From Maribacter zhoushanensis (GTDB lineage: Bacteria; Bacteroidota; Bacteroidia; Flavobacteriales; Flavobacteriaceae), in the NCBI RefSeq assembly GCF_029350975.1, contig NZ_JARKMR010000004.1, positions 62,001-126,000 of the forward strand: 64,000 nucleotides of DNA. Direction: 5' to 3'. How positions within the stretch are numbered: position 1 is the stretch's first letter; each line of letters begins with the position of its first letter. The notes under the pieces are model-generated. The model was not told where the DNA came from. It saw only the letters and a program-made list of their open reading frames with translations, and searched no databases. Positions 1 through 64,000 of the stretch are shown here, one piece after another. Made by a program: the position numbers and the translations under genes.

Positions 1-334
1 TAGAAAGTAAACTTCCAATAGCATCGTTAGCCATATAACTTAACAAAGCAACCGGCAATATTAATACCAATGGCAATAACAACATTAAAGTCAGAAATGA
101 ATTTTGACTTTGATCAGTATTAAAACTAGAATAGAATTTTACTAAGCTATTAGGGACACCAAATGCAAGTATTGGCATAAGTACAGAAGATACAGATAAA
201 ATAACCTGTATTAATCCGTAATTACTTGGCTGCATAAAATTAGTATACAAAAACAAGGTATTGGCCGCACCTATTGCAAAACCAAAATAGGTTACAATAG
301 TGTTGTTCAAAGATTGTTTAAGTACGATACCCAT
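1..334 (-). CDS. Polysaccharide flippase (Wzx/MATE-like), N-terminal part only
   Basis: The minus strand reads open from an ATG at 334-332 to the window edge, giving about 111 residues of a longer protein. The sequence starts MGIVLKQSLNNTIVTYFGFA and continues with hydrophobic stretches separated by short polar turns. The phrase FGVPNSLVKFYSSF resembles the start of oligosaccharide flippases that move undecaprenyl-linked glycans across the inner membrane. The glycosyltransferase stop TAA overlaps this ATG by one base (TAATG), so the two are probably translated together, which supports a glycan-export role. The remaining two thirds or more lie outside the window. The family call rests on the N-terminus and the neighbour. 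Confidence 0.7.
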   Translation of the reverse strand, partial: MGIVLKQSLNNTIVTYFGFAIGAANTLFLYTNFMQPSNYGLIQVILSVSSVLMPILAFGVPNSLVKFYSSFNTDQSQNSFLTLMLLLPLVLILPVALLSYMANDAIGSLLS

Positions 335-1605
335 TAAATATATTCAACCAATTTACGGGTGAGCTCCCTTCTACTGTACTGCTCAATATTACTTGGGGTT
401 ATTTGCAATTCTCCTTTTTGAAATTGCTGAAACCAACTTAAAAGTACGTTTTTAAGTTCGATATCGTCAGAATACTCAAATACCTGACCGGTTTCAGTTT
501 TAGATACAATACTAGCTACCTCCCAATTTTTAGGACCAACTCCCAAAATAGGTCTTTTTGCAGCCATATATTCAAATAATTTACCCGGTATAATACCTAT
601 GGTATCTTGAGAATCTATCTCTACCAACAATAAAACTTGTGATGCCCTTTGATATGCCAACGCCTCTTTATGAGACACATAGCCTACAATCTTAATATAG
701 TCTTGCAAGCCCTGTTCTGCTATTGCTGAAAGTATCTCATCACTGACCACACCTATAAAACGTAATTGTAATGCATTCTTGAAGTCCTCATTTTCTTCTA
801 CCAAATTTGATAATACCCTCCAAAAATTCACAGGGTTTCTACCACTTAACAAAGATCCTATATGAGCAATAGTAAATTTAGAATCCAATATACTTTCTAA
901 TGCTATATCTCCATCAAAGCCATTAGTAATAACTTGTATCGGTTTCTTTGTAATTAGCTGGAACTCTTGCTTAGTTGTATTACTGGTAACGATAATTTTA
1001 TCGGCACTATTTAAAACATCAGACTCTAATTGCTTGTGTTTCTTTTCTGCAGATGAAGTGAGTTTCAATTTCTTATGATAGCCAATAGTAGTCCACGGAT
1101 CCCGAAAATCTGCAATCCAGTTTAGTGGTTGAGCCTGCTTTAAATAATACCCAATTAAATGTACACTATGTGGTGGACCTGTAGTTATAATAGTATTTAT
1201 ACCTTCTTTTTCAAGAACATCTTTTAAAAAACTCACCGATGGTTTCACCCAAAACTTTCTGGCATCTGGTATAAAAAGATTACCACGTACCCATAATAAA
1301 GCTTCCTCAACAAAAGACTGATTTTTAGTTTGAATAATACCAGAACTAATGCGCTTAGTTTTTTTACTAGAAAATATAGAAGCTATACGGTATGGCTCTT
1401 TAATGCTATGCTTATAAATCTTTAAATCGTCTGGAATATCATGAGAGAAAGATTCATCTAAAAGCGGATAATGGGGATTCTCTGGAATATACAAAACCGG
1501 TTCAATACCAAAATCTCTAAGATACTTTACAAATTTAAGCCAACGTTGAACTCCTGGTCCGCCAGCTGGTGGCCAATAGTAGGTAATGACCAGCACCTTT
1601 CTCAT
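334..1605 (-). CDS. Glycosyltransferase family 4-like protein
   Basis: A 423-residue cytoplasmic or membrane-associated GT-B glycosyltransferase, likely transferring a nucleotide-sugar unit onto a surface glycan. The N-terminal Rossmann half opens with ITYYWPPAGGPGVQRW, the acceptor-side glycine loop typical of GT4 enzymes that pair with flippases. The C-terminal half (from about residue 230) has ITNGFDGD, the GYVSHKEALAY segment and the donor-site stretch GIIPGKLFEYMAAKRPILG, with the expected acidic residues. The length is normal for the family. The ATG overlaps the YfhO-family stop by one base, and the 3' end overlaps the flippase start, so this is the middle gene of a coupled minus-strand run. 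The sugar specificity cannot be read from sequence. Confidence 0.85.
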   Translation of the reverse strand: MRKVLVITYYWPPAGGPGVQRWLKFVKYLRDFGIEPVLYIPENPHYPLLDESFSHDIPDDLKIYKHSIKEPYRIASIFSSKKTKRISSGIIQTKNQSFVEEALLWVRGNLFIPDARKFWVKPSVSFLKDVLEKEGINTIITTGPPHSVHLIGYYLKQAQPLNWIADFRDPWTTIGYHKKLKLTSSAEKKHKQLESDVLNSADKIIVTSNTTKQEFQLITKKPIQVITNGFDGDIALESILDSKFTIAHIGSLLSGRNPVNFWRVLSNLVEENEDFKNALQLRFIGVVSDEILSAIAEQGLQDYIKIVGYVSHKEALAYQRASQVLLLVEIDSQDTIGIIPGKLFEYMAAKRPILGVGPKNWEVASIVSKTETGQVFEYSDDIELKNVLLSWFQQFQKGELQITPSNIEQYSRRELTRKLVEYI

Positions 1606-4040
1606 TATGCTTCCTCTTCTTTTTTAGATCCCCAAAATGAAAAACCGAATCCACCTAAAATTACCAGTCCTAATAAAATTGTACTTGCCAAGGTAATTTT
1701 ACTACCTGTTTCAACTACTTCTGGTTCAAATTTAAATTCAATTTTATGTTCTCCTGAAGGAATTTTAAGTGCTCTTAATACATAATCCACTTTAAAGTAA
1801 TCACTTTCCTGTCCGTCAATATAGGCGTTCCAACCATTTTTATAATACATCTCTGAAAAGACGGCAACACCTTCGTTGCTATTTTTAGATGAATAAGTCA
1901 AATGATTTGGCTCGTAGTCAATCAAAGAAATGGTTGCAGTAGAATCCACTGTATATGTCAAAGGATAAATTCCTGAAAACTTATCGGTATTGACCACTGC
2001 CACATTCTTAGTATCTAAACTATCAAGCGCCATAATTTCGGCATCTGCATTGGCTACGGGTTGCAATTGAGAAACAAACCAAGCGTTACCGTTTGCATTA
2101 GGGTTTTCAATAGAAAAAGAATTACCCTCTTGATCTTGTCTAATAACATATTTAATGTTCATCATATTCAAAACAGACAGGTTACCGTTGTACACATGAA
2201 AGTTGAACAAGTCTTGCATACCTGCTGGTTTAGCTGCATGATAGCCAGTTATACTTTGGTGGAAATAAGCTGTTTTAGCGGAATCAAATCCGTCTGTTTG
2301 ATCAAAAACACGGAATACTCCGTCATCTTCAGCAATAATCTTATCAGCTGTAGTTTCTTGAAAAGGCTGTAACATTTTTCGTTTAGATACGAAATTGTCA
2401 TTATTTACATAGCGTAAATCTACCCCAACTAAATCTACAACAACCAATACCCCAATAGCAATTATCAGGAAATTCATTTTTAATTTCTCTTTCAAATACA
2501 ACCAAATCAATAAAGCCGTACCCAAAGCAAAAGCCAATGAACGCAATAAATCGCTCGTGTAAACACTTTTACGGTCAAGTCTAAGCATTTCTGGTAATTC
2601 TTCTAAGCCTGTCATTCTAAGACTATCATCATTGGCACCAACAAAATGAAAAGCACCTTTAAATATGAATAGTACTATCCCTATTCCTAATACAATTGCA
2701 GATGCAATGGTTAGAGATTTTATTTTATCCGCTTGCGGCACTTTGTCCTTAAACAGTTTTTTTAGTGCTAAAATGGCTAAAATAGGTACACAAAGCTCTA
2801 GCACAATTTGAATAGATGATACTGCCCTAAATTTATCATATAATGGAAAGTAATCTATCATAAAATCAGTTAATGCGCTGAAGTTTTTACCCCATGACAA
2901 TACCAAAGACATTATTGAACCGAACAACAACCACCATTTATGTTTTCCTTTTACTAAGAATAAACCTAGAATAAATAAGAAGAATATAACCGCACCTAAA
3001 TACGCCGGTCCTGAGGTACCTGGTTGTTCTCCCCAATACAAAGGCAATCCGCTTACAAAGTCTAATGCACTAGATCTAGGCAAGCCTTTATCTATTAAAT
3101 AATTAAAAGATTTAGAATTTTCACCTAAATTCTCTTGACTAGCACCACCAAAAAGTCGTGGTACAAATAAGTTTAAAGATTCGGTAATTCCATAACTCCA
3201 ATTGGTTATGTATGCCTTGCTCAGTCCGCCCGTATCCGCTTTGGGTGAACCGTCAGGGTTAATGGTCAATTCACTTTTACCTCTAGTGCTCCAATCTGCA
3301 TATTCCTTAGTAGCCATTAGCCCCGTTGCATTAGCAGCAATACCAAGAGTTACCGCTAACAACAGAATACCTACAGAAACGAAATAATGCTTTATTTTTT
3401 TATCCCTTATGGCATACACCAAATACACCACGCCTAAAATTAGCACCAACAACATAAAGTAATAGGTCATCTGATAGTGATTGGCCGTAATCTCAAGAGC
3501 CATAGCCAAAGCTGTTAAAACGAATCCCCAGAGGTATTTTTTTCTAAAAACCAGCACAATACCGGCCAATAGTACTGGCAAATATGCCATTGCATGTGCT
3601 TTTGCATTATGTCCAGCACCTAAAATAATAATGAGATATGTTGAAAAACCAAAAGCAAGTGCTCCAACAATTGCCAGTCTGTAATCTACTTTAAGGCAGC
3701 ACAGAAGAATATAAAAACCAATAAAATATAGAAAAAGGTAATCTGCAGGCCTTGGTAAAAACCGTATTAATCGATCTAATTTCTTTATATAATTATGTGG
3801 ATAATTTGCACCTAGTTGGTATGTAGGCATACCACCAAAAGCACTGTTGGTCCAATATGGTTCTTGATCATTAGATTTTCTAAAATCGTTCTGCTCTTTT
3901 GCCATACCCGTATACTGGGCAATATCATGCTGATACATTACTTTGCCTTGAAGAACCGGACTAAAGTATGCCAATGCAGCAACAATAAAAAATACGACAA
4001 CAAAAAAATGGATGAAAAAGAATTTTAAGCCTTGCTTCAT
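1605..4040 (-). CDS. YfhO family multispanning membrane protein
   Basis: An 811-residue inner-membrane protein. A first hydrophobic helix lies at about residues 8-28, followed by roughly a dozen membrane segments to about residue 560. A periplasmic or extracellular beta-rich domain follows, and a last helix sits near 783-803 before a basic/acidic tail. YfhO proteins resemble GT-C type lipid-linked sugar transferases; Gram-positive members are linked to glycosylation of lipoteichoic acid. The stretch YQHDIAQYTGMAKEQNDFR near the N-terminus and PYWTNSAFGGMPTYQLG are typical of Bacteroidota members. It is coupled by a one-base overlap to the glycosyltransferase downstream, so a role in surface glycan or glycolipid transfer is a reasonable inference. 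The substrate is unknown. Confidence 0.82.
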   Translation of the reverse strand: MKQGLKFFFIHFFVVVFFIVAALAYFSPVLQGKVMYQHDIAQYTGMAKEQNDFRKSNDQEPYWTNSAFGGMPTYQLGANYPHNYIKKLDRLIRFLPRPADYLFLYFIGFYILLCCLKVDYRLAIVGALAFGFSTYLIIILGAGHNAKAHAMAYLPVLLAGIVLVFRKKYLWGFVLTALAMALEITANHYQMTYYFMLLVLILGVVYLVYAIRDKKIKHYFVSVGILLLAVTLGIAANATGLMATKEYADWSTRGKSELTINPDGSPKADTGGLSKAYITNWSYGITESLNLFVPRLFGGASQENLGENSKSFNYLIDKGLPRSSALDFVSGLPLYWGEQPGTSGPAYLGAVIFFLFILGLFLVKGKHKWWLLFGSIMSLVLSWGKNFSALTDFMIDYFPLYDKFRAVSSIQIVLELCVPILAILALKKLFKDKVPQADKIKSLTIASAIVLGIGIVLFIFKGAFHFVGANDDSLRMTGLEELPEMLRLDRKSVYTSDLLRSLAFALGTALLIWLYLKEKLKMNFLIIAIGVLVVVDLVGVDLRYVNNDNFVSKRKMLQPFQETTADKIIAEDDGVFRVFDQTDGFDSAKTAYFHQSITGYHAAKPAGMQDLFNFHVYNGNLSVLNMMNIKYVIRQDQEGNSFSIENPNANGNAWFVSQLQPVANADAEIMALDSLDTKNVAVVNTDKFSGIYPLTYTVDSTATISLIDYEPNHLTYSSKNSNEGVAVFSEMYYKNGWNAYIDGQESDYFKVDYVLRALKIPSGEHKIEFKFEPEVVETGSKITLASTILLGLVILGGFGFSFWGSKKEEEA

Positions 4041-4072
4041 TTGCTAAATAAGTAGTGTTTTGACAAAGATAA

Positions 4073-4327
4073 CTAGTCTAGCTCTTCAAAATCAATGTAT
4101 TCACCTACTTTTTCAGAATCGTTCTTTTTTCTAGAAGGTTTTTTATTGATAATAACACTTTCTTCTTCCTCTTGTTGAAAAGGACGTTGATTATCAAAAG
4201 CTTCTCTGAAATGAGATTCAGTTTTCTTGGCAGCGTAGTTTAATATTTTCGGCGCAAATAACTTCGCTAAAAATTTTAGCAAGTAATACACCAAAAGAAT
4301 AATTAATATAGTTTTTAAAAAAGCCAT
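4073..4327 (-). CDS. DUF4834 family small membrane protein
   Basis: An 84-residue protein with one hydrophobic helix at about residues 5-25 (TILIILLVYYLLKFLAKLF). A polar, charged C-terminal half follows and ends in acidic residues (EYIDFEELD). The size and pattern match DUF4834, a Bacteroidota family of unknown function often found next to YfhO genes. It lies 32 bases upstream of the YfhO start on the same strand and probably shares its transcript. The function is unknown; the family assignment is from memory of the pattern and has not been searched. Confidence 0.7.
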   Translation of the reverse strand: MAFLKTILIILLVYYLLKFLAKLFAPKILNYAAKKTESHFREAFDNQRPFQQEEEESVIINKKPSRKKNDSEKVGEYIDFEELD

Positions 4328-4414
4328 TTATTCTTACTTAAGATATATCAAAAATACAATTATCACGTTGTATATAAAGAATCATACTATTAAAATAAAT
4401 ATAAAATCGTGTTC

Positions 4415-5500
4415 ATGAATAGTCTTTTTGCCTACTCTAAATCATATAAATACGTATTAACCCTATTATTTCTTATACCACTGGCGGGTATTTCTCAGTA
4501 CACAGATGTAATAAACTCTAACAGACCAGGTGTTTCCGTAAGTGCTTATGCCGTTGGTAAAAATGTGGTACAAGCAGAAATGGGATTGTTTTATGAGCAA
4601 AAAGACCACACGCTTTTAAACACAGAGTCTAATATTTGGGGAACCGATATTTCATTACGATACGGTTTACTATTCGAAAAATTAGAATTGAATTATGAAG
4701 GTACATTTCAAAATCAAAACCTTACCAATTTAAATTTTAATGTAGAAGCGACGCGAAGAGATTTCACGAGAAATAGATTAGGATTAAAATTTCTTGTCTA
4801 TGACCCGTTCAAAAATCCTGAAGCAAATAAGCCAAACCTATATAGCTGGAGAGCGAATAATAAATTTCAATTTAAGAATCTTTTACCTGCAGTTTCCATA
4901 TACGGTGGTGCTAACTTTGTTTTTGGCGATAATCCTTTTTATATAGGCGAACCTTCCATTTCTTACCGTGGTATGATTGCCACACAAAGTCGTTTAACAC
5001 CAAGGTTTGTCTTAATAACAAATACGGCATATGACCGCATAAGTACAGATGACTCAGAATTAAGTTATACCATTTCATTATCACATGCATTTAGAAATCC
5101 AAAATGGAGTGTTTTCGTGGAACACCAAGGTATAAACAGTGATCGTTATTCAGATTTATTGATCCGTGGTGGTATTGCCCATTTACTCAAAGAAAATTTT
5201 CAATTGGATATTAATATGGGAGCTAGTTTAAAAAATACTCCTACCCGCATTTTCTTTGGATTAGGTGGTTCATATAGAATGGACTTTCATAAAGACAAGC
5301 TTAAACCTATAGAAGATCAAGAAGCTGACCAAAATGGTGGAGCTATTGACAAAAAGGCAATGAAAAAGAAAAAGAAGGAACAAAAAGAAAAAGGAAACGG
5401 TGCAGAAGACATTGACCTTGGTCCTTCTAAAAAACAACTTAAGAAATTAAAGAAAGCAGAAAAGAAGAAAAAGAAAGAAAGTAGCGAGATAGACTTTTAA
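4415..5500 (+). CDS. Outer-membrane beta-barrel transporter-like protein with Lys-rich tail
   Basis: About 361 residues from the ATG at 4415; an in-frame GTG at 4409 would add two residues. A signal peptide ends near PLAGISQ, followed by YTDVINSNRPGVSVSAYAVG, the usual opening of the Phenol_MetA_deg/'transporter' beta-barrel family of Bacteroidota. Alternating amphipathic strands run to about residue 300 (for example RGMIATQSRLTPRFVLITN). The last 60 or so residues are unlike a barrel: they are very rich in lysine and glutamate, with several KKKK runs. The barrel family is thought to sit in the outer membrane, but the cargo is unknown. The gene is divergent from DUF4834 and stands alone. The tail could be periplasmic and bind anionic partners, which is inference. 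Confidence 0.75.
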   Translation: MNSLFAYSKSYKYVLTLLFLIPLAGISQYTDVINSNRPGVSVSAYAVGKNVVQAEMGLFYEQKDHTLLNTESNIWGTDISLRYGLLFEKLELNYEGTFQNQNLTNLNFNVEATRRDFTRNRLGLKFLVYDPFKNPEANKPNLYSWRANNKFQFKNLLPAVSIYGGANFVFGDNPFYIGEPSISYRGMIATQSRLTPRFVLITNTAYDRISTDDSELSYTISLSHAFRNPKWSVFVEHQGINSDRYSDLLIRGGIAHLLKENFQLDINMGASLKNTPTRIFFGLGGSYRMDFHKDKLKPIEDQEADQNGGAIDKKAMKKKKKEQKEKGNGAEDIDLGPSKKQLKKLKKAEKKKKKESSEIDF

Positions 5501-5588
5501 ATCACTACCATACTACATTATTTTTCATTCTCAACCACTTTAATTTGTTGATTAATATCACTAATATTGGCACTTCTAAAGAAGTTCA

Positions 5589-6707
5589 ATGATCACATTA
5601 CATGAAGCTAAAACAAAGCAAGACTTAAAACGCTTTGTAACTTTTCCGTTTTCGCTATACAAAGACAATAAGTATTGGGTTCCTCCCATTATTAACGATG
5701 AGCTAGAAAGCTTTGACAAGGATAAAAACCCCGTTTTTAAAGATGCAGAAGCATGGTTCTTTCTTGCCAAGGACGGAGATAAAATTGTGGGTCGTGTAGC
5801 TGCAATTATTAATCGTCTTGAAATAAACCAACAGCAAATAAAAAAGATGCGTTTTGGTTGGTTTGATTTTATTGATAACCCAGAAGTTTCAAAAACACTT
5901 TTAGATAAAGTTGCCGAAATAGGAAAAGAGCACAATTTAGAATATATGGAAGGTCCTGTTGGATTCTCAAATCTAGATAAGGTAGGTGTTCTAGTAGAAG
6001 GTTTTGACCATATTGGTACTATGATTACCTGGTACAACCATTCTTACTATCAAAGTCATTATGAAAAATTAGGCTTTGTAAAAGAAAAGGAATACATGGA
6101 AAATAAGTTTCCAGCAAAAAATGCAAATCCAGCTTTATTTACAAGATTGAATGATTTAGTAAAAAAACGCTACGGATTAAAAGAGGTTAATTTTACCAAA
6201 ACAAAAGAGGTGATGCCTATGGCAGACGAAATGTTTGACCTCTTTAATGCAACCTATGCAAACCTTTCTTCATTTGTACCAATTACGGAAATACAGAAAG
6301 CATATTTCAAGAAAAAATACATCAGCTTTATAAATCCTGAATACATAAAGTTTGTAAAAGATAAAGAAGACAAGTTAATAGCCTTTGCTATTGTAATGCC
6401 AGCTTTTTCTGAAGCTTTACAAAAAGCAAAAGGTAAGCTTTTCCCGTTCGGATTGTTCCATTTACTAAAGGCAAAGAAGAACAGTAAGGATGTTATTTTC
6501 TACTTAATAGGCATAGACCCAGAATATCAAAATAAAGGTGTCACAGCAGTAATATTCAACGAATACCATAAAACATTTAGCGATAAAGGTATTGACATGT
6601 GCTATAGAACTCCTGAGCTGGAAGAAAACCTAGCTATAAAACAAATGTGGAAACATTTTGACCCTAAAGTTTATAAGCGCAGAAGAACTTATAAAAAATC
6701 GCTTTAA
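5589..6707 (+). CDS. GNAT-fold acyltransferase-like protein
   Basis: A 372-residue soluble protein of a family common in Bacteroidota, resembling E. coli YghO. The N-terminal part reads KRFVTFPFSLYKDNKYWVPP and is followed by AWFFLAKDGDKIVGRVAAI, an N-acetyltransferase beta-strand pattern. EGPVGFSNLDKVGVLVEGFD is a second conserved block. The C-terminal GNAT domain contains FYLIGIDPEYQNKGVTAVIF, a recognisable acetyl-CoA pyrophosphate loop. The acceptor substrate is unknown. The 3' end meets a strong bidirectional terminator at 6721. An antisense frame at 5576-6037 is a shadow. Fold is fairly sure, function not. Confidence 0.72.
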   Translation: MITLHEAKTKQDLKRFVTFPFSLYKDNKYWVPPIINDELESFDKDKNPVFKDAEAWFFLAKDGDKIVGRVAAIINRLEINQQQIKKMRFGWFDFIDNPEVSKTLLDKVAEIGKEHNLEYMEGPVGFSNLDKVGVLVEGFDHIGTMITWYNHSYYQSHYEKLGFVKEKEYMENKFPAKNANPALFTRLNDLVKKRYGLKEVNFTKTKEVMPMADEMFDLFNATYANLSSFVPITEIQKAYFKKKYISFINPEYIKFVKDKEDKLIAFAIVMPAFSEALQKAKGKLFPFGLFHLLKAKKNSKDVIFYLIGIDPEYQNKGVTAVIFNEYHKTFSDKGIDMCYRTPELEENLAIKQMWKHFDPKVYKRRRTYKKSL

Positions 6708-6718
6708 AAAAACTGTAA

Positions 6719-6756
6719 TAAAAAAGCCCGGAATCATTTGTTTCCGGGCTTTTTCA
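6719..6756. terminator. Bidirectional rho-independent terminator
   Basis: The inverted repeat AAAAAGCCCGGAA / TTCCGGGCTTTTT has a short loop and is T-rich on both strands. It sits between convergent genes ending at 6707 (+) and 6776 (-) and can serve both. Confidence 0.9.
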
Positions 6757-6775
6757 AATATGAATCAATAAGGGA

Positions 6776-8035
6776 TTATTCTCCCATTGCGGCTGCAACT
6801 GCAGCAGATAATCTTTTGTAAGTACCATTCTGTAAACGCTCTCTAATAGCTGAGAATGCTGCCAATGTTTCTTCAACATCTTGCAATGTATGTGTTGCCG
6901 TAGGTATTAAACGTAAAAGAATAAGTCCTTTAGGTATTACCGGATACACAACAATAGAACAGAAAATTCCGTGGTTTTCACGTAAATCTTTAACCAACGC
7001 CATTGCCTCAGGAATACTACCGTTAAGGTATACTGGTGTTACACAACTAGTAGTTGTACCAATATCAAAACCTTTTTCTTTTAATCCGTTTTGTAACGCA
7101 TTTACATTCTCCCAAAGTTTAGCCTTAAGCTCTGGTTGTGTACGTAACATATCTAAACGCTTCAATGCACCTTTTACATAAACCATTGGTAATGATTTAG
7201 CGAACATTTGAGAACGTAGGTTGTATTTTAAATAATCTATGATTTCTTGATCTGCAGCAACAAAAGCACCAATACTGGCCATAGACTTAGCAAAAGTTGC
7301 CAAGTAAACGTCAATACCATCTTGTACTCCTTGTTCTTGACCTGCACCAGCACCAGTTTCACCTAAAGTACCAAAACCATGTGCATCATCAACCAATAAT
7401 CTAAAGTTGAATTTTTCTTTTAAAGCAACAATTTCTTTAAGAATACCTTGCTCACCACGCATACCAAAAACACCTTCGGAGATAACCAATATACCTCCAC
7501 CAGTCTGCTCGGCTAATTTTGTAGCACGCTCTAGGTTCTTCTCTAAACTTTCTGGATTATTGTGGACAAACGTAAAACGTTTACCCATATGTAAACGCAC
7601 ACCATCAATAATACATGCATGACAGTCTACATCATAAACTATAATATCATCTTTAGTAACAAGGGCGTCAATAACTGACATAAAACCTTGGTAACCAAAA
7701 TTTAATAAGTAAGCAGCTTCCTTTTGAACAAAAGCAGCACATTCTTGCTCTAATTGCTCATGAAACTCTGTATGACCACTCATCATTCTTGCTCCCATTG
7801 GGTACGCAGAACCATATTCAGCTGCAGCCTCACCATCAACCTGCTTTATCTCCGGAAGATTTGCCAAGCCTAAATAGTCATTGATACTCCAGGTGATAAC
7901 TTCTTTCCCCTGAAATTTCATTCTATTAGAAATAGGACCTTCCAACTTAGGGAACACAAAGTACCCCTCTGCTTGTGAAGCCCATTTACCTAAAGGGCCT
8001 TTATTCGCTAAAATTCTATCAAATAAGTCTTTCAT
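6776..8035 (-). CDS. Serine-palmitoyltransferase-like PLP enzyme, probable cysteate fatty acyltransferase
   Basis: A 419-residue fold-type I PLP enzyme of the alpha-oxoamine synthase family (serine palmitoyltransferase, KBL, BioF). Seen: TWSINDYLGLANLPEI near residue 50, substrate-loop segment GSAYPMGARMMSGHT, the PLP aspartate in LLVDDAHGFG, and the Schiff-base lysine in TFAKSMASIGAF. In flavobacteria a member of this family condenses cysteate with an acyl thioester to start capnine (sulfonolipid) synthesis. A cysteine-synthase-like gene lies immediately upstream, so that role is favoured here. The alternative is serine palmitoyltransferase making a sphingoid base, and sequence alone does not separate the two. 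A good -10 element lies at 8057-8064. The C-terminus is extended by an alanine-rich segment. Confidence 0.78.
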   Translation of the reverse strand: MKDLFDRILANKGPLGKWASQAEGYFVFPKLEGPISNRMKFQGKEVITWSINDYLGLANLPEIKQVDGEAAAEYGSAYPMGARMMSGHTEFHEQLEQECAAFVQKEAAYLLNFGYQGFMSVIDALVTKDDIIVYDVDCHACIIDGVRLHMGKRFTFVHNNPESLEKNLERATKLAEQTGGGILVISEGVFGMRGEQGILKEIVALKEKFNFRLLVDDAHGFGTLGETGAGAGQEQGVQDGIDVYLATFAKSMASIGAFVAADQEIIDYLKYNLRSQMFAKSLPMVYVKGALKRLDMLRTQPELKAKLWENVNALQNGLKEKGFDIGTTTSCVTPVYLNGSIPEAMALVKDLRENHGIFCSIVVYPVIPKGLILLRLIPTATHTLQDVEETLAAFSAIRERLQNGTYKRLSAAVAAAMGE

Positions 8036-8056
8036 TGTTTAATTTGGATCTGTCTG

Positions 8057-8064
8057 CAAAAGTA
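8057..8064 (-). promoter_or_regulatory. Bacteroidota-type -10 element (TACTTTTG)
   Basis: On the minus strand the octamer TACTTTTG matches the Bacteroidota -10 consensus TAnnTTTG, ending about 22 bases before the ATG at 8035. With the terminator at 8103-8132 just upstream, it implies that the acyltransferase gene has its own promoter. Confidence 0.55.
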
Positions 8065-8102
8065 AATAATTTTGCTAAAGATTCATAAATTATTTACAAC
8101 GC

Positions 8103-8132
8103 AAAAAAGCGGGCTATAAACCCACTTTTTTA
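8103..8132 (-). terminator. Rho-independent terminator of the cysteine-synthase-like gene
   Basis: Read on the minus strand, AAAAAAGTGGG pairs with CCCGCTTTTTT around a short loop with one U-G wobble, and ends in a T run. The wobble is a mismatch on the plus strand, so it is designed for the minus strand. Confidence 0.75.
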
Positions 8133-8151
8133 CAACTATATCTAGTATAAA

Positions 8152-9192
8152 TTACTTTATGTATTGTATCTCTTGAGTCTCTTCTACTGTTTCAGTATTC
8201 AAGAAACCTTGATCTTCCATCCACTGGTCGCTATATATTTTGCTCATATAACGAGAACCGTGATCAGGGAAAATACAAACCACGTTACTATTTTCGTCAA
8301 ATGTATTTAATTCATCCAACTGCTTAATAGCCTGCATTACCGCACCACTAGTATACCCAACAAAGATACCCTCTGTTCTAGATATCTCTCTAGCTGTGTG
8401 TGCACTTTCTGCATCTGTAACTTTGATGAATTCATCAATTGCAGCAAAATCAGTAGCTCCAGGTATTAAGTTTTTACCTAAACCTTCTATTCTATAAGGA
8501 TAGATTTCGTTGGTATCCAGTTTACCTGTTTCATGATATTTTTTTAATACAGAACCAAAGGCATCAACACCAATAACTTTGATATTAGGATTTTGCTCCT
8601 TTAAAAAACGAGCAGTACCAGAAATGGTACCACCAGTACCACTACAAGCAATAAGGTGTGTTATTTGTCCACCAGTTTGTTCCCAAATTTCAGGACCTGT
8701 AGATTTGTAATGCGCTTCCATATTCAGTTTATTAAAGTACTGATTGATGTATATGGAACCTTTTGTTTCTTTATGCATTCTCTTAGCCACTTCATAGTAA
8801 GACCTAGGATCATCTGCACTTACGTGAGCCGGACAAACATACACCTTAGCGCCCATAGAGCGAAGCATATCTATTTTATCTGGAGATGATTTAGAACTAA
8901 CCGCCAGTATACAATCGTACCCTTTAATGATACTTGCCATTGCAATACTAAAACCGGTATTTCCTGAAGTTGTTTCTATTACCGTGCTACCTTCTGTAAG
9001 TATACCTGCTTTCTCAGCCTGCTCGATAATATGAATCGCAATTCTGTCTTTAGAAGAGTGACCTGGATTAAATGCTTCTACCTTGGCGTAAAAATTACCA
9101 GTAAGGTTTTCGGCTATTTTATTTAACTTAACTAGTGGTGTATCACCAACTAGTTCTAATATATTGTTGTAAGCCCTGATCTCATTTTTCAT
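8152..9192 (-). CDS. PLP-dependent cysteine synthase family protein, probable cysteate synthase
   Basis: A 346-residue fold-type II PLP enzyme. Seen: the PLP-lysine motif [11 protein letters not shown] near residue 45, the substrate-binding [12 protein letters not shown], the glycine phosphate loop [11 protein letters not shown] and the GYTSGAV segment. These are hallmarks of CysK/CysM/CBS-type beta-replacement enzymes. The usual CysK wording NPGGSVKDR is changed to NPGHSSKDR, so it may use a non-standard nucleophile or acceptor. It lies next to an alpha-oxoamine synthase. Sulfite plus phosphoserine giving cysteate, the head-group precursor of capnine, is therefore the best functional guess. 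Ordinary cysteine or cystathionine synthesis remains possible. It has its own -10 element and terminator. Confidence 0.75.
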
Positions 9193-9249
9193 AAGGGGGA
9201 TATCAATGTTTAGTTATTATATAAACGAAATTTGTTAAAATTTCTGTTG

Positions 9250-9257
9250 CAAATTTA
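9250..9257 (-). promoter_or_regulatory. Bacteroidota-type -10 element (TAAATTTG)
   Basis: The minus-strand octamer TAAATTTG, followed by C, matches TAnnTTTG and lies 57 bases before the ATG at 9192, in the gap between the S9 peptidase and the cysteine-synthase-like gene. Confidence 0.5.
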
Positions 9258-9271
9258 CTGTTTTTTTTCCA

Positions 9272-11329
9272 TTATGCGATTTTTCCTTCTAAATCTAAAA
9301 GAAATGCATATTCCTTGGCTACCTCTCTTAAAGACTCAAACCTGCCCGAAGCACCACCATGACCGGCTTCCATATTCGTATTCAACAACAGCACATGATC
9401 GTCTTTCTTTAGCTCCCTAAGCTTTGCAACCCACTTTGCAGGTTCAAAATATTGGACTTGAGAATCATGTAGCCCTGTTGTTACCAGCATATTTGGATAT
9501 TCTTGAGCAACAACATTGTCATAAGGAGAATACGATTTCATATAATCGTAATAGACTTTCTCATTAGGGTTACCCCACTCATCATATTCACCAGTAGTCA
9601 ACGGTATAGAATCATCTAACATGGTAGTTACTACATCTACAAAAGGTACCGCTGCAATTACACCATTGTAAATATCTGGTTGCATATTAATTATCGCCCC
9701 CATCAATAGACCACCTGCAGAACCGCCCATAGCATATAAGTGCTTATTACTGGTCATTTGCTGTTCAATCAAGTATTTAGAGCAATCGATAAAATCAGTA
9801 AACGTATTTTTCTTTTTCAAGAGTTTTCCTGTCTCGTACCATCTACGACCCAGATACTCCCCTCCTCTTATATGGGTAATTGCAAATACAAATCCGCGGT
9901 CAAGCAAGCTCAACCTCACCGTAGAAAAATAAGGATCAATTGTAGACCCGTAAGATCCATAGGCATATTGTAGAATAGGCGTATTTTCATCTAGAACAGC
10001 ATCTTTTCTATAAACGATTGACATTGGTATTTTCTCACCATCTCTTGCTGTAGCCCATAAGCGCTCTTCTTTATAATTTACCTTATTGAACAGACCGCCT
10101 AAAACCTGTTGTTCTTTTTTAATCTCTTTGGTTTTGGTACGCATGTTAAAATCGATAACAGAACTAGGCGTTGACATTGAGTTGTATGAATACCTCAAAA
10201 CCTCGGTGTCAAAATCAGGATTACTACCCACGTAGGCAGTATACGTTTCACTTTTAAAAGGCAAATAATACTCTTCACTACCGTCCCAACGAACAATTCT
10301 TATTCTATTAAGTCCGTTTTCACGCTCAGAAAGCACATAGTATTCCTTAAAAATATCGATATCCTCTAAAAGCACATCTTTTCTATGGGAAATGAATTCT
10401 TGCCAATACTCAGAGGAAGTTTTATCTTCTGATGTACGCATCAATTTAAAATTCTCTGCTTTGTCCTTGTTGGTCAATATGTAAAAACTATCTTCATAAT
10501 GAAAAATAGTGTATTCCAATCCACGTTCTCTAGGCGAAAAAATCTGAAATTCCTCATCAGGTGTATCCGTAGAAAGAATTTGAAATTCAGAAGTTAAAGT
10601 ACTAAATGACCCAATTACCAAATATTTCTTTGATTTTGTTCTATAAATGAATGTGCTAAACGTATCATCCTTTTCATGAAAAATCAAAACATCTTCAGAC
10701 GTTGGCGTACCTAATTTATGCTTGTAAATTTTATCTGAACGAAGGGTAACCGGATCTTTACGAGTATAAAACAAAGTCTTGTTGTCGTTTGCCCAAACTC
10801 CGCCACCTGTAGTGTTCTCTATTTTATCATCTAAAACAGCACCAGTTTCAAGATTTTTAATCTGTAGGGTATATTGCCGTCTAGAAACAGTATCTACACC
10901 AAAAGCGGCCATTTTATTATTTGGACTAATGGCTATACCTCCAAGACTAAAGTAATCATAGCCTTTAGCCATGTCATTGCAATTGAACATGATTTCCTCT
11001 TCAGTATCTAGATTATTTTTAAATCTTGAGTATAAAGGGTATTCACCACCAATAACATATCTTGTACTATACCAGTAATCATTCAATTTATAAGGAACAG
11101 AAGAATCGTCTTCTTTGATCCTACCTTTCATTTCTTGAAATAAATCTTCCTGAAAATCTTTAGTATGATCAGTTATAGTTTGATAATACTCATTCTCAGC
11201 CTCTAGATAAGAAATAACATCTTTATTTTCCTTATCATTTAACCAATAATAATCATCTACCCGAACATCATCATGAATAATTAATTCTTTCGGAACTTTT
11301 TGCGCCTTTGGCGGATGCTTAACACTCAT
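9272..11329 (-). CDS. ptrB: Oligopeptidase B (S9A serine peptidase)
   Basis: A 685-residue protein, the standard size for oligopeptidase B, which cleaves short peptides after basic residues. An N-terminal beta-propeller is introduced by HDDVRVDDYYWLNDKENKDV, the typical prolyl-oligopeptidase family start. The alpha/beta-hydrolase half has YGSYG, HIRGGEYLGRRWYETGK (strongly OPB-like) and the nucleophile in AMGGSAGGLLMG. The catalytic Asp lies in TTGLHDSQV and the His in EAGHGGASGRF. There is no signal peptide, so it is expected to be cytoplasmic. It is monocistronic on the minus strand, 79 bases upstream of the cysteine-synthase-like gene. Confidence 0.9.
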   Translation of the reverse strand: MSVKHPPKAQKVPKELIIHDDVRVDDYYWLNDKENKDVISYLEAENEYYQTITDHTKDFQEDLFQEMKGRIKEDDSSVPYKLNDYWYSTRYVIGGEYPLYSRFKNNLDTEEEIMFNCNDMAKGYDYFSLGGIAISPNNKMAAFGVDTVSRRQYTLQIKNLETGAVLDDKIENTTGGGVWANDNKTLFYTRKDPVTLRSDKIYKHKLGTPTSEDVLIFHEKDDTFSTFIYRTKSKKYLVIGSFSTLTSEFQILSTDTPDEEFQIFSPRERGLEYTIFHYEDSFYILTNKDKAENFKLMRTSEDKTSSEYWQEFISHRKDVLLEDIDIFKEYYVLSERENGLNRIRIVRWDGSEEYYLPFKSETYTAYVGSNPDFDTEVLRYSYNSMSTPSSVIDFNMRTKTKEIKKEQQVLGGLFNKVNYKEERLWATARDGEKIPMSIVYRKDAVLDENTPILQYAYGSYGSTIDPYFSTVRLSLLDRGFVFAITHIRGGEYLGRRWYETGKLLKKKNTFTDFIDCSKYLIEQQMTSNKHLYAMGGSAGGLLMGAIINMQPDIYNGVIAAVPFVDVVTTMLDDSIPLTTGEYDEWGNPNEKVYYDYMKSYSPYDNVVAQEYPNMLVTTGLHDSQVQYFEPAKWVAKLRELKKDDHVLLLNTNMEAGHGGASGRFESLREVAKEYAFLLDLEGKIA

Positions 11330-11454
11330 ACAAACTACATTATAAAATAAGATGGCAAAAATAAGACTAATTAACAGACCCCCGTTTTATTACCGTTAAA
11401 AACTAAAATGCCTCTATTTTTATTATTTTTACAACCTAAAATAAAAATGAAATT

Positions 11455-11781
11455 ATGTTCGGAGATATGATGGGTATGATGGGAAAACTCAAAGAGACCC
11501 AAAAAAAAGTAGAAGAAACCAAAAAAAGATTAGATACAGTTTCGTTAGAAGAAAAGTCTAATGACGGTTTAGTTTCTGTTACCATAACAGCGAATAGAGA
11601 AATTAAGAAAATAGTAATAGATGACAGTCTTTTGCAAGATAAAGAGCAATTAGAAGATTATTTGATACTTACCTTAAACAAAGCTATAAAGAACGCAACT
11701 AACGTAAACGAAACAGAATTAGCAGCGGTTGCCAAAGACGGAATGCCCAATATTCCCGGCATGGATTCGTTATTTAAGTAA
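11455..11781 (+). CDS. ybaB: YbaB/EbfC family nucleoid-associated protein
   Basis: A 108-residue protein with the YbaB/EbfC layout. An N-terminal amphipathic helix carries [19 protein letters not shown], then a three-strand sheet ([19 protein letters not shown]), then a C-terminal helix ending in [10 protein letters not shown]. These dimers bind DNA and help shape the nucleoid. Many genomes place ybaB beside dnaX/recR; here it is instead followed 41 bases later by a thioredoxin gene. The first codons are Met-rich ([11 protein letters not shown]), as is common in the family. Confidence 0.87.
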
Positions 11782-11822
11782 GATTGGCAAGTTATTTGTA
11801 GTAAACCTGTAAAATATAAATT

Positions 11823-12275
11823 ATGAAGTATTTAATTCTATTATTCATGATTCCGCTTTTTGCTTCTGCACAAGCAGACTATAACAGCGTAGATGATTCT
11901 AAATGGCTTACCAATTACGATTCTGCTATTTCAAAAGCTAAAAAGCAAAAGAAAAATGTATTGGTTTATTTTACGGGTAGCGACTGGTGTCCGCCTTGTA
12001 AAATGCTAAAAACCGATTTGTTCGATACTAACGAGTTTCAAGAATTATCAAATAATTATATACTTCTATATATTGATGTACCTAGAAACAGAGATTTGAT
12101 TTCAGAGAAGCAAATGATTCACAATAAAGAATTGTTGACGAAACTGAATAAGAAAAAAGTGTTTCCAATGTTTAAAATAATAGATGCCAAAGGAAAGGAA
12201 CTAGATAAATTATCTGGCTACAGTATGAACGGTGTCATAGACTCTCATCTTAGACTTTTAGAGAAGAATAAATAA
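11823..12275 (+). CDS. Secreted thioredoxin-family protein
   Basis: A 150-residue protein with a signal peptide (MKYLILLFMIPLFASAQ) and a thioredoxin-like domain. The active site GSDWCPPCK places the redox cysteines at residues 56 and 59; CPPC resembles Thioredoxin_7/DsbD-gamma-like domains. A cis-proline region is seen in KKVFPMFKIIDAKGKEL. It probably acts in the periplasm in thiol-disulphide exchange, and the partner is unknown. It follows ybaB on the same strand and ends 18 bases before a strong hairpin. Confidence 0.83.
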   Translation: MKYLILLFMIPLFASAQADYNSVDDSKWLTNYDSAISKAKKQKKNVLVYFTGSDWCPPCKMLKTDLFDTNEFQELSNNYILLYIDVPRNRDLISEKQMIHNKELLTKLNKKKVFPMFKIIDAKGKELDKLSGYSMNGVIDSHLRLLEKNK

Positions 12276-12293
12276 AAAATATCAATAATAAAT

Positions 12294-12326
12294 AAAATGG
12301 GCTTACATGATGTAAGCCCATTTTAT
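12294..12326. terminator. Perfect 15-base inverted repeat terminator
   Basis: AAAATGGGCTTACAT and its exact reverse complement are separated by one base and followed by TTTATTTTG. It ends the ybaB-thioredoxin unit. Its GGGCTTAC core recurs in the hairpin at 12655-12690. Confidence 0.85.
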
Positions 12327-12654
12327 TTTGATATAATTCTACAAACCACTATTCTAATAAAGCATTTACAAGTACCCAATTGTCATTTAAAATTCAAATA
12401 GATATTCTCGTCTCTTGCAATCTTAGTTTAGTCCTTAAACTCCTCTACAACAGCGCATACTTGCGGTTCGTCAAGACAGCACCCAATTATATTACTTAGA
12501 AATTAAATAAAGCCTCGGTACCTCAGCCAGTATAAATAAATGGTCAACCTTACTCTTAACATAGCACTACTCTTTATGACAAAATCTACTATCTTATAGA
12601 TTAGAATAGACTACAAAGTAAAATCTATGATACATAGCAGTGGAAACTTTAAAG
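12327..12654. other. Gene-free spacer between two related hairpins
   Basis: About 330 bases without an open frame of useful length on either strand, without a good -10 match and without an obvious repeat. It is bounded by two terminators that share the GGGCTTAC/GTAAGCCC core. It could be decayed coding sequence or a small RNA; I see no positive signal for either. Confidence 0.5.
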
Positions 12655-12690
12655 CATAAAAAAAGGGCTTACTTTACGTAAGCCCTTTTT
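12655..12690 (-). terminator. Terminator of the OmpA-family gene
   Basis: AAAAAGGGCTTAC / GTAAGCCCTTTTT with a TTTAC loop and A/T runs on both sides. It lies 19 bases beyond the OmpA stop (minus strand) and could also stop plus-strand readthrough. Confidence 0.88.
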
Positions 12691-12708
12691 CACTAAATTA
12701 CCTAATAA

Positions 12709-13809
12709 TTAGTTATTAATTAATCTAAATTGAGTTCTTCTGTTTGCAGCGTGCTCTCTTGCAGTACAAGAAACACCATCACTACATCTGTTTAATAATT
12801 TAGTTTCACCGTAACCGTTAGCAACTAAAAGACTAGAGTTAACACCTTTTGAGATCAAGTAATCTGCAACCGCTTTAGCTCTTCTTTCAGAAAGATTTTG
12901 GTTAGATGCAGCACCACCTTGAGAATCTGTGTGAGAAGCTAATTCAACTTTAACACCAGGGTTTTGAGCTAATACAGGTAACAATCTGTTATCGATAATA
13001 CTTTTTGCTGCAGAAGTTAATGTTGCGCTACCAGAATCCCAGTTGATTGGTAATGCTTGGTACTCAACTAATGCACATTCTACTTCTTTCCATGTAGTTA
13101 AACCACCTTTTTCTTTTAAAACTTCTTTAGTAAGTGTAGTAGTCTTAGCAGGTACTATCTCTTCAACAGTATAAGCATCTTTATCTAATACAGTTTTAGT
13201 AATTTCTCTGTACTCAGCAGGAATAATTTTCTCAACAACAGTTGCAGGAGAAATTAATACTGACTTAGTGTAAGATCCATTTTTAGAACCTAATGGAGTA
13301 CTAGTTGTAGATGCATCACTTGCAAGAACTTGAGTTGAAACTGTCTCAAATTGTGCAGGATACCCTTTGTAACACCAGTATCTACAATCATCTGGATTAC
13401 CAGATTCACAATCAGGAGCAGCAACACCTAGCTCCCATTGAGCATAAGCTGGCTTTATTTCTAATGTTTGTGTGCTAGGAGAAAAAGAAGCAGGGATCAC
13501 CTGTAAAGAATTTCCACCTCCTTTAGATACATACGTTACAGTTTCTGTTCCCCACTTAGCAGGAACAACTGTTAGCACTTTTTCTTCTTCTCTCACTAAT
13601 ACACGTTCTGTAATTGTCTTAAATGTAGCAGGGATCGTTTTTAAAATTTTGTACGACGGGTTTGTTGTAATCGTAGTTGTTTCGTTTACATAAACATCTG
13701 GAGTTGTACAACGAACGTAACATTTACCAGGTTCTGGATTTGATGGCAAATCTTGTGCCATTGCAAAAGAAGCTGAAAACGCAACTGCTAGGAATAATAC
13801 TTTCTTCAT
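12709..13809 (-). CDS. OmpA family protein with 23-residue PA repeats
   Basis: A 366-residue exported protein. The signal peptide ends at FAMAQ. The C-terminal OmpA/MotB peptidoglycan-binding domain (about 250-366) has INWDSGSATLTSAAKSII, ASHTDSQG and NLSERRAKAVADYL, including the Asp and Arg that hold diaminopimelate. The middle (about 55-235) is not a classical OmpA barrel. It is a beta-rich repeat with Pro-Ala at residues 60, 83 and 106, and again at 197 and 220, each 23 apart, in the context (V/I)(V/I)PA. Five cysteines (30, 34, 134, 142, 146) cluster around the repeats. It probably links the outer membrane or a surface structure to peptidoglycan. It stands alone with its own terminator. 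Confidence 0.85.
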   Translation of the reverse strand: MKKVLFLAVAFSASFAMAQDLPSNPEPGKCYVRCTTPDVYVNETTTITTNPSYKILKTIPATFKTITERVLVREEEKVLTVVPAKWGTETVTYVSKGGGNSLQVIPASFSPSTQTLEIKPAYAQWELGVAAPDCESGNPDDCRYWCYKGYPAQFETVSTQVLASDASTTSTPLGSKNGSYTKSVLISPATVVEKIIPAEYREITKTVLDKDAYTVEEIVPAKTTTLTKEVLKEKGGLTTWKEVECALVEYQALPINWDSGSATLTSAAKSIIDNRLLPVLAQNPGVKVELASHTDSQGGAASNQNLSERRAKAVADYLISKGVNSSLLVANGYGETKLLNRCSDGVSCTAREHAANRRTQFRLINN

Positions 13810-14000
13810 TTTGATAAGGATTTTAATAGTTAATATTTGGCAATTTATGTTAATATTTTAACATCTGTATAAGAAATGTCTTACTTTTTGTATTCTTTTC
13901 TTAATCAAAAGTTAAACGGACTTACGTCTCAATAGTTAAGACACAGCATTATTTAAAAAGTCACTAAAAAACAGAGAAAATATTATTTATCTTTATTGAT

Positions 14001-14315
14001 ATGATCAAGATCGACAAAAAAGAAGATGGGTTTTATCAGTTTATCCTGAAGTCTGACAGTGGTAATGTATTATTGAAGAGTGTATCGTTCAATACTGAAA
14101 ACGAAATAGATAGCACCATAGCAGATATAAAAGCGTTAAAAAATGCCAATGGTAAATTGTTTGAACGTAGAACAAATACTGACGGTAAATTTTTAGTTGA
14201 ATTAAAAAATTCTACCGGAAAAATAATTGGCTCCAGCGGACTTTATTCCTCTGAAGCCGGTATGGAAAATGGTATTTTAAATATATCTAACAGTATAGAT
14301 TTAGGTATTAAATAG
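14001..14315 (+). CDS. YegP-like DUF1508 (UPF0339) protein
   Basis: A 104-residue protein made of two tandem UPF0339 units. Unit one has GFYQFILKSDSGNVLLKS; unit two has DGKFLVELKNSTGKIIGSS. Each has the F/L-K-x-x-x-G-x-I/V pattern of YegP. The function is unknown; members are small and cytoplasmic. The stop overlaps the 3' end of the convergent threonine aldolase gene by 8 bases, so no terminator fits between them. A -10-like TATCTTTA lies just upstream (about 13988). Confidence 0.8.
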   Translation: MIKIDKKEDGFYQFILKSDSGNVLLKSVSFNTENEIDSTIADIKALKNANGKLFERRTNTDGKFLVELKNSTGKIIGSSGLYSSEAGMENGILNISNSIDLGIK

Positions 14316-15330
14316 ATTTTAACTGCTTTAATAATTCGTTATGCATGTCATCTGTATAATCTAAATGGGTTACCATTCTTAATTTACCTTGCCCCATACC
14401 TATGATTAAAATATCTTTTTCCTTTAATGTATTTACAAATTGATCACTGGTCATAAATGACTCATCAATCTCAAAAATGACAATATTGGTTTCAATTGGC
14501 TCTACCTTTTTAATATAAGATTTTGCCGATAGGACCTTACCAATCTCCTTCGCCTTTTTATGATCTTCCGCTAATCTATCTACGTGATTGTCTAAGGCAT
14601 ATATGGCAGCAGCAGCTAAAAAACCAGATTGACGCATACCGCCACCAAAAATCTTACGAATACGTAGCGCTTTATCCATATGCTCTTTAGTACCAATTAA
14701 TAACGACCCAACCGGACAACCTAAGCCTTTGCTTAAACAAACACTAATAGTGTTGAACAACTGACCATACTGCAAAGTAGTTTCATTTTTCTCTACCATG
14801 GCATTCCATAAACGGGCACCATCTAGGTGATAACCTAACTTATGCTCATCGCAGACTTTTCTTATTTTTTGTAATTCTTGAAAATCCCAACAGGTACCAC
14901 CACCTTTATTTGCGGTATTCTCCACACACACTAGAGAAGTCAACGGGCTATGATAAAAATCTGGCGGATTAATTGCGGCTTCTACCTGTTCAGCTGTCAT
15001 TGTACCTCTATCACCATCTACCAACCTACAAGAGACTCCGCTATTAAAACTAACTCCCCCGCCCTCGTAGTTATAGATATGCGCATATTTATCACATATT
15101 AATTGTTCACCTGGCTGGGTATGTAATTTTATTGCAGTCTGGTTGGTCATAGTACCACTAGGAAAAAACAAGGCAGATTCCATACCAAAAAGTTTGGCAG
15201 CTTTTTCCTCTAAAGCATTTACCGTTGGGTCTTCTTTAAAAACATCATCACCGACTGCAGCAGACATCATGGCATCTAACATCCCTTTCGTTGGTTTGGT
15301 TACCGTATCACTGATAAGATTAATAAGCAT
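14308..15330 (-). CDS. ltaE: Low-specificity threonine aldolase (GntG-type PLP aldolase)
   Basis: A 340-residue fold-type I PLP enzyme that splits L-threonine or allo-threonine to glycine and acetaldehyde. Seen: NLISDTVTKPTKGMLDAM at the start, GDDVFKEDPTV, the active-site LHLDGARLWNA-like block (YHLDGARLWNA) and the Schiff-base lysine in SVCLSKGLGCPVGS. Length and order match the family. It is 21 bases downstream of the metalloprotease start region on the same strand. Family members with related stereochemistry cannot be separated by eye. Confidence 0.88.
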   Translation of the reverse strand: MLINLISDTVTKPTKGMLDAMMSAAVGDDVFKEDPTVNALEEKAAKLFGMESALFFPSGTMTNQTAIKLHTQPGEQLICDKYAHIYNYEGGGVSFNSGVSCRLVDGDRGTMTAEQVEAAINPPDFYHSPLTSLVCVENTANKGGGTCWDFQELQKIRKVCDEHKLGYHLDGARLWNAMVEKNETTLQYGQLFNTISVCLSKGLGCPVGSLLIGTKEHMDKALRIRKIFGGGMRQSGFLAAAAIYALDNHVDRLAEDHKKAKEIGKVLSAKSYIKKVEPIETNIVIFEIDESFMTSDQFVNTLKEKDILIIGMGQGKLRMVTHLDYTDDMHNELLKQLKSI

Positions 15331-15351
15331 AATAAAGTTCTGAAAATTGAA

Positions 15352-17760
15352 TTAGTGAAAACAACTCATCCCTATTGGCGAACCATCAGGAATCTTTGGT
15401 GAAGGTACCACTTTGAACAATTCCGGGTGCTCCCTAAATGACTTAATTCTTCTTACCATTTCTGCACTTATGGCGTTAGAACCTGAATCTTTTACCATTT
15501 GAAAACTTAACTCCTTTAATTTTTGAGATGCAATTGCATTTACTTGCGGATGCACATTTGCGTGTCCAGCCAAGTTCATAATATGAAACAACACTCTAAA
15601 ATTGATTGTAGTCTGTGCTTCGGTCAGGTAAGCATCTTTATGCTTCCTATTAATAGTTGATGCTATCAATTTATCTAAAACCTCACCTAACCCAACGTTA
15701 TCGGTATCAATAGCTTTTTGTTGTATAAGTCTAGATGCTTTCTCTGGATGTAATAAAAATTTTAAAGTCATATCAGATGCCGTTTCTACAGCTGATAGCG
15801 CATCAAAAGAAACTCCTGTTTTCCCTTTGATCGATTCTCTAGTTCTTGGCGTACCGAAAGATCTAGGCGGAAATAAACTCAACTTATCTTTAGGTATAGC
15901 TATTTCATCTGCATCTAAAGTCTTTAAAACACTTTTTAACGCTTCCTCTTGCATCGCTTTATCAGCAATAGCAACAACTTCTTGTCCATCACCTTTTACC
16001 GCATAGTTATATTCTAACCCACCTATAACTTTTGCCACACCTTCGGTTTGATATCTATGAAAGAAATATAGCGGAACAAAAACATCTTCTAAAACTGAAT
16101 ACGGTGTACCATCTTGTATATTATCAACAGAGAAATTATTTATGGCCACCTTTCTCAACTTTAGCATATCATCTAATTCTTTGCTAACATTTGTACCATT
16201 ATCCCATAGATGAGCCAATACATGGGCACTACCCTGCGGACGAGCATCTTGATCGGTTATATAACGTAGACCGTCAGCTTTTGCTTTGTCTAAAATCTTA
16301 TTCAATTCATCTTTCTCATTCTCGCCTTTATCAAAGCTCTGATAAGAATAGGCAACTGTTACCTTATCCCAATCTCCAATACCAACTTCATACGCTTTAG
16401 AAAATTCAACCTTACCATCAACTAAATTAAATTGCGGGTGCGGATAATCCATCACTGACGCCTTACCGGTAGTACTAGCTGCATAATTATGCGCAAAACC
16501 TAAAGTATGACCTATTTCATGGGCAGATAACTGACGAATACGTGCAATAGCCATTTCAAGCATTGGTTGGTAATTGCCATCTCTTTCTGCAAAAGGCTTG
16601 TTCATTAATGCTTGGGCAATTAAGAAATCTTGACGTATTCTCAAACTCCCTAAACTAACATGCCCTTTCATGATTTCACCAGTTCTTGGATCGGTAATAC
16701 TACTACCATAGCTCCAACCTCTTGTAGAACGGTGCACCCATTGTATTACATTATAACGAACATCTAAAGGGTCTGCATCGTCCGGTAACATTTTCAATTG
16801 AAAAGCATCTTTATAACCAATAGCCTCAAAAGCTTGGTTCCACCAACGTCCGCCTTCTAAAAGCGCAGATCTTACAGGCTCAGGAGTACCATTATCCAAA
16901 TAATAAATAATAGGTTCAACAGCTTCACTAACTGCCGCAGTTGGATCTTTCTTCTCTAGGCGGTGTCTTCTTATAAATTGCTTTAAAATATTAGATTCAA
17001 CAGGAGTTGCATAATCATAATAATTAAAAGGAGATGAACCAGATCTTGGATCAAACACTCGTTTTTCATATTTATCATCAGGTAGCTCTATAAAGGAATG
17101 ATGCTCAGCAACAGTAACCAAGTCTGCATTTGGCGCTACACTCTTAATATAACTTCCTTTTGCCTGCCCCTTGAAAGTCATAGTAACATCAAACTCTACA
17201 TTTTTTGGAAATGCTTTTGTTCTATCTAAAGCAAATGCACTTTTAGATTTATCTAGACTATAAGAACCTTGGTTCGTTCTCTTCAAACGATTAGAAACCC
17301 CATGAGCATCCTGCATTAAAAAATCGGTAATATCAATTATATACGTACCGTTTTTTTCTTCTACAATCGGGAAACCGAACAATACCGATTTTGCAAAAGC
17401 CTGTTCAACAGACTTACGTTCTAATTCATTTTCGGTTATCGCCCTATATTTCATATTTGGCTGAATCAACAATAGCTTATTACCGGCTTTTTTGAAAAAG
17501 ACCACTTGCTCATCTCCCAACTGACCTCTATCTAAACCAATGTCATTACTACCTATACCACTACTAAGAGAATATACATATAAGAACTCTTCATCTAAAT
17601 TATCTACTTCCAAATAAATTTTATCATGATCCCCATCATAATAAAAATCATAAAGCCCTTCATACTTTACATAGTCTTTCTTTTGGTCGCTAAACTGCGC
17701 AGACACCATATTATAGGATAGCACAAGCAACCCAACCAAAAACACATATTTCTTTTTCAT
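15352..17760 (-). CDS. Secreted zinc-dependent metalloprotease (DUF5117/DUF4953, metzincin)
   Basis: An 802-residue exported protein with signal peptide MKKKYVFLVGLLVLSYNMVSAQ. The N-terminal DUF5117-like region (about 90-300) includes SKSAFALDRTKAFPKNVEF. The catalytic domain carries SAHEIGHTLGFAHN, the complete metzincin zinc motif HExxHxxGxxH. It is followed by a Met-turn in KASVMDYPHP, so the enzyme should be active. The C-terminal half matches the DUF4953 extension. It is periplasmic or secreted with an unknown substrate. The protein ends GMSCFH. Threonine aldolase follows on the same strand. Confidence 0.88.
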   Translation of the reverse strand: MKKKYVFLVGLLVLSYNMVSAQFSDQKKDYVKYEGLYDFYYDGDHDKIYLEVDNLDEEFLYVYSLSSGIGSNDIGLDRGQLGDEQVVFFKKAGNKLLLIQPNMKYRAITENELERKSVEQAFAKSVLFGFPIVEEKNGTYIIDITDFLMQDAHGVSNRLKRTNQGSYSLDKSKSAFALDRTKAFPKNVEFDVTMTFKGQAKGSYIKSVAPNADLVTVAEHHSFIELPDDKYEKRVFDPRSGSSPFNYYDYATPVESNILKQFIRRHRLEKKDPTAAVSEAVEPIIYYLDNGTPEPVRSALLEGGRWWNQAFEAIGYKDAFQLKMLPDDADPLDVRYNVIQWVHRSTRGWSYGSSITDPRTGEIMKGHVSLGSLRIRQDFLIAQALMNKPFAERDGNYQPMLEMAIARIRQLSAHEIGHTLGFAHNYAASTTGKASVMDYPHPQFNLVDGKVEFSKAYEVGIGDWDKVTVAYSYQSFDKGENEKDELNKILDKAKADGLRYITDQDARPQGSAHVLAHLWDNGTNVSKELDDMLKLRKVAINNFSVDNIQDGTPYSVLEDVFVPLYFFHRYQTEGVAKVIGGLEYNYAVKGDGQEVVAIADKAMQEEALKSVLKTLDADEIAIPKDKLSLFPPRSFGTPRTRESIKGKTGVSFDALSAVETASDMTLKFLLHPEKASRLIQQKAIDTDNVGLGEVLDKLIASTINRKHKDAYLTEAQTTINFRVLFHIMNLAGHANVHPQVNAIASQKLKELSFQMVKDSGSNAISAEMVRRIKSFREHPELFKVVPSPKIPDGSPIGMSCFH

Positions 17761-17954
17761 TCTCTGTTAGTTTTGTCTAAAAGTATATAAAAACTTACGA
17801 ATGAAAAACAGCCATAGCCAACTATATTATAAATACCATTCTTGTTAAAAATCTTATCGTATAATTACAGAATAAGGAAAAACTCTGCCGATTATTGCAA
17901 ATATGACACTTGATAATTGCTATTTATCATGTACCTTTTAACAAAACTATTTCT

Positions 17955-19418
17955 ATGGAGAACATTGAAAATCAAATTTTTTCTTCTTATCAAAGAAATC
18001 CAGATTTATATGATGAAATACATGACAAAAAAGGAAAGGTAAAAGAGATATACCAGAAACTGTTTAACCTTTATGGAGAGCATACTATAAACGATTATGT
18101 TTCTTTAAACAATAAAGCCAAAGCTTCCTTCTTTAATCAAGGTATTACATTTCAAGTTTATGGAGACAATAATGTACAAGAGAAGATTTTCCCTTTTGAT
18201 TTATTTCCTCGAATAATTGACCCCGAAGAATGGGATATTATAGAACGTGGATCTATTCAAAGAAGTAAAGCTTTAAATTTATTTCTATGGGATATCTATC
18301 ACGATAAAAAAATTTTAAAAGACAAAATAGTACCCATTGAATTAATTACCTCGTCAGCAAATTACCTGGATCAAATGAACGGTGTTAATCCTCCCGGTGG
18401 AATTTACAATCATATTTCAGGCACTGATATCATAAAACATAATGACGGCAAGTATTATGTTCTTGAAGATAACATAAGGTGTCCTTCAGGAGTAAGCTAT
18501 GTTATATGCAACCGTACCGCACTTAAAAAAGCACTTTTTGGTGTATTCAATCATTACCAAACGCACACGGTAACCAATTATGCCGAAAATTTGCTAGAGC
18601 TATTAGAATCCGTAAAACCAAAAGGTGTAGACATACCTAACGTAGTGGTAATTACACCGGGTATGTATAACTCTGCCTTTTATGAACATTCATATTTAGC
18701 AAAAACCATGGGTGTAGAACTTGTGGAGGGTCGTGATTTGTTTGTAGAGAATGACTTTGTTTACATGAAAACCATTAAAGGCCCAGAAAAAGTCGATGTT
18801 ATATACAGAAGAATTGATGATCAGTTTATTGACCCCTTAGAATTCAACCCAGATTCCGTTCTTGGTGTACCAGGTCTTTTTGCTGCATACAAAAAAGGTA
18901 ATGTCACTTTAGCCAATGCGCCAGGTACAGGTGTAGCAGATGATAAGGCGGTATACACTTATATGCCACAAATCATTAAATACTATTTAGACCAGGAGCC
19001 TATTCTAAACAATGTACACACCTACCATTGCAGTAGACCAGACGAGTTAAAATATGTTTTAGAACACATACACGAACTGGTTATTAAACCGGTTGACGAA
19101 GCAGGTGGCTATGGCATCTCTATTGGCAACAGACTAAGTAAACAAGAAATAGAAAAAGTAAAAGCCGAAGTTAAGGCAAGCCCAAGGAAATATGTTGCCC
19201 AGCCTATAATGTCATTATCAGTACACCCTACATACATAGACGACACAGAATCATTTGAACAACGTCACGTAGATTTAAGAACATTTACTGTTCTAGGAAA
19301 GGACAAAGAGTTTGTTCTAAAAGGAGGATTGACACGTGTAGCGCTGAAAAAGGGAAATTTAATTGTTAATTCTTCTCAAGGAGGAGGATCAAAAGATACC
19401 TGGGTATTAAAAAAATAA
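17955..19418 (+). CDS. Circularly permuted ATP-grasp type 2 protein
   Basis: About 487 residues from the ATG at 17955 (MENIENQIFSSYQRNP). A TTG 45 bases upstream is in frame but adds an unlikely leader. Seen: the family blocks IFPFDLFPRIIDPEEWDIIE, YHDKKILKDKIVP, the phosphate-binding DGKYYVLEDNIRCPSGVSY and GTGVADDKAVYTYMPQIIKYY, and VIKPVDEAGGYGISIG. These match CP_ATPgrasp proteins, predicted to form amide or peptide bonds with ATP. It opens a three-gene run with an alpha-E protein (9-base gap) and a transglutaminase, the usual partnership. Substrate and product are not known. Confidence 0.86.
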   Translation: MENIENQIFSSYQRNPDLYDEIHDKKGKVKEIYQKLFNLYGEHTINDYVSLNNKAKASFFNQGITFQVYGDNNVQEKIFPFDLFPRIIDPEEWDIIERGSIQRSKALNLFLWDIYHDKKILKDKIVPIELITSSANYLDQMNGVNPPGGIYNHISGTDIIKHNDGKYYVLEDNIRCPSGVSYVICNRTALKKALFGVFNHYQTHTVTNYAENLLELLESVKPKGVDIPNVVVITPGMYNSAFYEHSYLAKTMGVELVEGRDLFVENDFVYMKTIKGPEKVDVIYRRIDDQFIDPLEFNPDSVLGVPGLFAAYKKGNVTLANAPGTGVADDKAVYTYMPQIIKYYLDQEPILNNVHTYHCSRPDELKYVLEHIHELVIKPVDEAGGYGISIGNRLSKQEIEKVKAEVKASPRKYVAQPIMSLSVHPTYIDDTESFEQRHVDLRTFTVLGKDKEFVLKGGLTRVALKKGNLIVNSSQGGGSKDTWVLKK

Positions 19419-19427
19419 AGAAATTAT

Positions 19428-20375
19428 ATGTTAGCAAGAGTTGCCAATAATCTATTTTGGATGGGACGTTATATTGAGCGTTCTGAACATGTAGCAAGAT
19501 ATTTAAATGTAAACTATTTCTCTTCTTTAGATGCACCTAATCTAAAATCTCAAGATCGCCAATTTGTATTGCGATCAATGTTATTTATGGTAGGTGACCC
19601 TGAAAAAGATTTAGATAAATTTTTAAAAGAAGAAGACGTACTTTATCAGATTGGTTTAGATCCATCTTATAGTTCTTCTATAATCAACAACATAAAATTT
19701 GCAAGGGAAAATGCCAACAGTGCAAGAGATTTAATCTCTACAGAATTGTACGAGGCAATCAACAAGTTTTATCACTTCGTCATCAACTACCCAAAAGAAA
19801 TTTTTGTAAAAAATGGTCTTCATGATTTCACTACAAACGTAGCTGAAATGACAGATATACTTAGGGGTAAAATACGTGGCACTCTCTTACATGATGCCAC
19901 CTACGCTATAATTTCAATGGGTATCAATATTGAAAGAGCCACCCAAATCACTAGAATGATCAATGCTAAATATAATGATGCATTACTTTCTCAAGGAGGA
20001 GAGAACGATAAATTCAGAAAAAGTTTTGAGTGGACTACCCTTTTAAAATGTGCGGAGTCTTATGATATGATGCGTAGATTTTACAAAAAAACACCTACCA
20101 GTATTACAACATTAGAATTTTTGATTCTAAACCCTAACTGCCCAAGATCGGTAATGAACTCATTAAACCAAGTAAATAGGCATGTAAAAATGCTTAATCC
20201 AGAAAAGAGATATAACAAAGATTCTACCGCTTTCTTAATAGGCAGGGTACGATCTGAATATGAGTTTAAATATATTGAGGAAATAGATGAGGACATTAAA
20301 TCATTTATTGAAGATATTCTAAAAAGTCTAGTAGATATTAGCGACAAAGTAGACGAAGAGTTTTTTAACTATTAG
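19428..20375 (+). CDS. Alpha-E domain protein
   Basis: A 315-residue, almost entirely helical protein. The start MLARVANNLFWMGRYIERSEH is the signature of the alpha-E family (DUF403). RGTLLHDATYAIISMGINIERA and LLKCAESYDMMRR are further family blocks. The family nearly always travels with circularly permuted ATP-grasp and transglutaminase genes and is predicted to act with them. The exact role, whether scaffold or enzyme, is unknown. It starts 9 bases after the ATP-grasp stop, so co-translation is likely. The antisense frame at 20081-20347 is a shadow. Confidence 0.87.
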   Translation: MLARVANNLFWMGRYIERSEHVARYLNVNYFSSLDAPNLKSQDRQFVLRSMLFMVGDPEKDLDKFLKEEDVLYQIGLDPSYSSSIINNIKFARENANSARDLISTELYEAINKFYHFVINYPKEIFVKNGLHDFTTNVAEMTDILRGKIRGTLLHDATYAIISMGINIERATQITRMINAKYNDALLSQGGENDKFRKSFEWTTLLKCAESYDMMRRFYKKTPTSITTLEFLILNPNCPRSVMNSLNQVNRHVKMLNPEKRYNKDSTAFLIGRVRSEYEFKYIEEIDEDIKSFIEDILKSLVDISDKVDEEFFNY

Positions 20376-20390
20376 CCCGGTTAAATGAGG

Positions 20391-20398
20391 TATATTTG
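20391..20398 (+). promoter_or_regulatory. Possible internal -10 element (TATATTTG)
   Basis: TATATTTG fits TAnnTTTG exactly and ends 5 bases before the transglutaminase ATG. If used, the transcript would start at or just after the ATG, giving a leaderless or near-leaderless mRNA. It may be chance in AT-rich DNA. Confidence 0.25.
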
Positions 20399-20403
20399 CC
20401 CTT

Positions 20404-21255
20404 ATGCCGAGAGAATTTGAGATTACCTATAATGCGAAAAATATTTATGATGATTGGGTTTATGACGCACATTGGCAATTTTTAATAATTCCGGTTGAGA
20501 ACGAGAACCAACATGAAGTAGAAATAGAATTCAGTAATTCATTATTTGCCAATACTGAATATTCAATTAATGGTTATGGCTTTAAAACATTAAGAGTTCA
20601 TCCAAAGAAAAAGTTTAAGGAAATTACTTTTGAAGCTAAATTTAAGTTCTCAAAAGAAGAGGTAGACCCATATAATTTCAAAATAAATCCGGATATATCT
20701 TTAGCATATAATGAACTACATAATTCAGATTTTAAAATTATTCACGAACGCTTTTTAAAATCTACCCCTTTCACCTCCTTAGAAAACAAACAAGAAGAGC
20801 TGTTCAAGTTTGATAATTCTATTTCTATTTTCGATAATCTTGAAGCCTTAAACTTATTTATTTTTAAGTACATAAAATTTACCGCAGGTGTAACTGAAGT
20901 AGGCACCCCACTAAAACAGATCATAGCTAAGAAAAAAGGAGTTTGCCAAGACTTCACCCATCTTTTTTGTGCATTGGCACGAAATAATGGTGTACCAACT
21001 AGATATGTATCAGGATATCTTGATCAAGACAGCGGCTACGTTGGTGATTCTCAAATGCATGCGTGGGCAGAAGCCTATATACCAGAAATTGGCTGGAAAG
21101 GTTTTGACCCTACCAACAATATTCTTGCCAATACCAACCACATAAAGGTTTGTTATGGTAAAGACTATAATGATTGCGCTCCCCTCAAAGGAATAATTCA
21201 TTCACAGGGCAGGAACAAGACCATACACACGGTAACTGTTGAAAGTCAACAATAG
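20404..21255 (+). CDS. Transglutaminase-like protein of the ATP-grasp/alpha-E cassette
   Basis: A 283-residue protein with an N-terminal beta-sandwich (bacterial transglutaminase N-region, residues 1-120) and a papain-like core. The catalytic Cys is in KKGVCQDFTHLFCALARNNG, the His in SQMHAWAEAYIP and the Asp in GWKGFDPTNN, so the triad is complete. Such proteins act as proteases or cross-linkers and accompany circularly permuted ATP-grasp plus alpha-E genes. It may cleave or condense the product of the ATP-grasp enzyme. There is no signal peptide, so it is cytoplasmic. It is the last gene of the cassette, 28 bases after alpha-E. Confidence 0.88.
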   Translation: MPREFEITYNAKNIYDDWVYDAHWQFLIIPVENENQHEVEIEFSNSLFANTEYSINGYGFKTLRVHPKKKFKEITFEAKFKFSKEEVDPYNFKINPDISLAYNELHNSDFKIIHERFLKSTPFTSLENKQEELFKFDNSISIFDNLEALNLFIFKYIKFTAGVTEVGTPLKQIIAKKKGVCQDFTHLFCALARNNGVPTRYVSGYLDQDSGYVGDSQMHAWAEAYIPEIGWKGFDPTNNILANTNHIKVCYGKDYNDCAPLKGIIHSQGRNKTIHTVTVESQQ

Positions 21256-21319
21256 GTATTCTAAAATATCTACCATCATTATTTAAAAGAGTATTATTTT
21301 TACCCAAAAATAAAATTGT

Positions 21320-22421
21320 ATGAACATAAGTACAGACCACTACAAAGGTCTTTTAGATCGCCTTGGTGCGTTAAGGAGGTATCTTTGACATTGATGCCAA
21401 ATTAATAGAAATAGAAAACGAACAAGAGAAAACCTTGGCTCCTGATTTTTGGGATAATCCACAAGAAGCACAGGCTCATATGAAGTTTATCCAATCAAAA
21501 AAACAATGGGTAGATGATTATGATGCGGCACAACTATTGGTAGCAGATTTAGAGGTATTAATTGAATTTCAACAAGAAGGTGAAGTTTCTGAAGAAGAAG
21601 TGGAACGCCAATATGAAAAGGCAATTAATACCCTTGAAAAAATGGAGTTCAAGAATATGCTTTCTGAAGAAGGTGATGAACTACCAGCTGTATTACAAAT
21701 AACTGCGGGTGCCGGTGGTACTGAAAGTTGCGATTGGGCAGCTATGCTTATGCGTATGTATATGATGTGGGTAGAAAAGAATGGTTATAAAATTAAAGAA
21801 TTAAACTACCAAGAAGGTGATGTAGCCGGTATTAAAACCGTAACATTAGAAATTGATGGCGAGTATGCCTTTGGTTGGTTAAAAGGCGAAAATGGCGTCC
21901 ACAGACTGGTACGTATTTCTCCGTTTGATAGTAATGCCAAGAGACACACCTCATTCGCATCTGTGTATGTATACCCTCTAGTAGATGATAGCATAGAGGT
22001 AGATGTCAATCCTGCAGATATAACTATTACAACAGCTAGATCCAGTGGTGCCGGTGGACAAAATGTGAATAAAGTAGAAACTAAAGTTCAATTGACCCAC
22101 TACCCTACCGGTATACAAATTTCATGTTCAGATAGTAGAAGTCAACATGATAATAGAGCCACGGCAATGAAAATGCTAAAGTCTCAATTGTACGAGATAG
22201 AACTTCGCAAGAAAATGGAAGCGCGGCAAGAAATTGAATCTTCTAAAATGAAGATTGAATGGGGCTCTCAGATTAGAAACTATGTTATGCATCCTTACAA
22301 ATTGGTAAAAGATGTAAGAACAGGTCAAGAAACAGGTAATGTCGACAATGTTATGGATGGCGATATAGACCAATTTCTTAAAGCCTATCTAATGATGATG
22401 GGACAAAAAGATGAAGAATAA
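21320..22421 (+). CDS. prfB: Peptide chain release factor 2, with programmed +1 frameshift
   Basis: RF2 recognises UGA and UAA stops. The gene starts with the ATG at 21320, reads 22 codons ([20 protein letters not shown] then YL) and meets an in-frame TGA at 21386. The site is AGGAGG TAT CTT TGA C, the classical RF2 autoregulatory frameshift: an internal Shine-Dalgarno-like element three to four bases before CTT. Slipping one base gives GAC and continues [15 protein letters not shown] into the long frame, for about 366 residues in total. The SPF stop-recognition tripeptide lies in [12 protein letters not shown] and the GGQ in [14 protein letters not shown]. When RF2 is scarce the ribosome shifts and makes more RF2. 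It should be annotated as one joined gene, not truncated. Confidence 0.96.
21374..21389 (+). promoter_or_regulatory. RF2 programmed +1 frameshift site
   Basis: AGGAGGTATCTTTGAC: the Shine-Dalgarno-like AGGAGG, the slippery CTT, the in-frame TGA and the following C are all present. This is the conserved autoregulatory signal of prfB. Confidence 0.95.
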
Positions 22422-22424
22422 AAC

Positions 22425-22466
22425 AGATATCCTTATTTATCTTTTTTTAGATGAATAGGGATATCT
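22425..22466. terminator. 18-base-pair hairpin after prfB
   Basis: AGATATCCTTATTTATCT and AGATGAATAGGGATATCT pair over 18 positions, two as G-U wobbles in plus-strand RNA, around a T6 loop. It begins 4 bases after the prfB stop. No T run follows, so it may stop transcription weakly or protect the mRNA 3' end. Confidence 0.6.
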
Positions 22467-22486
22467 ATTAGTTAAAATAAATTGTA

Positions 22487-22831
22487 ATGATTAAAATATA
22501 TCACAATTCTAGATGTAGTAAATCTAGGGAAGGACTTAAAGTACTTGAAAATTCTGGCAAGAAGTTTGAAGTAGTAAAATATTTAGAAGACATACCAACT
22601 AAAGATGAGTTAAGAAACATCATAAGTTGTTTAGGAATTAAGCCTATTAATTTAGTACGAAAGTCTGAAGCAATCTGGAAAGAAAAATTTAAGCATTTAC
22701 CACTAAATGATGAAGAATTATTAGATGCAATGATTGCTTATCCAAAATTAATAGAAAGACCTATTGTAATTAATGGAAATAGTGCAGTTATAGGTAGACC
22801 TGCTTCTAACATAGATTCATTGTTAAAATAG
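22487..22831 (+). CDS. arsC: ArsC/Spx-like arsenate reductase (glutaredoxin-coupled type)
   Basis: A 114-residue thioredoxin-fold protein of the ArsC family. The catalytic cysteine lies in YHNSRCSKSREGL (Cys 10), the usual HNPxCxxS context of glutaredoxin-coupled arsenate reductases. LIERPIVINGNSAVIGRPA is the family's C-terminal block with the anion-binding arginine. No other arsenic genes are nearby, so a housekeeping or Spx-like redox role is possible. It follows prfB by 65 bases with a hairpin between. Confidence 0.85.
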   Translation: MIKIYHNSRCSKSREGLKVLENSGKKFEVVKYLEDIPTKDELRNIISCLGIKPINLVRKSEAIWKEKFKHLPLNDEELLDAMIAYPKLIERPIVINGNSAVIGRPASNIDSLLK

Positions 22832-22918
22832 AATTCACTATAATTGCTCAGGTAATTATCTTAACAAACAATTAACCATTTTCAGTTAAACCATAGTATA
22901 ACTTTATAATCTAAACAC

Positions 22919-23428
22919 ATGAAAAAAGTAATAAAATGTAGCAGCCTAAAAGTATTGGCACTGCTATTAATTCTATTAGGAAGTTCTGAAATTTATGCGC
23001 AATACGGTTATGGTAATAACGGTTATGGGTCACGTGGCGGTTATGGTTATGGCAGACAAAGAAGTTCAATACCACAAGCTCAGACACCAGCAGAAGCACC
23101 AAAACCTAAAACCGCAGAAGAATTGGTTGATGGCGAAATGCCTAGAATAACCGAGGCGCTTGCACTAAATGAATTTGAACAGGCTGTATTAAGTTCTGTT
23201 TTAAAGAAATATGTTCAAGAGCGTATAGAAGCTCAAATATTGAAGCTTCCGCCAGAAAAAATGGCTGAGGTTTATGAGAATATTACAAAAAGGCAAGACG
23301 AAGAATTAAAAGCAGGTTTGCCATTAGAAAAGTATGAAGCTTTTGTTGCACTACAAAAAGATGGTGTTTCAAAAACTTTAAAGAAGAATAAAAAGAAGAA
23401 AAAACGAAAGAAATCTAAAACCGACTAA
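22919..23428 (+). CDS. Secreted Gly/Tyr-rich protein with polybasic tail, unknown function
   Basis: A 169-residue protein I do not recognise at family level. A signal peptide (about residues 1-28, ending SSEIYAQ) is followed by a short Gly/Tyr/Asn/Arg-rich segment (YGYGNNGYGSRGGYGYG). A Pro/Ala linker leads to a helical region (about 65-150) with repeated acidic and hydrophobic positions. The protein ends in a run of lysines (KKNKKKKKRKKSKTD). Its TAA is directly followed by the ATG of the TonB-dependent receptor, with no base between, so the two are translationally linked. It is probably periplasmic or a receptor accessory. Binding to the receptor's acidic tail is speculation. Confidence 0.65.
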   Translation: MKKVIKCSSLKVLALLLILLGSSEIYAQYGYGNNGYGSRGGYGYGRQRSSIPQAQTPAEAPKPKTAEELVDGEMPRITEALALNEFEQAVLSSVLKKYVQERIEAQILKLPPEKMAEVYENITKRQDEELKAGLPLEKYEAFVALQKDGVSKTLKKNKKKKKRKKSKTD

Positions 23429-25921
23429 ATGAAACAACTTTTCCCTTTACTCCTACTCCTAGTACTATCATTCAATTACACACATAGTCAAAGACCGGGA
23501 GGAGACCGGGAAAGAGGTCCAATTGTCATTACAGGTAAGGTCTTGGACAAAGATAATAACTTACCTTTAGAATATGCCACACTAGTACTACAAAGTGTTG
23601 CCAACCCAGATCAAATTACCGGTGGTATAACGGATATAGATGGAAATTTTAAGGTTGAGGCATCACCAGGTAAGTATAATATATCCATTGAATATATATC
23701 TTACAAAACGTATAAACTACCAAATCAAACTTTAAGAAAATCAACAGACTTAGGTACCATTAAACTTGCCTTAGATGTAGCCCAATTAGAAGCTGTAGAA
23801 GTAGTTGGTGAAAAGACAACTGTAGAAGTTCGTCTAGACAAAAAGATTTATAATATTGGTAAAGACTTAACCAATAGTGGTGCAACCATTACCGATGCCC
23901 TTAATAATGTACCATCTGTTGATGTAGATGTTGAAGGTGCTATAAGTTTAAGAGGTAATGAGAATGTTAGAATACTAATTAATGGCAAACCATCTGCTTT
24001 AGCAGGTTTTGGTTCTACTGACGCACTAACCCAACTTCCTGCAGATGCTATTGAAAAGGTTGAGGTTATTACAAGTCCATCTGCAAGATATGATGCAGAA
24101 GGTACAGCGGGTATTTTGAACATTGTTCTTAAAAAAGAAAAAACATTAGGTTTTAATGGCTCAGTAAATACAACCATAGGTTACCCTGTTAATAGTGGTA
24201 TATCTGTCAATGCAAATTTACGAACAGATAAATTCAATTTATTCAACACCACAGGTTATAGCTACAGAGACGCACCAGGTAATGCATTTTACGACAACAC
24301 TTATTCTTCTGGTACTTATGACAGAATTATAGAGGACAGAGAGTATAATAGATTAAGAAAGGGATTCAATACCAACTTAGGGTTAGAATATTTCTTGACC
24401 GAATCATCATCTATTACCGGTAGTGTTTTCTATAGAACTTCTAAAAGCGAAGATGAAACAGGCAATACAAACCAGAGGTTCATAAACAGCTCTTTAGACA
24501 GCGAAACGTTTAGAAGTGAAGATGAAAATGAAGATGATAACAACTATCAATTCTCTTTAAATTATGTAAATGATTTAGATGACAATGGACAAAAACTAAC
24601 AGTAGACCTTCAATATTCTAAAGGAGAAGAAGAAAAGTTTAATCTCATTCAAGAGAACAATACATTGCCTAATGATGATTTAATCGTTTTGGAAAATGTA
24701 TACGAGGAAGAAACCGACAACGAATATTTAATTCAAGCAGATTATGTACTACCAATGGGTGACGCTCAATTTGAAATTGGCTACAGAGGAACTTTTGAAG
24801 AAACAGGTACTGACTATCGCTTAGATTCCCTAAACCAAGCAACAGGTTTATTTGATATCAACGAAGACCTTACCAACCTATTTACTTATACTGAAAACGT
24901 AAATGCATTATATACACAGTATGGTAACAAATTTGGTAAATTTTCTTTCCTATTAGGATTACGATTAGAAAACACGCAATTGAAAGGTGAACTGTCTTCG
25001 TTATATGACACTAGTGAATTAGAAGATCAATTAGGCGTTGATGTAGAAGCTAATTTCGATAATAATTATTTAGGCTTGTTCCCAACAGTGAATTTCATTT
25101 ATGAGTTAGCTGAAAATGAAAATATTTCTTTAGGTTATAACAGAAGAATAAATAGACCTAGAGGTAGATTTGTAAATCCTTTTCCATCTAGATCTAGTAG
25201 AACAAATATTTTTCAAGGTAACCCAAATTTAAATCCGGCATTTTCAAATGCTTTTGATTTAGGTTATTTGAAAAGATGGGACAAAATAACCTTAACTTCT
25301 TCCATTTACTATCAAAGAGAAACCGACTCTTTTGAGCGTGTTCAAGAAGAAACAGGACAAACTACCACTGATGGTATTGAAATTATTAGATCTATTCCTA
25401 TCAACCTATCTACAAACGATAGAATAGGTGTTGAAGCTGGTGTTTTATATAGTGCCGCAAAATGGTTGCGATTAAATTCTAGTTTTAACTTCTTTCAATT
25501 TTCAACTGAAGGAGACTTTAATGGTGTAGATTATGGCACCACAAATACAAGTTGGTTTGCTAGATTTAGCTCTAAGGTTTCACTACCAGCCAAAGTAGAC
25601 TGGCAAACTAATGCATTCTATAGAGGACCATCTTCTACCGCACAAACTGAAAACGGTGGTATATTCTCATTGAACCTAGCCTTCAGTAAAGATATTTTAA
25701 ATGATAACGGTACGCTTTCACTAAATGTAAGTGATTTATTGAACTCTAGAAAAAGAACATCATATACAGAAACAGAGTTCTTTACATCAGACAGTGAGTT
25801 TCAATGGAGACAACGCCAAATAACTATGGGCTTTGTATATCGTTTCAATCAACCAAAGGAACGTAACAAAGGTAATAGAGGGGGAAACAACGATGATGAC
25901 GGAGATGAAATAGAAGGTTAA
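23429..25921 (+). CDS. TonB-dependent outer-membrane receptor (OMP_b-brl_3 type)
   Basis: An 830-residue receptor with signal peptide MKQLFPLLLLLVLSFNYTHSQ. A CarboxypepD_reg-like domain (about 34-110) has ITGKVLDKDNNLPLEYATL. The plug (about 125-235) has TITDALNNVPSVDVDVEGAI, RGNENVRILINGKPSALAG and AIEKVEVITSPSARYDAEG. The barrel belongs to the outer-membrane beta-barrel family 3, as in SLGYNRRINRPRGRFVNPFP and FQGNPNLNPAFSN. Such proteins import substrates or are fixed in the membrane using TonB; the ligand is unknown. The C-terminus is acidic (NNDDDGDEIEG), unlike the usual aromatic ending. It is directly joined to the secreted gene upstream and ends before a bidirectional terminator. Confidence 0.9.
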   Translation: MKQLFPLLLLLVLSFNYTHSQRPGGDRERGPIVITGKVLDKDNNLPLEYATLVLQSVANPDQITGGITDIDGNFKVEASPGKYNISIEYISYKTYKLPNQTLRKSTDLGTIKLALDVAQLEAVEVVGEKTTVEVRLDKKIYNIGKDLTNSGATITDALNNVPSVDVDVEGAISLRGNENVRILINGKPSALAGFGSTDALTQLPADAIEKVEVITSPSARYDAEGTAGILNIVLKKEKTLGFNGSVNTTIGYPVNSGISVNANLRTDKFNLFNTTGYSYRDAPGNAFYDNTYSSGTYDRIIEDREYNRLRKGFNTNLGLEYFLTESSSITGSVFYRTSKSEDETGNTNQRFINSSLDSETFRSEDENEDDNNYQFSLNYVNDLDDNGQKLTVDLQYSKGEEEKFNLIQENNTLPNDDLIVLENVYEEETDNEYLIQADYVLPMGDAQFEIGYRGTFEETGTDYRLDSLNQATGLFDINEDLTNLFTYTENVNALYTQYGNKFGKFSFLLGLRLENTQLKGELSSLYDTSELEDQLGVDVEANFDNNYLGLFPTVNFIYELAENENISLGYNRRINRPRGRFVNPFPSRSSRTNIFQGNPNLNPAFSNAFDLGYLKRWDKITLTSSIYYQRETDSFERVQEETGQTTTDGIEIIRSIPINLSTNDRIGVEAGVLYSAAKWLRLNSSFNFFQFSTEGDFNGVDYGTTNTSWFARFSSKVSLPAKVDWQTNAFYRGPSSTAQTENGGIFSLNLAFSKDILNDNGTLSLNVSDLLNSRKRTSYTETEFFTSDSEFQWRQRQITMGFVYRFNQPKERNKGNRGGNNDDDGDEIEG

Positions 25922-25939
25922 TATCAAAAAACAAGACAT

Positions 25940-25971
25940 AAAAAAAAGGAGCCAATTAGCTCCTTTTTTTT
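25940..25971. terminator. Bidirectional terminator after the TonB receptor
   Basis: AAAAAAAAGGAGC / GCTCCTTTTTTTT around a CAATTA loop, between the receptor (+) and a small minus-strand gene ending at 25984. Confidence 0.9.
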
Positions 25972-25983
25972 ATTCTATTATAT

Positions 25984-26157
25984 CTATGCTTCTCTTGCGG
26001 CTTTTTTCTTGTCGCGTCTTTCTTTCAATAGCTCCATAATGTTACCACCTAACCAGTAAGGGACAACAAATAATAACAAAAACATCATTAGCCAAAAACC
26101 TATTGTTAATATGGTTAAAAAAGCTAAAAATCCTAAATATTGGTCAAAATCAAACAT
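25984..26157 (-). CDS. 57-residue single-span membrane protein
   Basis: A short intact frame on the minus strand, ATG at 26157 and TAG at 25984. The translation begins MFDFDQYLGFLAFLTILTIG. It has one long hydrophobic region (about residues 8-36), then YWLGGNIMELL, and ends in a basic tail (KERRDKKKAAREA), a strong positive-inside topology. It sits between a terminator and the fumarase promoter region, where a real gene would explain the spacing. The function is unknown. The case rests on membrane pattern, charge and context. Confidence 0.7.
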   Translation of the reverse strand: MFDFDQYLGFLAFLTILTIGFWLMMFLLLFVVPYWLGGNIMELLKERRDKKKAAREA

Positions 26158-26274
26158 ATCTTCTTACTTATATATGACAAAGATACCATAAACGAATTAT
26201 TTTTTGCAAACGTTCTGCAAAATTAATTTTACTTTTCGCAACAAAGTTGTCACAATAAAAATAAATGTAAACCT

Positions 26275-26282
26275 TATTTTTG
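26275..26282 (+). promoter_or_regulatory. -10 element for fumC (TATTTTTG)
   Basis: TATTTTTG matches TAnnTTTG and lies 47 bases before the fumC ATG. A TTG at 26247-26249 could be the -33 element but is spaced a little wide. Confidence 0.45.
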
Positions 26283-26329
26283 AGGCTATATTAATAAGTT
26301 AACTTAAGATTCATATAAATTATAAGATT

Positions 26330-27730
26330 ATGGAGTTCAGAATCGAAAAAGATACCATGGGTAATGTTGAGGTTCCCAAAGACAAATATTGGGGAGCACA
26401 AACAGAACGTTCTAGAAATAATTTCAAAATTGGTCCTTCTGCGTCAATGCCATTAGACATTGTTTACGGCTTTGCATATTTAAAAAAATCTGCCGCATAC
26501 GCCAATTGCGAACTCGGAGTTTTATCTGAAGAAAAAAGAGATTTGATTGCACAAGTTTGCGATGAAATTTTAGAAGGCAAGCATAATGATCAATTTCCAT
26601 TGGTCATATGGCAAACAGGTTCTGGTACGCAAAGTAACATGAACGTGAATGAGGTAGTTGCCAACAGGGCACATGAAATTGCTGGTAAAGTTATAGGTGA
26701 GGGTGAAAAAACAATTCAGCCAAATGACGATGTAAACAAATCGCAATCATCAAATGACACCTTCCCTACCGGTATGCATATTGCTGCATATAAAAAGATA
26801 GTTGAAGTTACCATACCTGGTGTTACGCAATTAAGAGACACACTTCAGAAAAAATCTGTTGAATTCAAGAATGTAGTTAAGATAGGCCGTACGCATTTAA
26901 TGGATGCTACTCCCCTAACCTTAGGTCAAGAATTTTCAGGTTACGTATCTCAATTAGACCATGGTTTAAAAGCATTGAAAAATACACTCGCACATTTAAG
27001 TGAACTTGCTTTAGGCGGAACGGCAGTAGGTACAGGTTTAAATACACCTGAAGGGTATGATGTTTTGGTTGCAAAATATATTGCTGATTTCACAGGTTTG
27101 CCATTTATAACTGCTGAAAATAAATTTGAAGCCCTTGCTGCTCATGATGCTATTGTTGAAAGTCACGGTGCATTGAAGCAATTGGCTGTTTCTCTAAATA
27201 AGATTGCCAATGATATTAGAATGATGGCTTCAGGTCCGCGTTCAGGTATTGGAGAAATCATTATTCCGGCAAATGAGCCAGGTAGTTCCATTATGCCAGG
27301 AAAAGTGAATCCTACGCAGTGTGAAGCATTAACTATGGTTTGCGCTCAGGTTATGGGCAATGATGTTGCCGTTAGCGTAGGTGGAACCCAAGGACATTAT
27401 GAATTAAATGTTTTTAAACCTATGATGGCTGCCAACATTTTACAATCGGCACAACTAATTGGTGATGCCTGCGTAAGTTTTGAAGAGCACTGCGCTGCCG
27501 GTATAGAACCAAATCATGAAGTTATCAAACAACTACTGAATAACTCATTAATGTTGGTAACTGCTTTAAATACTAAAATAGGGTATTACAAGGCTGCAGA
27601 AATAGCTAACACCGCTCACAAAAACGGTACAACTTTAAAAGAAGAAGCCGTTAATTTAGGCTATGTATCCGCAGAGGATTATGATGAATGGGTAAAACCT
27701 GAAAATATGGTAGGTAGTCTAAAAGACTAA
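26330..27730 (+). CDS. fumC: Class II fumarate hydratase
   Basis: A 466-residue enzyme of the TCA cycle (fumarate to L-malate) of the iron-independent class II. Seen: [19 protein letters not shown] at the start, [46 protein letters not shown] and the family signature [13 protein letters not shown] with its catalytic serine loop. The length is standard. It is a single gene with its own promoter and terminator, and no TCA neighbours. Confidence 0.96.
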
Positions 27731-27749
27731 CAACAAACTATAAAAACGA

Positions 27750-27781
27750 AAAAAGGCGACCAAATTGGTCGCCTTTTTTTA
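27750..27781. terminator. Bidirectional terminator after fumC
   Basis: AAAAAAGGCGACCAA / TTGGTCGCCTTTTTT, a palindromic stem between the convergent fumC and the coiled-coil gene. Confidence 0.9.
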
Positions 27782-27796
27782 TGTAATAAAGTTATC

Positions 27797-28684
27797 TTAC
27801 TTCAACATGAATTTAGAAGTACCCAATAATTTTAATTGGTCATCATATACATTTACCATATAATTTCCATCCTTGAAATCACCAGAAGGCTTACTAATAT
27901 AATCACATACATCTAAAGATTTGTTCTCATAATAGAAACCAGTTTGCTTACTATAAGTAATAGATGCCCCGTTGTCATTTGTCATAGAGTTGCTACCACC
28001 AAGTACATTACCTTGAGGATCTAAAACTTCTAAGAAAAATTCTCTATCGCCTGCTTGTGCAATTACGTTATCAGCTACAGTAAAACAGATTTTAAACTTA
28101 TCAGTTGCTTTAGCTCTTTGTGTAGAAACTAATTTTCCACTGTTACGTTCTTTAACGGCATCAACATTAAACTTAGATAAGTTCAACGCAGAACCTTTTT
28201 CTACTACTTGAGCCAAGTTTGTATTTTGTACTACTAAAGAGTCATTAAAAACAGTTTGCTTTTCTAATTCCACATACGTACTGTCACGTTGCATAGCAAT
28301 TGCAGTATTTGAACGTGTTAAAGAATCTACTTGCTTTAATAATTGCTCTCTTTCTGCTTTAAGAACACCAACTTGTCTTCTATATCTAGATAAAGAACCT
28401 ATATCAGCTTTCATTGTTTTTACAGAATCAATATATTTTGCAATATTATCTCTTGCGCTTACCAACTCTTCATTAGTGGCATTGCTTTCTAAAATAGCTT
28501 TGTCATACTCAGATTTCAAGCTATTTAAATCTTCAACTACCAATTCTTTCTCTTTGGTAAGTACACCTTCAGTCTTCTTTTTATCTTGGTAAAGACTTAC
28601 TGTGTAAATGATAGTACCTAAAAGCACAACACCTAAAAGAGCGGTCAAAACCTTTAAGCCATTGTTGTTTTTTGTTTCAGTCAT
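27797..28684 (-). CDS. Membrane-anchored coiled-coil protein, unknown function
   Basis: A 295-residue protein. A short cytoplasmic start (MTETKNNNGLK) is followed by one helix at about 11-30 (VLTALLGVVLLGTIIYTVSL). A long heptad-rich coiled coil runs from about 33 to 165, and a C-terminal beta domain covers about 180-295. That domain contains KFKICFTVADNVIAQAGD and FFLEVLDPQGNVLGGSNS, and ends GTSKFMLK. The layout suggests an inner-membrane protein with a periplasmic coiled-coil stalk and a sandwich head. I do not recognise a named family; similar proteins occur in many Flavobacteriaceae. It is monocistronic. Confidence 0.65.
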   Translation of the reverse strand: MTETKNNNGLKVLTALLGVVLLGTIIYTVSLYQDKKKTEGVLTKEKELVVEDLNSLKSEYDKAILESNATNEELVSARDNIAKYIDSVKTMKADIGSLSRYRRQVGVLKAEREQLLKQVDSLTRSNTAIAMQRDSTYVELEKQTVFNDSLVVQNTNLAQVVEKGSALNLSKFNVDAVKERNSGKLVSTQRAKATDKFKICFTVADNVIAQAGDREFFLEVLDPQGNVLGGSNSMTNDNGASITYSKQTGFYYENKSLDVCDYISKPSGDFKDGNYMVNVYDDQLKLLGTSKFMLK

Positions 28685-28837
28685 AATTTTAAATTTAATA
28701 AAGTGTCTGTTTGTTCAGTTTATATACGTGGTAATTCAAATTTTAGATTTTTTAATGTTAAATTAATTTATAAACCTTGTTAGGGACTATAAAATATGAT
28801 ATAACTTAGGTGTTAACTAAAATAACAATTAGAAATC

Positions 28838-29308
28838 ATGCTTAGCATTGTGCCTTACGAGCCTAAATATACTGAAAACTTTAGAGACTTGAATATTGCT
28901 TGGATTACTGAATATTTTAAGGTGGAAGAAAAAGACAAGGAGCTATTAGATCATAGTCAATCTACAATAATTGATAAAGGCGGATATATCTTTATAGGAT
29001 TATGGAATGACAAACCTGTAGGATGCTTTGCATTGATCAAAAAGGAAGCTAATCGTTTTGAATTGGGTAAGATGGCAGTAGACAAAAACCATCATGGATT
29101 AAAAATCGGGCAAAAAATGCTAGCCCATGCCATAGACTTTTCTAAGAATAAAAAATGGGAAACTCTAGAATTGTACTCTAGCACTAAATTGGACACCGCT
29201 CTGCATATATATAAGAAATTCGGTTTTAAAAATGTGCCACTAGAAGATAATTTAGAGTACCTTCGATCCGATATTAAAATGGAACTAACACTTTTAAACG
29301 TAACATAA
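28838..29308 (+). CDS. GNAT family N-acetyltransferase
   Basis: A 156-residue GNAT protein. The acetyl-CoA site is FELGKMAVDKNHHGLKIGQK, the Q/RxxGxG/A-like loop after strand 4, followed by MLAHAIDFSKNKKWETLELY. The C-terminal IYKKFGFKNVPL is the typical end. The acceptor is unknown. The stop TAA overlaps the ATG of the MBL lipoprotein (TAATG), so the two are translated together. Confidence 0.85.
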   Translation: MLSIVPYEPKYTENFRDLNIAWITEYFKVEEKDKELLDHSQSTIIDKGGYIFIGLWNDKPVGCFALIKKEANRFELGKMAVDKNHHGLKIGQKMLAHAIDFSKNKKWETLELYSSTKLDTALHIYKKFGFKNVPLEDNLEYLRSDIKMELTLLNVT

Positions 29309-30129
29309 TGAAAATAAATAAATTGCTTGTTTTAGTATTCTTGGGCGCTATGGCATTTGCATGTAAAGATGCTAAGAAAGCAGAGAGCAACGTAGATACT
29401 ACAACCGAAATTGAAGAAAACAAATCGGTTACCGAAATAATCAACAAGCGTAAATCTGAAGATATCAAGTTTATTCCTATTGAGCATTCCACAGCTGTAA
29501 TAGAATGGAACGATGTCATCATTTACATTGACCCTGTTGGCGGAGCCGCTGCTTTTGAAGGTCAAAAAAAACCTACTTTAATTTTAATTACCGATATACA
29601 CGGCGACCACTTAAATGTAGAGACTTTAAATGCCTTAGACACTGCTAACGCAACATTTGTAGTACCACAAGCGGTCGCTAACGAATTACCTGAAAAATAT
29701 AAAGAACAACTTGTAATTATGGCAAATGGGACCAGTAAAGAACTTAATGATATTACAATTGAAGCTATACCCATGTACAACCTTAGAAAAGAAGCTTTAA
29801 AATTCCATGAAAAAGGACGCGGTAACGGATATGTTCTTAACATTGACGGTCAGCGAATTTACTTCTCTGGTGACACCGAAGACATTCCAGAAATGCGTTC
29901 TTTAAAAAATATTGACAAAGCTTTTATATGTATGAACTTACCATACACTATGACAGAAGAAAGTGCCGCTGCTTCCGTTTTGGACTTTAAGCCTAAACAA
30001 GTATACCCATATCACTACAGAGGTAAACCCGACGTAAGCGATGTTGCGAAATTTAAGCAATTAGTAGACGCAGGCAACCAAGATATTGAAGTGATACAGT
30101 TAGATTGGTACCCTAATAAAGAATATTAA
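29308..30129 (+). CDS. MBL-fold lipoprotein hydrolase
   Basis: A 273-residue protein with a lipoprotein signal; the lipobox cysteine is in GAMAFACKDAK, and an acidic/Thr-rich linker follows. The metallo-beta-lactamase domain (from about 55) has EHSTAVIEWNDVIIYIDPVG, and the metal motif reads TDIHGDHLN, so the first His of HxHxDH is Asp here. It also has IYFSGDTEDIPEM (metal Asp) and YPYHYRGKPD (last His). It resembles UlaG/UPF0173-type hydrolases. It is anchored in the outer or inner membrane facing the periplasm, with unknown substrate. It is coupled to the GNAT gene upstream. Confidence 0.83.
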   Translation: MKINKLLVLVFLGAMAFACKDAKKAESNVDTTTEIEENKSVTEIINKRKSEDIKFIPIEHSTAVIEWNDVIIYIDPVGGAAAFEGQKKPTLILITDIHGDHLNVETLNALDTANATFVVPQAVANELPEKYKEQLVIMANGTSKELNDITIEAIPMYNLRKEALKFHEKGRGNGYVLNIDGQRIYFSGDTEDIPEMRSLKNIDKAFICMNLPYTMTEESAAASVLDFKPKQVYPYHYRGKPDVSDVAKFKQLVDAGNQDIEVIQLDWYPNKEY

Positions 30130-30148
30130 TATTAGCTAATAGCTGAAA

Positions 30149-30178
30149 ATAAAAAAGCCCGCAATTGCGGGCTTTTTC
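30149..30178. terminator. Bidirectional terminator before ettA
   Basis: AAAAAAGCCCGCAA / TTGCGGGCTTTTT between the convergent MBL lipoprotein gene and ettA. Confidence 0.9.
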
Positions 30179-30191
30179 TTTTATTAAAATA

Positions 30192-31883
30192 TTATCTGAT
30201 CAACTTCTTATACTTAATTCGTTTCGGCATAAGGTCTCCGCCTAATCTCTTTTTCTTATTCTCTTCATAGTCAGAGAAAGAACCTTCAAAGAAATACACT
30301 TGAGAATCACCCTCAAAAGCTAGAATGTGTGTACAGATACGATCCAAGAACCATCTATCATGCGATATTACCACTGCACAACCAGCAAAATTTTCTAAAC
30401 CTTCTTCAAGGGCACGTAACGTATTTACATCTAAGTCGTTGGTAGGCTCATCTAATAAAAGAACGTTACCTTCTTCCTTTAATGTCATAGCCAAATGCAA
30501 ACGGTTACGCTCACCACCAGACAACATGTTTACTTTTTTGTTCTGCTCACTACCTGAGAAATTAAATCTACTTAGGTATGCACGAGAATTCACTTGTTTA
30601 CCGCCCATCATTACCATCTCTTGCTCATCACTAAAGTTCTGCCAAATGGTTTTTTCAGGATCAATATTAGAATGACTTTGGTCAACATATGCAATCTTAG
30701 CAGTTTCACCAGTTTCAAACTCTCCTTTATCAGGAGTTTCTTCACCCATGATCATTCTAAAAATAGTGGTTTTACCGGCACCGTTAGGACCAATAATACC
30801 AACAATACCTGCTTGTGGTAATTTAAAGTTCAAATCTTCATAAAGCAATTTATCGTCATAAGCTTTACTTACTCCCTTTGCTTCAATTACATTGGTACCT
30901 AATCGCGGTCCGTTAGGGATGTAAATTTCTAGTTTCTCGTCAAGTTGTTTCTGATCTTGACTCATTAACTTATCGTAATTCTTAAGACGTGCCTTTTGTT
31001 TTGTCTGCCTTCCTTTTGCTCCTTGACGTACCCATTCTAGCTCTCGCTCTAAAGTTTTCTGTCTTTTAGAAGCTGTTTTGCTCTCTTGAGCCAAACGTTT
31101 AGATTTTTGATCTAACCATGAAGAATAGTTTCCTTTCCATGGTATGCCTTCTCCTCTATCCAATTCAAGAATCCAACCGGCAACATTATCCAAGAAATAT
31201 CTATCGTGTGTTACAGCAATTACCGTACCCTTGTAAGATGCTAAATGATGCTCTAACCAATGTACAGATTCTGCATCTAAGTGGTTGGTAGGCTCATCTA
31301 ATAATAAAATTTCAGGTTCTTGAAGTAGTAATCGACATAAGGCTACCCTTCTTCTCTCACCACCGGATAATACGGCAATTTTCTTATCAGGGTCCGGAGT
31401 ACGTAAAGCATCCATTGCAATTTCTAACTTGGTATCCAACTCCCAAGCATTGGCGGCATCAATTTTATCTTGTAGAACAGCCTGTTGATCCATCAACTTC
31501 TGCATTTTGTCAGCATCTTCATAAACCTCAGGGAGACCAAACATATCGTTTATCTTATTGTACTCATCAAGAATGGCTACAGTTTCTGCAACACCTTCTT
31601 TTACAATCTCTAAAACGGTTTTGTTTTCATCCAATTCAGGTTCCTGTTCTAGGTACCCAACATTATAACCAGGAGAAAATACAACATCACCTTGAAAGTT
31701 TTTATCGACCCCTGCAATAATCTTCAGCAAAGTAGATTTACCAGAACCGTTTAGACCTAAAATTCCGATTTTGGCACCGTAGAAAAAACTTAAGTATATA
31801 TTCTTTAAAACTGGGGTATTAGCATTCTTATAGGTTTTCGTAACTCCTGACATGGAGAAGATTACCTTCTTATCGTCTGACAT
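30192..31883 (-). CDS. ettA: Energy-dependent translational throttle protein EttA (ABC-F)
   Basis: A 563-residue ABC-F ATPase with two ABC domains and no membrane segments. Domain one: Walker A GLNGSGKST near residue 42, signature VLSGGERRRVAL, Walker B LLLDEPTNHLD. An inter-domain linker (about 250-310) is rich in Arg/Lys. Domain two: Walker A GPNGAGKTT, signature MLSGGERNRLHLAM, LLLDEPTNDLD. EttA binds the ribosomal E site and gates the first peptide bond according to ATP/ADP. The length and the arm insertion in domain one favour EttA over Uup or YheS. Confidence 0.93.
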   Translation of the reverse strand: MSDDKKVIFSMSGVTKTYKNANTPVLKNIYLSFFYGAKIGILGLNGSGKSTLLKIIAGVDKNFQGDVVFSPGYNVGYLEQEPELDENKTVLEIVKEGVAETVAILDEYNKINDMFGLPEVYEDADKMQKLMDQQAVLQDKIDAANAWELDTKLEIAMDALRTPDPDKKIAVLSGGERRRVALCRLLLQEPEILLLDEPTNHLDAESVHWLEHHLASYKGTVIAVTHDRYFLDNVAGWILELDRGEGIPWKGNYSSWLDQKSKRLAQESKTASKRQKTLERELEWVRQGAKGRQTKQKARLKNYDKLMSQDQKQLDEKLEIYIPNGPRLGTNVIEAKGVSKAYDDKLLYEDLNFKLPQAGIVGIIGPNGAGKTTIFRMIMGEETPDKGEFETGETAKIAYVDQSHSNIDPEKTIWQNFSDEQEMVMMGGKQVNSRAYLSRFNFSGSEQNKKVNMLSGGERNRLHLAMTLKEEGNVLLLDEPTNDLDVNTLRALEEGLENFAGCAVVISHDRWFLDRICTHILAFEGDSQVYFFEGSFSDYEENKKKRLGGDLMPKRIKYKKLIR

Positions 31884-31948
31884 AAATTATAGTGTTTATT
31901 GAAAATTATAAGCTAGTAGAAAAATTCACTACCGGTTTAAAATGTATG

Positions 31949-32125
31949 TTATACTCTACCCTTAAGTGCGTTGAACACCCAAGCAATAGCAAAAAAACCA
32001 ATTCCGACGGATGCAAAACCCCAACCAGCAACTTGATCATAGCGAAAAGCTCCTAATGCAATAAGAGCAAGACCTACAAAAATCATAATAAAAGTAGCCC
32101 AAGTGAGCACAGTATTCTTGTTCAT
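31949..32125 (-). CDS. 58-residue two-span membrane protein, likely CAL67264 family
   Basis: An intact minus-strand frame from the ATG at 32125 to TAA at 31949. The translation opens MNKNTVLTWATFIMIFVGLA. Two hydrophobic spans (about 8-26 and 33-52) flank a short turn (FRYDQVAGWG), and the end is NALKGRV. It lies 66 bases upstream of ettA on the same strand, in a gap that is otherwise empty. The pattern and position resemble a small Flavobacteriaceae membrane family named CAL67264; that name is from memory and unchecked. Function unknown. Confidence 0.72.
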   Translation of the reverse strand: MNKNTVLTWATFIMIFVGLALIALGAFRYDQVAGWGFASVGIGFFAIAWVFNALKGRV

Positions 32126-32198
32126 TTTCGAGTCGATTAAAATTTAAGCGAACATCAAATATCGTAAATTTTAAGATATTTGTCCACTATTACCCATG

Positions 32199-33173
32199 CT
32201 AATATTCAAACGGAAACACAATTCCCGTCTTTTTACGTACCGAATCCATAATCCCTATTAAATCTAGGCTATTTTGGTGACTCCATAAGTCACTCTCTTT
32301 TTTCCCAGAATTTAGACAATCGTGAACTTCCTCAATTTCATGAACATACCCTTTACCTCTTTTTCCGACTTCCTTAGAAATCGTTTCTCCATCTTTTTCT
32401 AAAGTGTAACCTGTAGACTCATGCCATCTTGGGTGTATAAAAATAGTCCCTAGGCTTCCGGCTATTTCAGATTTCTTTTCAGAGTTAGAATTGAGTCCGC
32501 TATACAGAATAGCCTGAGCATTATCATAGTTAAAAATCATACTACACTGCACCTCTACTCCGGTTTTATAAAGATTCGCCGTTGCCTTTATATCCTTTGG
32601 TTTTCCTAACATTAAATATGCTAAAAATATAGGATAGATACCTATGTCCAATAAAGAGCCACCAGCAAGATCAGGGTTTAACAATCTTCCGTTCTCATCC
32701 CTATCCAAAGCATAAAAAGCAAAATCTGAATGTAGATATCCAATGCCACCAATAGTATCATTTTCTACCAATTCTTTCACCTTTTTGATTGTAGGATTAA
32801 AACGTGACCATAAAGCCTCCATTAAAAAAACATTATTCTCCTTGGCGACTGCAACCATTTTTTCAACCTCAGCTTTGTTTACACCCATCGGTTTTTCGCA
32901 TAGCACAGCATTACCTGCTTTCATTGCTGCAATACTCAAATCTGCATGTGATGTATGTGGCGTTGCCAAGTAAATGATATCTACCGTACCACTATTAAAT
33001 AGCTCTTCATAACTTCCATATGCATTTTCTGCTTCATATTCATCTGCAAAAGCTCTTGCTTTCTCTAAACTTCTTGATGCCACGGACACCAATTTACCAC
33101 CATTTACCAATGCTAAATCTTTAGAAAAACTATGGGCAATGTTACCTGCCCCTACAATACCCCACTTTATCAT
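32199..33173 (-). CDS. Gfo/Idh/MocA family oxidoreductase
   Basis: A 324-residue NAD(P)-dependent dehydrogenase. The N-terminal Rossmann motif is IKWGIVGAGNIAHSFSKDL; IIYLATPHTSHADLS and the catalytic-lysine block AVLCEKPMGVNKAEV follow. The C-terminal domain has DLAGGSLLDIGIYPIFLAY, typical of trans-dihydrodiol dehydrogenase-like members. It probably oxidises a sugar or polyol; the substrate cannot be read. The gene is divergent from the acyl-CoA carboxylase gene, with only 72 bases between starts, so promoters must overlap. Confidence 0.87.
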   Translation of the reverse strand: MIKWGIVGAGNIAHSFSKDLALVNGGKLVSVASRSLEKARAFADEYEAENAYGSYEELFNSGTVDIIYLATPHTSHADLSIAAMKAGNAVLCEKPMGVNKAEVEKMVAVAKENNVFLMEALWSRFNPTIKKVKELVENDTIGGIGYLHSDFAFYALDRDENGRLLNPDLAGGSLLDIGIYPIFLAYLMLGKPKDIKATANLYKTGVEVQCSMIFNYDNAQAILYSGLNSNSEKKSEIAGSLGTIFIHPRWHESTGYTLEKDGETISKEVGKRGKGYVHEIEEVHDCLNSGKKESDLWSHQNSLDLIGIMDSVRKKTGIVFPFEY

Positions 33174-33245
33174 ACTTTTTGTTTTTGTTGCATGAACACC
33201 AAAATTAACTCCTTATCTTTATCAAAAGAAAAGATATTATATAGA

Positions 33246-34874
33246 ATGGATTTAAAATTCAATCAAAACGAAGATAGGAATAAGTTGTTATTATCAGACC
33301 TTAGAAGAAAGCTAAACGAGGTTTATTTAGGCGGAGGAAAAGCCAAAATAGCCAAGCAGCATGATCAAGGAAAAATGACCGCCAGAGAACGTATTGATTA
33401 TCTTTTAGATCCAAAGTCTGAACAAATAGAAATAGGTGCTTTTGTTGGTGACGGCATGTATAAAGAACACGGCGGCTGCCCATCTGGTGGTGTCGTTATT
33501 AAAATGGGGTACGTAAAAGGAAAGCAGTGCATTGTCGTTGCCAATGATGCTACGGTTAAAGCCGGAGCTTGGTTCCCCATTACCGCAAAGAAAAATTTAA
33601 GAGCACAAGAAATAGCTATAGAAAACAAACTCCCCATTATTTATTTAGTGGATAGCGCGGGAGTGTACTTGCCTTTACAGGATGAGATATTCCCCGATAA
33701 GGAGCACTTTGGTCGCATTTTCAGAAATAACGCCATCATGAGCAGTATGGGCATTACCCAAATATCTGCCGTTATGGGTAGTTGTGTTGCCGGTGGTGCA
33801 TATTTACCAATTATGAGCGATGAAGCGCTAATTGTAGATAAAACCGCAAGTATATTTTTGGCAGGCAGCTATTTGGTAAAAGCTGCTATTGGCGAAAGCA
33901 TAGATAATGAAACTTTAGGCGGAGCTACTACACATTGTGAAATTAGTGGAGTAACAGATTATAAAGCGAAAGATGATGCCGCGGCTTTAGATACCATAAA
34001 GAATATTATGGATAAAATCGGTGATTTCCCTAAGGCGGGATACAACCGTAAGAAAAGTATGAAGCCAAAAGAAAACCCGGATGATATATACGGAATACTA
34101 CCAAGCTCTAGAGCTGAGCAATACGATATGATGGAAATCATTAAGCGTTTGGTAGACGATTCTGAATTTGAAGAATATAAAGCTGGCTACGGACAAACCA
34201 TTCTTACCGGATATGCACGTATAGATGGGTGGGCAGTAGGTATAGTTGCCAACCAAAGAAAAGTAGTTAAAACCAAAAAAGGTGAAATGCAATTTGGCGG
34301 AGTAATTTATTCCGACTCCGCAGATAAATCAACCCGATTTATAGCCAACTGCAATCAAAAGAAAATTCCCTTAGTCTTTCTACAAGATGTAACCGGTTTT
34401 ATGGTAGGTAGTAAAAGTGAACATGGTGGTATCATAAAAGATGGAGCTAAAATGGTAAATGCGGTAAGTAACTCCGTCGTTCCCAAGTTCACCATCGTCA
34501 TAGGAAACAGTTATGGAGCCGGAAACTACGCCATGTGCGGTAAAGCATATGACCCAAGATTAATTGTTGCTTGGCCAAGCGCAGAACTTGCTGTAATGAG
34601 TGGAAACTCTGCTGCCAAAGTATTATTACAAATTGAAAAAGCTTCTTTGAAAAAGAAAGGTGAAACTATTACAGAAACAAAAGAAACCGAGCTTTTTGAT
34701 AAAATCAAGAAACGTTACGACAATCAAGTTTCTCCGTACTACGCTGCTTCCCGCTTATGGACAGATGCTATTATAGACCCAAAAGACACCCGCAAATGGA
34801 TTTCTATGGGAATTGAAGCTGCTGATCATTCACCTATTGAAAAGCCTTTTAATATGGGGGTTTTGCAAGTTTAA
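33246..34874 (+). CDS. Acyl-CoA carboxylase, carboxyltransferase (beta) subunit
   Basis: About 542 residues from the ATG at 33246 (MDLKFNQNEDRNKLLLSDLR). The frame is open 114 bases further upstream, but that leader is not homologous-looking and would overlap the divergent gene's start region. Two crotonase-like carboxyltransferase domains are seen. The first has KMTARERIDYLLD and SCVAGGAYLPIMSDE; the second has KIPLVFLQDVTGFMVG and GNSYGAGNYAMCGKAYDP. It transfers carboxyl from biotin to propionyl-CoA, methylcrotonyl-CoA or a similar acyl-CoA. No biotin carboxylase subunit lies beside it, so the partner is encoded elsewhere. It ends before a strong hairpin. Confidence 0.9.
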   Translation: MDLKFNQNEDRNKLLLSDLRRKLNEVYLGGGKAKIAKQHDQGKMTARERIDYLLDPKSEQIEIGAFVGDGMYKEHGGCPSGGVVIKMGYVKGKQCIVVANDATVKAGAWFPITAKKNLRAQEIAIENKLPIIYLVDSAGVYLPLQDEIFPDKEHFGRIFRNNAIMSSMGITQISAVMGSCVAGGAYLPIMSDEALIVDKTASIFLAGSYLVKAAIGESIDNETLGGATTHCEISGVTDYKAKDDAAALDTIKNIMDKIGDFPKAGYNRKKSMKPKENPDDIYGILPSSRAEQYDMMEIIKRLVDDSEFEEYKAGYGQTILTGYARIDGWAVGIVANQRKVVKTKKGEMQFGGVIYSDSADKSTRFIANCNQKKIPLVFLQDVTGFMVGSKSEHGGIIKDGAKMVNAVSNSVVPKFTIVIGNSYGAGNYAMCGKAYDPRLIVAWPSAELAVMSGNSAAKVLLQIEKASLKKKGETITETKETELFDKIKKRYDNQVSPYYAASRLWTDAIIDPKDTRKWISMGIEAADHSPIEKPFNMGVLQV

Positions 34875-34918
34875 TTTCTTAAATACTTTTAGTAGCAATA
34901 TCTTATACTATTTACATT

Positions 34919-34959
34919 CAAAAAACCCACAACACATTTAAAATGTATTGTGGGTTTTT
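34919..34959. terminator. Terminator after the acyl-CoA carboxylase gene
   Basis: AAAACCCACAA.ACATTT pairs with AAATGT.TTGTGGGTTTT with one internal mismatch, followed by T5. It is usable from both strands. Confidence 0.85.
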
Positions 34960-35009
34960 ATAATAATTACATATCTACTATGCTATTATATTTTGCAATT
35001 TTAACGGAC

Positions 35010-36752
35010 TTAATTAGATACCATACTAACAGCATTAGATACTGAAAACAATTGCTGATTTACATTACGAAGACCAAGTTTAAAAACCTTTGTTTCTTTT
35101 CGTTGCGATGCACTACCGTAATTATAATATACAGTGGCTTTTAAATATGTAGGCGTCAAACTTTTATTACCTAAATAGGTAGCATTAACCAACCAATTAC
35201 CACGCAGGGTATCATCTATTAAATATTCTTCACTAGAAAAACCTGAACGTTTTTCGCTTTGAATTCTCTCAGAATCTGCCACTAGAGAATGTTCACTTTT
35301 GTAATATCTTTTTTCTGGGTTTACAAATTGTAATTCAAATTCTGCCTCACTATCACTCCATTCAAAAACCAAACGAGTCCCCTTAAAATCATCATCAAGT
35401 TTAATTTCATTCACCTTATCCGTTGAAACTAAATCGGCACCCTTTAAAGAAATCAAATTATTTAAATTACGATCCATTATGGTTTTTACTTCCTCTTCCT
35501 TTTCCAATAATTCTTCTTCTAATAAATAATCATATCGTAGATACATAGCTGCCGCTTTTTGATTCATACCTAGATCTCTATAACTATTTGCAAGGTCTAA
35601 ATAAGACTGGGCATAATCTGCTCTAAGCGTATATACATCTTCATATAATTTATTCGCTTTCTCTAATTTCCCTTCTGCTTGATAAATATATGCCAGAGAC
35701 TTCAATGCCAAAGGATTTCCACTCAGAACCCTATCATTCTCTTGGATAATCTTTTCAGCAAATTCATTATTTTTCCATTTGTTAGAAAAGTAATCATAAG
35801 CATCTAAAACATAGTAATAAGAACTACTGTATTTTTTGATTTGATTTTCGTAGATAACCTTTGCTTCGTCTTCGGTTTTCGCATTTAAAAGTTCATTCAG
35901 GTACGAAGGCTTATCTTCTTTAAAATTAACTGTACTTAATGCTGAATTATCATATTTATTATTTCTAAGCTTAGCTTGATCATAAGGCTTTCCATCAATA
36001 TTACCAGCATATAATAATGTTTTCGTGTTAATTACTATGACACCGCCAGCACCTATTGACCCGTATCTAGTAGTCATTGCCAAATTATTTAAAACAGCCA
36101 ACCTAGCAATTGAAGCTGGTGCAATCCACGTAGGAGCACTAGTTAAAATCTGACCATCAACATCATAAACCGCAGGTGATGCCTGACTTATGGAATTAAA
36201 CCCTCTAATGTATACACCTCCACCTCTCATACAATCACCAAACACTCTTACTCCCGGAAATTCGTTTCTAACAACATCTAAAATACAGATACCTACATCA
36301 TTGATTTCTTCCTCTTGTAAAAACCTAATTTTTCCTGGTGCAGTCTCACTATCCAAAATTCCGAATGCCGTTTTAATTAAATTTGGTTTGTATTTATACT
36401 CTTCTTCCAATTCACTTTGAGATTTCCTATTACTACCTTTTACGGTTACCTCATCTAATTGTTCAACTTTTTGACTCATTCCTATATTCAAGGTGCGAGT
36501 AACATCTTCTACCATAATTTGCACATCATTGAGGCCCGGATATTTGTATAATAACACATCTCTAGGTTCAGTCGTTATTTGGTAAAATCCGTTTGAGTCT
36601 GTTGTAGTTGCAATATCAGAATCTATAATAGATATCTGAACATTTGCCAAAGGAGCATCCATTTGGGTAACTTTACCTTTTACAATTTTGCTCTGGGCAT
36701 GAACATTGCAAGCAAAAGATGCTAATACTAAGAGGAATAAAACATTTTTCAT
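35010..36752 (-). CDS. Barrel-less TonB-plug protein with TPR and DUF2135-like C-terminal domain (shorter paralogue)
   Basis: A 580-residue exported protein. Order: signal peptide (ends NVHAQ); CarboxypepD_reg-like domain about 22-105 (KIVKGKVTQMDAPLANVQIS); plug domain about 130-245 (VVRNEFPGVRVFGDCMRGGG, VYIRGFNSISQASPAVYDVD, RYGSIGAGGVIVINTK). TPR-like helices follow at about 320-430 (GKLEKANKLYEDVYTLRADY). The C-terminal domain at about 465-580 has TRLVFEWSDSEAEFELQFVN, which resembles DUF2135. A normal TonB receptor would have some 600 residues of barrel after the plug; here there is none. The frame is intact. It is a tandem paralogue of the 891-residue gene upstream. Likely periplasmic; function unknown. 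Confidence 0.8.
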   Translation of the reverse strand: MKNVLFLLVLASFACNVHAQSKIVKGKVTQMDAPLANVQISIIDSDIATTTDSNGFYQITTEPRDVLLYKYPGLNDVQIMVEDVTRTLNIGMSQKVEQLDEVTVKGSNRKSQSELEEEYKYKPNLIKTAFGILDSETAPGKIRFLQEEEINDVGICILDVVRNEFPGVRVFGDCMRGGGVYIRGFNSISQASPAVYDVDGQILTSAPTWIAPASIARLAVLNNLAMTTRYGSIGAGGVIVINTKTLLYAGNIDGKPYDQAKLRNNKYDNSALSTVNFKEDKPSYLNELLNAKTEDEAKVIYENQIKKYSSSYYYVLDAYDYFSNKWKNNEFAEKIIQENDRVLSGNPLALKSLAYIYQAEGKLEKANKLYEDVYTLRADYAQSYLDLANSYRDLGMNQKAAAMYLRYDYLLEEELLEKEEEVKTIMDRNLNNLISLKGADLVSTDKVNEIKLDDDFKGTRLVFEWSDSEAEFELQFVNPEKRYYKSEHSLVADSERIQSEKRSGFSSEEYLIDDTLRGNWLVNATYLGNKSLTPTYLKATVYYNYGSASQRKETKVFKLGLRNVNQQLFSVSNAVSMVSN

Positions 36753-36913
36753 AGAATAGAGTTTTAAATATTATACTAAAATTAACATCAAAAATTAAAC
36801 CAGAGTTAATTATGTAGGAATTGATATACAAAATATGTATGAATTTAACAATTTTACGAAAACATTGAAAAATTAAAACAGACTTCAACCATTTAAATAT
36901 CAAGCTATTAATT

Positions 36914-39589
36914 TTAATTCAGCTTATCGATACCTAAAGTTGGTAGGTAAAATAAATTTTGATTCACATTTTTTAAAGATAGCCTATAAATTCTAATGGT
37001 GCTTTCTTCACTATCTGTACCATAACCAGAAAAAGAAGTCACTTTTAGATAGGTAGGCAAACCACTTTTATTCCCTTTATAATTTATATTTACAACCCAC
37101 TCCCCTATAATATCACTTTCAAGGAAGAACTCTTTGCTCGATGAATATTCTTGCTTACCAAAATATTCATTTTGATTGTTTAACGATGTACGAGAAACAA
37201 AATAACGATTTTCTGGATTTACGAACTGAAGTTCAAACTCGGCTTCATCATCGTTCCATTCAAAAAGAAGACGGGTATCTGTACCCTTGCGCATAGCCAC
37301 AATTTCTTTTAAATCCTCTGAACTAATAGCAAAGTCGGTTTTATGCTGTAAAAAGTGATTGAACTCAGTCGTAATGATAGGATGTAATCCTATAGTATCT
37401 GCCACAAGAAAAGAATCGTTCAATAATTTGGTGTACCTACTATAAAGATTAGCCGCCTTTTGCACCTCATTAACCTCAACATAGCTATTTGCCATGTCTC
37501 TATACGATTGCGCATAATTGGGTCTTTTTACAAAAACGTTGGTATATAATTTCTTGGCTTTTTCAAATTCACCTTCTCGCTGATGAGCATATGCCAAAGC
37601 TTTCATTTCATTGATATTATTTTCAAAGAGCGACTGATGATTAGCGATGATATCATTATTGAATTTTTCTTGCTCCCAATTAGCAGTAAAATAAATATAG
37701 GCATCAAGAAAGAACGAAGCAGAACTACTGTAAAGTTTCTCATTTTCGTGATACACTTTCTTAGCCGCTTCAAAACTACTGCCAGCTAAAAGAGCTTGAA
37801 GGTAGCCTGGCAAATTTTTATTAGCCTGTTGTTTATCTATTGCATCGTGCTTATAAATATTACGCTGAATTAATGCCTGATCAATATTTTTACCGTCTTT
37901 ACCAGCAAAATTAGAAAAATGAGTACTTATAGCAATAACACCACCTGCTGCAACTTGACCATACCTACCAACGCCAGCAAGACCAGGTATTACCGCAATA
38001 CGCTCAATAACATTCAAATCTAAGAAATAAGGAACTTCTTCATAGATTATACCGTCAACCTCAAATATAGCAGGTCTCAAATTATTTATTGATCCGCTTC
38101 CCCCTCTTATAAAAACAGCAACTTTGGTAAAAGAACATCCAAAACAGGGATTTTCAACTTTTACGTTCCCTACCCGGACACCCGCTATTTTACCGTCGAT
38201 AGCTGCAAGTATATTTGGGGCAGTTAAATTTAAACTCTTACCCTCTAAAATAGTTATTGAATGCCCAATAGTTTTTTTATCAAGGGTTCCATAAGCAGTT
38301 TTGGCAAATTCATCATTCGTTAAATATTCAGAAAACATTTCTGCCTCGGTTTTCTTTAAGCGTGCTCTTTCTGTAACCGTTACACCTGTTAACTCTTCTA
38401 CTTTAACATTCATACTTACATTAATGTTATGTACGGTTTCTGTAACTTTACGCTCTACCTTTTCAAAACCTAAATAATTATAACTAATAACATCACCTAA
38501 CCTAGCCATAATAGAGTATCTACCATAGGCATCTGTTTGTGTCTGTTTTAATGATTCTGTTATTTGAACTGTAGCATTTTCCACGGGCTTACCATTATTA
38601 AAAACAAAACCAGTAATAGATCGGTGGGTTTTAATAGGATTAGTATTAATTATTGGAGTTTGAAATGAATTTTTAAGCAACTTGTTTCTAGAATAATCTG
38701 ATATTTGAGCAATATCACCGTCATTCAAAGCAGTGGTATTAACATAAAAGGTCATTGCATCTCCCCTAAAGGTTTTCCATTGCCCTTGACTCACATATCT
38801 TCTGTACGAAGTACTTGGTCTATAATCTGCAGCCAAAACTAAACCAACGCGCTTACCATACACTTCCAATAATTCTAGACCAATACTAAAATCTTCATCT
38901 ACAATTAGATTGTAAGGCTTTAAATCTACCGTTATCTTTCCTGGAGATTTGCCTATCATTTTGGTAACGTTCTTTTTTAATAATTTATCTTCTGGATAGA
39001 TAGTTCCGCCCTTGTAAATATTGATACGTACCAAAACGCTATCTGAATAATTCTCGTTCACATAAAAGTGAAAATCTTTTAAGTAGTGCTTTTTCTTGTC
39101 TACACTTATTCTTGTCAATAATTCAGCACCCAATGAACCATCACCCTTCCAATACCCAAACTTATTTTTACTAGGATAGGAAAAACCGACAACGTCATCT
39201 TTTTTACCTTTTAGGTATTTAGCAGTTACTATCGCCTCGTTGAGTTGCATTGCCTCAGGCTGCATGACCACTTTTTGAAAAAGTGCATTGCTAAAGTTTA
39301 CCTCGGATATTTTGAACTTAACGGTTTTATAACCTACAGATGAAAATTGAAGAATATCATCTTTGGAAAAATTACCTTTATCAATCTCTAAATAAAACTT
39401 CCCGTCAAAATCACTTACGGTACCTACACCCTTATTTACAATTCCAATATTTACAAAAGGAAGCGTCTCTTTAGTGTCAGCATCCAGCACCGTTCCCTTA
39501 TATTGATGTTGTGCAAAAAGCCCTATACTTGATATACATAAAACCAAAAAAAGGAAATACTTTTTATGAAGTTTATTAATCAATATCAT
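36914..39589 (-). CDS. Barrel-less TonB-plug protein with two regulatory domains, TPR and DUF2135-like domain (longer paralogue)
   Basis: An 891-residue exported protein. Signal peptide (ends GLFAQ); CarboxypepD_reg domain one, about 27-110 (YKGTVLDADTKETLPFVNIG). A beta-sandwich follows at about 125-300 (FHFYVNENYSDSVLVRINIY, SIGLELLEVYGKRVGLVLA). A second CarboxypepD_reg lies at about 320-400 (SITGFVFNNGKPVENATVQI), and a plug at about 430-555 (AIDGKIAGVRVGNV, VAVFIRGGSGSINNLRPAIF, RYGQVAAGGVIAIST). TPR helices span about 610-720, and a C-terminal domain (TRLLFEWNDDEAEFELQFVN) is almost the same as in the next gene. There is no barrel. The shared plug-TPR-C-terminal order shows that the pair arose by duplication, the longer copy having extra N-terminal domains. 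Confidence 0.8.
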   Translation of the reverse strand: MILINKLHKKYFLFLVLCISSIGLFAQHQYKGTVLDADTKETLPFVNIGIVNKGVGTVSDFDGKFYLEIDKGNFSKDDILQFSSVGYKTVKFKISEVNFSNALFQKVVMQPEAMQLNEAIVTAKYLKGKKDDVVGFSYPSKNKFGYWKGDGSLGAELLTRISVDKKKHYLKDFHFYVNENYSDSVLVRINIYKGGTIYPEDKLLKKNVTKMIGKSPGKITVDLKPYNLIVDEDFSIGLELLEVYGKRVGLVLAADYRPSTSYRRYVSQGQWKTFRGDAMTFYVNTTALNDGDIAQISDYSRNKLLKNSFQTPIINTNPIKTHRSITGFVFNNGKPVENATVQITESLKQTQTDAYGRYSIMARLGDVISYNYLGFEKVERKVTETVHNINVSMNVKVEELTGVTVTERARLKKTEAEMFSEYLTNDEFAKTAYGTLDKKTIGHSITILEGKSLNLTAPNILAAIDGKIAGVRVGNVKVENPCFGCSFTKVAVFIRGGSGSINNLRPAIFEVDGIIYEEVPYFLDLNVIERIAVIPGLAGVGRYGQVAAGGVIAISTHFSNFAGKDGKNIDQALIQRNIYKHDAIDKQQANKNLPGYLQALLAGSSFEAAKKVYHENEKLYSSSASFFLDAYIYFTANWEQEKFNNDIIANHQSLFENNINEMKALAYAHQREGEFEKAKKLYTNVFVKRPNYAQSYRDMANSYVEVNEVQKAANLYSRYTKLLNDSFLVADTIGLHPIITTEFNHFLQHKTDFAISSEDLKEIVAMRKGTDTRLLFEWNDDEAEFELQFVNPENRYFVSRTSLNNQNEYFGKQEYSSSKEFFLESDIIGEWVVNINYKGNKSGLPTYLKVTSFSGYGTDSEESTIRIYRLSLKNVNQNLFYLPTLGIDKLN

Positions 39590-39717
39590 TTGGCGGTTTA
39601 TTTAATAACTGTTAATATATTCTTAAATATATGAATAACAGCACATTAAACCTAGTGCCTAAAAAAATAAATAAGATTTTTATTACATCTTTAATTAATA
39701 ATCTTACAAATAGAAAA

Positions 39718-41064
39718 TTAATAACCCTGATGTCCTTTCACTCTAGGAATCAATAAAAGCTCCGTTTGCCTTCCTCCCACATACCTAAAGCCATCTTCAC
39801 CGTAAAAACCTGCTTCTTCAAGCATAATACGAATATCTCTATTCCATTCCGGTATGTTGATGGTAGTATTTAATTCAATAGCATAAACAGTATTAGGATT
39901 TAATCCATAGTTTTCACCGTCGTCACGCATAACTCCGCCTTGAGAATCCCACATACCAATTGTAGTACCAGCCGAGTGACCATATAAACCTAATGGGTGT
40001 GTATAAATTGAAGGTCTTAAGCCGGCTGCTTTAGCTTCCTTTAATGATTTTGCTAGAATATCATTACCAGACCTGTCTTTAACCATATTACTGGTCAGAA
40101 AATCTTGTAGTTTATTCCCCTCTTTTAATCCATGAATTAAAAAATCTGGAGCAGCAGTTTCTTCTGGCTTTAAAACATATGCCAATTCTTGACAATCGGT
40201 ATTTAGGCGTAAGTATGTAATTCCGAAATCGCAATGCACTAAATCTCCTGGTAGAATCACCATATCGTCTGGCTTATTTGAAAAAGAATAAAACTCACTT
40301 TTTTCACCCTTCTCACTTCTTTGAACATCTATAGTTGGGTGAAACCAAGTTTCCAATCCTAAATCGGTTACTTTTTGTCTCATCCACCATACCACATCAG
40401 AGGTTCTAGTTACTCCAGGAGTAATTACTTTTTCAGAAAAAGCCTCTGCAATAATATCATGAGTAATATCTACTAATTGATTGTAGATAACCATTTCACG
40501 TTCCGATCTTGTTTCAATCCAACGAACAGCAAGTTGTTCCGCAGAAGTAACTTTTGAAGTGTATTTCTTAGGTAAATTAGCCATAAACTCTTCATAGTCT
40601 GTTTTAACTAATCCATCGGCAATATTGTGATCTGTAGAATAATTTAGTCCAATTTTCTTAGGATCTCTTTCAGATATCAATTGCATCAACCTAGTCCATT
40701 GGTTAGGCACTTTTTCCTTGTCCCAAGCAGATACAATATTTTTACCTACATTATAACGGGCAACAGCCAACTTTTCAATCGTATTCTTCGCCTTATCTCT
40801 ATAGAACAAAAGAATAGTTCTTCTGCGAGCGTTCAACCAAGTAGCCGGAAGCATTGTTTTAATAACCGGATCCTCATTGTATTCCCTTGATATCACCACC
40901 CACATATCAAGGTCAGCGGCATCCATAAGTTCAGGTAGCAGATTATTGAAACGATCGTCTAAAATTTCATCAATTACCTGTGCTCTTTCTTTTTCATTTA
41001 AGATTTGTTGGGCGCTAATTTTACCTATAAAAATTAAGCATACAAAAAGGAATAGTTTTTTCAT
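39718..41064 (-). CDS. Secreted M24 family metallopeptidase (Xaa-Pro aminopeptidase-like)
   Basis: About 448 residues from the ATG at 41064, which gives a clear signal peptide (MKKLFLFVCLIFIGKISAQQ). The open frame extends 66 bases further upstream with a poorer leader. The pita-bread domain has the metal ligands in order: Asp in LVHCDFGITYLRLNTDCQ (two Asp), His in PLGLYGHSAGT, Glu in VYAIELNTT, and a further Glu in IMLEEAGFYGEDG. Activity is expected: removal of N-terminal residues before proline, or a related dipeptidase activity, in the periplasm. It lies between the vWA-plug gene and the paralogue pair on the same strand, so it may belong to that locus. That is inference. Confidence 0.87.
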   Translation of the reverse strand: MKKLFLFVCLIFIGKISAQQILNEKERAQVIDEILDDRFNNLLPELMDAADLDMWVVISREYNEDPVIKTMLPATWLNARRRTILLFYRDKAKNTIEKLAVARYNVGKNIVSAWDKEKVPNQWTRLMQLISERDPKKIGLNYSTDHNIADGLVKTDYEEFMANLPKKYTSKVTSAEQLAVRWIETRSEREMVIYNQLVDITHDIIAEAFSEKVITPGVTRTSDVVWWMRQKVTDLGLETWFHPTIDVQRSEKGEKSEFYSFSNKPDDMVILPGDLVHCDFGITYLRLNTDCQELAYVLKPEETAAPDFLIHGLKEGNKLQDFLTSNMVKDRSGNDILAKSLKEAKAAGLRPSIYTHPLGLYGHSAGTTIGMWDSQGGVMRDDGENYGLNPNTVYAIELNTTINIPEWNRDIRIMLEEAGFYGEDGFRYVGGRQTELLLIPRVKGHQGY

Positions 41065-41161
41065 GAGTGTTGTTTGGTTTAAGCACTGAAAATACAAAAT
41101 AACAAACATTAGAAATAAACTATTCCCCAAAAATCAAATGATTTTTACAATCTATTTAATA

Positions 41162-43258
41162 TCAATAGTTGTCAGTTACCAATTTCTCATTAACGCTTTT
41201 AACCAACCTGATAAATTCTGCTCTATATCCATTTTTATCGTCACCTCTACCGTTCTCTGCCAATTCAATAATATTTTTATAAGATGTTTTATTTATAAAT
41301 GCAGAGTTTCGTAATTGCTGACCGAACAAAGCAACGGCTGTGGCAAATTGAAAATCTTTTGTCATTTCTTGAAAATTTGAATTTTGCACATGAACCAATT
41401 CTATACTCTTTTTACCATCAGGTTTTTTATATCTGAATTTAACAGTAAACAACTCATCAGAAAAAGCATTATTACTAGTAGTATTAGTATACTTTAATTC
41501 TGGTGTTTTTTTATCATATACTGATTCAACCCCTGTTTCCACTATTTCATACAAAGCGGTTACCTTATGTCCGCTGCCTAATTCCCCTGCATCTTTGGTA
41601 TCATCAATAAAATCTTCATCTGCCAATAATCTATTCTCGTAACCAATTAGTCGATAAGATTTTACTTTTGCTGGATTAAACTCTACCTGCAGCTTTACGT
41701 CTTTTGCAATGGTAAACAAAGTACCACCGAACTCCTTACCAAATAACTTCTGAGCTTCTTGCATAGTATCTATGTAGCCATGATTTCCGTTTCCTTTATC
41801 TGCCAAAGTTTCCAACTTAGAATCCAAATAATTACCCATTCCGAAACCTAGCACAGAAAGAAACACTCCAGATTCTCGTTTTTCAGTAATCAAATCTTCC
41901 ATGTCTTTATCGCTAGACAGCCCAACGTTAAAATCCCCATCTGTTGCCAATATCACTCTATTATTACCATTTTTTTTAAAATTCTTTTCTGCCAGTTTAT
42001 ACGCTAATTGAATTCCTTCTCCACCAGCTGTAGAACCGCCAGCCTCTAAGTTATTTAGTGCACTCATGATTTTCTCTTTATTATTACCAGATGTAGGTTC
42101 CAACACAACACCGGCTGCCCCGGCATAAACAACAATAGAAACCCTATCTTTTTCTCTTAATTGATTTACTAATAGTTTAAATGCGGATTTTAGTAGTGGT
42201 AATTTATTACCTGCCGACATTGAACCAGAAACATCTATAAGAAAAGTTAGATTAGAAGCTGGCAGCTCTTCATTTAAATACTCTTTTCCCTGCAAACCAA
42301 TACGTACCAACTTAGTATCAACATTCCAAGGAGTTTGTGCTACCTCTGTGTTAACAGAAAAAGGATGCTCTGCTGTTGGTTGCGGATAATCATAATCGAA
42401 GTAATTAATCATTTCTTCAATCTTAACGGCATCTATAGGAACCGCCTTTCCATTATTTATGAATCTTCTAATATTACTGTATGCCGCTTTGTCGACATCT
42501 ATGGAAAAAGTAGATAGCGGATTTACGTTAACATTCTGAAATTGATTTTCAGTAATTTGAGCATAATTCTCATCTTCTTCAATTACATAATTTCCTTTTA
42601 CGGTTTGTATTACAATACATCCATACCTGGCATCAGCTCCATACAAACTCTTTGCTTCAGAAGCTTTAAGTTTTTTTCTACTATCAATATTTTCACTTTT
42701 TAAGTTTTGAACAATTGAATTATATTGCTTTTTAATAGGAACACCATCAACAATATACAGAGGGGTTGTTACCTTTTTGTGCTTTTCCTTCTTTTCTTGG
42801 GGAATTGCTCCACTTATTGCGACACCACTTATCTTACCTTGCAATAGGCTATTCATATTATTTTGAGAGTTTCGTTTTCTAGTTCGATTACCTCTGACTC
42901 TTGTCACCGAACCTGTTAAGAAAGAACGTTTAGAAGTTGCGTAACCTACGACCACAACCTCTTCAAGAGCTTCATGATCTTCTTCAAGTGAAACATTAAC
43001 AACTACTGATTCCCTGATCTTTACAGTTAGATTCTTACAACCTATATATGAAAATGCTAATTCAGCACCTTCTGATACTATTATAGCATAATGTCCATCA
43101 AAATCTGTTTGTGTACCATTGGTCGTTCCTTTTTCCATAACATTTACACCAGGCATAGGGTACCCTGCATGATCAGAAACAATACCACTAATTTTAACTT
43201 GTTGAGAAGACAACAGCATACTATAGAACAGAAAAAATAGGAAAATTGCATTTTTCAT
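41162..43258 (-). CDS. TonB-plug/von Willebrand factor A fusion protein (YfbK-like)
   Basis: A 698-residue exported protein. Signal peptide (ends SSQ); CarboxypepD_reg at about 22-95 (VKISGIVSDHAGYPMPGVNV). A plug-like segment at about 100-225 has LLQGKISGVAISGA, PLYIVDGVPIKK and KSLYGADARYGCIVIQT. A vWA N-terminal region at about 240-330 has FSIDVDKAAYSNIRRFINNG. The vWA domain (about 335-505) has the metal site LIDVSGSMSAGNK (DxSxS), with further MIDAS residues in GGSTAGGEG and ILATDGDFNVG. A DUF3520-like C-terminus has HKVTALYEIVE. The vWA-DUF3520 half resembles E. coli YfbK. A plug ahead of vWA with no barrel is unusual. Role unknown; adhesion or complex assembly in the periplasm is plausible. 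Confidence 0.82.
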   Translation of the reverse strand: MKNAIFLFFLFYSMLLSSQQVKISGIVSDHAGYPMPGVNVMEKGTTNGTQTDFDGHYAIIVSEGAELAFSYIGCKNLTVKIRESVVVNVSLEEDHEALEEVVVVGYATSKRSFLTGSVTRVRGNRTRKRNSQNNMNSLLQGKISGVAISGAIPQEKKEKHKKVTTPLYIVDGVPIKKQYNSIVQNLKSENIDSRKKLKASEAKSLYGADARYGCIVIQTVKGNYVIEEDENYAQITENQFQNVNVNPLSTFSIDVDKAAYSNIRRFINNGKAVPIDAVKIEEMINYFDYDYPQPTAEHPFSVNTEVAQTPWNVDTKLVRIGLQGKEYLNEELPASNLTFLIDVSGSMSAGNKLPLLKSAFKLLVNQLREKDRVSIVVYAGAAGVVLEPTSGNNKEKIMSALNNLEAGGSTAGGEGIQLAYKLAEKNFKKNGNNRVILATDGDFNVGLSSDKDMEDLITEKRESGVFLSVLGFGMGNYLDSKLETLADKGNGNHGYIDTMQEAQKLFGKEFGGTLFTIAKDVKLQVEFNPAKVKSYRLIGYENRLLADEDFIDDTKDAGELGSGHKVTALYEIVETGVESVYDKKTPELKYTNTTSNNAFSDELFTVKFRYKKPDGKKSIELVHVQNSNFQEMTKDFQFATAVALFGQQLRNSAFINKTSYKNIIELAENGRGDDKNGYRAEFIRLVKSVNEKLVTDNY

Positions 43259-43357
43259 TATAATTGGTTTAAAGTTTGAACAATAAACCTATAAAGAAAG
43301 AAATGCTATAAAAATGAAAAATGAGTAAAGTATGGCTTTGAGCTAGGGAAGTTATGA

Positions 43358-44434
43358 CTACAGTAAGGACATGGTTTTTTGTCGCTGCACTTTACCACTT
43401 TCAGTCCGTTTAAATTCTTTAGAAACCATAATGGCTTTAGGTTTCTCAAATTTTTTGAATTCTAATATTTTATCCAAGGTTTTATGAATATCACTTTTAG
43501 AGGTATTCTCAACTACCAAAACAACTTTCTGTCCTAACTCTTCATCTTCAACACCGATTACAAAGAAGGGAATATTTAAATACTTAGAAAGCACTTTCTC
43601 TATATGCTCAGGATGCAACTTAACTCCACCAGAATTTATAACATTATCAATTCTACCAAGCCATTTAAATTCTTTTTCCGAAACCAATTCAACAACATCA
43701 TTGGTAACTACAGTTTCATCTGAAATCTTAGGAGCATTGATTACTAAACAGTTTCTTTCATCTACTGAAATTTTTACATCTGGTAAAATTGAAAAAGATG
43801 ATTCAAACCCTGTTCCTGTATTTAACGGATTTATAGCAATGTGGGTAATAGTCTCCGTCATACCATATGTTTCATAACTAGCGTTAGACACATTTTTCAA
43901 ATCTTCTCTTAATGATGCAGAAATAGGAGCTCCGCCAATAATGAGCTTTTTAACTTGATGCAAATTTGGTAAAGAGTTCTTTACCTGCATAGGAACCATA
44001 GCTCCAAAATCAAAAGACCTGTTTGTATCTTCTAACGGATTTGATGTTGGTGGCACAAAATAAATATTTAAACCTAATACCATAGCCCTAACCAACATCA
44101 TTTTACCTGCAATATACGTTGCAGGCAAGCATAACAAGGCTGAAGATTCAGGAGCTAAATCAAAATAGCTACCTGTCGCTAAAGCGCTATTTACCATATG
44201 CTCTTTCTTTAAGACAATGGTTTTAGGAGTTCCTGTAGAACCAGAAGTCTTTACTGAAATAGTTGAAGATCCATCTATCCAATCTAAAAGAAATTCACCT
44301 ATATGCTTTTCAAACTCCTCACCTTCTTTAATAAGGCTATAGCTAATTTCAAAAAGATTTTCACCAGACGTTAACCGACCGTTTACTCGAAAAGCATGAT
44401 GCGGGTTATAACTAGCCATCAGTTTTACTTTCAA
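43358..44434 (-). CDS. menE: o-Succinylbenzoate-CoA ligase
   Basis: A 358-residue short ANL-family ligase that activates o-succinylbenzoate with ATP and CoA in menaquinone synthesis. Motifs: P-loop KTSGSTGTPKTIVLKK, the core YETYGMTETITHIAINP, the hinge WLGRIDNVINSGGVKLHPE and the C-terminal lysine region RTESGKVQR. It is shorter than full acyl-CoA synthetases, as is normal for Bacteroidota MenE. The start is ambiguous: ATG at 44434, or ATG at 44419 (MASYNPHHAF), which overlaps the CPBP stop by 8 bases. The men context makes the assignment firm. Confidence 0.92.
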   Translation of the reverse strand: MKVKLMASYNPHHAFRVNGRLTSGENLFEISYSLIKEGEEFEKHIGEFLLDWIDGSSTISVKTSGSTGTPKTIVLKKEHMVNSALATGSYFDLAPESSALLCLPATYIAGKMMLVRAMVLGLNIYFVPPTSNPLEDTNRSFDFGAMVPMQVKNSLPNLHQVKKLIIGGAPISASLREDLKNVSNASYETYGMTETITHIAINPLNTGTGFESSFSILPDVKISVDERNCLVINAPKISDETVVTNDVVELVSEKEFKWLGRIDNVINSGGVKLHPEHIEKVLSKYLNIPFFVIGVEDEELGQKVVLVVENTSKSDIHKTLDKILEFKKFEKPKAIMVSKEFKRTESGKVQRQKTMSLL

Positions 44435-45344
44435 TCAAAAAAAACTCTTCTCTAGACAGTACTTTTCCAAAAAGTTTGTTCTTCCAATTTGACCAACCGT
44501 ACTTTTTAGAAAACAAGAATAATAAAATAGGAAAAATTATAAAAACCGGAACCAAAACGTCATAGCCCAAAACAGGATCAGAAACATCTCTATAAATTGA
44601 ATTTGTCTGAAAGGCTGTCCAATCTGCAGTTAGTAACAAAGCACTGATTAAATTATTAGCCGCGTGAAAACCTAATGCCAATTCCAAACCATCATCCATA
44701 AGGGTTATTATTCCTAAGAAAAAACCTGTACCTATATAATAGATCATTATACCGTATCCTAACTTTTCAACTTCTGGGTTACCTAAATGCATTAATCCAA
44801 ATAAAACAGAGGTTACAACTAAAGGCACCCATCGGTTCTTTACGGCAAGCCCTATACCTTGCATCATATGACCTCTAAACAGATACTCTTCAAAACTTGT
44901 TTGTAAAGGAATAAGCAAAACACCTATTAATGCTAAATACAAGAAGGGTTTCAATTTAAAATTAAATTCATAATCCTCTGGAGACAAATAAATACCTACC
45001 ATAGTCAATACTACCGTAAGTAAACCCCATACCGCAAAGGCAAAACCTACCCTTTTCCAATCTATTTTTTTTCTAGCTGTTGTCAAAGAAGTAATACTTT
45101 GCGCATGCACCAATTTAGACCAACCTAACACCAACAACAACCCTAAAGCCAATGGTGCCAATAAAATAATTAAGACCAAATTAGACCCTAATTTATCAAT
45201 CATTCCAGCCATACTATCCTCTACACTAACAGGCGAGAACACTATAGCTATATAATTCATAACCATTAAACCAATAAAGCATCCAGGAATTATCAAATAT
45301 TTCCATAAACCGATATCTCCTTTATACCCCTGTTCTATATACAT
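44412..45344 (-). CDS. CPBP-family intramembrane glutamic endopeptidase
   Basis: A 310-residue protein with about eight membrane segments and the full CPBP (Rce1-like) motif set: SFEEYLFRGHMM (EExxxR), LFGLMHLGNP (FxxxH) and LGFHAANNLI (HxxxN). It is an active intramembrane protease by pattern; its substrate is unknown. It overlaps menC by 10 bases and menE by up to 23, so it is translated with the men genes although it is not part of the known pathway. Confidence 0.88.
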   Translation of the reverse strand: MYIEQGYKGDIGLWKYLIIPGCFIGLMVMNYIAIVFSPVSVEDSMAGMIDKLGSNLVLIILLAPLALGLLLVLGWSKLVHAQSITSLTTARKKIDWKRVGFAFAVWGLLTVVLTMVGIYLSPEDYEFNFKLKPFLYLALIGVLLIPLQTSFEEYLFRGHMMQGIGLAVKNRWVPLVVTSVLFGLMHLGNPEVEKLGYGIMIYYIGTGFFLGIITLMDDGLELALGFHAANNLISALLLTADWTAFQTNSIYRDVSDPVLGYDVLVPVFIIFPILLFLFSKKYGWSNWKNKLFGKVLSREEFFLIESKTDG

Positions 45345-46387
45345 AAACTTTCAATTAAATTTTTATTCCATTTTTTAGTGCTGTCGTAAAACAAGCCTCC
45401 ATTATCTACTTCTAACGGACTATCTATATTATTTGTAAATAAAGACCCAGTGCCCAAACCTTGTGGCATTTTATTATTTAAAGTTGCCGTCCATTGAGCA
45501 ATGGCATTTAATCCAATATTACTTTCTAACGCACTCGTGACCCACCAACCTATATTATTTTGTTCAGCAATAGAAATCCATTCATTACTACCTGAAAATC
45601 CACCTACCAAACTTGGTTTTAAAATGATATATTGTGGTTGTATAGTTTGTAGCAACTCTTGCTTCTTTGTTACATCTACCACACCAATTAATTCCTCATC
45701 TAAAGCTATTGGTAACGGTGTAGTTTTGCACAATTTCTGCATTTCTTCCCATTGCCCTTGTTTAATAGGTTGTTCAATAGAGTGTAAATGCAGCTTTGAT
45801 AAAACCTCTAACTTAGACAAAGCTTCTTGCGGAGAGAATGCTCCATTAGCATCAACTCTTAATTCAATATCTTCTCTTGAATAGCGTTCTCTAATTGATT
45901 TTAACAAGGCAATTTCTGTATTGAAATCTATTGCGCCAATTTTCATTTTAATACAAGAAAAACCAAGCGCTAGTTTTTCTTCTATTTGTTGATGCATAAA
46001 CTCCTTATCACCCATCCAAACCAAACCATTAATAGAAATTGGTTTATTATTTTTTAAAAAAGCAGAATCAAAGAGCTGAAAAGGATTTGTAGACCTTAAG
46101 GATAAAAAAGCCTGTTCCAACCCAAATTGTATACTAGGAAACTCTTTTAACCTTGTCAATAATTCAGTTTCTCCTAAATTAATATTTTCCGCTACCCAAT
46201 TACACTTTTCTTCATAATTAGGCACATCATCAAAACTAAGTCCTCTAAAAAGTCCGCATTCACCAATACCCCATTTCCCTTCTTCTTCTAAAAACAAGAA
46301 CCATGTTTCTTTGGTTCGTAAAATTCCCCTAGAAGTTCCACTAGGGTTTTTAAAGTTTAAAAGATACTTTTTAAATGTTGCCTTCAT
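45335..46387 (-). CDS. menC: o-Succinylbenzoate synthase
   Basis: About 350 residues from the ATG at 46387 (MKATFKKYLLNFKNPSGTSR); an upstream ATG at 46399 adds four residues. An enolase-superfamily enzyme that dehydrates SHCHC to o-succinylbenzoate. Seen: catalytic KMKIGAIDF, the metal ligands RVDANGAFSPQ, IEQPI and ALDEELIG, and the second lysine in ILKPSLVGG. It heads the menC-CPBP-menE overlap unit. Only about 45 bases separate its start from the divergent SDR gene. Confidence 0.93.
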   Translation of the reverse strand: MKATFKKYLLNFKNPSGTSRGILRTKETWFLFLEEEGKWGIGECGLFRGLSFDDVPNYEEKCNWVAENINLGETELLTRLKEFPSIQFGLEQAFLSLRSTNPFQLFDSAFLKNNKPISINGLVWMGDKEFMHQQIEEKLALGFSCIKMKIGAIDFNTEIALLKSIRERYSREDIELRVDANGAFSPQEALSKLEVLSKLHLHSIEQPIKQGQWEEMQKLCKTTPLPIALDEELIGVVDVTKKQELLQTIQPQYIILKPSLVGGFSGSNEWISIAEQNNIGWWVTSALESNIGLNAIAQWTATLNNKMPQGLGTGSLFTNNIDSPLEVDNGGLFYDSTKKWNKNLIESLCI

Positions 46388-46432
46388 ATTATCATTCAAA
46401 TTTAACTATATTTTGAGTTTAAATACGACAGA

Positions 46433-47227
46433 ATGGATAGCATAAACAATAAGGTAGTTTGGGTAACAGGAGCTTCTTCGGGAATTGGTGAAGCATTGGC
46501 ATATCAATTAAACGAGCTTGGCGCTAAAGTTATACTCTCAGCAAGAAGGGAAGCTGTACTTTTAGAAGTTAAAAATAAATGTAAGTTTCCTAATAGTGTT
46601 TCTATTCTGCCTTTAGATTTAACTGAATTTGATTCTTTAGAAATCATAACCCAAAAGGCTTTTAAAATATATGGTAAGATTGACATATTAATCAATAATG
46701 GCGGACTGAGTCAGCGTTCACTCATAATTGATACAAAATTTGAAGTCTATCAACAGATGATAGACGTTAATTACCTGGGTGCTATAAAACTAACTAAACA
46801 TATACTACCCTATTTTATAGCTCAAAAAAGTGGTCATTTCGTTACCGTAACTAGTTTAATGGGTAAATTTTCATCTCCTTATCGTTCTGGCTATTGTGGG
46901 GCAAAACATGCCTTACATGGCTTCTTTGATGCATTACGAATGGAGCATGAAAAAGATAATATCAACGTTTCTATAATTTGCCCTGGCTTTATACAAACCA
47001 ATGTGGCTAAAAATGCATTAACTGGTGATGGCTCTGCTTTACAAAAAGAAGACAATGCCACAGAAAATGGAATGCCAGTTAACGAATGTGCACAAAAAAT
47101 AATCTCTGCAATTAAAAAGAAACGTTTTGAAACTTACATAGGCGGAAAAGAAAAATTTGGTATTTACCTCAAAAGATTCTTCCCTAAACTTTTACATAAA
47201 GTGGTTATGAAAAGTAAGGTTCGTTAA
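46433..47227 (+). CDS. Short-chain dehydrogenase/reductase
   Basis: A 264-residue classical SDR. Cofactor motif VTGASSGIGEALAYQL, NNGGLSQRS (NNAG-type), catalytic Ser in TVTSLMGKFSSP, and Tyr/Lys in YRSGYCGAKHALHG. The usual YxxxK is YCGAK here, so it is intact. The cofactor loop ends SARRE, favouring NADP. The substrate is unknown. It converges on the kinase gene with 2 bases between the two stops, so neither has room for its own terminator. Confidence 0.88.
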   Translation: MDSINNKVVWVTGASSGIGEALAYQLNELGAKVILSARREAVLLEVKNKCKFPNSVSILPLDLTEFDSLEIITQKAFKIYGKIDILINNGGLSQRSLIIDTKFEVYQQMIDVNYLGAIKLTKHILPYFIAQKSGHFVTVTSLMGKFSSPYRSGYCGAKHALHGFFDALRMEHEKDNINVSIICPGFIQTNVAKNALTGDGSALQKEDNATENGMPVNECAQKIISAIKKKRFETYIGGKEKFGIYLKRFFPKLLHKVVMKSKVR

Positions 47228-47229
47228 GC

Positions 47230-49200
47230 TTATTTAAAATTAAACCAGAAACGTACGCCTTCTTGGGTCTTATCTGTATTCAATGAAGTTTGAAGCTGAT
47301 TTGCCAATCTACTCATTAAACGAATACCCATTGAGGAGCTTGCTCTTTCATCTGAATCTTCTGGCAAACCAACACCATTATCAGTATATTCAAAAAAGCC
47401 TTCTTGACCAGCTATTTTACGCAAATGAATATATATCTTTCCGTCGCTATCATCGTTCGGGAATGCATATTTAAATGAATTAGAAACCAACTCGTTCAAT
47501 ATAAGACCAAATGGTATTGCTCTATCAATATCCAATTCTACACCTTCTGCATCAATAGTAATATTAATATTATGTCCACCTTTTTTATAAACAGACTGAA
47601 TACTATTAATTAAACTTTCAATATAGCCCTGCATCTCAATTACTGACAAATCATCATTTTGATACAATTTTTGATGTATTAAAGCCATAGCCTTCACCCT
47701 ACTCTTACCTTCTTCTAACGCAGCAATAGCAGCTTTACTTCTAGTATTTTTAGTTTGTAGACTTAACAAACTAGATACCATTTGCAGGTTATTTTTAACC
47801 CTATGATGTATCTCTTTAAGTAATGAATCTTTCTCTACTAATGAATTTTCAATAATAAATTTCTGCTCGGCAATTAAACGTTGGTTTTTAATACTCTTTA
47901 AATACGCATATACTAAACCGGCAAAACCTATAAGTGTAAAAATCAAGGATACAAACACCAAGCTAATTTTATCATCTCTTGCCTTAATATCTTTTCTAGA
48001 TTCCTCTAACTGAGCTTTTTGTTGATCCACCATTTTTCTAGAGTTCTCTAAATCTTGTGCAACAACAGAAGTTAATTGTTGATTTTTTATGTTAGATGCC
48101 AAGGCATCAATAGAATCTCTAATTCTTATGTTCTTCTTAAGGTATACCGTAGAGTTTTTGAAATCTCCTGTTTTAAAGTAATAATCCGCATAAATTCTAT
48201 TACGCTTTAAAATATTATCTGACTTTATAGGGTTAAGGTCATCAGTTAAATAATCTGTTGCTTTAGCATAATCATCTAACTTTAAATAACATTCGGCAAG
48301 AGCCAATGTGTTCTCTATAATATCTGAAGAAAATTTACTTTTATTGTACTTCTTAATAATCTCTCTACTTTCCTCTAAAAAAGGAATAGCCTTTTCATAC
48401 TCACTTAATTGAACATGACTTTTACCAATGTTACCTATTATCAATCCGTTAAGAATTCTTCCGTCAGCAATTTCTTTATCAGAATGCTCATTGGTGACAT
48501 CACTTAAAAATACCTTTATTAATCCTTCTGCTTTCTTATAGTAACTTAACGCTGTAGCTGTTGATTTATCTAATCTTAGATAATCACCTATCGTATTATT
48601 ATAAATAGCCTGACCGTAGTAATCATCGTCTTTAAGTACTTTCTTTTCTTCGGTCATGTAATCGCGCATAGCCTTTCTATACTGACCTAAACTTGCATAA
48701 ATATCATAAAAAGCTACATTATCAGTGAAACCTAATTCACGCTTAACCCTTCTAATTTCAATTTGCTTGTCATACAATTCAAGCATTTTGTAATTACTAT
48801 CCAATATGCTTAAAATTGTCTTTTTAGACTCAAGATCTAATTTTAACAAATCATCATATAACGGTCTTGCTATTGCTAAACTTTTCTCATAGTTACCCAA
48901 ATCATAATAAATTTGAGATTCTATAAGTTGATAATTACGAATTGAAATGGAATCTTTAGTTTTTTCAGAACTGTTCAAGTAAACCTTCACAGTATCTAAC
49001 CAATCGTACGGAGAATTCTGATTATATCGATTTGGAGTATTAAAAAAGAAAAAAGAACGCAATTCACCGTTCTCTAAATCCTGAAACTGCTTGTAGTAAT
49101 CTTCATTCTGAGATTCAATATTTTCCTGTGCAAATACAAAGCACGTAAATACACTTAAAACCAAAGTGCACATTAATCTCAAAATAATCTGTTTTTTCAT
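47230..49200 (-). CDS. TPR sensor histidine kinase (HisKA_2 type)
   Basis: A 656-residue sensor kinase. A signal peptide (ends FVFAQ) leads to a periplasmic TPR region of about 330 residues (repeated A/G-x-x-Y positions, as in YEKAIPFLEESREIIKKYNK). A coiled coil and one membrane helix (about 410-430, LVFVSLIFTLIGFAGLVYAY) follow. The phospho-acceptor block is LKEIHHRVKNNLQMVSSLLS (HisKA_2), and the HATPase has GLILNELVSNSFKYAF, YTDNGVGLPED and SMGIRLMSRLA. It probably phosphorylates the LytTR regulator encoded next to it. The two genes are not directly joined: a 402-base gap with repeats separates them. Confidence 0.9.
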   Translation of the reverse strand: MKKQIILRLMCTLVLSVFTCFVFAQENIESQNEDYYKQFQDLENGELRSFFFFNTPNRYNQNSPYDWLDTVKVYLNSSEKTKDSISIRNYQLIESQIYYDLGNYEKSLAIARPLYDDLLKLDLESKKTILSILDSNYKMLELYDKQIEIRRVKRELGFTDNVAFYDIYASLGQYRKAMRDYMTEEKKVLKDDDYYGQAIYNNTIGDYLRLDKSTATALSYYKKAEGLIKVFLSDVTNEHSDKEIADGRILNGLIIGNIGKSHVQLSEYEKAIPFLEESREIIKKYNKSKFSSDIIENTLALAECYLKLDDYAKATDYLTDDLNPIKSDNILKRNRIYADYYFKTGDFKNSTVYLKKNIRIRDSIDALASNIKNQQLTSVVAQDLENSRKMVDQQKAQLEESRKDIKARDDKISLVFVSLIFTLIGFAGLVYAYLKSIKNQRLIAEQKFIIENSLVEKDSLLKEIHHRVKNNLQMVSSLLSLQTKNTRSKAAIAALEEGKSRVKAMALIHQKLYQNDDLSVIEMQGYIESLINSIQSVYKKGGHNINITIDAEGVELDIDRAIPFGLILNELVSNSFKYAFPNDDSDGKIYIHLRKIAGQEGFFEYTDNGVGLPEDSDERASSSMGIRLMSRLANQLQTSLNTDKTQEGVRFWFNFK

Positions 49201-49554
49201 ATCTCAATAAAAGCAAAATCAAACTTAAAACTTATAGTCTGTTCTACTAAATTTTTGTTGTGAGCCATCGTTATAAGTTTATCAAATAACCTAAGCTCAA
49301 AAAGCGTGTTCTACGTACTTTCTATTAATTTATTTGAAATTGTTGTGAATTCTAGATATAATATTAATTTCTAGCCTAAAAATTCTACAACTTCTAATAC
49401 TTCAAAATTAAAAAGATCACATAGCTAAGGAGATTAATTGTTGTGTAACCCCTAATTATTGTTGTGAAACGTATTTAAGCTCTAAAATAGTGCATTTCAC
49501 CGATAAAAATATACATTTTAACGATGAATAAAGACCTTTCATCTGAGATAAGTC
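49201..49554 (-). promoter_or_regulatory. Upstream region of the kinase gene with four TTGTTGTG repeats
   Basis: This gap between the kinase start and the regulator's terminator holds no gene. It contains TTGTTGTGA at 49255-49263, 49340-49348 and 49459-49467, and TTGTTGTGT at 49438-49446, all in the same direction. The last two start 21 bases apart, leaving 12 bases between the 9-base units. Confidence 0.55.
49438..49467 (-). promoter_or_regulatory. Candidate LytTR-type operator (two 9-base direct repeats, 12-base spacer)
   Basis: TTGTTGTGT and TTGTTGTGA, 21 bases from start to start, two helical turns. LytTR regulators typically bind two 9-base direct repeats separated by about 12 bases. 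The site is 238 bases upstream of the kinase ATG and next to a LytTR regulator gene. Confidence 0.45.
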
Positions 49555-49555
49555 C

Positions 49556-49588
49556 AAAAAAAAACACCTTAAAAAGGTGTTTTTTTTA
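49556..49588 (-). terminator. Terminator of the LytTR regulator gene
   Basis: AAAAAAAACACCTT / AAGGTGTTTTTTTT hairpin, 15 bases past the regulator stop on the minus strand. Confidence 0.88.
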
Positions 49589-49602
49589 CATTATTACTCG
49601 TA

Positions 49603-50367
49603 CTAAGAATTCATAGCCGAAATTATAAATTCTTTAAAATCTTTAGAAATAGGAATCAATGTATTATTGATCATAATATCTTTAGAATTGATGGCATCAA
49701 TATGATCTACATTTACAATGTAAGATTTATGAGCCCTGTAAAATTTATTCTGTGGTAACTTCTCTAAATAATCTTTTAATGGCGAACGTACCAAAAACTT
49801 TTTGTCAACTGTATTTACCTCTAAATACACGTTATCCGCTTTTATAAATTGAATATCTCCAAATTGTATTCTATAATAAAGGTGCTGCTTTTTAACAAAA
49901 ATTGAGTCCTTTAAAATTGAATTGGACATTGCTACATCTTCTGTACTTGCAGTAGGTGCAGCTCCATTGCTGGCAGCAGCTTGTTTACCATAAATAAAGT
50001 TAGATAAAGCAATTTCTATAGAAGTATATAAATCTTGTTGCTCAAATGGTTTAACCAGGTAACCATTTGGCTTTACGGTTTTTGCATTTTCAACTGTTGC
50101 ACGGTCAGAGTTAGAGGTTACAAAAATGAATGGAATATCATAATTTTCCCTAATATGCTTACCCAAATCAATACCCGTTTTATCAGACGCTAAAATGATG
50201 TCAATTAAAACTAAATCTACCTGTTGGGTTTTTAAAACTTCTACAGCTTGTTCGTAAACAATTACGTTATCAACTATTTCATATCCTATTTCCTCTAGCA
50301 TAGATTGCATATCATCGGCGATGATCACATTATCCTCAACAATTAGAATTTTTATGGGTTGTTCCAA
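49603..50367 (-). CDS. LytTR-family response regulator
   Basis: A 254-residue regulator. The receiver domain (1-120) has acidic residues IVEDN, phospho-acceptor Asp 56 in LVLIDIILAS, and conserved TSN and lysine in YLVKPFEQQ. A linker rich in Ala/Ser/Thr follows (about 130-145). The LytTR DNA-binding domain (about 150-250) contains IQFIKADNVYLEVNT and FYRAHKSYIVNVDHIDAIN. The kinase gene downstream on the same strand is the likely partner. The kinase is of HisKA_2 rather than LytS type. Confidence 0.92.
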   Translation of the reverse strand: MEQPIKILIVEDNVIIADDMQSMLEEIGYEIVDNVIVYEQAVEVLKTQQVDLVLIDIILASDKTGIDLGKHIRENYDIPFIFVTSNSDRATVENAKTVKPNGYLVKPFEQQDLYTSIEIALSNFIYGKQAAASNGAAPTASTEDVAMSNSILKDSIFVKKQHLYYRIQFGDIQFIKADNVYLEVNTVDKKFLVRSPLKDYLEKLPQNKFYRAHKSYIVNVDHIDAINSKDIMINNTLIPISKDFKEFIISAMNS

Positions 50368-50399
50368 GGTTTAAATTGGTTTGTGGGTTATACTCAAAA

Positions 50400-51308
50400 T
50401 TACAAAAAATAATAATAACTAATAAAAAACAACAGGGCGATAAAAAAGGTACTTAAAGCCAATTTTTTAAGCTCTGGATCTAGTTCAGCTTCATTTGTAG
50501 TACGTGCTACTTTTCTTAAATGTATAAATACCAAAAGGTAGCCTACAAGACATACATAACGTAATTGTGATCCATTTGTTGTAAGCAAAAAACAAAACAG
50601 GCATAAAAACGAAATAATTAATAATGAATAGTGATACTTTTTTGCTTTCGTCAAACCCATTTTAACCACCATGGTATTTTTACCCACAGCAGCATCAGAT
50701 TTAATATCTCTCATATTATTGAGGTTAAGCACACCAACACTTAGCAGACCAATAGAAGCTGCCGGTAACACTGTCATAAACGAAATAGCCTTTAGGTACA
50801 AAAACATTGAGCCCAAAACACTTACAAGCCCAAAGAAAATGAAAACAAAAATATCACCTAGACCGTTATAACCATAAGCAGATTTACCAACTGTATATTT
50901 AATTGCCGCCCAAATTGCAAAAGCCCCCAACAATAAAAAAAGAATAGGATATAAAATATTATCTAAACCGAATGAAGTCACAATTAAAGACACAATGAGA
51001 ATTGCATTTATGACAATACTAATATAAATACCTGATTTTAATTGTGATGCGGTTAAAAGTCCGCTTTGAAGTGCTCGCTTAGGTCCTAACCTATCATCCC
51101 CATCCGTACCTTTTACACCGTCACCATAATCATTGGCAAAATTAGAAGTTACTTGTAACCCTATGGTGGTTAAGATTGCCAAAATAAAAATAGTGGTATT
51201 GGTTACTCCATGATAAGCTGCCAAAGCAGTACCAACTAATATACCTGAAATTGATAATGGAAGCGTTCTAAGTCTTGCTGCGTTGAGCCAAGCTTTAACT
51301 TTAATCAC
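50400..51308 (-). CDS. menA: 1,4-Dihydroxy-2-naphthoate polyprenyltransferase
   Basis: A 302-residue UbiA-family membrane enzyme with about nine helices that prenylates DHNA to demethylmenaquinone. The first Asp-rich motif is NFANDYGDGVKGTDGDDR and the second lies in NLNNMRDIKSDAAVGKNT. It starts with GTG at 51308, which shares a base with the TAG stop of the preceding gene (TAGTG); the next codons IKVKAWLNAARLRTLPLS fit the family start. Coupled translation with the SPOR-like gene is therefore likely. The antisense frame at 50671 is a shadow. Confidence 0.93.
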   Translation of the reverse strand: MIKVKAWLNAARLRTLPLSISGILVGTALAAYHGVTNTTIFILAILTTIGLQVTSNFANDYGDGVKGTDGDDRLGPKRALQSGLLTASQLKSGIYISIVINAILIVSLIVTSFGLDNILYPILFLLLGAFAIWAAIKYTVGKSAYGYNGLGDIFVFIFFGLVSVLGSMFLYLKAISFMTVLPAASIGLLSVGVLNLNNMRDIKSDAAVGKNTMVVKMGLTKAKKYHYSLLIISFLCLFCFLLTTNGSQLRYVCLVGYLLVFIHLRKVARTTNEAELDPELKKLALSTFFIALLFFISYYYFL

Positions 51309-51916
51309 TAAAACGGATCTTCTATTTGAATTCTTTTACCGTCTTGATAAGAAGCTACAAAAGCATCACCGAAACCAATATCAACTAATTGTTTTCTAAA
51401 AGACTGAGCTTCTTCTAAAGTCTCAAAATTACCAAGTGAGTAAGAATAAAAAGGGTTTGTTTTGACAAAAAGTGTATTGGTCAAAGCTTCAGAAGCCAAA
51501 GTCACGTTATTATCTACGAATGATTTTACCTGAACGGAATATATTTTTTCTTTCTGTAAAAACTCTTTAGCTAAGTAAAACTCCTTAACCAAACTTAATT
51601 CTTCGTTTTGTTCCTTTAAGTTTTCTAATCGCGTTCTAATAGCATCTACACTATCTATAGAAGTCAAAACCAAATCGTTAGAAGTTTTTCTATTAAAGCC
51701 TCCGGAACTTGATAAACCTGCCGTAAATGACGTAAACGCCAAACCGCCTATTAAAAAAAGTCCTGTAATACCTGCCAAGACATTCCGCTGAATCTTACTC
51801 TTTTTTAGCTCCTTGTTCTTGAACTTAATTTGATCTAATAAACGCTCATTAATAATCTGAGCTTTATCGACATCTTTATGTAATTCTAGTAAATCACTCT
51901 CTTCTATAAAAGGCAT
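51308..51916 (-). CDS. Membrane-anchored coiled-coil protein with SPOR-like C-terminus
   Basis: A 202-residue protein I do not recognise by name. A charged coiled coil (about 5-45) is followed by a membrane helix at about 46-68 (VLAGITGLFLIGGLAFTSFT). A second coiled coil runs about 80-115. The C-terminal region has KIYSVQVKSFVDNNVTLASE and SLGNFETLEEAQSFRKQLVD, the pattern of a SPOR domain that binds glycan strands. Its stop overlaps the menA start. A cell-envelope or division-related role is an inference. Confidence 0.6.
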   Translation of the reverse strand: MPFIEESDLLELHKDVDKAQIINERLLDQIKFKNKELKKSKIQRNVLAGITGLFLIGGLAFTSFTAGLSSSGGFNRKTSNDLVLTSIDSVDAIRTRLENLKEQNEELSLVKEFYLAKEFLQKEKIYSVQVKSFVDNNVTLASEALTNTLFVKTNPFYSYSLGNFETLEEAQSFRKQLVDIGFGDAFVASYQDGKRIQIEDPF

Positions 51917-52086
51917 AAATACAGGGGTAATTTTTAAGCTTAAAACTTAAATGTAAGCTAAAAATTGTTAATAACTTTTTATTTACAACAAAAATAAAAT
52001 TAATTGTAAGGTATTACAAAAAACTCGACGTTTATTTAAGATATTCTGTTGAAAATCAAATATCAGAGAATTTTCCTACATAACAT

Positions 52087-52923
52087 TTAATCATCTGCAA
52101 GAGTAATACCATCAGATTCTATTTTTATCTTGCGTTCTCTATACAGTGTGCCTAGACCTTTTTTAAATGTCTTTTTACTCATTTGAAAAACATCTCTAAT
52201 TTCCTCTGGTGCAGATTTATCATGTAAGCCTAAAAAACCACCACTTTCAACAAGAACTTCATATATTTTTTTGGCAGCAGGCTCCAATACTTTTGCACCT
52301 AAGGGCTGTAGCGAAATATCTAATTTATTATCTTTTCTTATGGTCTTAATACAACCAGGTATAACATCACCAATATTAATTGGTTTAAACACCTCGTTAA
52401 AATAAACTAGACCTTTATGTTTTTCATTTACAATGACCTCCCATCCTAAATCGGTTTGCCTAGTAACTACCAAATCTACCTTTTCCCATTCTTTAAGTTC
52501 TACGGTATCATTACTCAAAAATTTATCTAATTTATTTGATGCTACCAATCTACCGGAACGATCATCTAAATAACAATGTACTACGTACCATTGCCCTTCT
52601 TTCATCTTAACCCTTTGCTCACGAAATGGTACTAAAAGATGTTTTTCAAGCCCCCACTGCATAAATGCGCCAAATTCATTAACCTCAGCCACTTGCAATA
52701 ATCTAAACTCACCTAACATAATGTCTGGCTCTAAAGTAGTTGCAACAGGTCTTTCATCATAATCCAAGTAACAGAAAACTTTTATTTTCTCACCTATTTC
52801 ATAAGTTGTGGGTACATATTTATTTGGTAACAATACATCATTTCCTTCTTCATCTCCCAAAAAAAGACCTACACTAGTGTCTCTTAAAATTTCAAGGTTG
52901 TTTATACGTCCTAATTCTATCAT
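52087..52923 (-). CDS. cvfB: CvfB-like S1 RNA-binding protein
   Basis: A 278-residue cytoplasmic protein of the CvfB family. Tandem S1-like domains start with GRINNLEILRDTSVGLFLG and include LLQVAEVNEFGAFMQWGL. A third S1-type region has DLVVTRQTDLGWEVIVNEKH. The C-terminal winged helix has MSKKTFKKGLGTLYRERKI. CvfB binds RNA and affects virulence factors in Staphylococcus; its role here is unknown. It lies in the men block but is not a men enzyme. Confidence 0.87.
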   Translation of the reverse strand: MIELGRINNLEILRDTSVGLFLGDEEGNDVLLPNKYVPTTYEIGEKIKVFCYLDYDERPVATTLEPDIMLGEFRLLQVAEVNEFGAFMQWGLEKHLLVPFREQRVKMKEGQWYVVHCYLDDRSGRLVASNKLDKFLSNDTVELKEWEKVDLVVTRQTDLGWEVIVNEKHKGLVYFNEVFKPINIGDVIPGCIKTIRKDNKLDISLQPLGAKVLEPAAKKIYEVLVESGGFLGLHDKSAPEEIRDVFQMSKKTFKKGLGTLYRERKIKIESDGITLADD

Positions 52924-52965
52924 GCTGCAAAATTACATTTTAAATATTTAAAATTTAGCGTAAAA

Positions 52966-52996
52966 AAAAGACCGTTACCAAAAAGGCAACGGTCTC
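52966..52996 (-). terminator. Terminator of the DUF2853 gene
   Basis: On the minus strand AGACCGTTGCC pairs with GGTAACGGTCT (one wobble) around T5 and is followed by eight T. It separates the menF-menD-DUF2853 run from CvfB. Confidence 0.88.
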
Positions 52997-53015
52997 TAAT
53001 TTATTTATCATCTGA

Positions 53016-53360
53016 CTATTTATCGTAAACAGATTCTTTTTTGAAATGTTGACAAAGCTTGTAATAGATAACAGCTCTATGCTTATTTCTGTTAGATGAA
53101 CCATATTTGTCCATAACAGTTGCAATAGCCTCATCTAATTTAGCATTATCAGGAAGACCTAACTTCTTGATCAAGTAATTGTTCTTTACAGTGTCCAATT
53201 CTTTTTGATCACTACCTGATACTTTAGAAGCATCAATGTTGTAAATAGATGGTCCAAGACCAACTGTTACTTTTTTAAGCAAGTCCATATCTGCATTTTC
53301 ACCAAATTTATCTTTGATATCAGCAGCATACTTTTCGATTAAATCGTCTCTTTTACTCAT
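53016..53360 (-). CDS. DUF2853 family protein
   Basis: 114 residues from the ATG at 53360 (MSKRDDLIEKYAADIKDKFG). The open frame extends 60 bases upstream over the menD end with an unlikely leader. An all-helical small protein with VTVGLGPSIYNIDASKVSGS and NYLIKKLGLPDN, the DUF2853 pattern. Structure-only knowledge exists for the family and the function is unknown. It follows menD by about 34 bases and precedes a terminator. Confidence 0.82.
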   Translation of the reverse strand: MSKRDDLIEKYAADIKDKFGENADMDLLKKVTVGLGPSIYNIDASKVSGSDQKELDTVKNNYLIKKLGLPDNAKLDEAIATVMDKYGSSNRNKHRAVIYYKLCQHFKKESVYDK

Positions 53361-53394
53361 GTTAAATGTGTTATAATTAATGGTTAATACACCA

Positions 53395-55146
53395 CTAAGA
53401 TATGAAACGAAAATAATCAATCAAAATTTTATCGTTTTTTAATGTAGGCGTAGTAATTTCCAGTAATTGCGGACGACTAGATACTTTGAAAAAACTACTC
53501 AATTCATCACGCAGTTCTGCTGATGATTTTGCTGTACTATAATCAAAGCCGTACATAGCACTAAGATGTTCTGCAGACAAGGAATGTCTTGTCTCAAAAT
53601 ACGTTTCAAAAACCTCAGAATTCTCCTTTCCCGGAAGTATTCTGAAAATTCCACCGCCATTATTATTGATTACTATAATTCTAAAATTAGACTTTAAATA
53701 GCTATTCCACAAGGCATTACTGTCATAAAAAAAGCTCAAATCCCCTGTAATAAAAAGTGTTGGCGAACTACTTGCTATAGATGCACCTATTGCTGTAGAT
53801 GTACTACCATCTATACCACTTGTGCCTCTATTACAAAATACCTTAAGGGTAGGGTTGACATTGAATAACTGTGTATATCTGATAGTAGAACTATTAGCTA
53901 ATTGTAGCATATAGCCATTAGGTATAGCCTCTAAAATATGCTCAAAAGCTAAAAAATCGGTAAACGGTATTTCTTTTAAATATGTGTCTCTTTTTAACTC
54001 ATAATTCTGTTTTACCAAATTCCAATGAGCAAAATAATCACTTTTTACAATAGTGCCATTTGAATACATTTCATTAAAAAAATCATGCACAGGAACTTTA
54101 ATATGCTCTTCTAAACAGAAAAAAGTATCGTTTGCAAATTGGCCGTCAACATGCCAATGGTATTTTGGTGTATGATGTCTTAAAAATGCTTTTACTTTCT
54201 TTGAAACAATGAGTCCGCCAAAAGTGATAAGCACCTCTGGTCTTAGTTTTTCAAATTCCAATTCTCTGTCGGCATGCATTTCAATAGGCGCAACTAAAGA
54301 ATCTATACTATTGAAAAAATTAGAATGATGTATGTTTGATGTTGTTTCTGTCAACACCAAAACACTTGGATCATTAGCTAATTTCTCTAGCAATATATCT
54401 GTAATAATATTTGGCGTATTTACCCCAACTAAAACCATTTTACGGGTAGAAGTATTCCATATGTGTTTATGCTCTTCTAAACTAATCACATCTTCCACCT
54501 CTGTAGGTATAGCACTTATCTGAGGAGCTATTGAAGGTTCTGAAAGTGTATCATACAAAGGTTCTTCAAAAGGGGCATTTATGTGTACGGGAGTATTGGT
54601 AGTCAGCGCAATTTCTAAAGCCAGGTTTAATTCGGCATCATTGTAATTCTGAACTTCTTGCTGAACTTGGCTTATCTCTTTTTCAGAAACCCACTCTGGT
54701 CTATATTGCAAGACCTTAGATGTAGAGTGGCTAACATCTTGTTTTAAATTAGCTGAATATCTTATATGATTTTCAAATACATTTTGCTGATTTATAGTTT
54801 GTCCGTCCCCTATTCCTAACTTATAAACCGGTCTATCCGCAGAAATAATCAATAACGGAATATTACTAAAATACGCCTCTGCAACTGCAGGATAATAATT
54901 TAAAAGAGCACTACCAGATGTACATAAAATTACAACAGGCTCTTTTAATTGTTGTGCCATACCTAAGGCAAAAAAAGCTGCACAACGCTCATCGACTATA
55001 CTATAACACGTAAAATAAGGGTTTTCAGCAAAGGCAATAGTGAGCGGTGCATTTCTTGATCCCGGCGATATTACAACATTAGAAATATGCTTTGCCTGGC
55101 AATGTTGAACAATAGATTGTGCGGTAGGTATAGCGGAGTATTTCAT
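53395..55146 (-). CDS. menD: SEPHCHC synthase (menaquinone biosynthesis)
   Basis: About 583 residues from the ATG at 55146 (MKYSAIPTAQSIVQHCQAKH). A ThDP-dependent enzyme that joins 2-oxoglutarate to isochorismate. Seen: VVISPGSRNAPLTIAFAENP, VDERCAAFFALGMAQ with the catalytic glutamate, TSGSALLNYYPAVAEAYFS, and the ThDP/Mg motif FITGDLSFFYDSNALWN with NNNGGGIFRILPG. The length is normal. It follows menF on the same strand by 49 bases. Confidence 0.95.
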   Translation of the reverse strand: MKYSAIPTAQSIVQHCQAKHISNVVISPGSRNAPLTIAFAENPYFTCYSIVDERCAAFFALGMAQQLKEPVVILCTSGSALLNYYPAVAEAYFSNIPLLIISADRPVYKLGIGDGQTINQQNVFENHIRYSANLKQDVSHSTSKVLQYRPEWVSEKEISQVQQEVQNYNDAELNLALEIALTTNTPVHINAPFEEPLYDTLSEPSIAPQISAIPTEVEDVISLEEHKHIWNTSTRKMVLVGVNTPNIITDILLEKLANDPSVLVLTETTSNIHHSNFFNSIDSLVAPIEMHADRELEFEKLRPEVLITFGGLIVSKKVKAFLRHHTPKYHWHVDGQFANDTFFCLEEHIKVPVHDFFNEMYSNGTIVKSDYFAHWNLVKQNYELKRDTYLKEIPFTDFLAFEHILEAIPNGYMLQLANSSTIRYTQLFNVNPTLKVFCNRGTSGIDGSTSTAIGASIASSSPTLFITGDLSFFYDSNALWNSYLKSNFRIIVINNNGGGIFRILPGKENSEVFETYFETRHSLSAEHLSAMYGFDYSTAKSSAELRDELSSFFKVSSRPQLLEITTPTLKNDKILIDYFRFIS

Positions 55147-55195
55147 GTAGTTCAAAAATACGACCAAAGCGGGTCATTACCCAAAAGTTAAGTAT

Positions 55196-56308
55196 CTATT
55201 TACCGCCCAGAACACGAAACATGGTATTACTTTTTAAAGCTGTTTCTTCCCATTCTTTTTCAGGTATAGAATCACCAGTAATTCCACCACCTACATAAAT
55301 CTCAGCTTTATCTTTAAACATTTGCATACAACGAAGATTTACAAAAAGCTCTGAAGTTTTCATTACACTTCTATAAGCACTGTTCTCTTGGTTACGGCGG
55401 TTTCTATTTCTTGACAATTCTGATTTTGTGTTCAATTCACCCAAAAATCCGGTATAAAAGGTACGTTCATACAATTCATTTTTTAGAATAAACTTCTTTG
55501 CATTTTTTAAAGGACTACCACATACTGCCGGGGTTGGGTGCAGTGCTTTTAATATATCACCAAATTTATCAGGAGCAAAAGTACCTTTCATTTCTGTGCG
55601 AAGGTGCCATAGCTGACCTGCCTTTACAGACTCTCTCTCAGAACTATTTAAAGAAACAACTTTGTCTTTTAAGGAATCAAAAATATAATCTGTAACCAAT
55701 TGCTGCTCATTTGACTCCTTTTCCTTCCAAATAGGCTCACTATCACCAATTGAATTCTGAGTACCTGCCAAAGACATTGTTGTAAATTGAGAGCCATTAC
55801 TTTTTACCAAAATTTCAGGTGTAGCACCCATCCAAGTTCCTATTTTTGGGTGGTACCAGAAGTAACAAAAGGCTTTTTTATACACTTGAAGAATTCGTTG
55901 ATACACTTCAAAGTAATCTTCATGATAATCAACTTCTATTTTCCTTGACAATACTACCTTATTGAAATCGCCTTGATCAATATTGCCAATAGCTTTAGAT
56001 ATCAACTTAAGATATCTTTCCTTTTCTGCAGCATCGTTTTCTGGTATACTTTTTCCATTGACCTGAACCTCAGTACTTAAATTCAACGGAACCTTTTCTA
56101 CAGCATCCATTTTCAATAATATAGCATCTGAATTCAAATCGAAAGGAGCAAAAACGAATCCGGTTTCAGAGAAATCTTTAACCTTATGAACAGCATCGTC
56201 GTTTTGAAAAACACCCACCAAATCGGTTTCATTAGGTTTGCTATATAAAACAAACGGCAATTGGTCTTCCAAGCAATCTTTAGCTCGATTAAAAAGTTCT
56301 TTCACCAT
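55196..56308 (-). CDS. menF: Isochorismate synthase
   Basis: A 370-residue chorismate-utilising enzyme that makes isochorismate for menaquinone (or a siderophore). Seen: NKVVLSRKIEVDYHEDYFEV, GTWMGATPEILVKSNG, TMSLAGTQ, LHPTPAVCGSPLKNAKKFIL and VGGGITGDSIPEKEWEET. The men neighbours decide the name MenF over EntC/DhbC. It starts 2 bases past the hotdog gene's stop region, so the two are coupled. Confidence 0.93.
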   Translation of the reverse strand: MVKELFNRAKDCLEDQLPFVLYSKPNETDLVGVFQNDDAVHKVKDFSETGFVFAPFDLNSDAILLKMDAVEKVPLNLSTEVQVNGKSIPENDAAEKERYLKLISKAIGNIDQGDFNKVVLSRKIEVDYHEDYFEVYQRILQVYKKAFCYFWYHPKIGTWMGATPEILVKSNGSQFTTMSLAGTQNSIGDSEPIWKEKESNEQQLVTDYIFDSLKDKVVSLNSSERESVKAGQLWHLRTEMKGTFAPDKFGDILKALHPTPAVCGSPLKNAKKFILKNELYERTFYTGFLGELNTKSELSRNRNRRNQENSAYRSVMKTSELFVNLRCMQMFKDKAEIYVGGGITGDSIPEKEWEETALKSNTMFRVLGGK

Positions 56309-56309
56309 G

Positions 56310-56732
56310 CTACTTTCTAGGTAAGGCTATAGTAGTTAATTTACAAAGAGAGACCAATTGATCATCCTCATTAGTTACTCTAATCTCCCATAATTGTGTA
56401 GTTCTACCTTTATGTAAGATACTGGCTTTAGCATAAACAAATCCTTCTTTTACACTTTTAACGTGATTTGCAGAAATCTCTAAACCTCTAACAAAATACT
56501 TATTACCATCTAAAAAAACATAAGACGCAGCACTACCTACACTCTCCGCCAACGCAGCAGTTGCACCACCATGTAAAACCCCGTCTGGCTGATGTACTTT
56601 TGGGGTAACAGGCATTTTAGCCAACAAGAAATCTTCTCCTACATCTATGTATTCAATTTCTAAAGTTTCCATTAAAGTATCTTTAGAAGATTCGTTACAA
56701 ATCTTTAGAATTTTTTCTTTGTAGTCGTTCAT
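56310..56732 (-). CDS. menI: Hotdog-fold thioesterase, probable DHNA-CoA thioesterase
   Basis: About 140 residues from the ATG at 56732 (MNDYKEKILKICNESSKDTL). The longer frame to 56798 would overlap the divergent hydrolase's ATG. A PaaI-type hotdog protein: HQPDGVLHGGATAALAESVG is the active-site loop with the catalytic Glu/His context, and ASILHKGRTTQLWEIRVTN follows. It sits directly in front of menF, so hydrolysis of 1,4-dihydroxy-2-naphthoyl-CoA is the likely job. General acyl-CoA thioesterase activity is the alternative. Confidence 0.75.
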   Translation of the reverse strand: MNDYKEKILKICNESSKDTLMETLEIEYIDVGEDFLLAKMPVTPKVHQPDGVLHGGATAALAESVGSAASYVFLDGNKYFVRGLEISANHVKSVKEGFVYAKASILHKGRTTQLWEIRVTNEDDQLVSLCKLTTIALPRK

Positions 56733-56796
56733 CCTTTTTTTTGTAAAATTAAGCATTACATTACCAACAGAAAAGCATAACAGTAATGATCGATTC

Positions 56797-57441
56797 ATGA
56801 AGAACCAAATAAAAAATGTTACTTATAAGACTACGAACACCTACGAAACACTAAATGAATTGAATAGCGACACAAAGCAAGTTTGGATCGTTTTTCATGG
56901 CATTGGGTTCTTGAGTAGATTCTTCTTAAAGTATTTTAACGAACTGCCCAAGAACGAAAATTACATAATTGCGCCACAGGCTCCTTCCAAATATTATTTA
57001 AAAAATGAATATAAGCATGTAGGCGCAAGCTGGTTAACGAAAGAAAATACGGCACTTGAAACTGAAAATCTTTATCATTATTTAGATGCTGTTTTAGAAA
57101 ACGAAAAGCTCCCATCAAATTGTAAGATTTTTTTCTTCGGATTTTCACAGGGTATTTCAATAGCTCTTAGGTATTTAGCATATTCCAAAATGCCATGTTC
57201 CAAATTGATTCTTTATGCCGGCGGTATCCCAAAAGAATTAAAAACATCAGACTTCAGCCACTTAAATGGTAACAGTGAAGTCATTTCTATCATTGGAAAT
57301 AAAGATGAATACTTAACACCAAATAAATTAAAAGAAGAGAATAATAAACTTAAAATTCTTTTTGGGGATACTATTCAACATATCACTTTTGATGGTGGAC
57401 ATAAGGTTAAAAAACAAATTATAAATCAACTGGCAGAATGA
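56797..57441 (+). CDS. Alpha/beta-hydrolase (carboxylesterase-like)
   Basis: A 214-residue hydrolase. Oxyanion region VWIVFHGIGFLSRFFLKYF, nucleophile in FFFGFSQGISIALRYLAY, Asp in IGNKDEYLTP and His in FDGGHKVKKQ, so the triad is complete. It resembles the small phospholipase/carboxylesterase family. It is divergent from the men genes. It is not obviously MenH: the characteristic MenH sequence surroundings are not seen, although the fold is the same. Its stop overlaps the next GNAT gene by 4 bases (ATGA). Confidence 0.8.
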   Translation: MKNQIKNVTYKTTNTYETLNELNSDTKQVWIVFHGIGFLSRFFLKYFNELPKNENYIIAPQAPSKYYLKNEYKHVGASWLTKENTALETENLYHYLDAVLENEKLPSNCKIFFFGFSQGISIALRYLAYSKMPCSKLILYAGGIPKELKTSDFSHLNGNSEVISIIGNKDEYLTPNKLKEENNKLKILFGDTIQHITFDGGHKVKKQIINQLAE

Positions 57442-57995
57442 ACAACACTCCAACTCTAGAAAATGAACGGGTAATATTAAGTGCGTTAACCTTAGCAAAT
57501 TACGAAAAGCTGATTCCTATTGCATCGCAGGAAAAATTAGTTCAATATTCTCCTACTGATATTGAAACACCAAACAGTTTAAAAAATTATGTAGAAATAG
57601 CTTTACAGCAATTAGCAGCAGGCACAAGTATCCCTTTTATTATTTATGATAGAGAACATAGTACTTTTGCAGGTTCTACACGTTTTATGCATATCAACAG
57701 AAAAAATAAAGTACTCCATATTGGTTCTACATGGATCGGTCGCGAATTTCAGGGCACAGGCCTAAATACACAAATGAAAAAATTGATGCTAACATATGCT
57801 TTTACTACTATGGACTTTGAGAAGGTTGAGTTTCGTGTAGATGAAAGAAATACGGCATCAAGAAAAGCAGTAGAAAAATTAGGATGCACCTTAGAGGGTA
57901 TTCTTAGAAAAGATGTATACTTATTAGATGGTTTTAAAAGAAACACATGTTGCTATGGTCTTTTACGAGAAGAATGGTTAAATAATAATAAATAA
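57438..57995 (+). CDS. RimJ/RimL-type GNAT acetyltransferase
   Basis: A 185-residue GNAT. LENERVILSALTLANYEKLI is the RimJ/L opening. GSTWIGREFQGTGLNTQMKK is the acetyl-CoA loop, and FRVDERNTASRKAVEKLGC with LEGILRKDVYLLDGFKR is the family's C-terminal block. It likely acetylates a protein N-terminus or a small amine. It is translationally coupled to the hydrolase. Its end lies 3 bases from the convergent secreted protein's stop. Confidence 0.88.
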   Translation: MNNTPTLENERVILSALTLANYEKLIPIASQEKLVQYSPTDIETPNSLKNYVEIALQQLAAGTSIPFIIYDREHSTFAGSTRFMHINRKNKVLHIGSTWIGREFQGTGLNTQMKKLMLTYAFTTMDFEKVEFRVDERNTASRKAVEKLGCTLEGILRKDVYLLDGFKRNTCCYGLLREEWLNNNK

Positions 57996-57998
57996 ACC

Positions 57999-58928
57999 TT
58001 ACTCTTCAACAACTTCTTTATCAGCTGTATAATACGTGATTTTTCTAGTAGTATAAGTATTGTCTGGCGTAACAATTTGCTTGATCCAATTGCCTACCTC
58101 TGAATTATCGTATTGATAGATATATTCTTTCTTTATTATACCGGCACCTCTTTTAGCCGTTTCAGTAACTAGCATACCTTTTTCATCATATTCATAACTA
58201 GTACGTGTAGTTGGCTCAAATTTTTTCAACTCAGAATTATATTCAAACTCTTGTTGTGCCATTAATTTACCATCCATACTAAACACTTCTTCAAAAGCAT
58301 TGCTTTCTTCACCATTTAAATACTCTTTGGTCAAAACAATTCTTTGAGCTGGTTTATTTATTGGTTTTAAAGTTGATGTACGAATAGATTTTAAAGGTTC
58401 TTCATTCAATAGATAAGTAACCGTATTCTCGCCTTTAAACTTTTTATGTTCTACCTGGGTTATGTCTATACCATCATTATTGGTTCTCTCAATACTGGCT
58501 AAATCTCCATACTCATCATAACCATATATGTATTGATCTAAAAACTCTTTATCATATGAAAAAATACGCTCTTGTATTTTTAAATTATCAGTAGAATCAA
58601 TTTCATAAAAGTGGGCTATAGACGTGCTTGGGTCAAAAGTATTGTTTCTGTAAGATTCCGCTCTCTTCTCTAAAAGTTCGCTATTGCTGTATTTATAATA
58701 AACCACATCATAATCTGCCTCATTATACCTGGTAACAGATTTGGTTAGTAATCCGTTCTTATTAAAGTCGTATTCCTCTTTACCATAATCCGTACTTACC
58801 AAGCAAAATTTCACATCCCCTTTTAAATCAAAATCATCTAGTGTAAAGATTTGAATTTCTTGACCACTGACTATAGAGAAAGCTGCAATAAAAACCGATA
58901 AAAACAGAAAGTGTCGTTTCTTAACCAT
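57999..58928 (-). CDS. Secreted YD-like repeat protein, unknown function
   Basis: A 309-residue exported protein with signal peptide ending VSGQ. The rest is beta-rich, with repeated Y-x-Y-D/N and G-x-L motifs (EYDFNKNGLLTKSVTRYNE, YGYDEYGDLASIERTNNDG, SYEYDEKGMLVTETAKRG). These resemble RHS/YD repeats but are not a full array. It is probably surface-exposed or periplasmic. I recognise no named family. It is monocistronic and placed after dnaK's terminator. Confidence 0.65.
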   Translation of the reverse strand: MVKKRHFLFLSVFIAAFSIVSGQEIQIFTLDDFDLKGDVKFCLVSTDYGKEEYDFNKNGLLTKSVTRYNEADYDVVYYKYSNSELLEKRAESYRNNTFDPSTSIAHFYEIDSTDNLKIQERIFSYDKEFLDQYIYGYDEYGDLASIERTNNDGIDITQVEHKKFKGENTVTYLLNEEPLKSIRTSTLKPINKPAQRIVLTKEYLNGEESNAFEEVFSMDGKLMAQQEFEYNSELKKFEPTTRTSYEYDEKGMLVTETAKRGAGIIKKEYIYQYDNSEVGNWIKQIVTPDNTYTTRKITYYTADKEVVEE

Positions 58929-58979
58929 ACTACAAAATTACTTTATTAATAATAGGCATAAAAGAATATCCTATAAAAG

Positions 58980-59013
58980 TAAAAAGGGACGGTAAATACC
59001 GTCCCTTTTTTAT
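58980..59013. terminator. Terminator after dnaK
   Basis: AAAAAGGGACGGTA / TACCGTCCCTTTTT with a short loop, 18 bases past the dnaK stop (minus strand). Confidence 0.9.
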
Positions 59014-59030
59014 AACCATTTAAAGCTATA

Positions 59031-60929
59031 TTATTTAACTTCTTCGAAATCTACGTCTTCAACGTTATCACCTTCAGAAGCACCACCGTCAGCATTTGGT
59101 TCTCCTTGTGGAGCACCTTGAGCATCAGCTTGCGCCTTGTACATTTCTTCAGATGCAACTTTCCAAGCTTCATTGATTTTATCTAAAGCCGGTGTTATAA
59201 CAGCCAAATCTTTAGTTTCATATGCCGCTTTCAATTCTGCTAAAGCATCTTCAATTGGCTTTTTCTTATCATCAGATAATTTATCGCCAAATTCAGTAAG
59301 TTGAGATTCAGTTTGGAAAATCATTCCGTCCGCTTCATTCAACTTGTCAGCAGTCTCTTTCGCTTTTTTATCAGATTCAGCATTAGCTTCTGCTTCTGCT
59401 TTCATCTTCTTGATTTCTTCTTCAGTTAAACCAGAAGAAGCTTCAATACGAATATCCTGAGTTTTGTTCGTAGCCTTATCAGTTGCAGATACTTTAATTA
59501 TACCGTTAGCATCGATATCAAAAGTTACTTCAATTTGTGGAGTACCTCTTTTTGCTGGTGGAATACCATCTAAGTGGAATCTACCAATTGTTTTGTTATC
59601 GTTAGCCATTGGTCTTTCTCCTTGCAATACGTGAATCTCAACCGAAGGTTGGTTATCAGCAGCAGTAGAAAATACCTGAGACTTTTTAGTCGGTATAGTT
59701 GTATTGGCCTCTATCAACTTAGTCATTACACTACCCATAGTTTCAATACCTAATGAAAGTGGAGTAACATCTAATAACAATACATCTTTTACATCACCGG
59801 TTAAAACACCACCTTGTATTGCTGCACCAATTGCAACAACCTCATCTGGGTTTACACCTTTAGAAGGTTTCTTACCAAAGAACTTCTCAACAGCTTCTTG
59901 TACTGCAGGTATTCTAGTAGAACCACCAACTAAGATAATCTCATCAATATCGCTCTTAGAAAGTCCTGCTGCTTTCATAGCAGTCTCACATGGCTCAATT
60001 GTTCTTTTTACCAAATCAGCAATTAATTGCTCAAACTTAGATCTTGTCAAAGTTCTTACTAAGTGTTTAGGCCCAGAAGCAGTTGCAGTAACGTATGGTA
60101 AGTTAATCTCTGTCTGTGCAGAAGATGATAATTCAATCTTCGCTTTTTCAGCAGCTTCACGTAAACGTTGTAACGCCATTGCATCTTTTCTAAGGTCCAT
60201 ATCTTCTTCAGATTTGAACTCTTCAGCTAACCAATCAATAATTTTTTGATCAACATCATCACCACCTAAGTGTGTATCACCATCAGTAGCCAATACTTCA
60301 AAAACACCGTCACCTAACTCTAAGATAGATACATCATGCGTACCACCACCAAAGTCAAAAACAACGATTTTTTGATCTGTATCTTTTTTGTCCATACCGT
60401 ATGCTAAAGAAGCAGACGTTGGCTCGTTAATAATACGCTCTACAGTTAAACCTGCAATTTCACCAGCTTCTTTAGTAGCTTGTCTTTGCGCATCATTAAA
60501 ATATGCTGGTACGGTTATTACCGCACGAGAAACTTCTTGTCCTAAATAATCTTCAGCAGTTTTCTTCATTTTTTGAAGAATCATAGCTGATAATTCTTGT
60601 GGAGAATATAAACGACCATCAATATCTACTCTTGGTGTATCGTTATCTCCTTTTACTACGTTATAAGGTACTCTTTCAGCCTCTTTACTAGATTCTGAAT
60701 ATTTATTACCCATAAACCTTTTAATAGAATAAATGGTTTTATGAGGATTGGTTACCGCTTGTCTTTTTGCCGGGTCACCAACTTTAATTTCACCACCATC
60801 AACAAAAGCGATGACAGATGGTGTAGTTCTTTTTCCTTCTGCATTCGGAATTACTACTGGCTCATTACCTTCCATTACGGAAACACAGGAGTTGGTAGTA
60901 CCCAAATCTATTCCTATAATCTTACTCAT
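59031..60929 (-). CDS. dnaK: Molecular chaperone DnaK (Hsp70)
   Basis: A 632-residue Hsp70. The ATPase domain (1-385) opens [20 protein letters not shown] and contains [29 protein letters not shown] and [16 protein letters not shown]. The substrate-binding domain begins near [16 protein letters not shown]. The C-terminus ends [12 protein letters not shown], the usual acidic tail. It refolds and holds client proteins with DnaJ/GrpE, which are not in the window. The upstream region has an inverted repeat and a -24/-12-like sequence, suggesting stress control. A 181-residue antisense frame inside it is a shadow. Confidence 0.97.
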
Positions 60930-60977
60930 TTTATATGTTTTAAATTAAGTGCTTTATTTTACAATCGGTATGTAAAT

Positions 60978-60995
60978 GACAAACAATATGCCAAG
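60978..60995 (-). promoter_or_regulatory. Sigma-54-like -24/-12 sequence upstream of dnaK
   Basis: On the minus strand CTTGGCATATTGTTTGTC has TTGGCA at -24 and TTTGT at -12, with 10 bases between the GG and GT doublets, the sigma-54 spacing. The -12 doublet is GT instead of the consensus GC. It lies about 50 bases upstream of the dnaK ATG. Confidence 0.35.
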
Positions 60996-61018
60996 TCAGA
61001 AAAACTGACATGATGTCA
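60995..61018. promoter_or_regulatory. Inverted-repeat operator candidate between dnaK and sdaA
   Basis: GTCAG-A5-CTGAC overlaps the odd palindrome TGACAT-G-ATGTCA, giving three TGAC half sites in 24 bases. No CIRCE element (TTAGCACTC/GAGTGCTAA) is present. It lies upstream of the -24-like element of dnaK and about 92 bases before sdaA. Confidence 0.4.
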
Positions 61019-61109
61019 TTAATATACTTTTTTACTATATAATTATGCCAATATAGTATAGTAATACATTACCAAAACATTGTACCTTAGCCTACAAAAC
61101 TTATAAGAT

Positions 61110-62540
61110 TTGGAGATAGAAAGCATTAGTGTTTTTGATATGCTAAAGATAGGCGTAGGTCCTTCTAGTTCACATACTTTAGGACCATGGCGTGCTGCGG
61201 AGAGATGGTTGGCCAGGTTAAATTCTAAAGACAATCTTGAGAAAGTTGAAGAAGTAGAAGTACACTTATACGGTTCGTTATCATTGACAGGTAAAGGTCA
61301 TGCCACTGACTATGCCGTAATGCTAGGCTTATTGGGAGCCGATCCAGAATTAATACCTATTGACACTATTGATTCTTTAATCGATAAAATTAAAAACAAG
61401 CATGTATTACTTTTAGATGGTAAATACAGTATTACTTTCGACCCTAGCAAACATATTATATTCAACAAAAAATTTCTTCCTTTTCATGCGAACGGGTTAA
61501 AGTTTCAAGCCAAATTAAAATCGGGCAGAAAAATTTCAAAAACCTATTATTCTATTGGCGGCGGATTCGTAATCAGTGAAGAACGAAAAAATGCCAAACG
61601 TAAGGTTGACATGTTTGAAAAGTTTCCTTTTCCTGTACAGAAGGGAACTGAACTTCTGGATTTTTGCAAAAACGAAGATTTAAAAATTTCAGAATTAGTT
61701 TTACAGAACGAAAGATCTTTACGAGATGATGCAAAAATCGATTATGAGTTAAATCGTGTTTGGTCTACTATGTTAGAATGCATGTATACCGGTTGCCACA
61801 CAGAAGGAACTTTACCAGGTGGTTTGCATGTTAAACGCAGGGCATATGAAATGCATAATAAGCTGAAAAGCGACCTACCCTACTCTAACCCCGAAGAATG
61901 GTTGCAGAGTATTCGCCAAACAGAGGTGAAATTTAGACAAATCTTACAATGGGTAAGTTGTTTTGCCTTAAGCGTAAATGAAGTGAATGCATCTTTAGGC
62001 CGTGTAGTAACCGCACCTACAAATGGCAGCGCGGGCGTTATACCTGCCGTATTAATGTATTATATGGTCATTGAGAACCATGCTGGTAATTTTGAACATG
62101 TAAAACAGTTTTTACTGGTTGCCGGAGAAATTGGGAGCATCTTTAAAAAAGGAGCTACAATATCGGCTGCCATGGGTGGTTGCCAAGCAGAAATTGGCGT
62201 TTCTTCTGCTATGGCCGCAGGAGCACTCACCGAGCTTTTAGGCGGTACACCCGAGCAAGTACTTATGGCAGCAGAAATTGCCATGGAACACCATTTAGGT
62301 CTTACTTGTGATCCTATAGGTGGTTTGGTTCAGATACCATGTATTGAACGTAACTCTATGGGAGCAATAAAAGCTATCAACGCAGCTGAGCTTGCTTTGG
62401 GTTCTGACCCATATGCTGCAAAAGTTCCATTAGATAAAGTTGTACAGACCATGTGGGAAACTGCAAAAGATATGAGCTCTAAATACAAAGAAACCTCTGA
62501 AGGCGGGTTAGCAGTAGGTGTTTTCTTGAGTGATTGTTAA
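61110..62540 (+). CDS. sdaA: L-serine ammonia-lyase (iron-sulphur type)
   Basis: A 476-residue single-chain serine dehydratase that converts L-serine to pyruvate and ammonia using a [4Fe-4S] cluster. The start is a TTG at 61110, giving [20 protein letters not shown]; the next in-frame ATG falls inside the conserved block, so TTG is preferred. Seen: [42 protein letters not shown] ([14 protein letters not shown]), [38 protein letters not shown] and [18 protein letters not shown], with the cluster cysteines. It is divergent from dnaK. Confidence 0.94.
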
Positions 62541-62629
62541 GTTCATTTCAAAATATTAGCAAGCTATATTATAAAGGTTGCATAAATACCGCTCTTTTAT
62601 ATAAGCGATTAATCAGCTAACTTTAATTT

Positions 62630-64000
62630 ATGAAAAATCTGATTTCAGAAAGGGTAGCGGATTTTATTAAAAACTATCCGCCTTTTAATGTTCTTGACAG
62701 CAATTCTTTATTTGAATTGGCTGAACAAGTGTTAATCGTTTACAAAGAAAAAAACAGCATTATTTTCTCCGTAGACGAACCTCAGCATACTCATTTTTAC
62801 ATAGTACATAAAGGTGCGGTTACCTTAAACAATACGGCAACATCAAATATTCTTGACTATTGTGATGAAGGAGATATATTTGGGTTACGTCCACTTTTTG
62901 CTAATGAAAACTACAAGTTAGAAGCAAGAGCCCATGAAGAATGTATTCTTTACGGAATACCTATTAACATCTTTAAACCCATTGCAAAGAAGAATGATCA
63001 AGTAACTATTTTCTTGATGGAGAGTTTTGCCTCTAACACCCGTAATCCGTATGCCAAAAATCAGAAAGGACAACTTTATGATTACGAAGGTGAAGAGGAG
63101 GTTACTAAAGAGGTGGTGCTGCCAGATTTACAATTAGCCAGCTATTCAAAAAAATTGATAACCTGTTCCACAAGAACCACTATTAAAAAGGCTGCCGATA
63201 TTATGTCCAAAAAGAAAATTGGATCCATATTGGTCACCAGCAAAGATTTACCTGTCGGAATTATAACAGATAAAGATTTTAGAAACAAAGTAATATCTGG
63301 CGAACAACCCATAGACGCATCGGTGAAATCAATTATGTCTACTCCTGTAATCACCTATCCTAAAAATCTTACGATTACACAGGCACAAATGGCAATGATG
63401 AAAAGTAATATCAGTCATTTGATTATTACGGAAGACGGAACACCAAATTCTTCTGCATTAGGTATTTTATCTAAACATGATGTAATGGTATCCTTGGGAG
63501 ATAATCCCGCGGTATTGGTAAAAGCTATTAAACGCACCTCTCGTATTAAGAAAATTAAACAGATCAGAAAGAGTGTGATGGTACTTTTAACCGGGTATTT
63601 AGAGCAAAACATTCCATTGGGGTTGATTGCCAAAATTATTTCTGAATTAAATGATACGTGTATTAAGCAGGTAGTACAAATATCCCTTGCAAAAATGGAT
63701 ACTCCGCCGCCCGTAAAATTTGCATGGCTAGCGCTGGGTAGTCAAGGTAGAAGCGAACAACTTTTACACACAGATCAAGATAATGCCTTAGTGTTTGAAA
63801 ATGTGCCTGAAGAAGATTTATCAAAGACAACTACTTACTTTCTTGAACTTTCTAAACATATTACCAAAGGGTTAAATACCATAGGATATGAATATTGCCC
63901 CGCAGATATGATGGCTTCTAACCCTAAATGGTGTTTAAGTCTAGAAGAATGGAAAAACAAATTATCATACTGGATCGGTAACCCAGGACCAAATGAGGTT
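62630..64000 (+). CDS. cNMP-binding/CBS/DUF294 nucleotidyltransferase-like protein, 3' end missing
   Basis: Open from the ATG at 62630 to the window end (457 codons, no stop). Order: cyclic-nucleotide-binding-like domain (about 15-135) with FYIVHKGAVTLNN and CDEGDIFGLRPLFANENYKL; two CBS domains (about 165-295) with KKIGSILVTSKDLPVGIITD and SHLIITEDGTPNSSALGILS. A DUF294 nucleotidyltransferase-like region follows (from about 300) with FAWLALGSQGRSEQLLHTDQ and DNALVF, which keeps the GS...D.D pattern. Such proteins are thought to sense nucleotides and signal, or control transporters; the exact role is unknown. A -10-like TAACTTTA lies about 5-12 bases before the ATG. A partial protein. Confidence 0.85.
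   Translation, partial: MKNLISERVADFIKNYPPFNVLDSNSLFELAEQVLIVYKEKNSIIFSVDEPQHTHFYIVHKGAVTLNNTATSNILDYCDEGDIFGLRPLFANENYKLEARAHEECILYGIPINIFKPIAKKNDQVTIFLMESFASNTRNPYAKNQKGQLYDYEGEEEVTKEVVLPDLQLASYSKKLITCSTRTTIKKAADIMSKKKIGSILVTSKDLPVGIITDKDFRNKVISGEQPIDASVKSIMSTPVITYPKNLTITQAQMAMMKSNISHLIITEDGTPNSSALGILSKHDVMVSLGDNPAVLVKAIKRTSRIKKIKQIRKSVMVLLTGYLEQNIPLGLIAKIISELNDTCIKQVVQISLAKMDTPPPVKFAWLALGSQGRSEQLLHTDQDNALVFENVPEEDLSKTTTYFLELSKHITKGLNTIGYEYCPADMMASNPKWCLSLEEWKNKLSYWIGNPGPNEV

Follow-up and report, generated by a model that had tools for sequence, protein, structure and literature searches.

The window analysed here, a 64,000-nucleotide stretch of the Maribacter zhoushanensis genome, carries on its minus strand a locus encoding three plug-bearing proteins of exported type (G1, G2 and the vWA protein) and an exported-type M24 peptidase. 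The genes and their features are as follows.

35010..36752, minus strand: G1 gene, 580-aa exported-type protein (CTD/NTE, Ton-box-like motif, plug, TPR, DUF2135-like sandwich)
36465..36689, minus strand: G1 CTD/NTE domain, residues 22-96
36441..36458, minus strand: G1 Ton-box-like motif LDEVTV, residues 99-104
36015..36380, minus strand: G1 plug domain, residues 125-246, with the fold seen in the model
35403..35933, minus strand: G1 TPR helices, residues 274-450, from the model (Pfam TPR below cut-offs)
35028..35390, minus strand: G1 C-terminal beta-sandwich, DUF2135-like, residues 455-575 (DUF2135 below cut-off)
36914..39589, minus strand: G2 gene, 891 aa (a G2N-type part, namely a CTD and a segment of about 200 aa, and a second CTD, then plug, TPR and G1-like C-terminus)
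37937..38278, minus strand: putative G2 plug, residues 438-551 (PF07715 below cut-off; tree grouping)
39718..41064, minus strand: predicted M24 metallopeptidase, exported-type, 448 aa from ATG (the listed ORF starts upstream at 41130, 470 aa)
41162..43258, minus strand: vWA gene, 698 aa (CTD/NTE, eroded plug, vWF_A, VWA, YfbK_C)
42770..42937, minus strand: vWA protein, first half of the plug, residues 108-163, degenerate
42584..42769, minus strand: vWA protein, second half of the plug, residues 164-225
41759..42253, minus strand: vWA protein, VWA domain, residues 336-500 (PF00092, 76.7 bits)

The initial annotation had described three exported plug proteins without a barrel at this locus, and this observation is confirmed. 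The domain order is shown for all three, and a profile search gave no barrel family match in G1, G2 or the vWA protein at an E value of 1. In the locus genes the NTE/CTD precedes the plug, as in SusC-type transporters. No RNA families were found at gathering score in 34000-44500, and promoter and terminator patterns at the locus were no more frequent than in shuffled sequence.

The structure model of G1 and its comparison indicate that a SusC-like plug fold is retained, after which the chain continues as helices and a sandwich. Across 42 alignment rows the length of this plug stays within 107-118 residues, and R183, D199, G200, Y230, G231 and G237 are invariant in the 42 sequences. In 15 ortholog pairs from 6 sequences the dN/dS of the plug was 0.068, compared with 0.108 for the CTD, 0.094 for the TPR and 0.026 for the C-terminal part, values that are rough because dS is near saturation; by this measure the plug is at least as strongly constrained as the CTD and TPR and less strongly than the C-terminal part. 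The C-terminal sandwich is the best conserved part of G1 (mean pairwise identity 67%), with a DUF2135 score of 14.4 bits against a cut-off of 22 and a score of 23.1 in the G1-family member P0044. Purifying selection maintains the G1 plug, which has kept its fold; the proposed reuse of a plug in a setting other than a barrel is borne out. In G2 the plug is assigned from a sub-cut-off Pfam score (PF07715, 21.5 bits, cut-off 23.9) and kinship only, as it clusters with G1-family plugs in the tree; it presumably behaves like the G1 plug.

The vWA gene product scores above cut-offs for vWF_A (141 bits), VWA (77) and YfbK_C (240), and its VWA domain has a mean pairwise identity of 84%. Its plug, in contrast to that of G1, is partial and eroding across the family. 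The first half has a dN/dS of 0.365 and the second half 0.195, and plug length spans 75-186 residues in 38 aligned rows. Structure prediction, suggested in the initial annotation as a check of the plug fold, returned that fold for G1 but modelled the first half of the vWA plug at pLDDT 24-28 (blocks 101-160); the second half reached 66-85 (blocks 161-220). In the VIA-align comparison of the vWA model, 0 of the 50 matches listed covered the plug, which has no bearing on its fold. Inspection by eye of 15 YfbK-type homologues, one of them cut before its N-terminus, revealed proteins with no CTD, with a CTD only, with half plugs and with full or partly doubled plugs. Most of the second half is missing from the intact homologue P0175, and in homologues outside the family the match mostly starts after the plug. 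Such an eroding plug is a poor candidate for a functional element common to the vWA protein, G1 and G2.

The M24 protein scored 32.9 bits against PF00557 (cut-off 23), and D301, D312, H385, E419 and E438/E439 (numbering of the 470-aa ORF), the presumed metal ligands by the motifs of the family, are invariant in 61 sequences. On this family score and these five candidate ligands it is a predicted M24 metallopeptidase; phmmer found no solved structural relatives at E 0.001.

Marine Flavobacteriaceae carry a variable row of such exported-type, plug-bearing, channel-less proteins beside an exported-type peptidase. An array of G1-like genes, numbering 1-8 cassette ORFs with fragments included, occupies the same chromosomal frame in all 51 named loci of at least 21 kb, a set biased toward close G1 relatives, and all 156 cassette ORFs of the set lie on one strand. 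The flanking regions on both sides of the locus are conserved. The M24 gene is present in 50 of these loci, so that the exported-type peptidase mentioned as a neighbor in the initial annotation is near-constant beside the G1/G2 type. M24 is followed in 49 loci, with no other labelled gene in between, by a G1, G2 or T735 ORF of the same orientation; the median gap is 80 bases. No cassette was recognised beside M24 in genome G022 or in 11 of 20 further M24 regions, and M24 is absent from two of the 19 G1-bearing genomes (G076 and G186) among 130 family genomes. Of 20 family regions retrieved, ten are located outside the frame, and no M24 was recognised in these ten. The association of M24 with the cassettes may be inherited synteny.

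The vWA gene is an optional neighbor of the cassette array, found in 8 of the 51 loci. It co-occurs with G1 in 5 of the 130 family genomes (4.7 expected) and with M24 in 12 (11.3 expected); in 11 of these 12 it adjoins M24, and in the twelfth the two lie on separate contigs. This adjacency sits in a frame apparently inherited by the family, and, given its frequency, a looser link between vWA and M24 is conceivable. We rejected an obligate three-gene system because vWA and G1 co-occur at chance level and so few loci contain vWA. Together with the erosion of the vWA plug, these numbers also speak against the suggestion of a single set made up of all three plug genes. The refuting outcome named in the initial annotation, genes that are seldom together, applies to vWA and G1/G2, but not to G1/G2 and M24.

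The nearest relatives of G1 and G2 point to their origin. The M. zhoushanensis genome itself encodes a VIT protein (C14, L192:6478-9915) with VIT, CTD, Plug and DUF2135 above cut-offs, matched by G1 residues 153-560 at E 2.4e-26 and residues 17-114 at 2.1e-4. Such VIT-vWA-CTD-plug-TPR-DUF2135 proteins of Bacteroidota, which go by the name 'VIT domain-containing protein', share with G1 and G2 the order CTD, plug, TPR and DUF2135-type C-terminus; G1 and G2 differ in having neither VIT nor vWA domains (not listed for either in the profile search), in the additional G2N part of G2 and in their tandem arrays. The T735 cassettes are intermediates that keep an N-terminal vWA shared with the VIT proteins. 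Among 8 of them scanned, all 8 have Plug and 1 has CTD above cut-off; wherever DUF2135 was listed for a T735, its score was below cut-off. In a two-sequence test the T735 N-terminal profile matched the VIT protein of the M. zhoushanensis genome at 250-393 (E 3e-35); it did not match the YfbK-type vWA of the window. Since the vWA domains of the T735 cassettes and the VIT protein are homologous, it is probable that G1 and G2 are relatives of the widespread VIT-vWA-NTE-plug-TPR-DUF2135 type in shortened form. We are confident in this account of the anatomy and evolution of the cassette proteins. Some relatives of the VIT form carry the database name SusC receptor.

In the plug phylogeny, G1, G2, T735 and a 996-aa form cluster with support of 96/85. 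The tree, built from 18 barrel-less rows and 21 from the M. zhoushanensis genome that were hand-picked from 30 plug loci and deemed receptors by ORF length, needs three changes for the barrel-less state, but the AU test did not reject a single barrel-less clade (p 0.057 for all such rows, 0.062 for vWA and the G1 family). A whole-genome Plug search returned 42 places, none of them the three plugs of the window, and therefore undercounts weak plugs.

The locus proteins resemble SusC/RagA transporters (TIGR04056) in the succession of an NTE (CTD), a Ton-box-like motif (in G1 and the vWA protein) and a plug, and G1 also in the plug fold, but they have no barrel, and their scores of 63, 120 and 176 bits fall short of the cut-off, 368. 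The vWA gene shows all three domains of YfbK-type proteins (PF12450, VWA, PF12034) above cut-offs; Pfam Plug is present in 2 and absent from 8 of the 10 such relatives scanned. BamP (NF053692) is described in PMC12611786 as part of the Flavobacterium johnsoniae BAM complex. Membership in this family was rejected: the scores of 36.2 bits for G1 and 40.1 for G2 are below the cut-off of 230, with CTD stretches alone matching, vWA was not listed, and there is no evidence at the locus for a BAM role. Among the literature matches listed, titles and abstract beginnings gave no published description of such proteins.

A Ton-box-like motif was found in G1 and the vWA protein, and the second CTD of G2 gave no match to the fixed motif expression. 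In G1 the motif has the position of the Bt1763 Ton box, its residues L99, V102 and V104 are invariant in 42 sequences, and the surrounding residues 97-107 are modelled at pLDDT under 50. PMC7782687 reports that deletion or replacement of the Bt1763 Ton box (DEVVVTG) causes levan growth defects like those of SusD loss. A fixed regular expression, in a control that took in 55 of 62 CTD matches, found the motif after the CTD in 9 of 13 ORFs shorter than 600 aa (G1 included) and in 28 of 39 ORFs of at least 700 aa. As it occurs behind the CTD in ORFs too short for receptors, the motif is not a receptor marker, and we dropped the Ton box as proof of TonB coupling. Putative TonB binding by the plug proteins is possible.

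We propose that G1 and G2 would be envelope adaptors, probably periplasmic, descended from the VIT-vWA-NTE-plug-TPR-DUF2135 proteins or from an ancestor common to both, and would have lost VIT and vWA. The SusC-type NTE and plug would have been kept as a folded, soluble docking unit for an envelope partner, and holding a client would fall to the TPR helices and the conserved sandwich at the C-terminus; M24 probably acts in the same process, for example on client peptides or N-termini, and the vWA plug would be a passenger, now in decay, that came with the capture of a SusC N-terminus. We give this explanation as a whole, docking plug included, a little under an even chance, and the docking role of the plug is put forward tentatively. 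It is unlikely that the plug is a functionless passenger in all of these proteins, having come along with a captured SusC N-terminus (signal peptide and NTE). That idea suits the vWA family well, with its variable plug states and lengths, the dN/dS of its first plug half and the intact P0175 that has lost most of the second half, but the G1 plug is under constraint at least equal to that of the CTD and TPR, steady in length and marked by six invariant residues.

Rather improbable is a TonB client without a barrel, in which the NTE and motif would bind TonB and a pull via the plug would move or free a client through the TPR and sandwich. The invariant residues in a poorly modelled stretch at the Ton box place are consistent with such a client, as are the four TonB_C matches in the genome and the proposal, in PMC12204202, that YfbK-like vWA proteins act as motor-driven transducers; the occurrence of the motif in short ORFs and the unmatched second CTD of G2 argue against it. 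We consider it very improbable that the plug acts in trans, entering and gating a partner barrel that has no plug of its own, although G1 retains the SusC-like fold and PMC7782687 describes closed-state Bt1763 in vitro as showing no plug density. Candidate partners occur in G114, outside the usual frame, where a 958-aa ORF that is receptor-like by its CTD match and, on inspection by eye, its barrel is found some 1.9 kb away from a G1-like gene with an opposite-strand gene in between, and in G134, where the second ORF ahead of vWA, 964 aa long, has a CTD-plug match. However, both receptor-like ORFs seem to own plugs, the sole receptor-size unlabelled ORF from menE to the carboxyltransferase gene in 30 framed blocks is a 904-aa MG2 ORF (G090), and the T735 and VIT versions have extra domains on both sides of the CTD-plug.

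Beyond the adaptor explanation, it is a long shot that the cassettes are channel-less TonB-driven machines, in which NTE, motif and plug would form a soluble force-receiving handle working the TPR/DUF2135 part on an M24-linked client and the array would diversify clients or partners. Plugs are usually treated as barrel stoppers, and here one is kept by selection in a barrel-less protein. The maintained G1 plug and the decaying vWA plug form a natural contrast for plug function outside barrels, which also bears on whether TonB has non-transporter clients, and database names can mislead, as for the VIT-form relatives. If only the adaptor reading is true, the locus would be a modest, well-delimited addition to the envelope biology of Bacteroidota.

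The arrangement of barrel-less plug genes at this locus is real and, as far as our literature searches go, undescribed. It consists of four consecutive minus-strand genes, whose reading frames are all open, as the initial annotation had stated for G1, G2 and the vWA gene:

41162-43258, minus strand: vWA gene, 698-aa YfbK-type protein; open frame
39718-41064 (from its ATG), minus strand: M24 metallopeptidase, exported type; open frame
36914-39589, minus strand: G2, 891 aa; open frame
35010-36752, minus strand: G1, 580 aa; open frame

Upstream of the block lie genes that we take, from their sequences, to be menE-, CPBP- and menC-like, and downstream, on the opposite strand, is presumably a carboxyltransferase-like gene. 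In Pfam, G1 has a CTD, with TPR and DUF2135 both below the cut-offs; G2 has two CTD stretches, with Plug and TPR below them; and the vWA protein has CTD, vWF_A, VWA and YfbK_C, with Plug below its cut-off. The M24 gene is recovered as a peptidase M24, in which D301, D312, H385, E419 and E438/E439, presumed metal ligands by their motifs, are invariant across 61 sequences. Judged by how its closest proteins are named, the host is a Maribacter. A CTD-plug-OMP_b-brl_3 receptor at 23429-25921, with its barrel, provides a useful contrast to the barrel-less plugs.

The gene order menE, (vWA), M24, cassettes, carboxyltransferase is present in all 20 same-genus regions, which were picked from 35 other genomes for matches to G1, G2 or vWA; the cassettes are a copy-variable array of G1-, G2-, G2N- (the N-terminal part of G2) and T735-type (with an N-terminal vWA) ORFs. 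M24 occurs in 20 of these 20 regions, vWA is intact in nine and in fragments in one, and the cassette ORFs number from zero (G022) to five (G007). In the set from elsewhere in the family (20 regions from 17 other genomes of it, 19 around G1-like matches and one around vWA), the menE-to-carboxyltransferase frame is found in 10 regions, eight of them with M24, and is missing in 10. G1 itself is present in 4 of 247 genomes of the phylum (E 1e-35), all from the same family. A search with the G1 alignment gave 178 stretches encoding a relative, and the best 80 of these, yielding 75 loci with titles, were kept, so that near relatives of G1 are over-represented among them; the titles include Maribacter, Croceitalea, Croceivirga, Robiginitalea, Muriicola, Poritiphilus, Pelagihabitans, Flagellimonas and Allomuricauda. 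The 51 loci of at least 21 kb all have menE and the carboxyltransferase gene, with M24 in 50 and vWA in eight, and each carries one to eight cassette ORFs, fragments counted. Across these loci there are 156 cassette ORFs, broken copies being counted separately, every one on one strand: 105 of G1 type, 32 of G2N type, 16 of T735 type and three fused G2. In 29 loci the G2N part has an ORF of its own, and in three it is fused. Broken or split copies of vWA or G2/G2N, or assembly errors, were seen in four genomes (L180, L183, L184 and L390, in G013, G016, G018 and G158), suggesting possible gene loss from the block as well.

In a single draw of 130 genomes from the family, vWA is present in 32 (E 1e-100), G1 in 19 (E 1e-60) and M24 in 46 (E 1e-60). 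Counted from the match lists with relatedness ignored, G1 and M24 occur together in 17 genomes vs 6.7 expected (hypergeometric 2e-7), vWA and M24 in 12 vs 11.3, and vWA and G1 in five vs 4.7. vWA adjoins M24 on its upstream side in 11 of the 12 genomes with both, the two being on separate contigs in G136. We inspected 20 of the 29 M24 genomes lacking a strict G1 match, over four ORFs on either side of M24. menE was labelled before M24 in 16 regions. Seven had vWA-like ORFs (six of them chosen for it, two showing pieces or fragments), nine had cassette-like ORFs, and seven had neither. The family has thus had this frame for a long time, and the neighborhood by itself is weak evidence for joint function.

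Within G1 the plug is a maintained module. Mean pairwise identity over 42 rows is 47% for the CTD, 46% for the plug, about 50% for TPR and 67% for the C-terminal part. Median dN/dS among close orthologs (15 pairs from 6 sequences; for the CTD, 13 pairs could be used) is 0.108, 0.068, 0.094 and 0.026, respectively, values which, like those for vWA, are rough because dS is about 1 in the ortholog pairs. Orthologs were taken as those over a score and inside a length range among 40 fetched regions. By its kinship with G1, the plug of G2 is perhaps maintained too.

In the vWA protein the plug is a decaying module. Pairwise identity over 38 rows is about 50% for the CTD, 45% for the plug and 84% for VWA, with plug lengths of 75-186. 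The dN/dS medians (10 sequences; 24 to 44 of the 45 pairs could be used) are 0.236 for the CTD, 0.365 and 0.195 for the first and second plug halves, and 0.048, 0.037 and 0.088 for vWF_A, VWA and YfbK_C. By eye, 15 YfbK-type homologues, one of them cut before its N-terminus, range from proteins without a CTD, through CTD only and half plugs, to full and partly doubled plugs; in a Pfam scan of ten of these, CTD was found in eight and Plug in two. The vWA query matches 56 of the 247 phylum genomes (E 1e-80), and the best match starts within the first 15 residues in seven, all of the same family; of the others, one starts at 85, one at 182 and the remainder at 204 or later. A late start alone is no proof of plug loss, because the matches at loci L110 and L113 start at 158 and 153, yet both have strong Pfam plugs. 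These plugs score 67 and 64 bits and are followed by a second partial plug by eye, as if plugs had been re-added.

In Bt1763, a SusC-type levan transporter, the Ton box sits between NTE and plug, and Ton-box mutants on levan grow like a strain without SusD (PMC7782687). The LDEVTV of G1 is at the matching place, and its L99, V102 and V104 are unchanged across all 42 rows. Reading 55 of the genome's 62 CTD matches, with ORF length as a proxy for receptor or not, we found this kind of motif behind the CTD in 9 of the 13 ORFs shorter than 600 aa, one of which is G1, and in 28 of the 39 with at least 700 aa; the three ORFs between 600 and 700 aa lacked it, even by a looser pattern. In all these CTD ORFs the motif could be a Ton box, or it may simply belong to the CTD.

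Barrel-less plugs are not limited to G1, G2 and vWA, as seen from a 165-aa plug-only ORF between menE and M24 (L154:3145-3639) and a 212-aa ORF with CTD and plug, lying between menE and vWA (L158:12935-13570), in two relatives, and from a 132-aa ORF of the own genome with little beyond the plug (L193:5187-5585; PF07715, 24.0 bits), whose N-terminus is lipoprotein-like by eye. None of the three window plugs was picked up by the whole-genome Plug search, and counts of weak plugs by that route are thus too low. Two further ORFs were seen in relatives: a 904-aa ORF between M24 and a cassette (L161:9606-12317, G090) that carries an MG2 domain (32.9 bits) and, near its C-terminus, a plug-like stretch seen only by eye and absent from the Pfam results; and a receptor-like 958-aa ORF near a G1-like gene outside the usual frame (L155:11820-14693, G114).

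The own genome also encodes a 1145-aa protein (C14, L192:6478-9915) with VIT, CTD, Plug and DUF2135 above the cut-offs; its vWA was detected by the T735 profile, giving the full order VIT-vWA-CTD-plug-TPR-DUF2135. Several SusC-type receptor names appear among its 120 best relatives listed. A relative of this VIT protein is found in 22 of the 247 phylum genomes (E 1e-60), and in 10 of these the matches halt before the CTD-plug part and resume behind it, as if it were missing. In the plug tree, G1, G2, T735 and 996-aa plugs group together (96/85), vWA-family plugs form another group (100/99), and the VIT plug stands apart; a single origin of these barrel-less plugs was not rejected by the plug-tree test. 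G1 matches the VIT protein over 153-560 (E 2.4e-26). Among eight T735 cassettes scanned in Pfam, Plug is above the cut-off in all eight, CTD in one and DUF2135 in none. In a two-sequence test, the N-terminal part of T735 hit the vWA of the VIT protein, and no match was found to the vWA of the window's YfbK-type protein. From the T735 plug and these matches of T735 and G1 to the VIT protein, we read a series, its direction inferred, in which a VIT-vWA-CTD-plug-TPR-DUF2135 protein would have led to T735 without VIT, then to G1 without vWA, and then to G2, which would have gained the G2N part.
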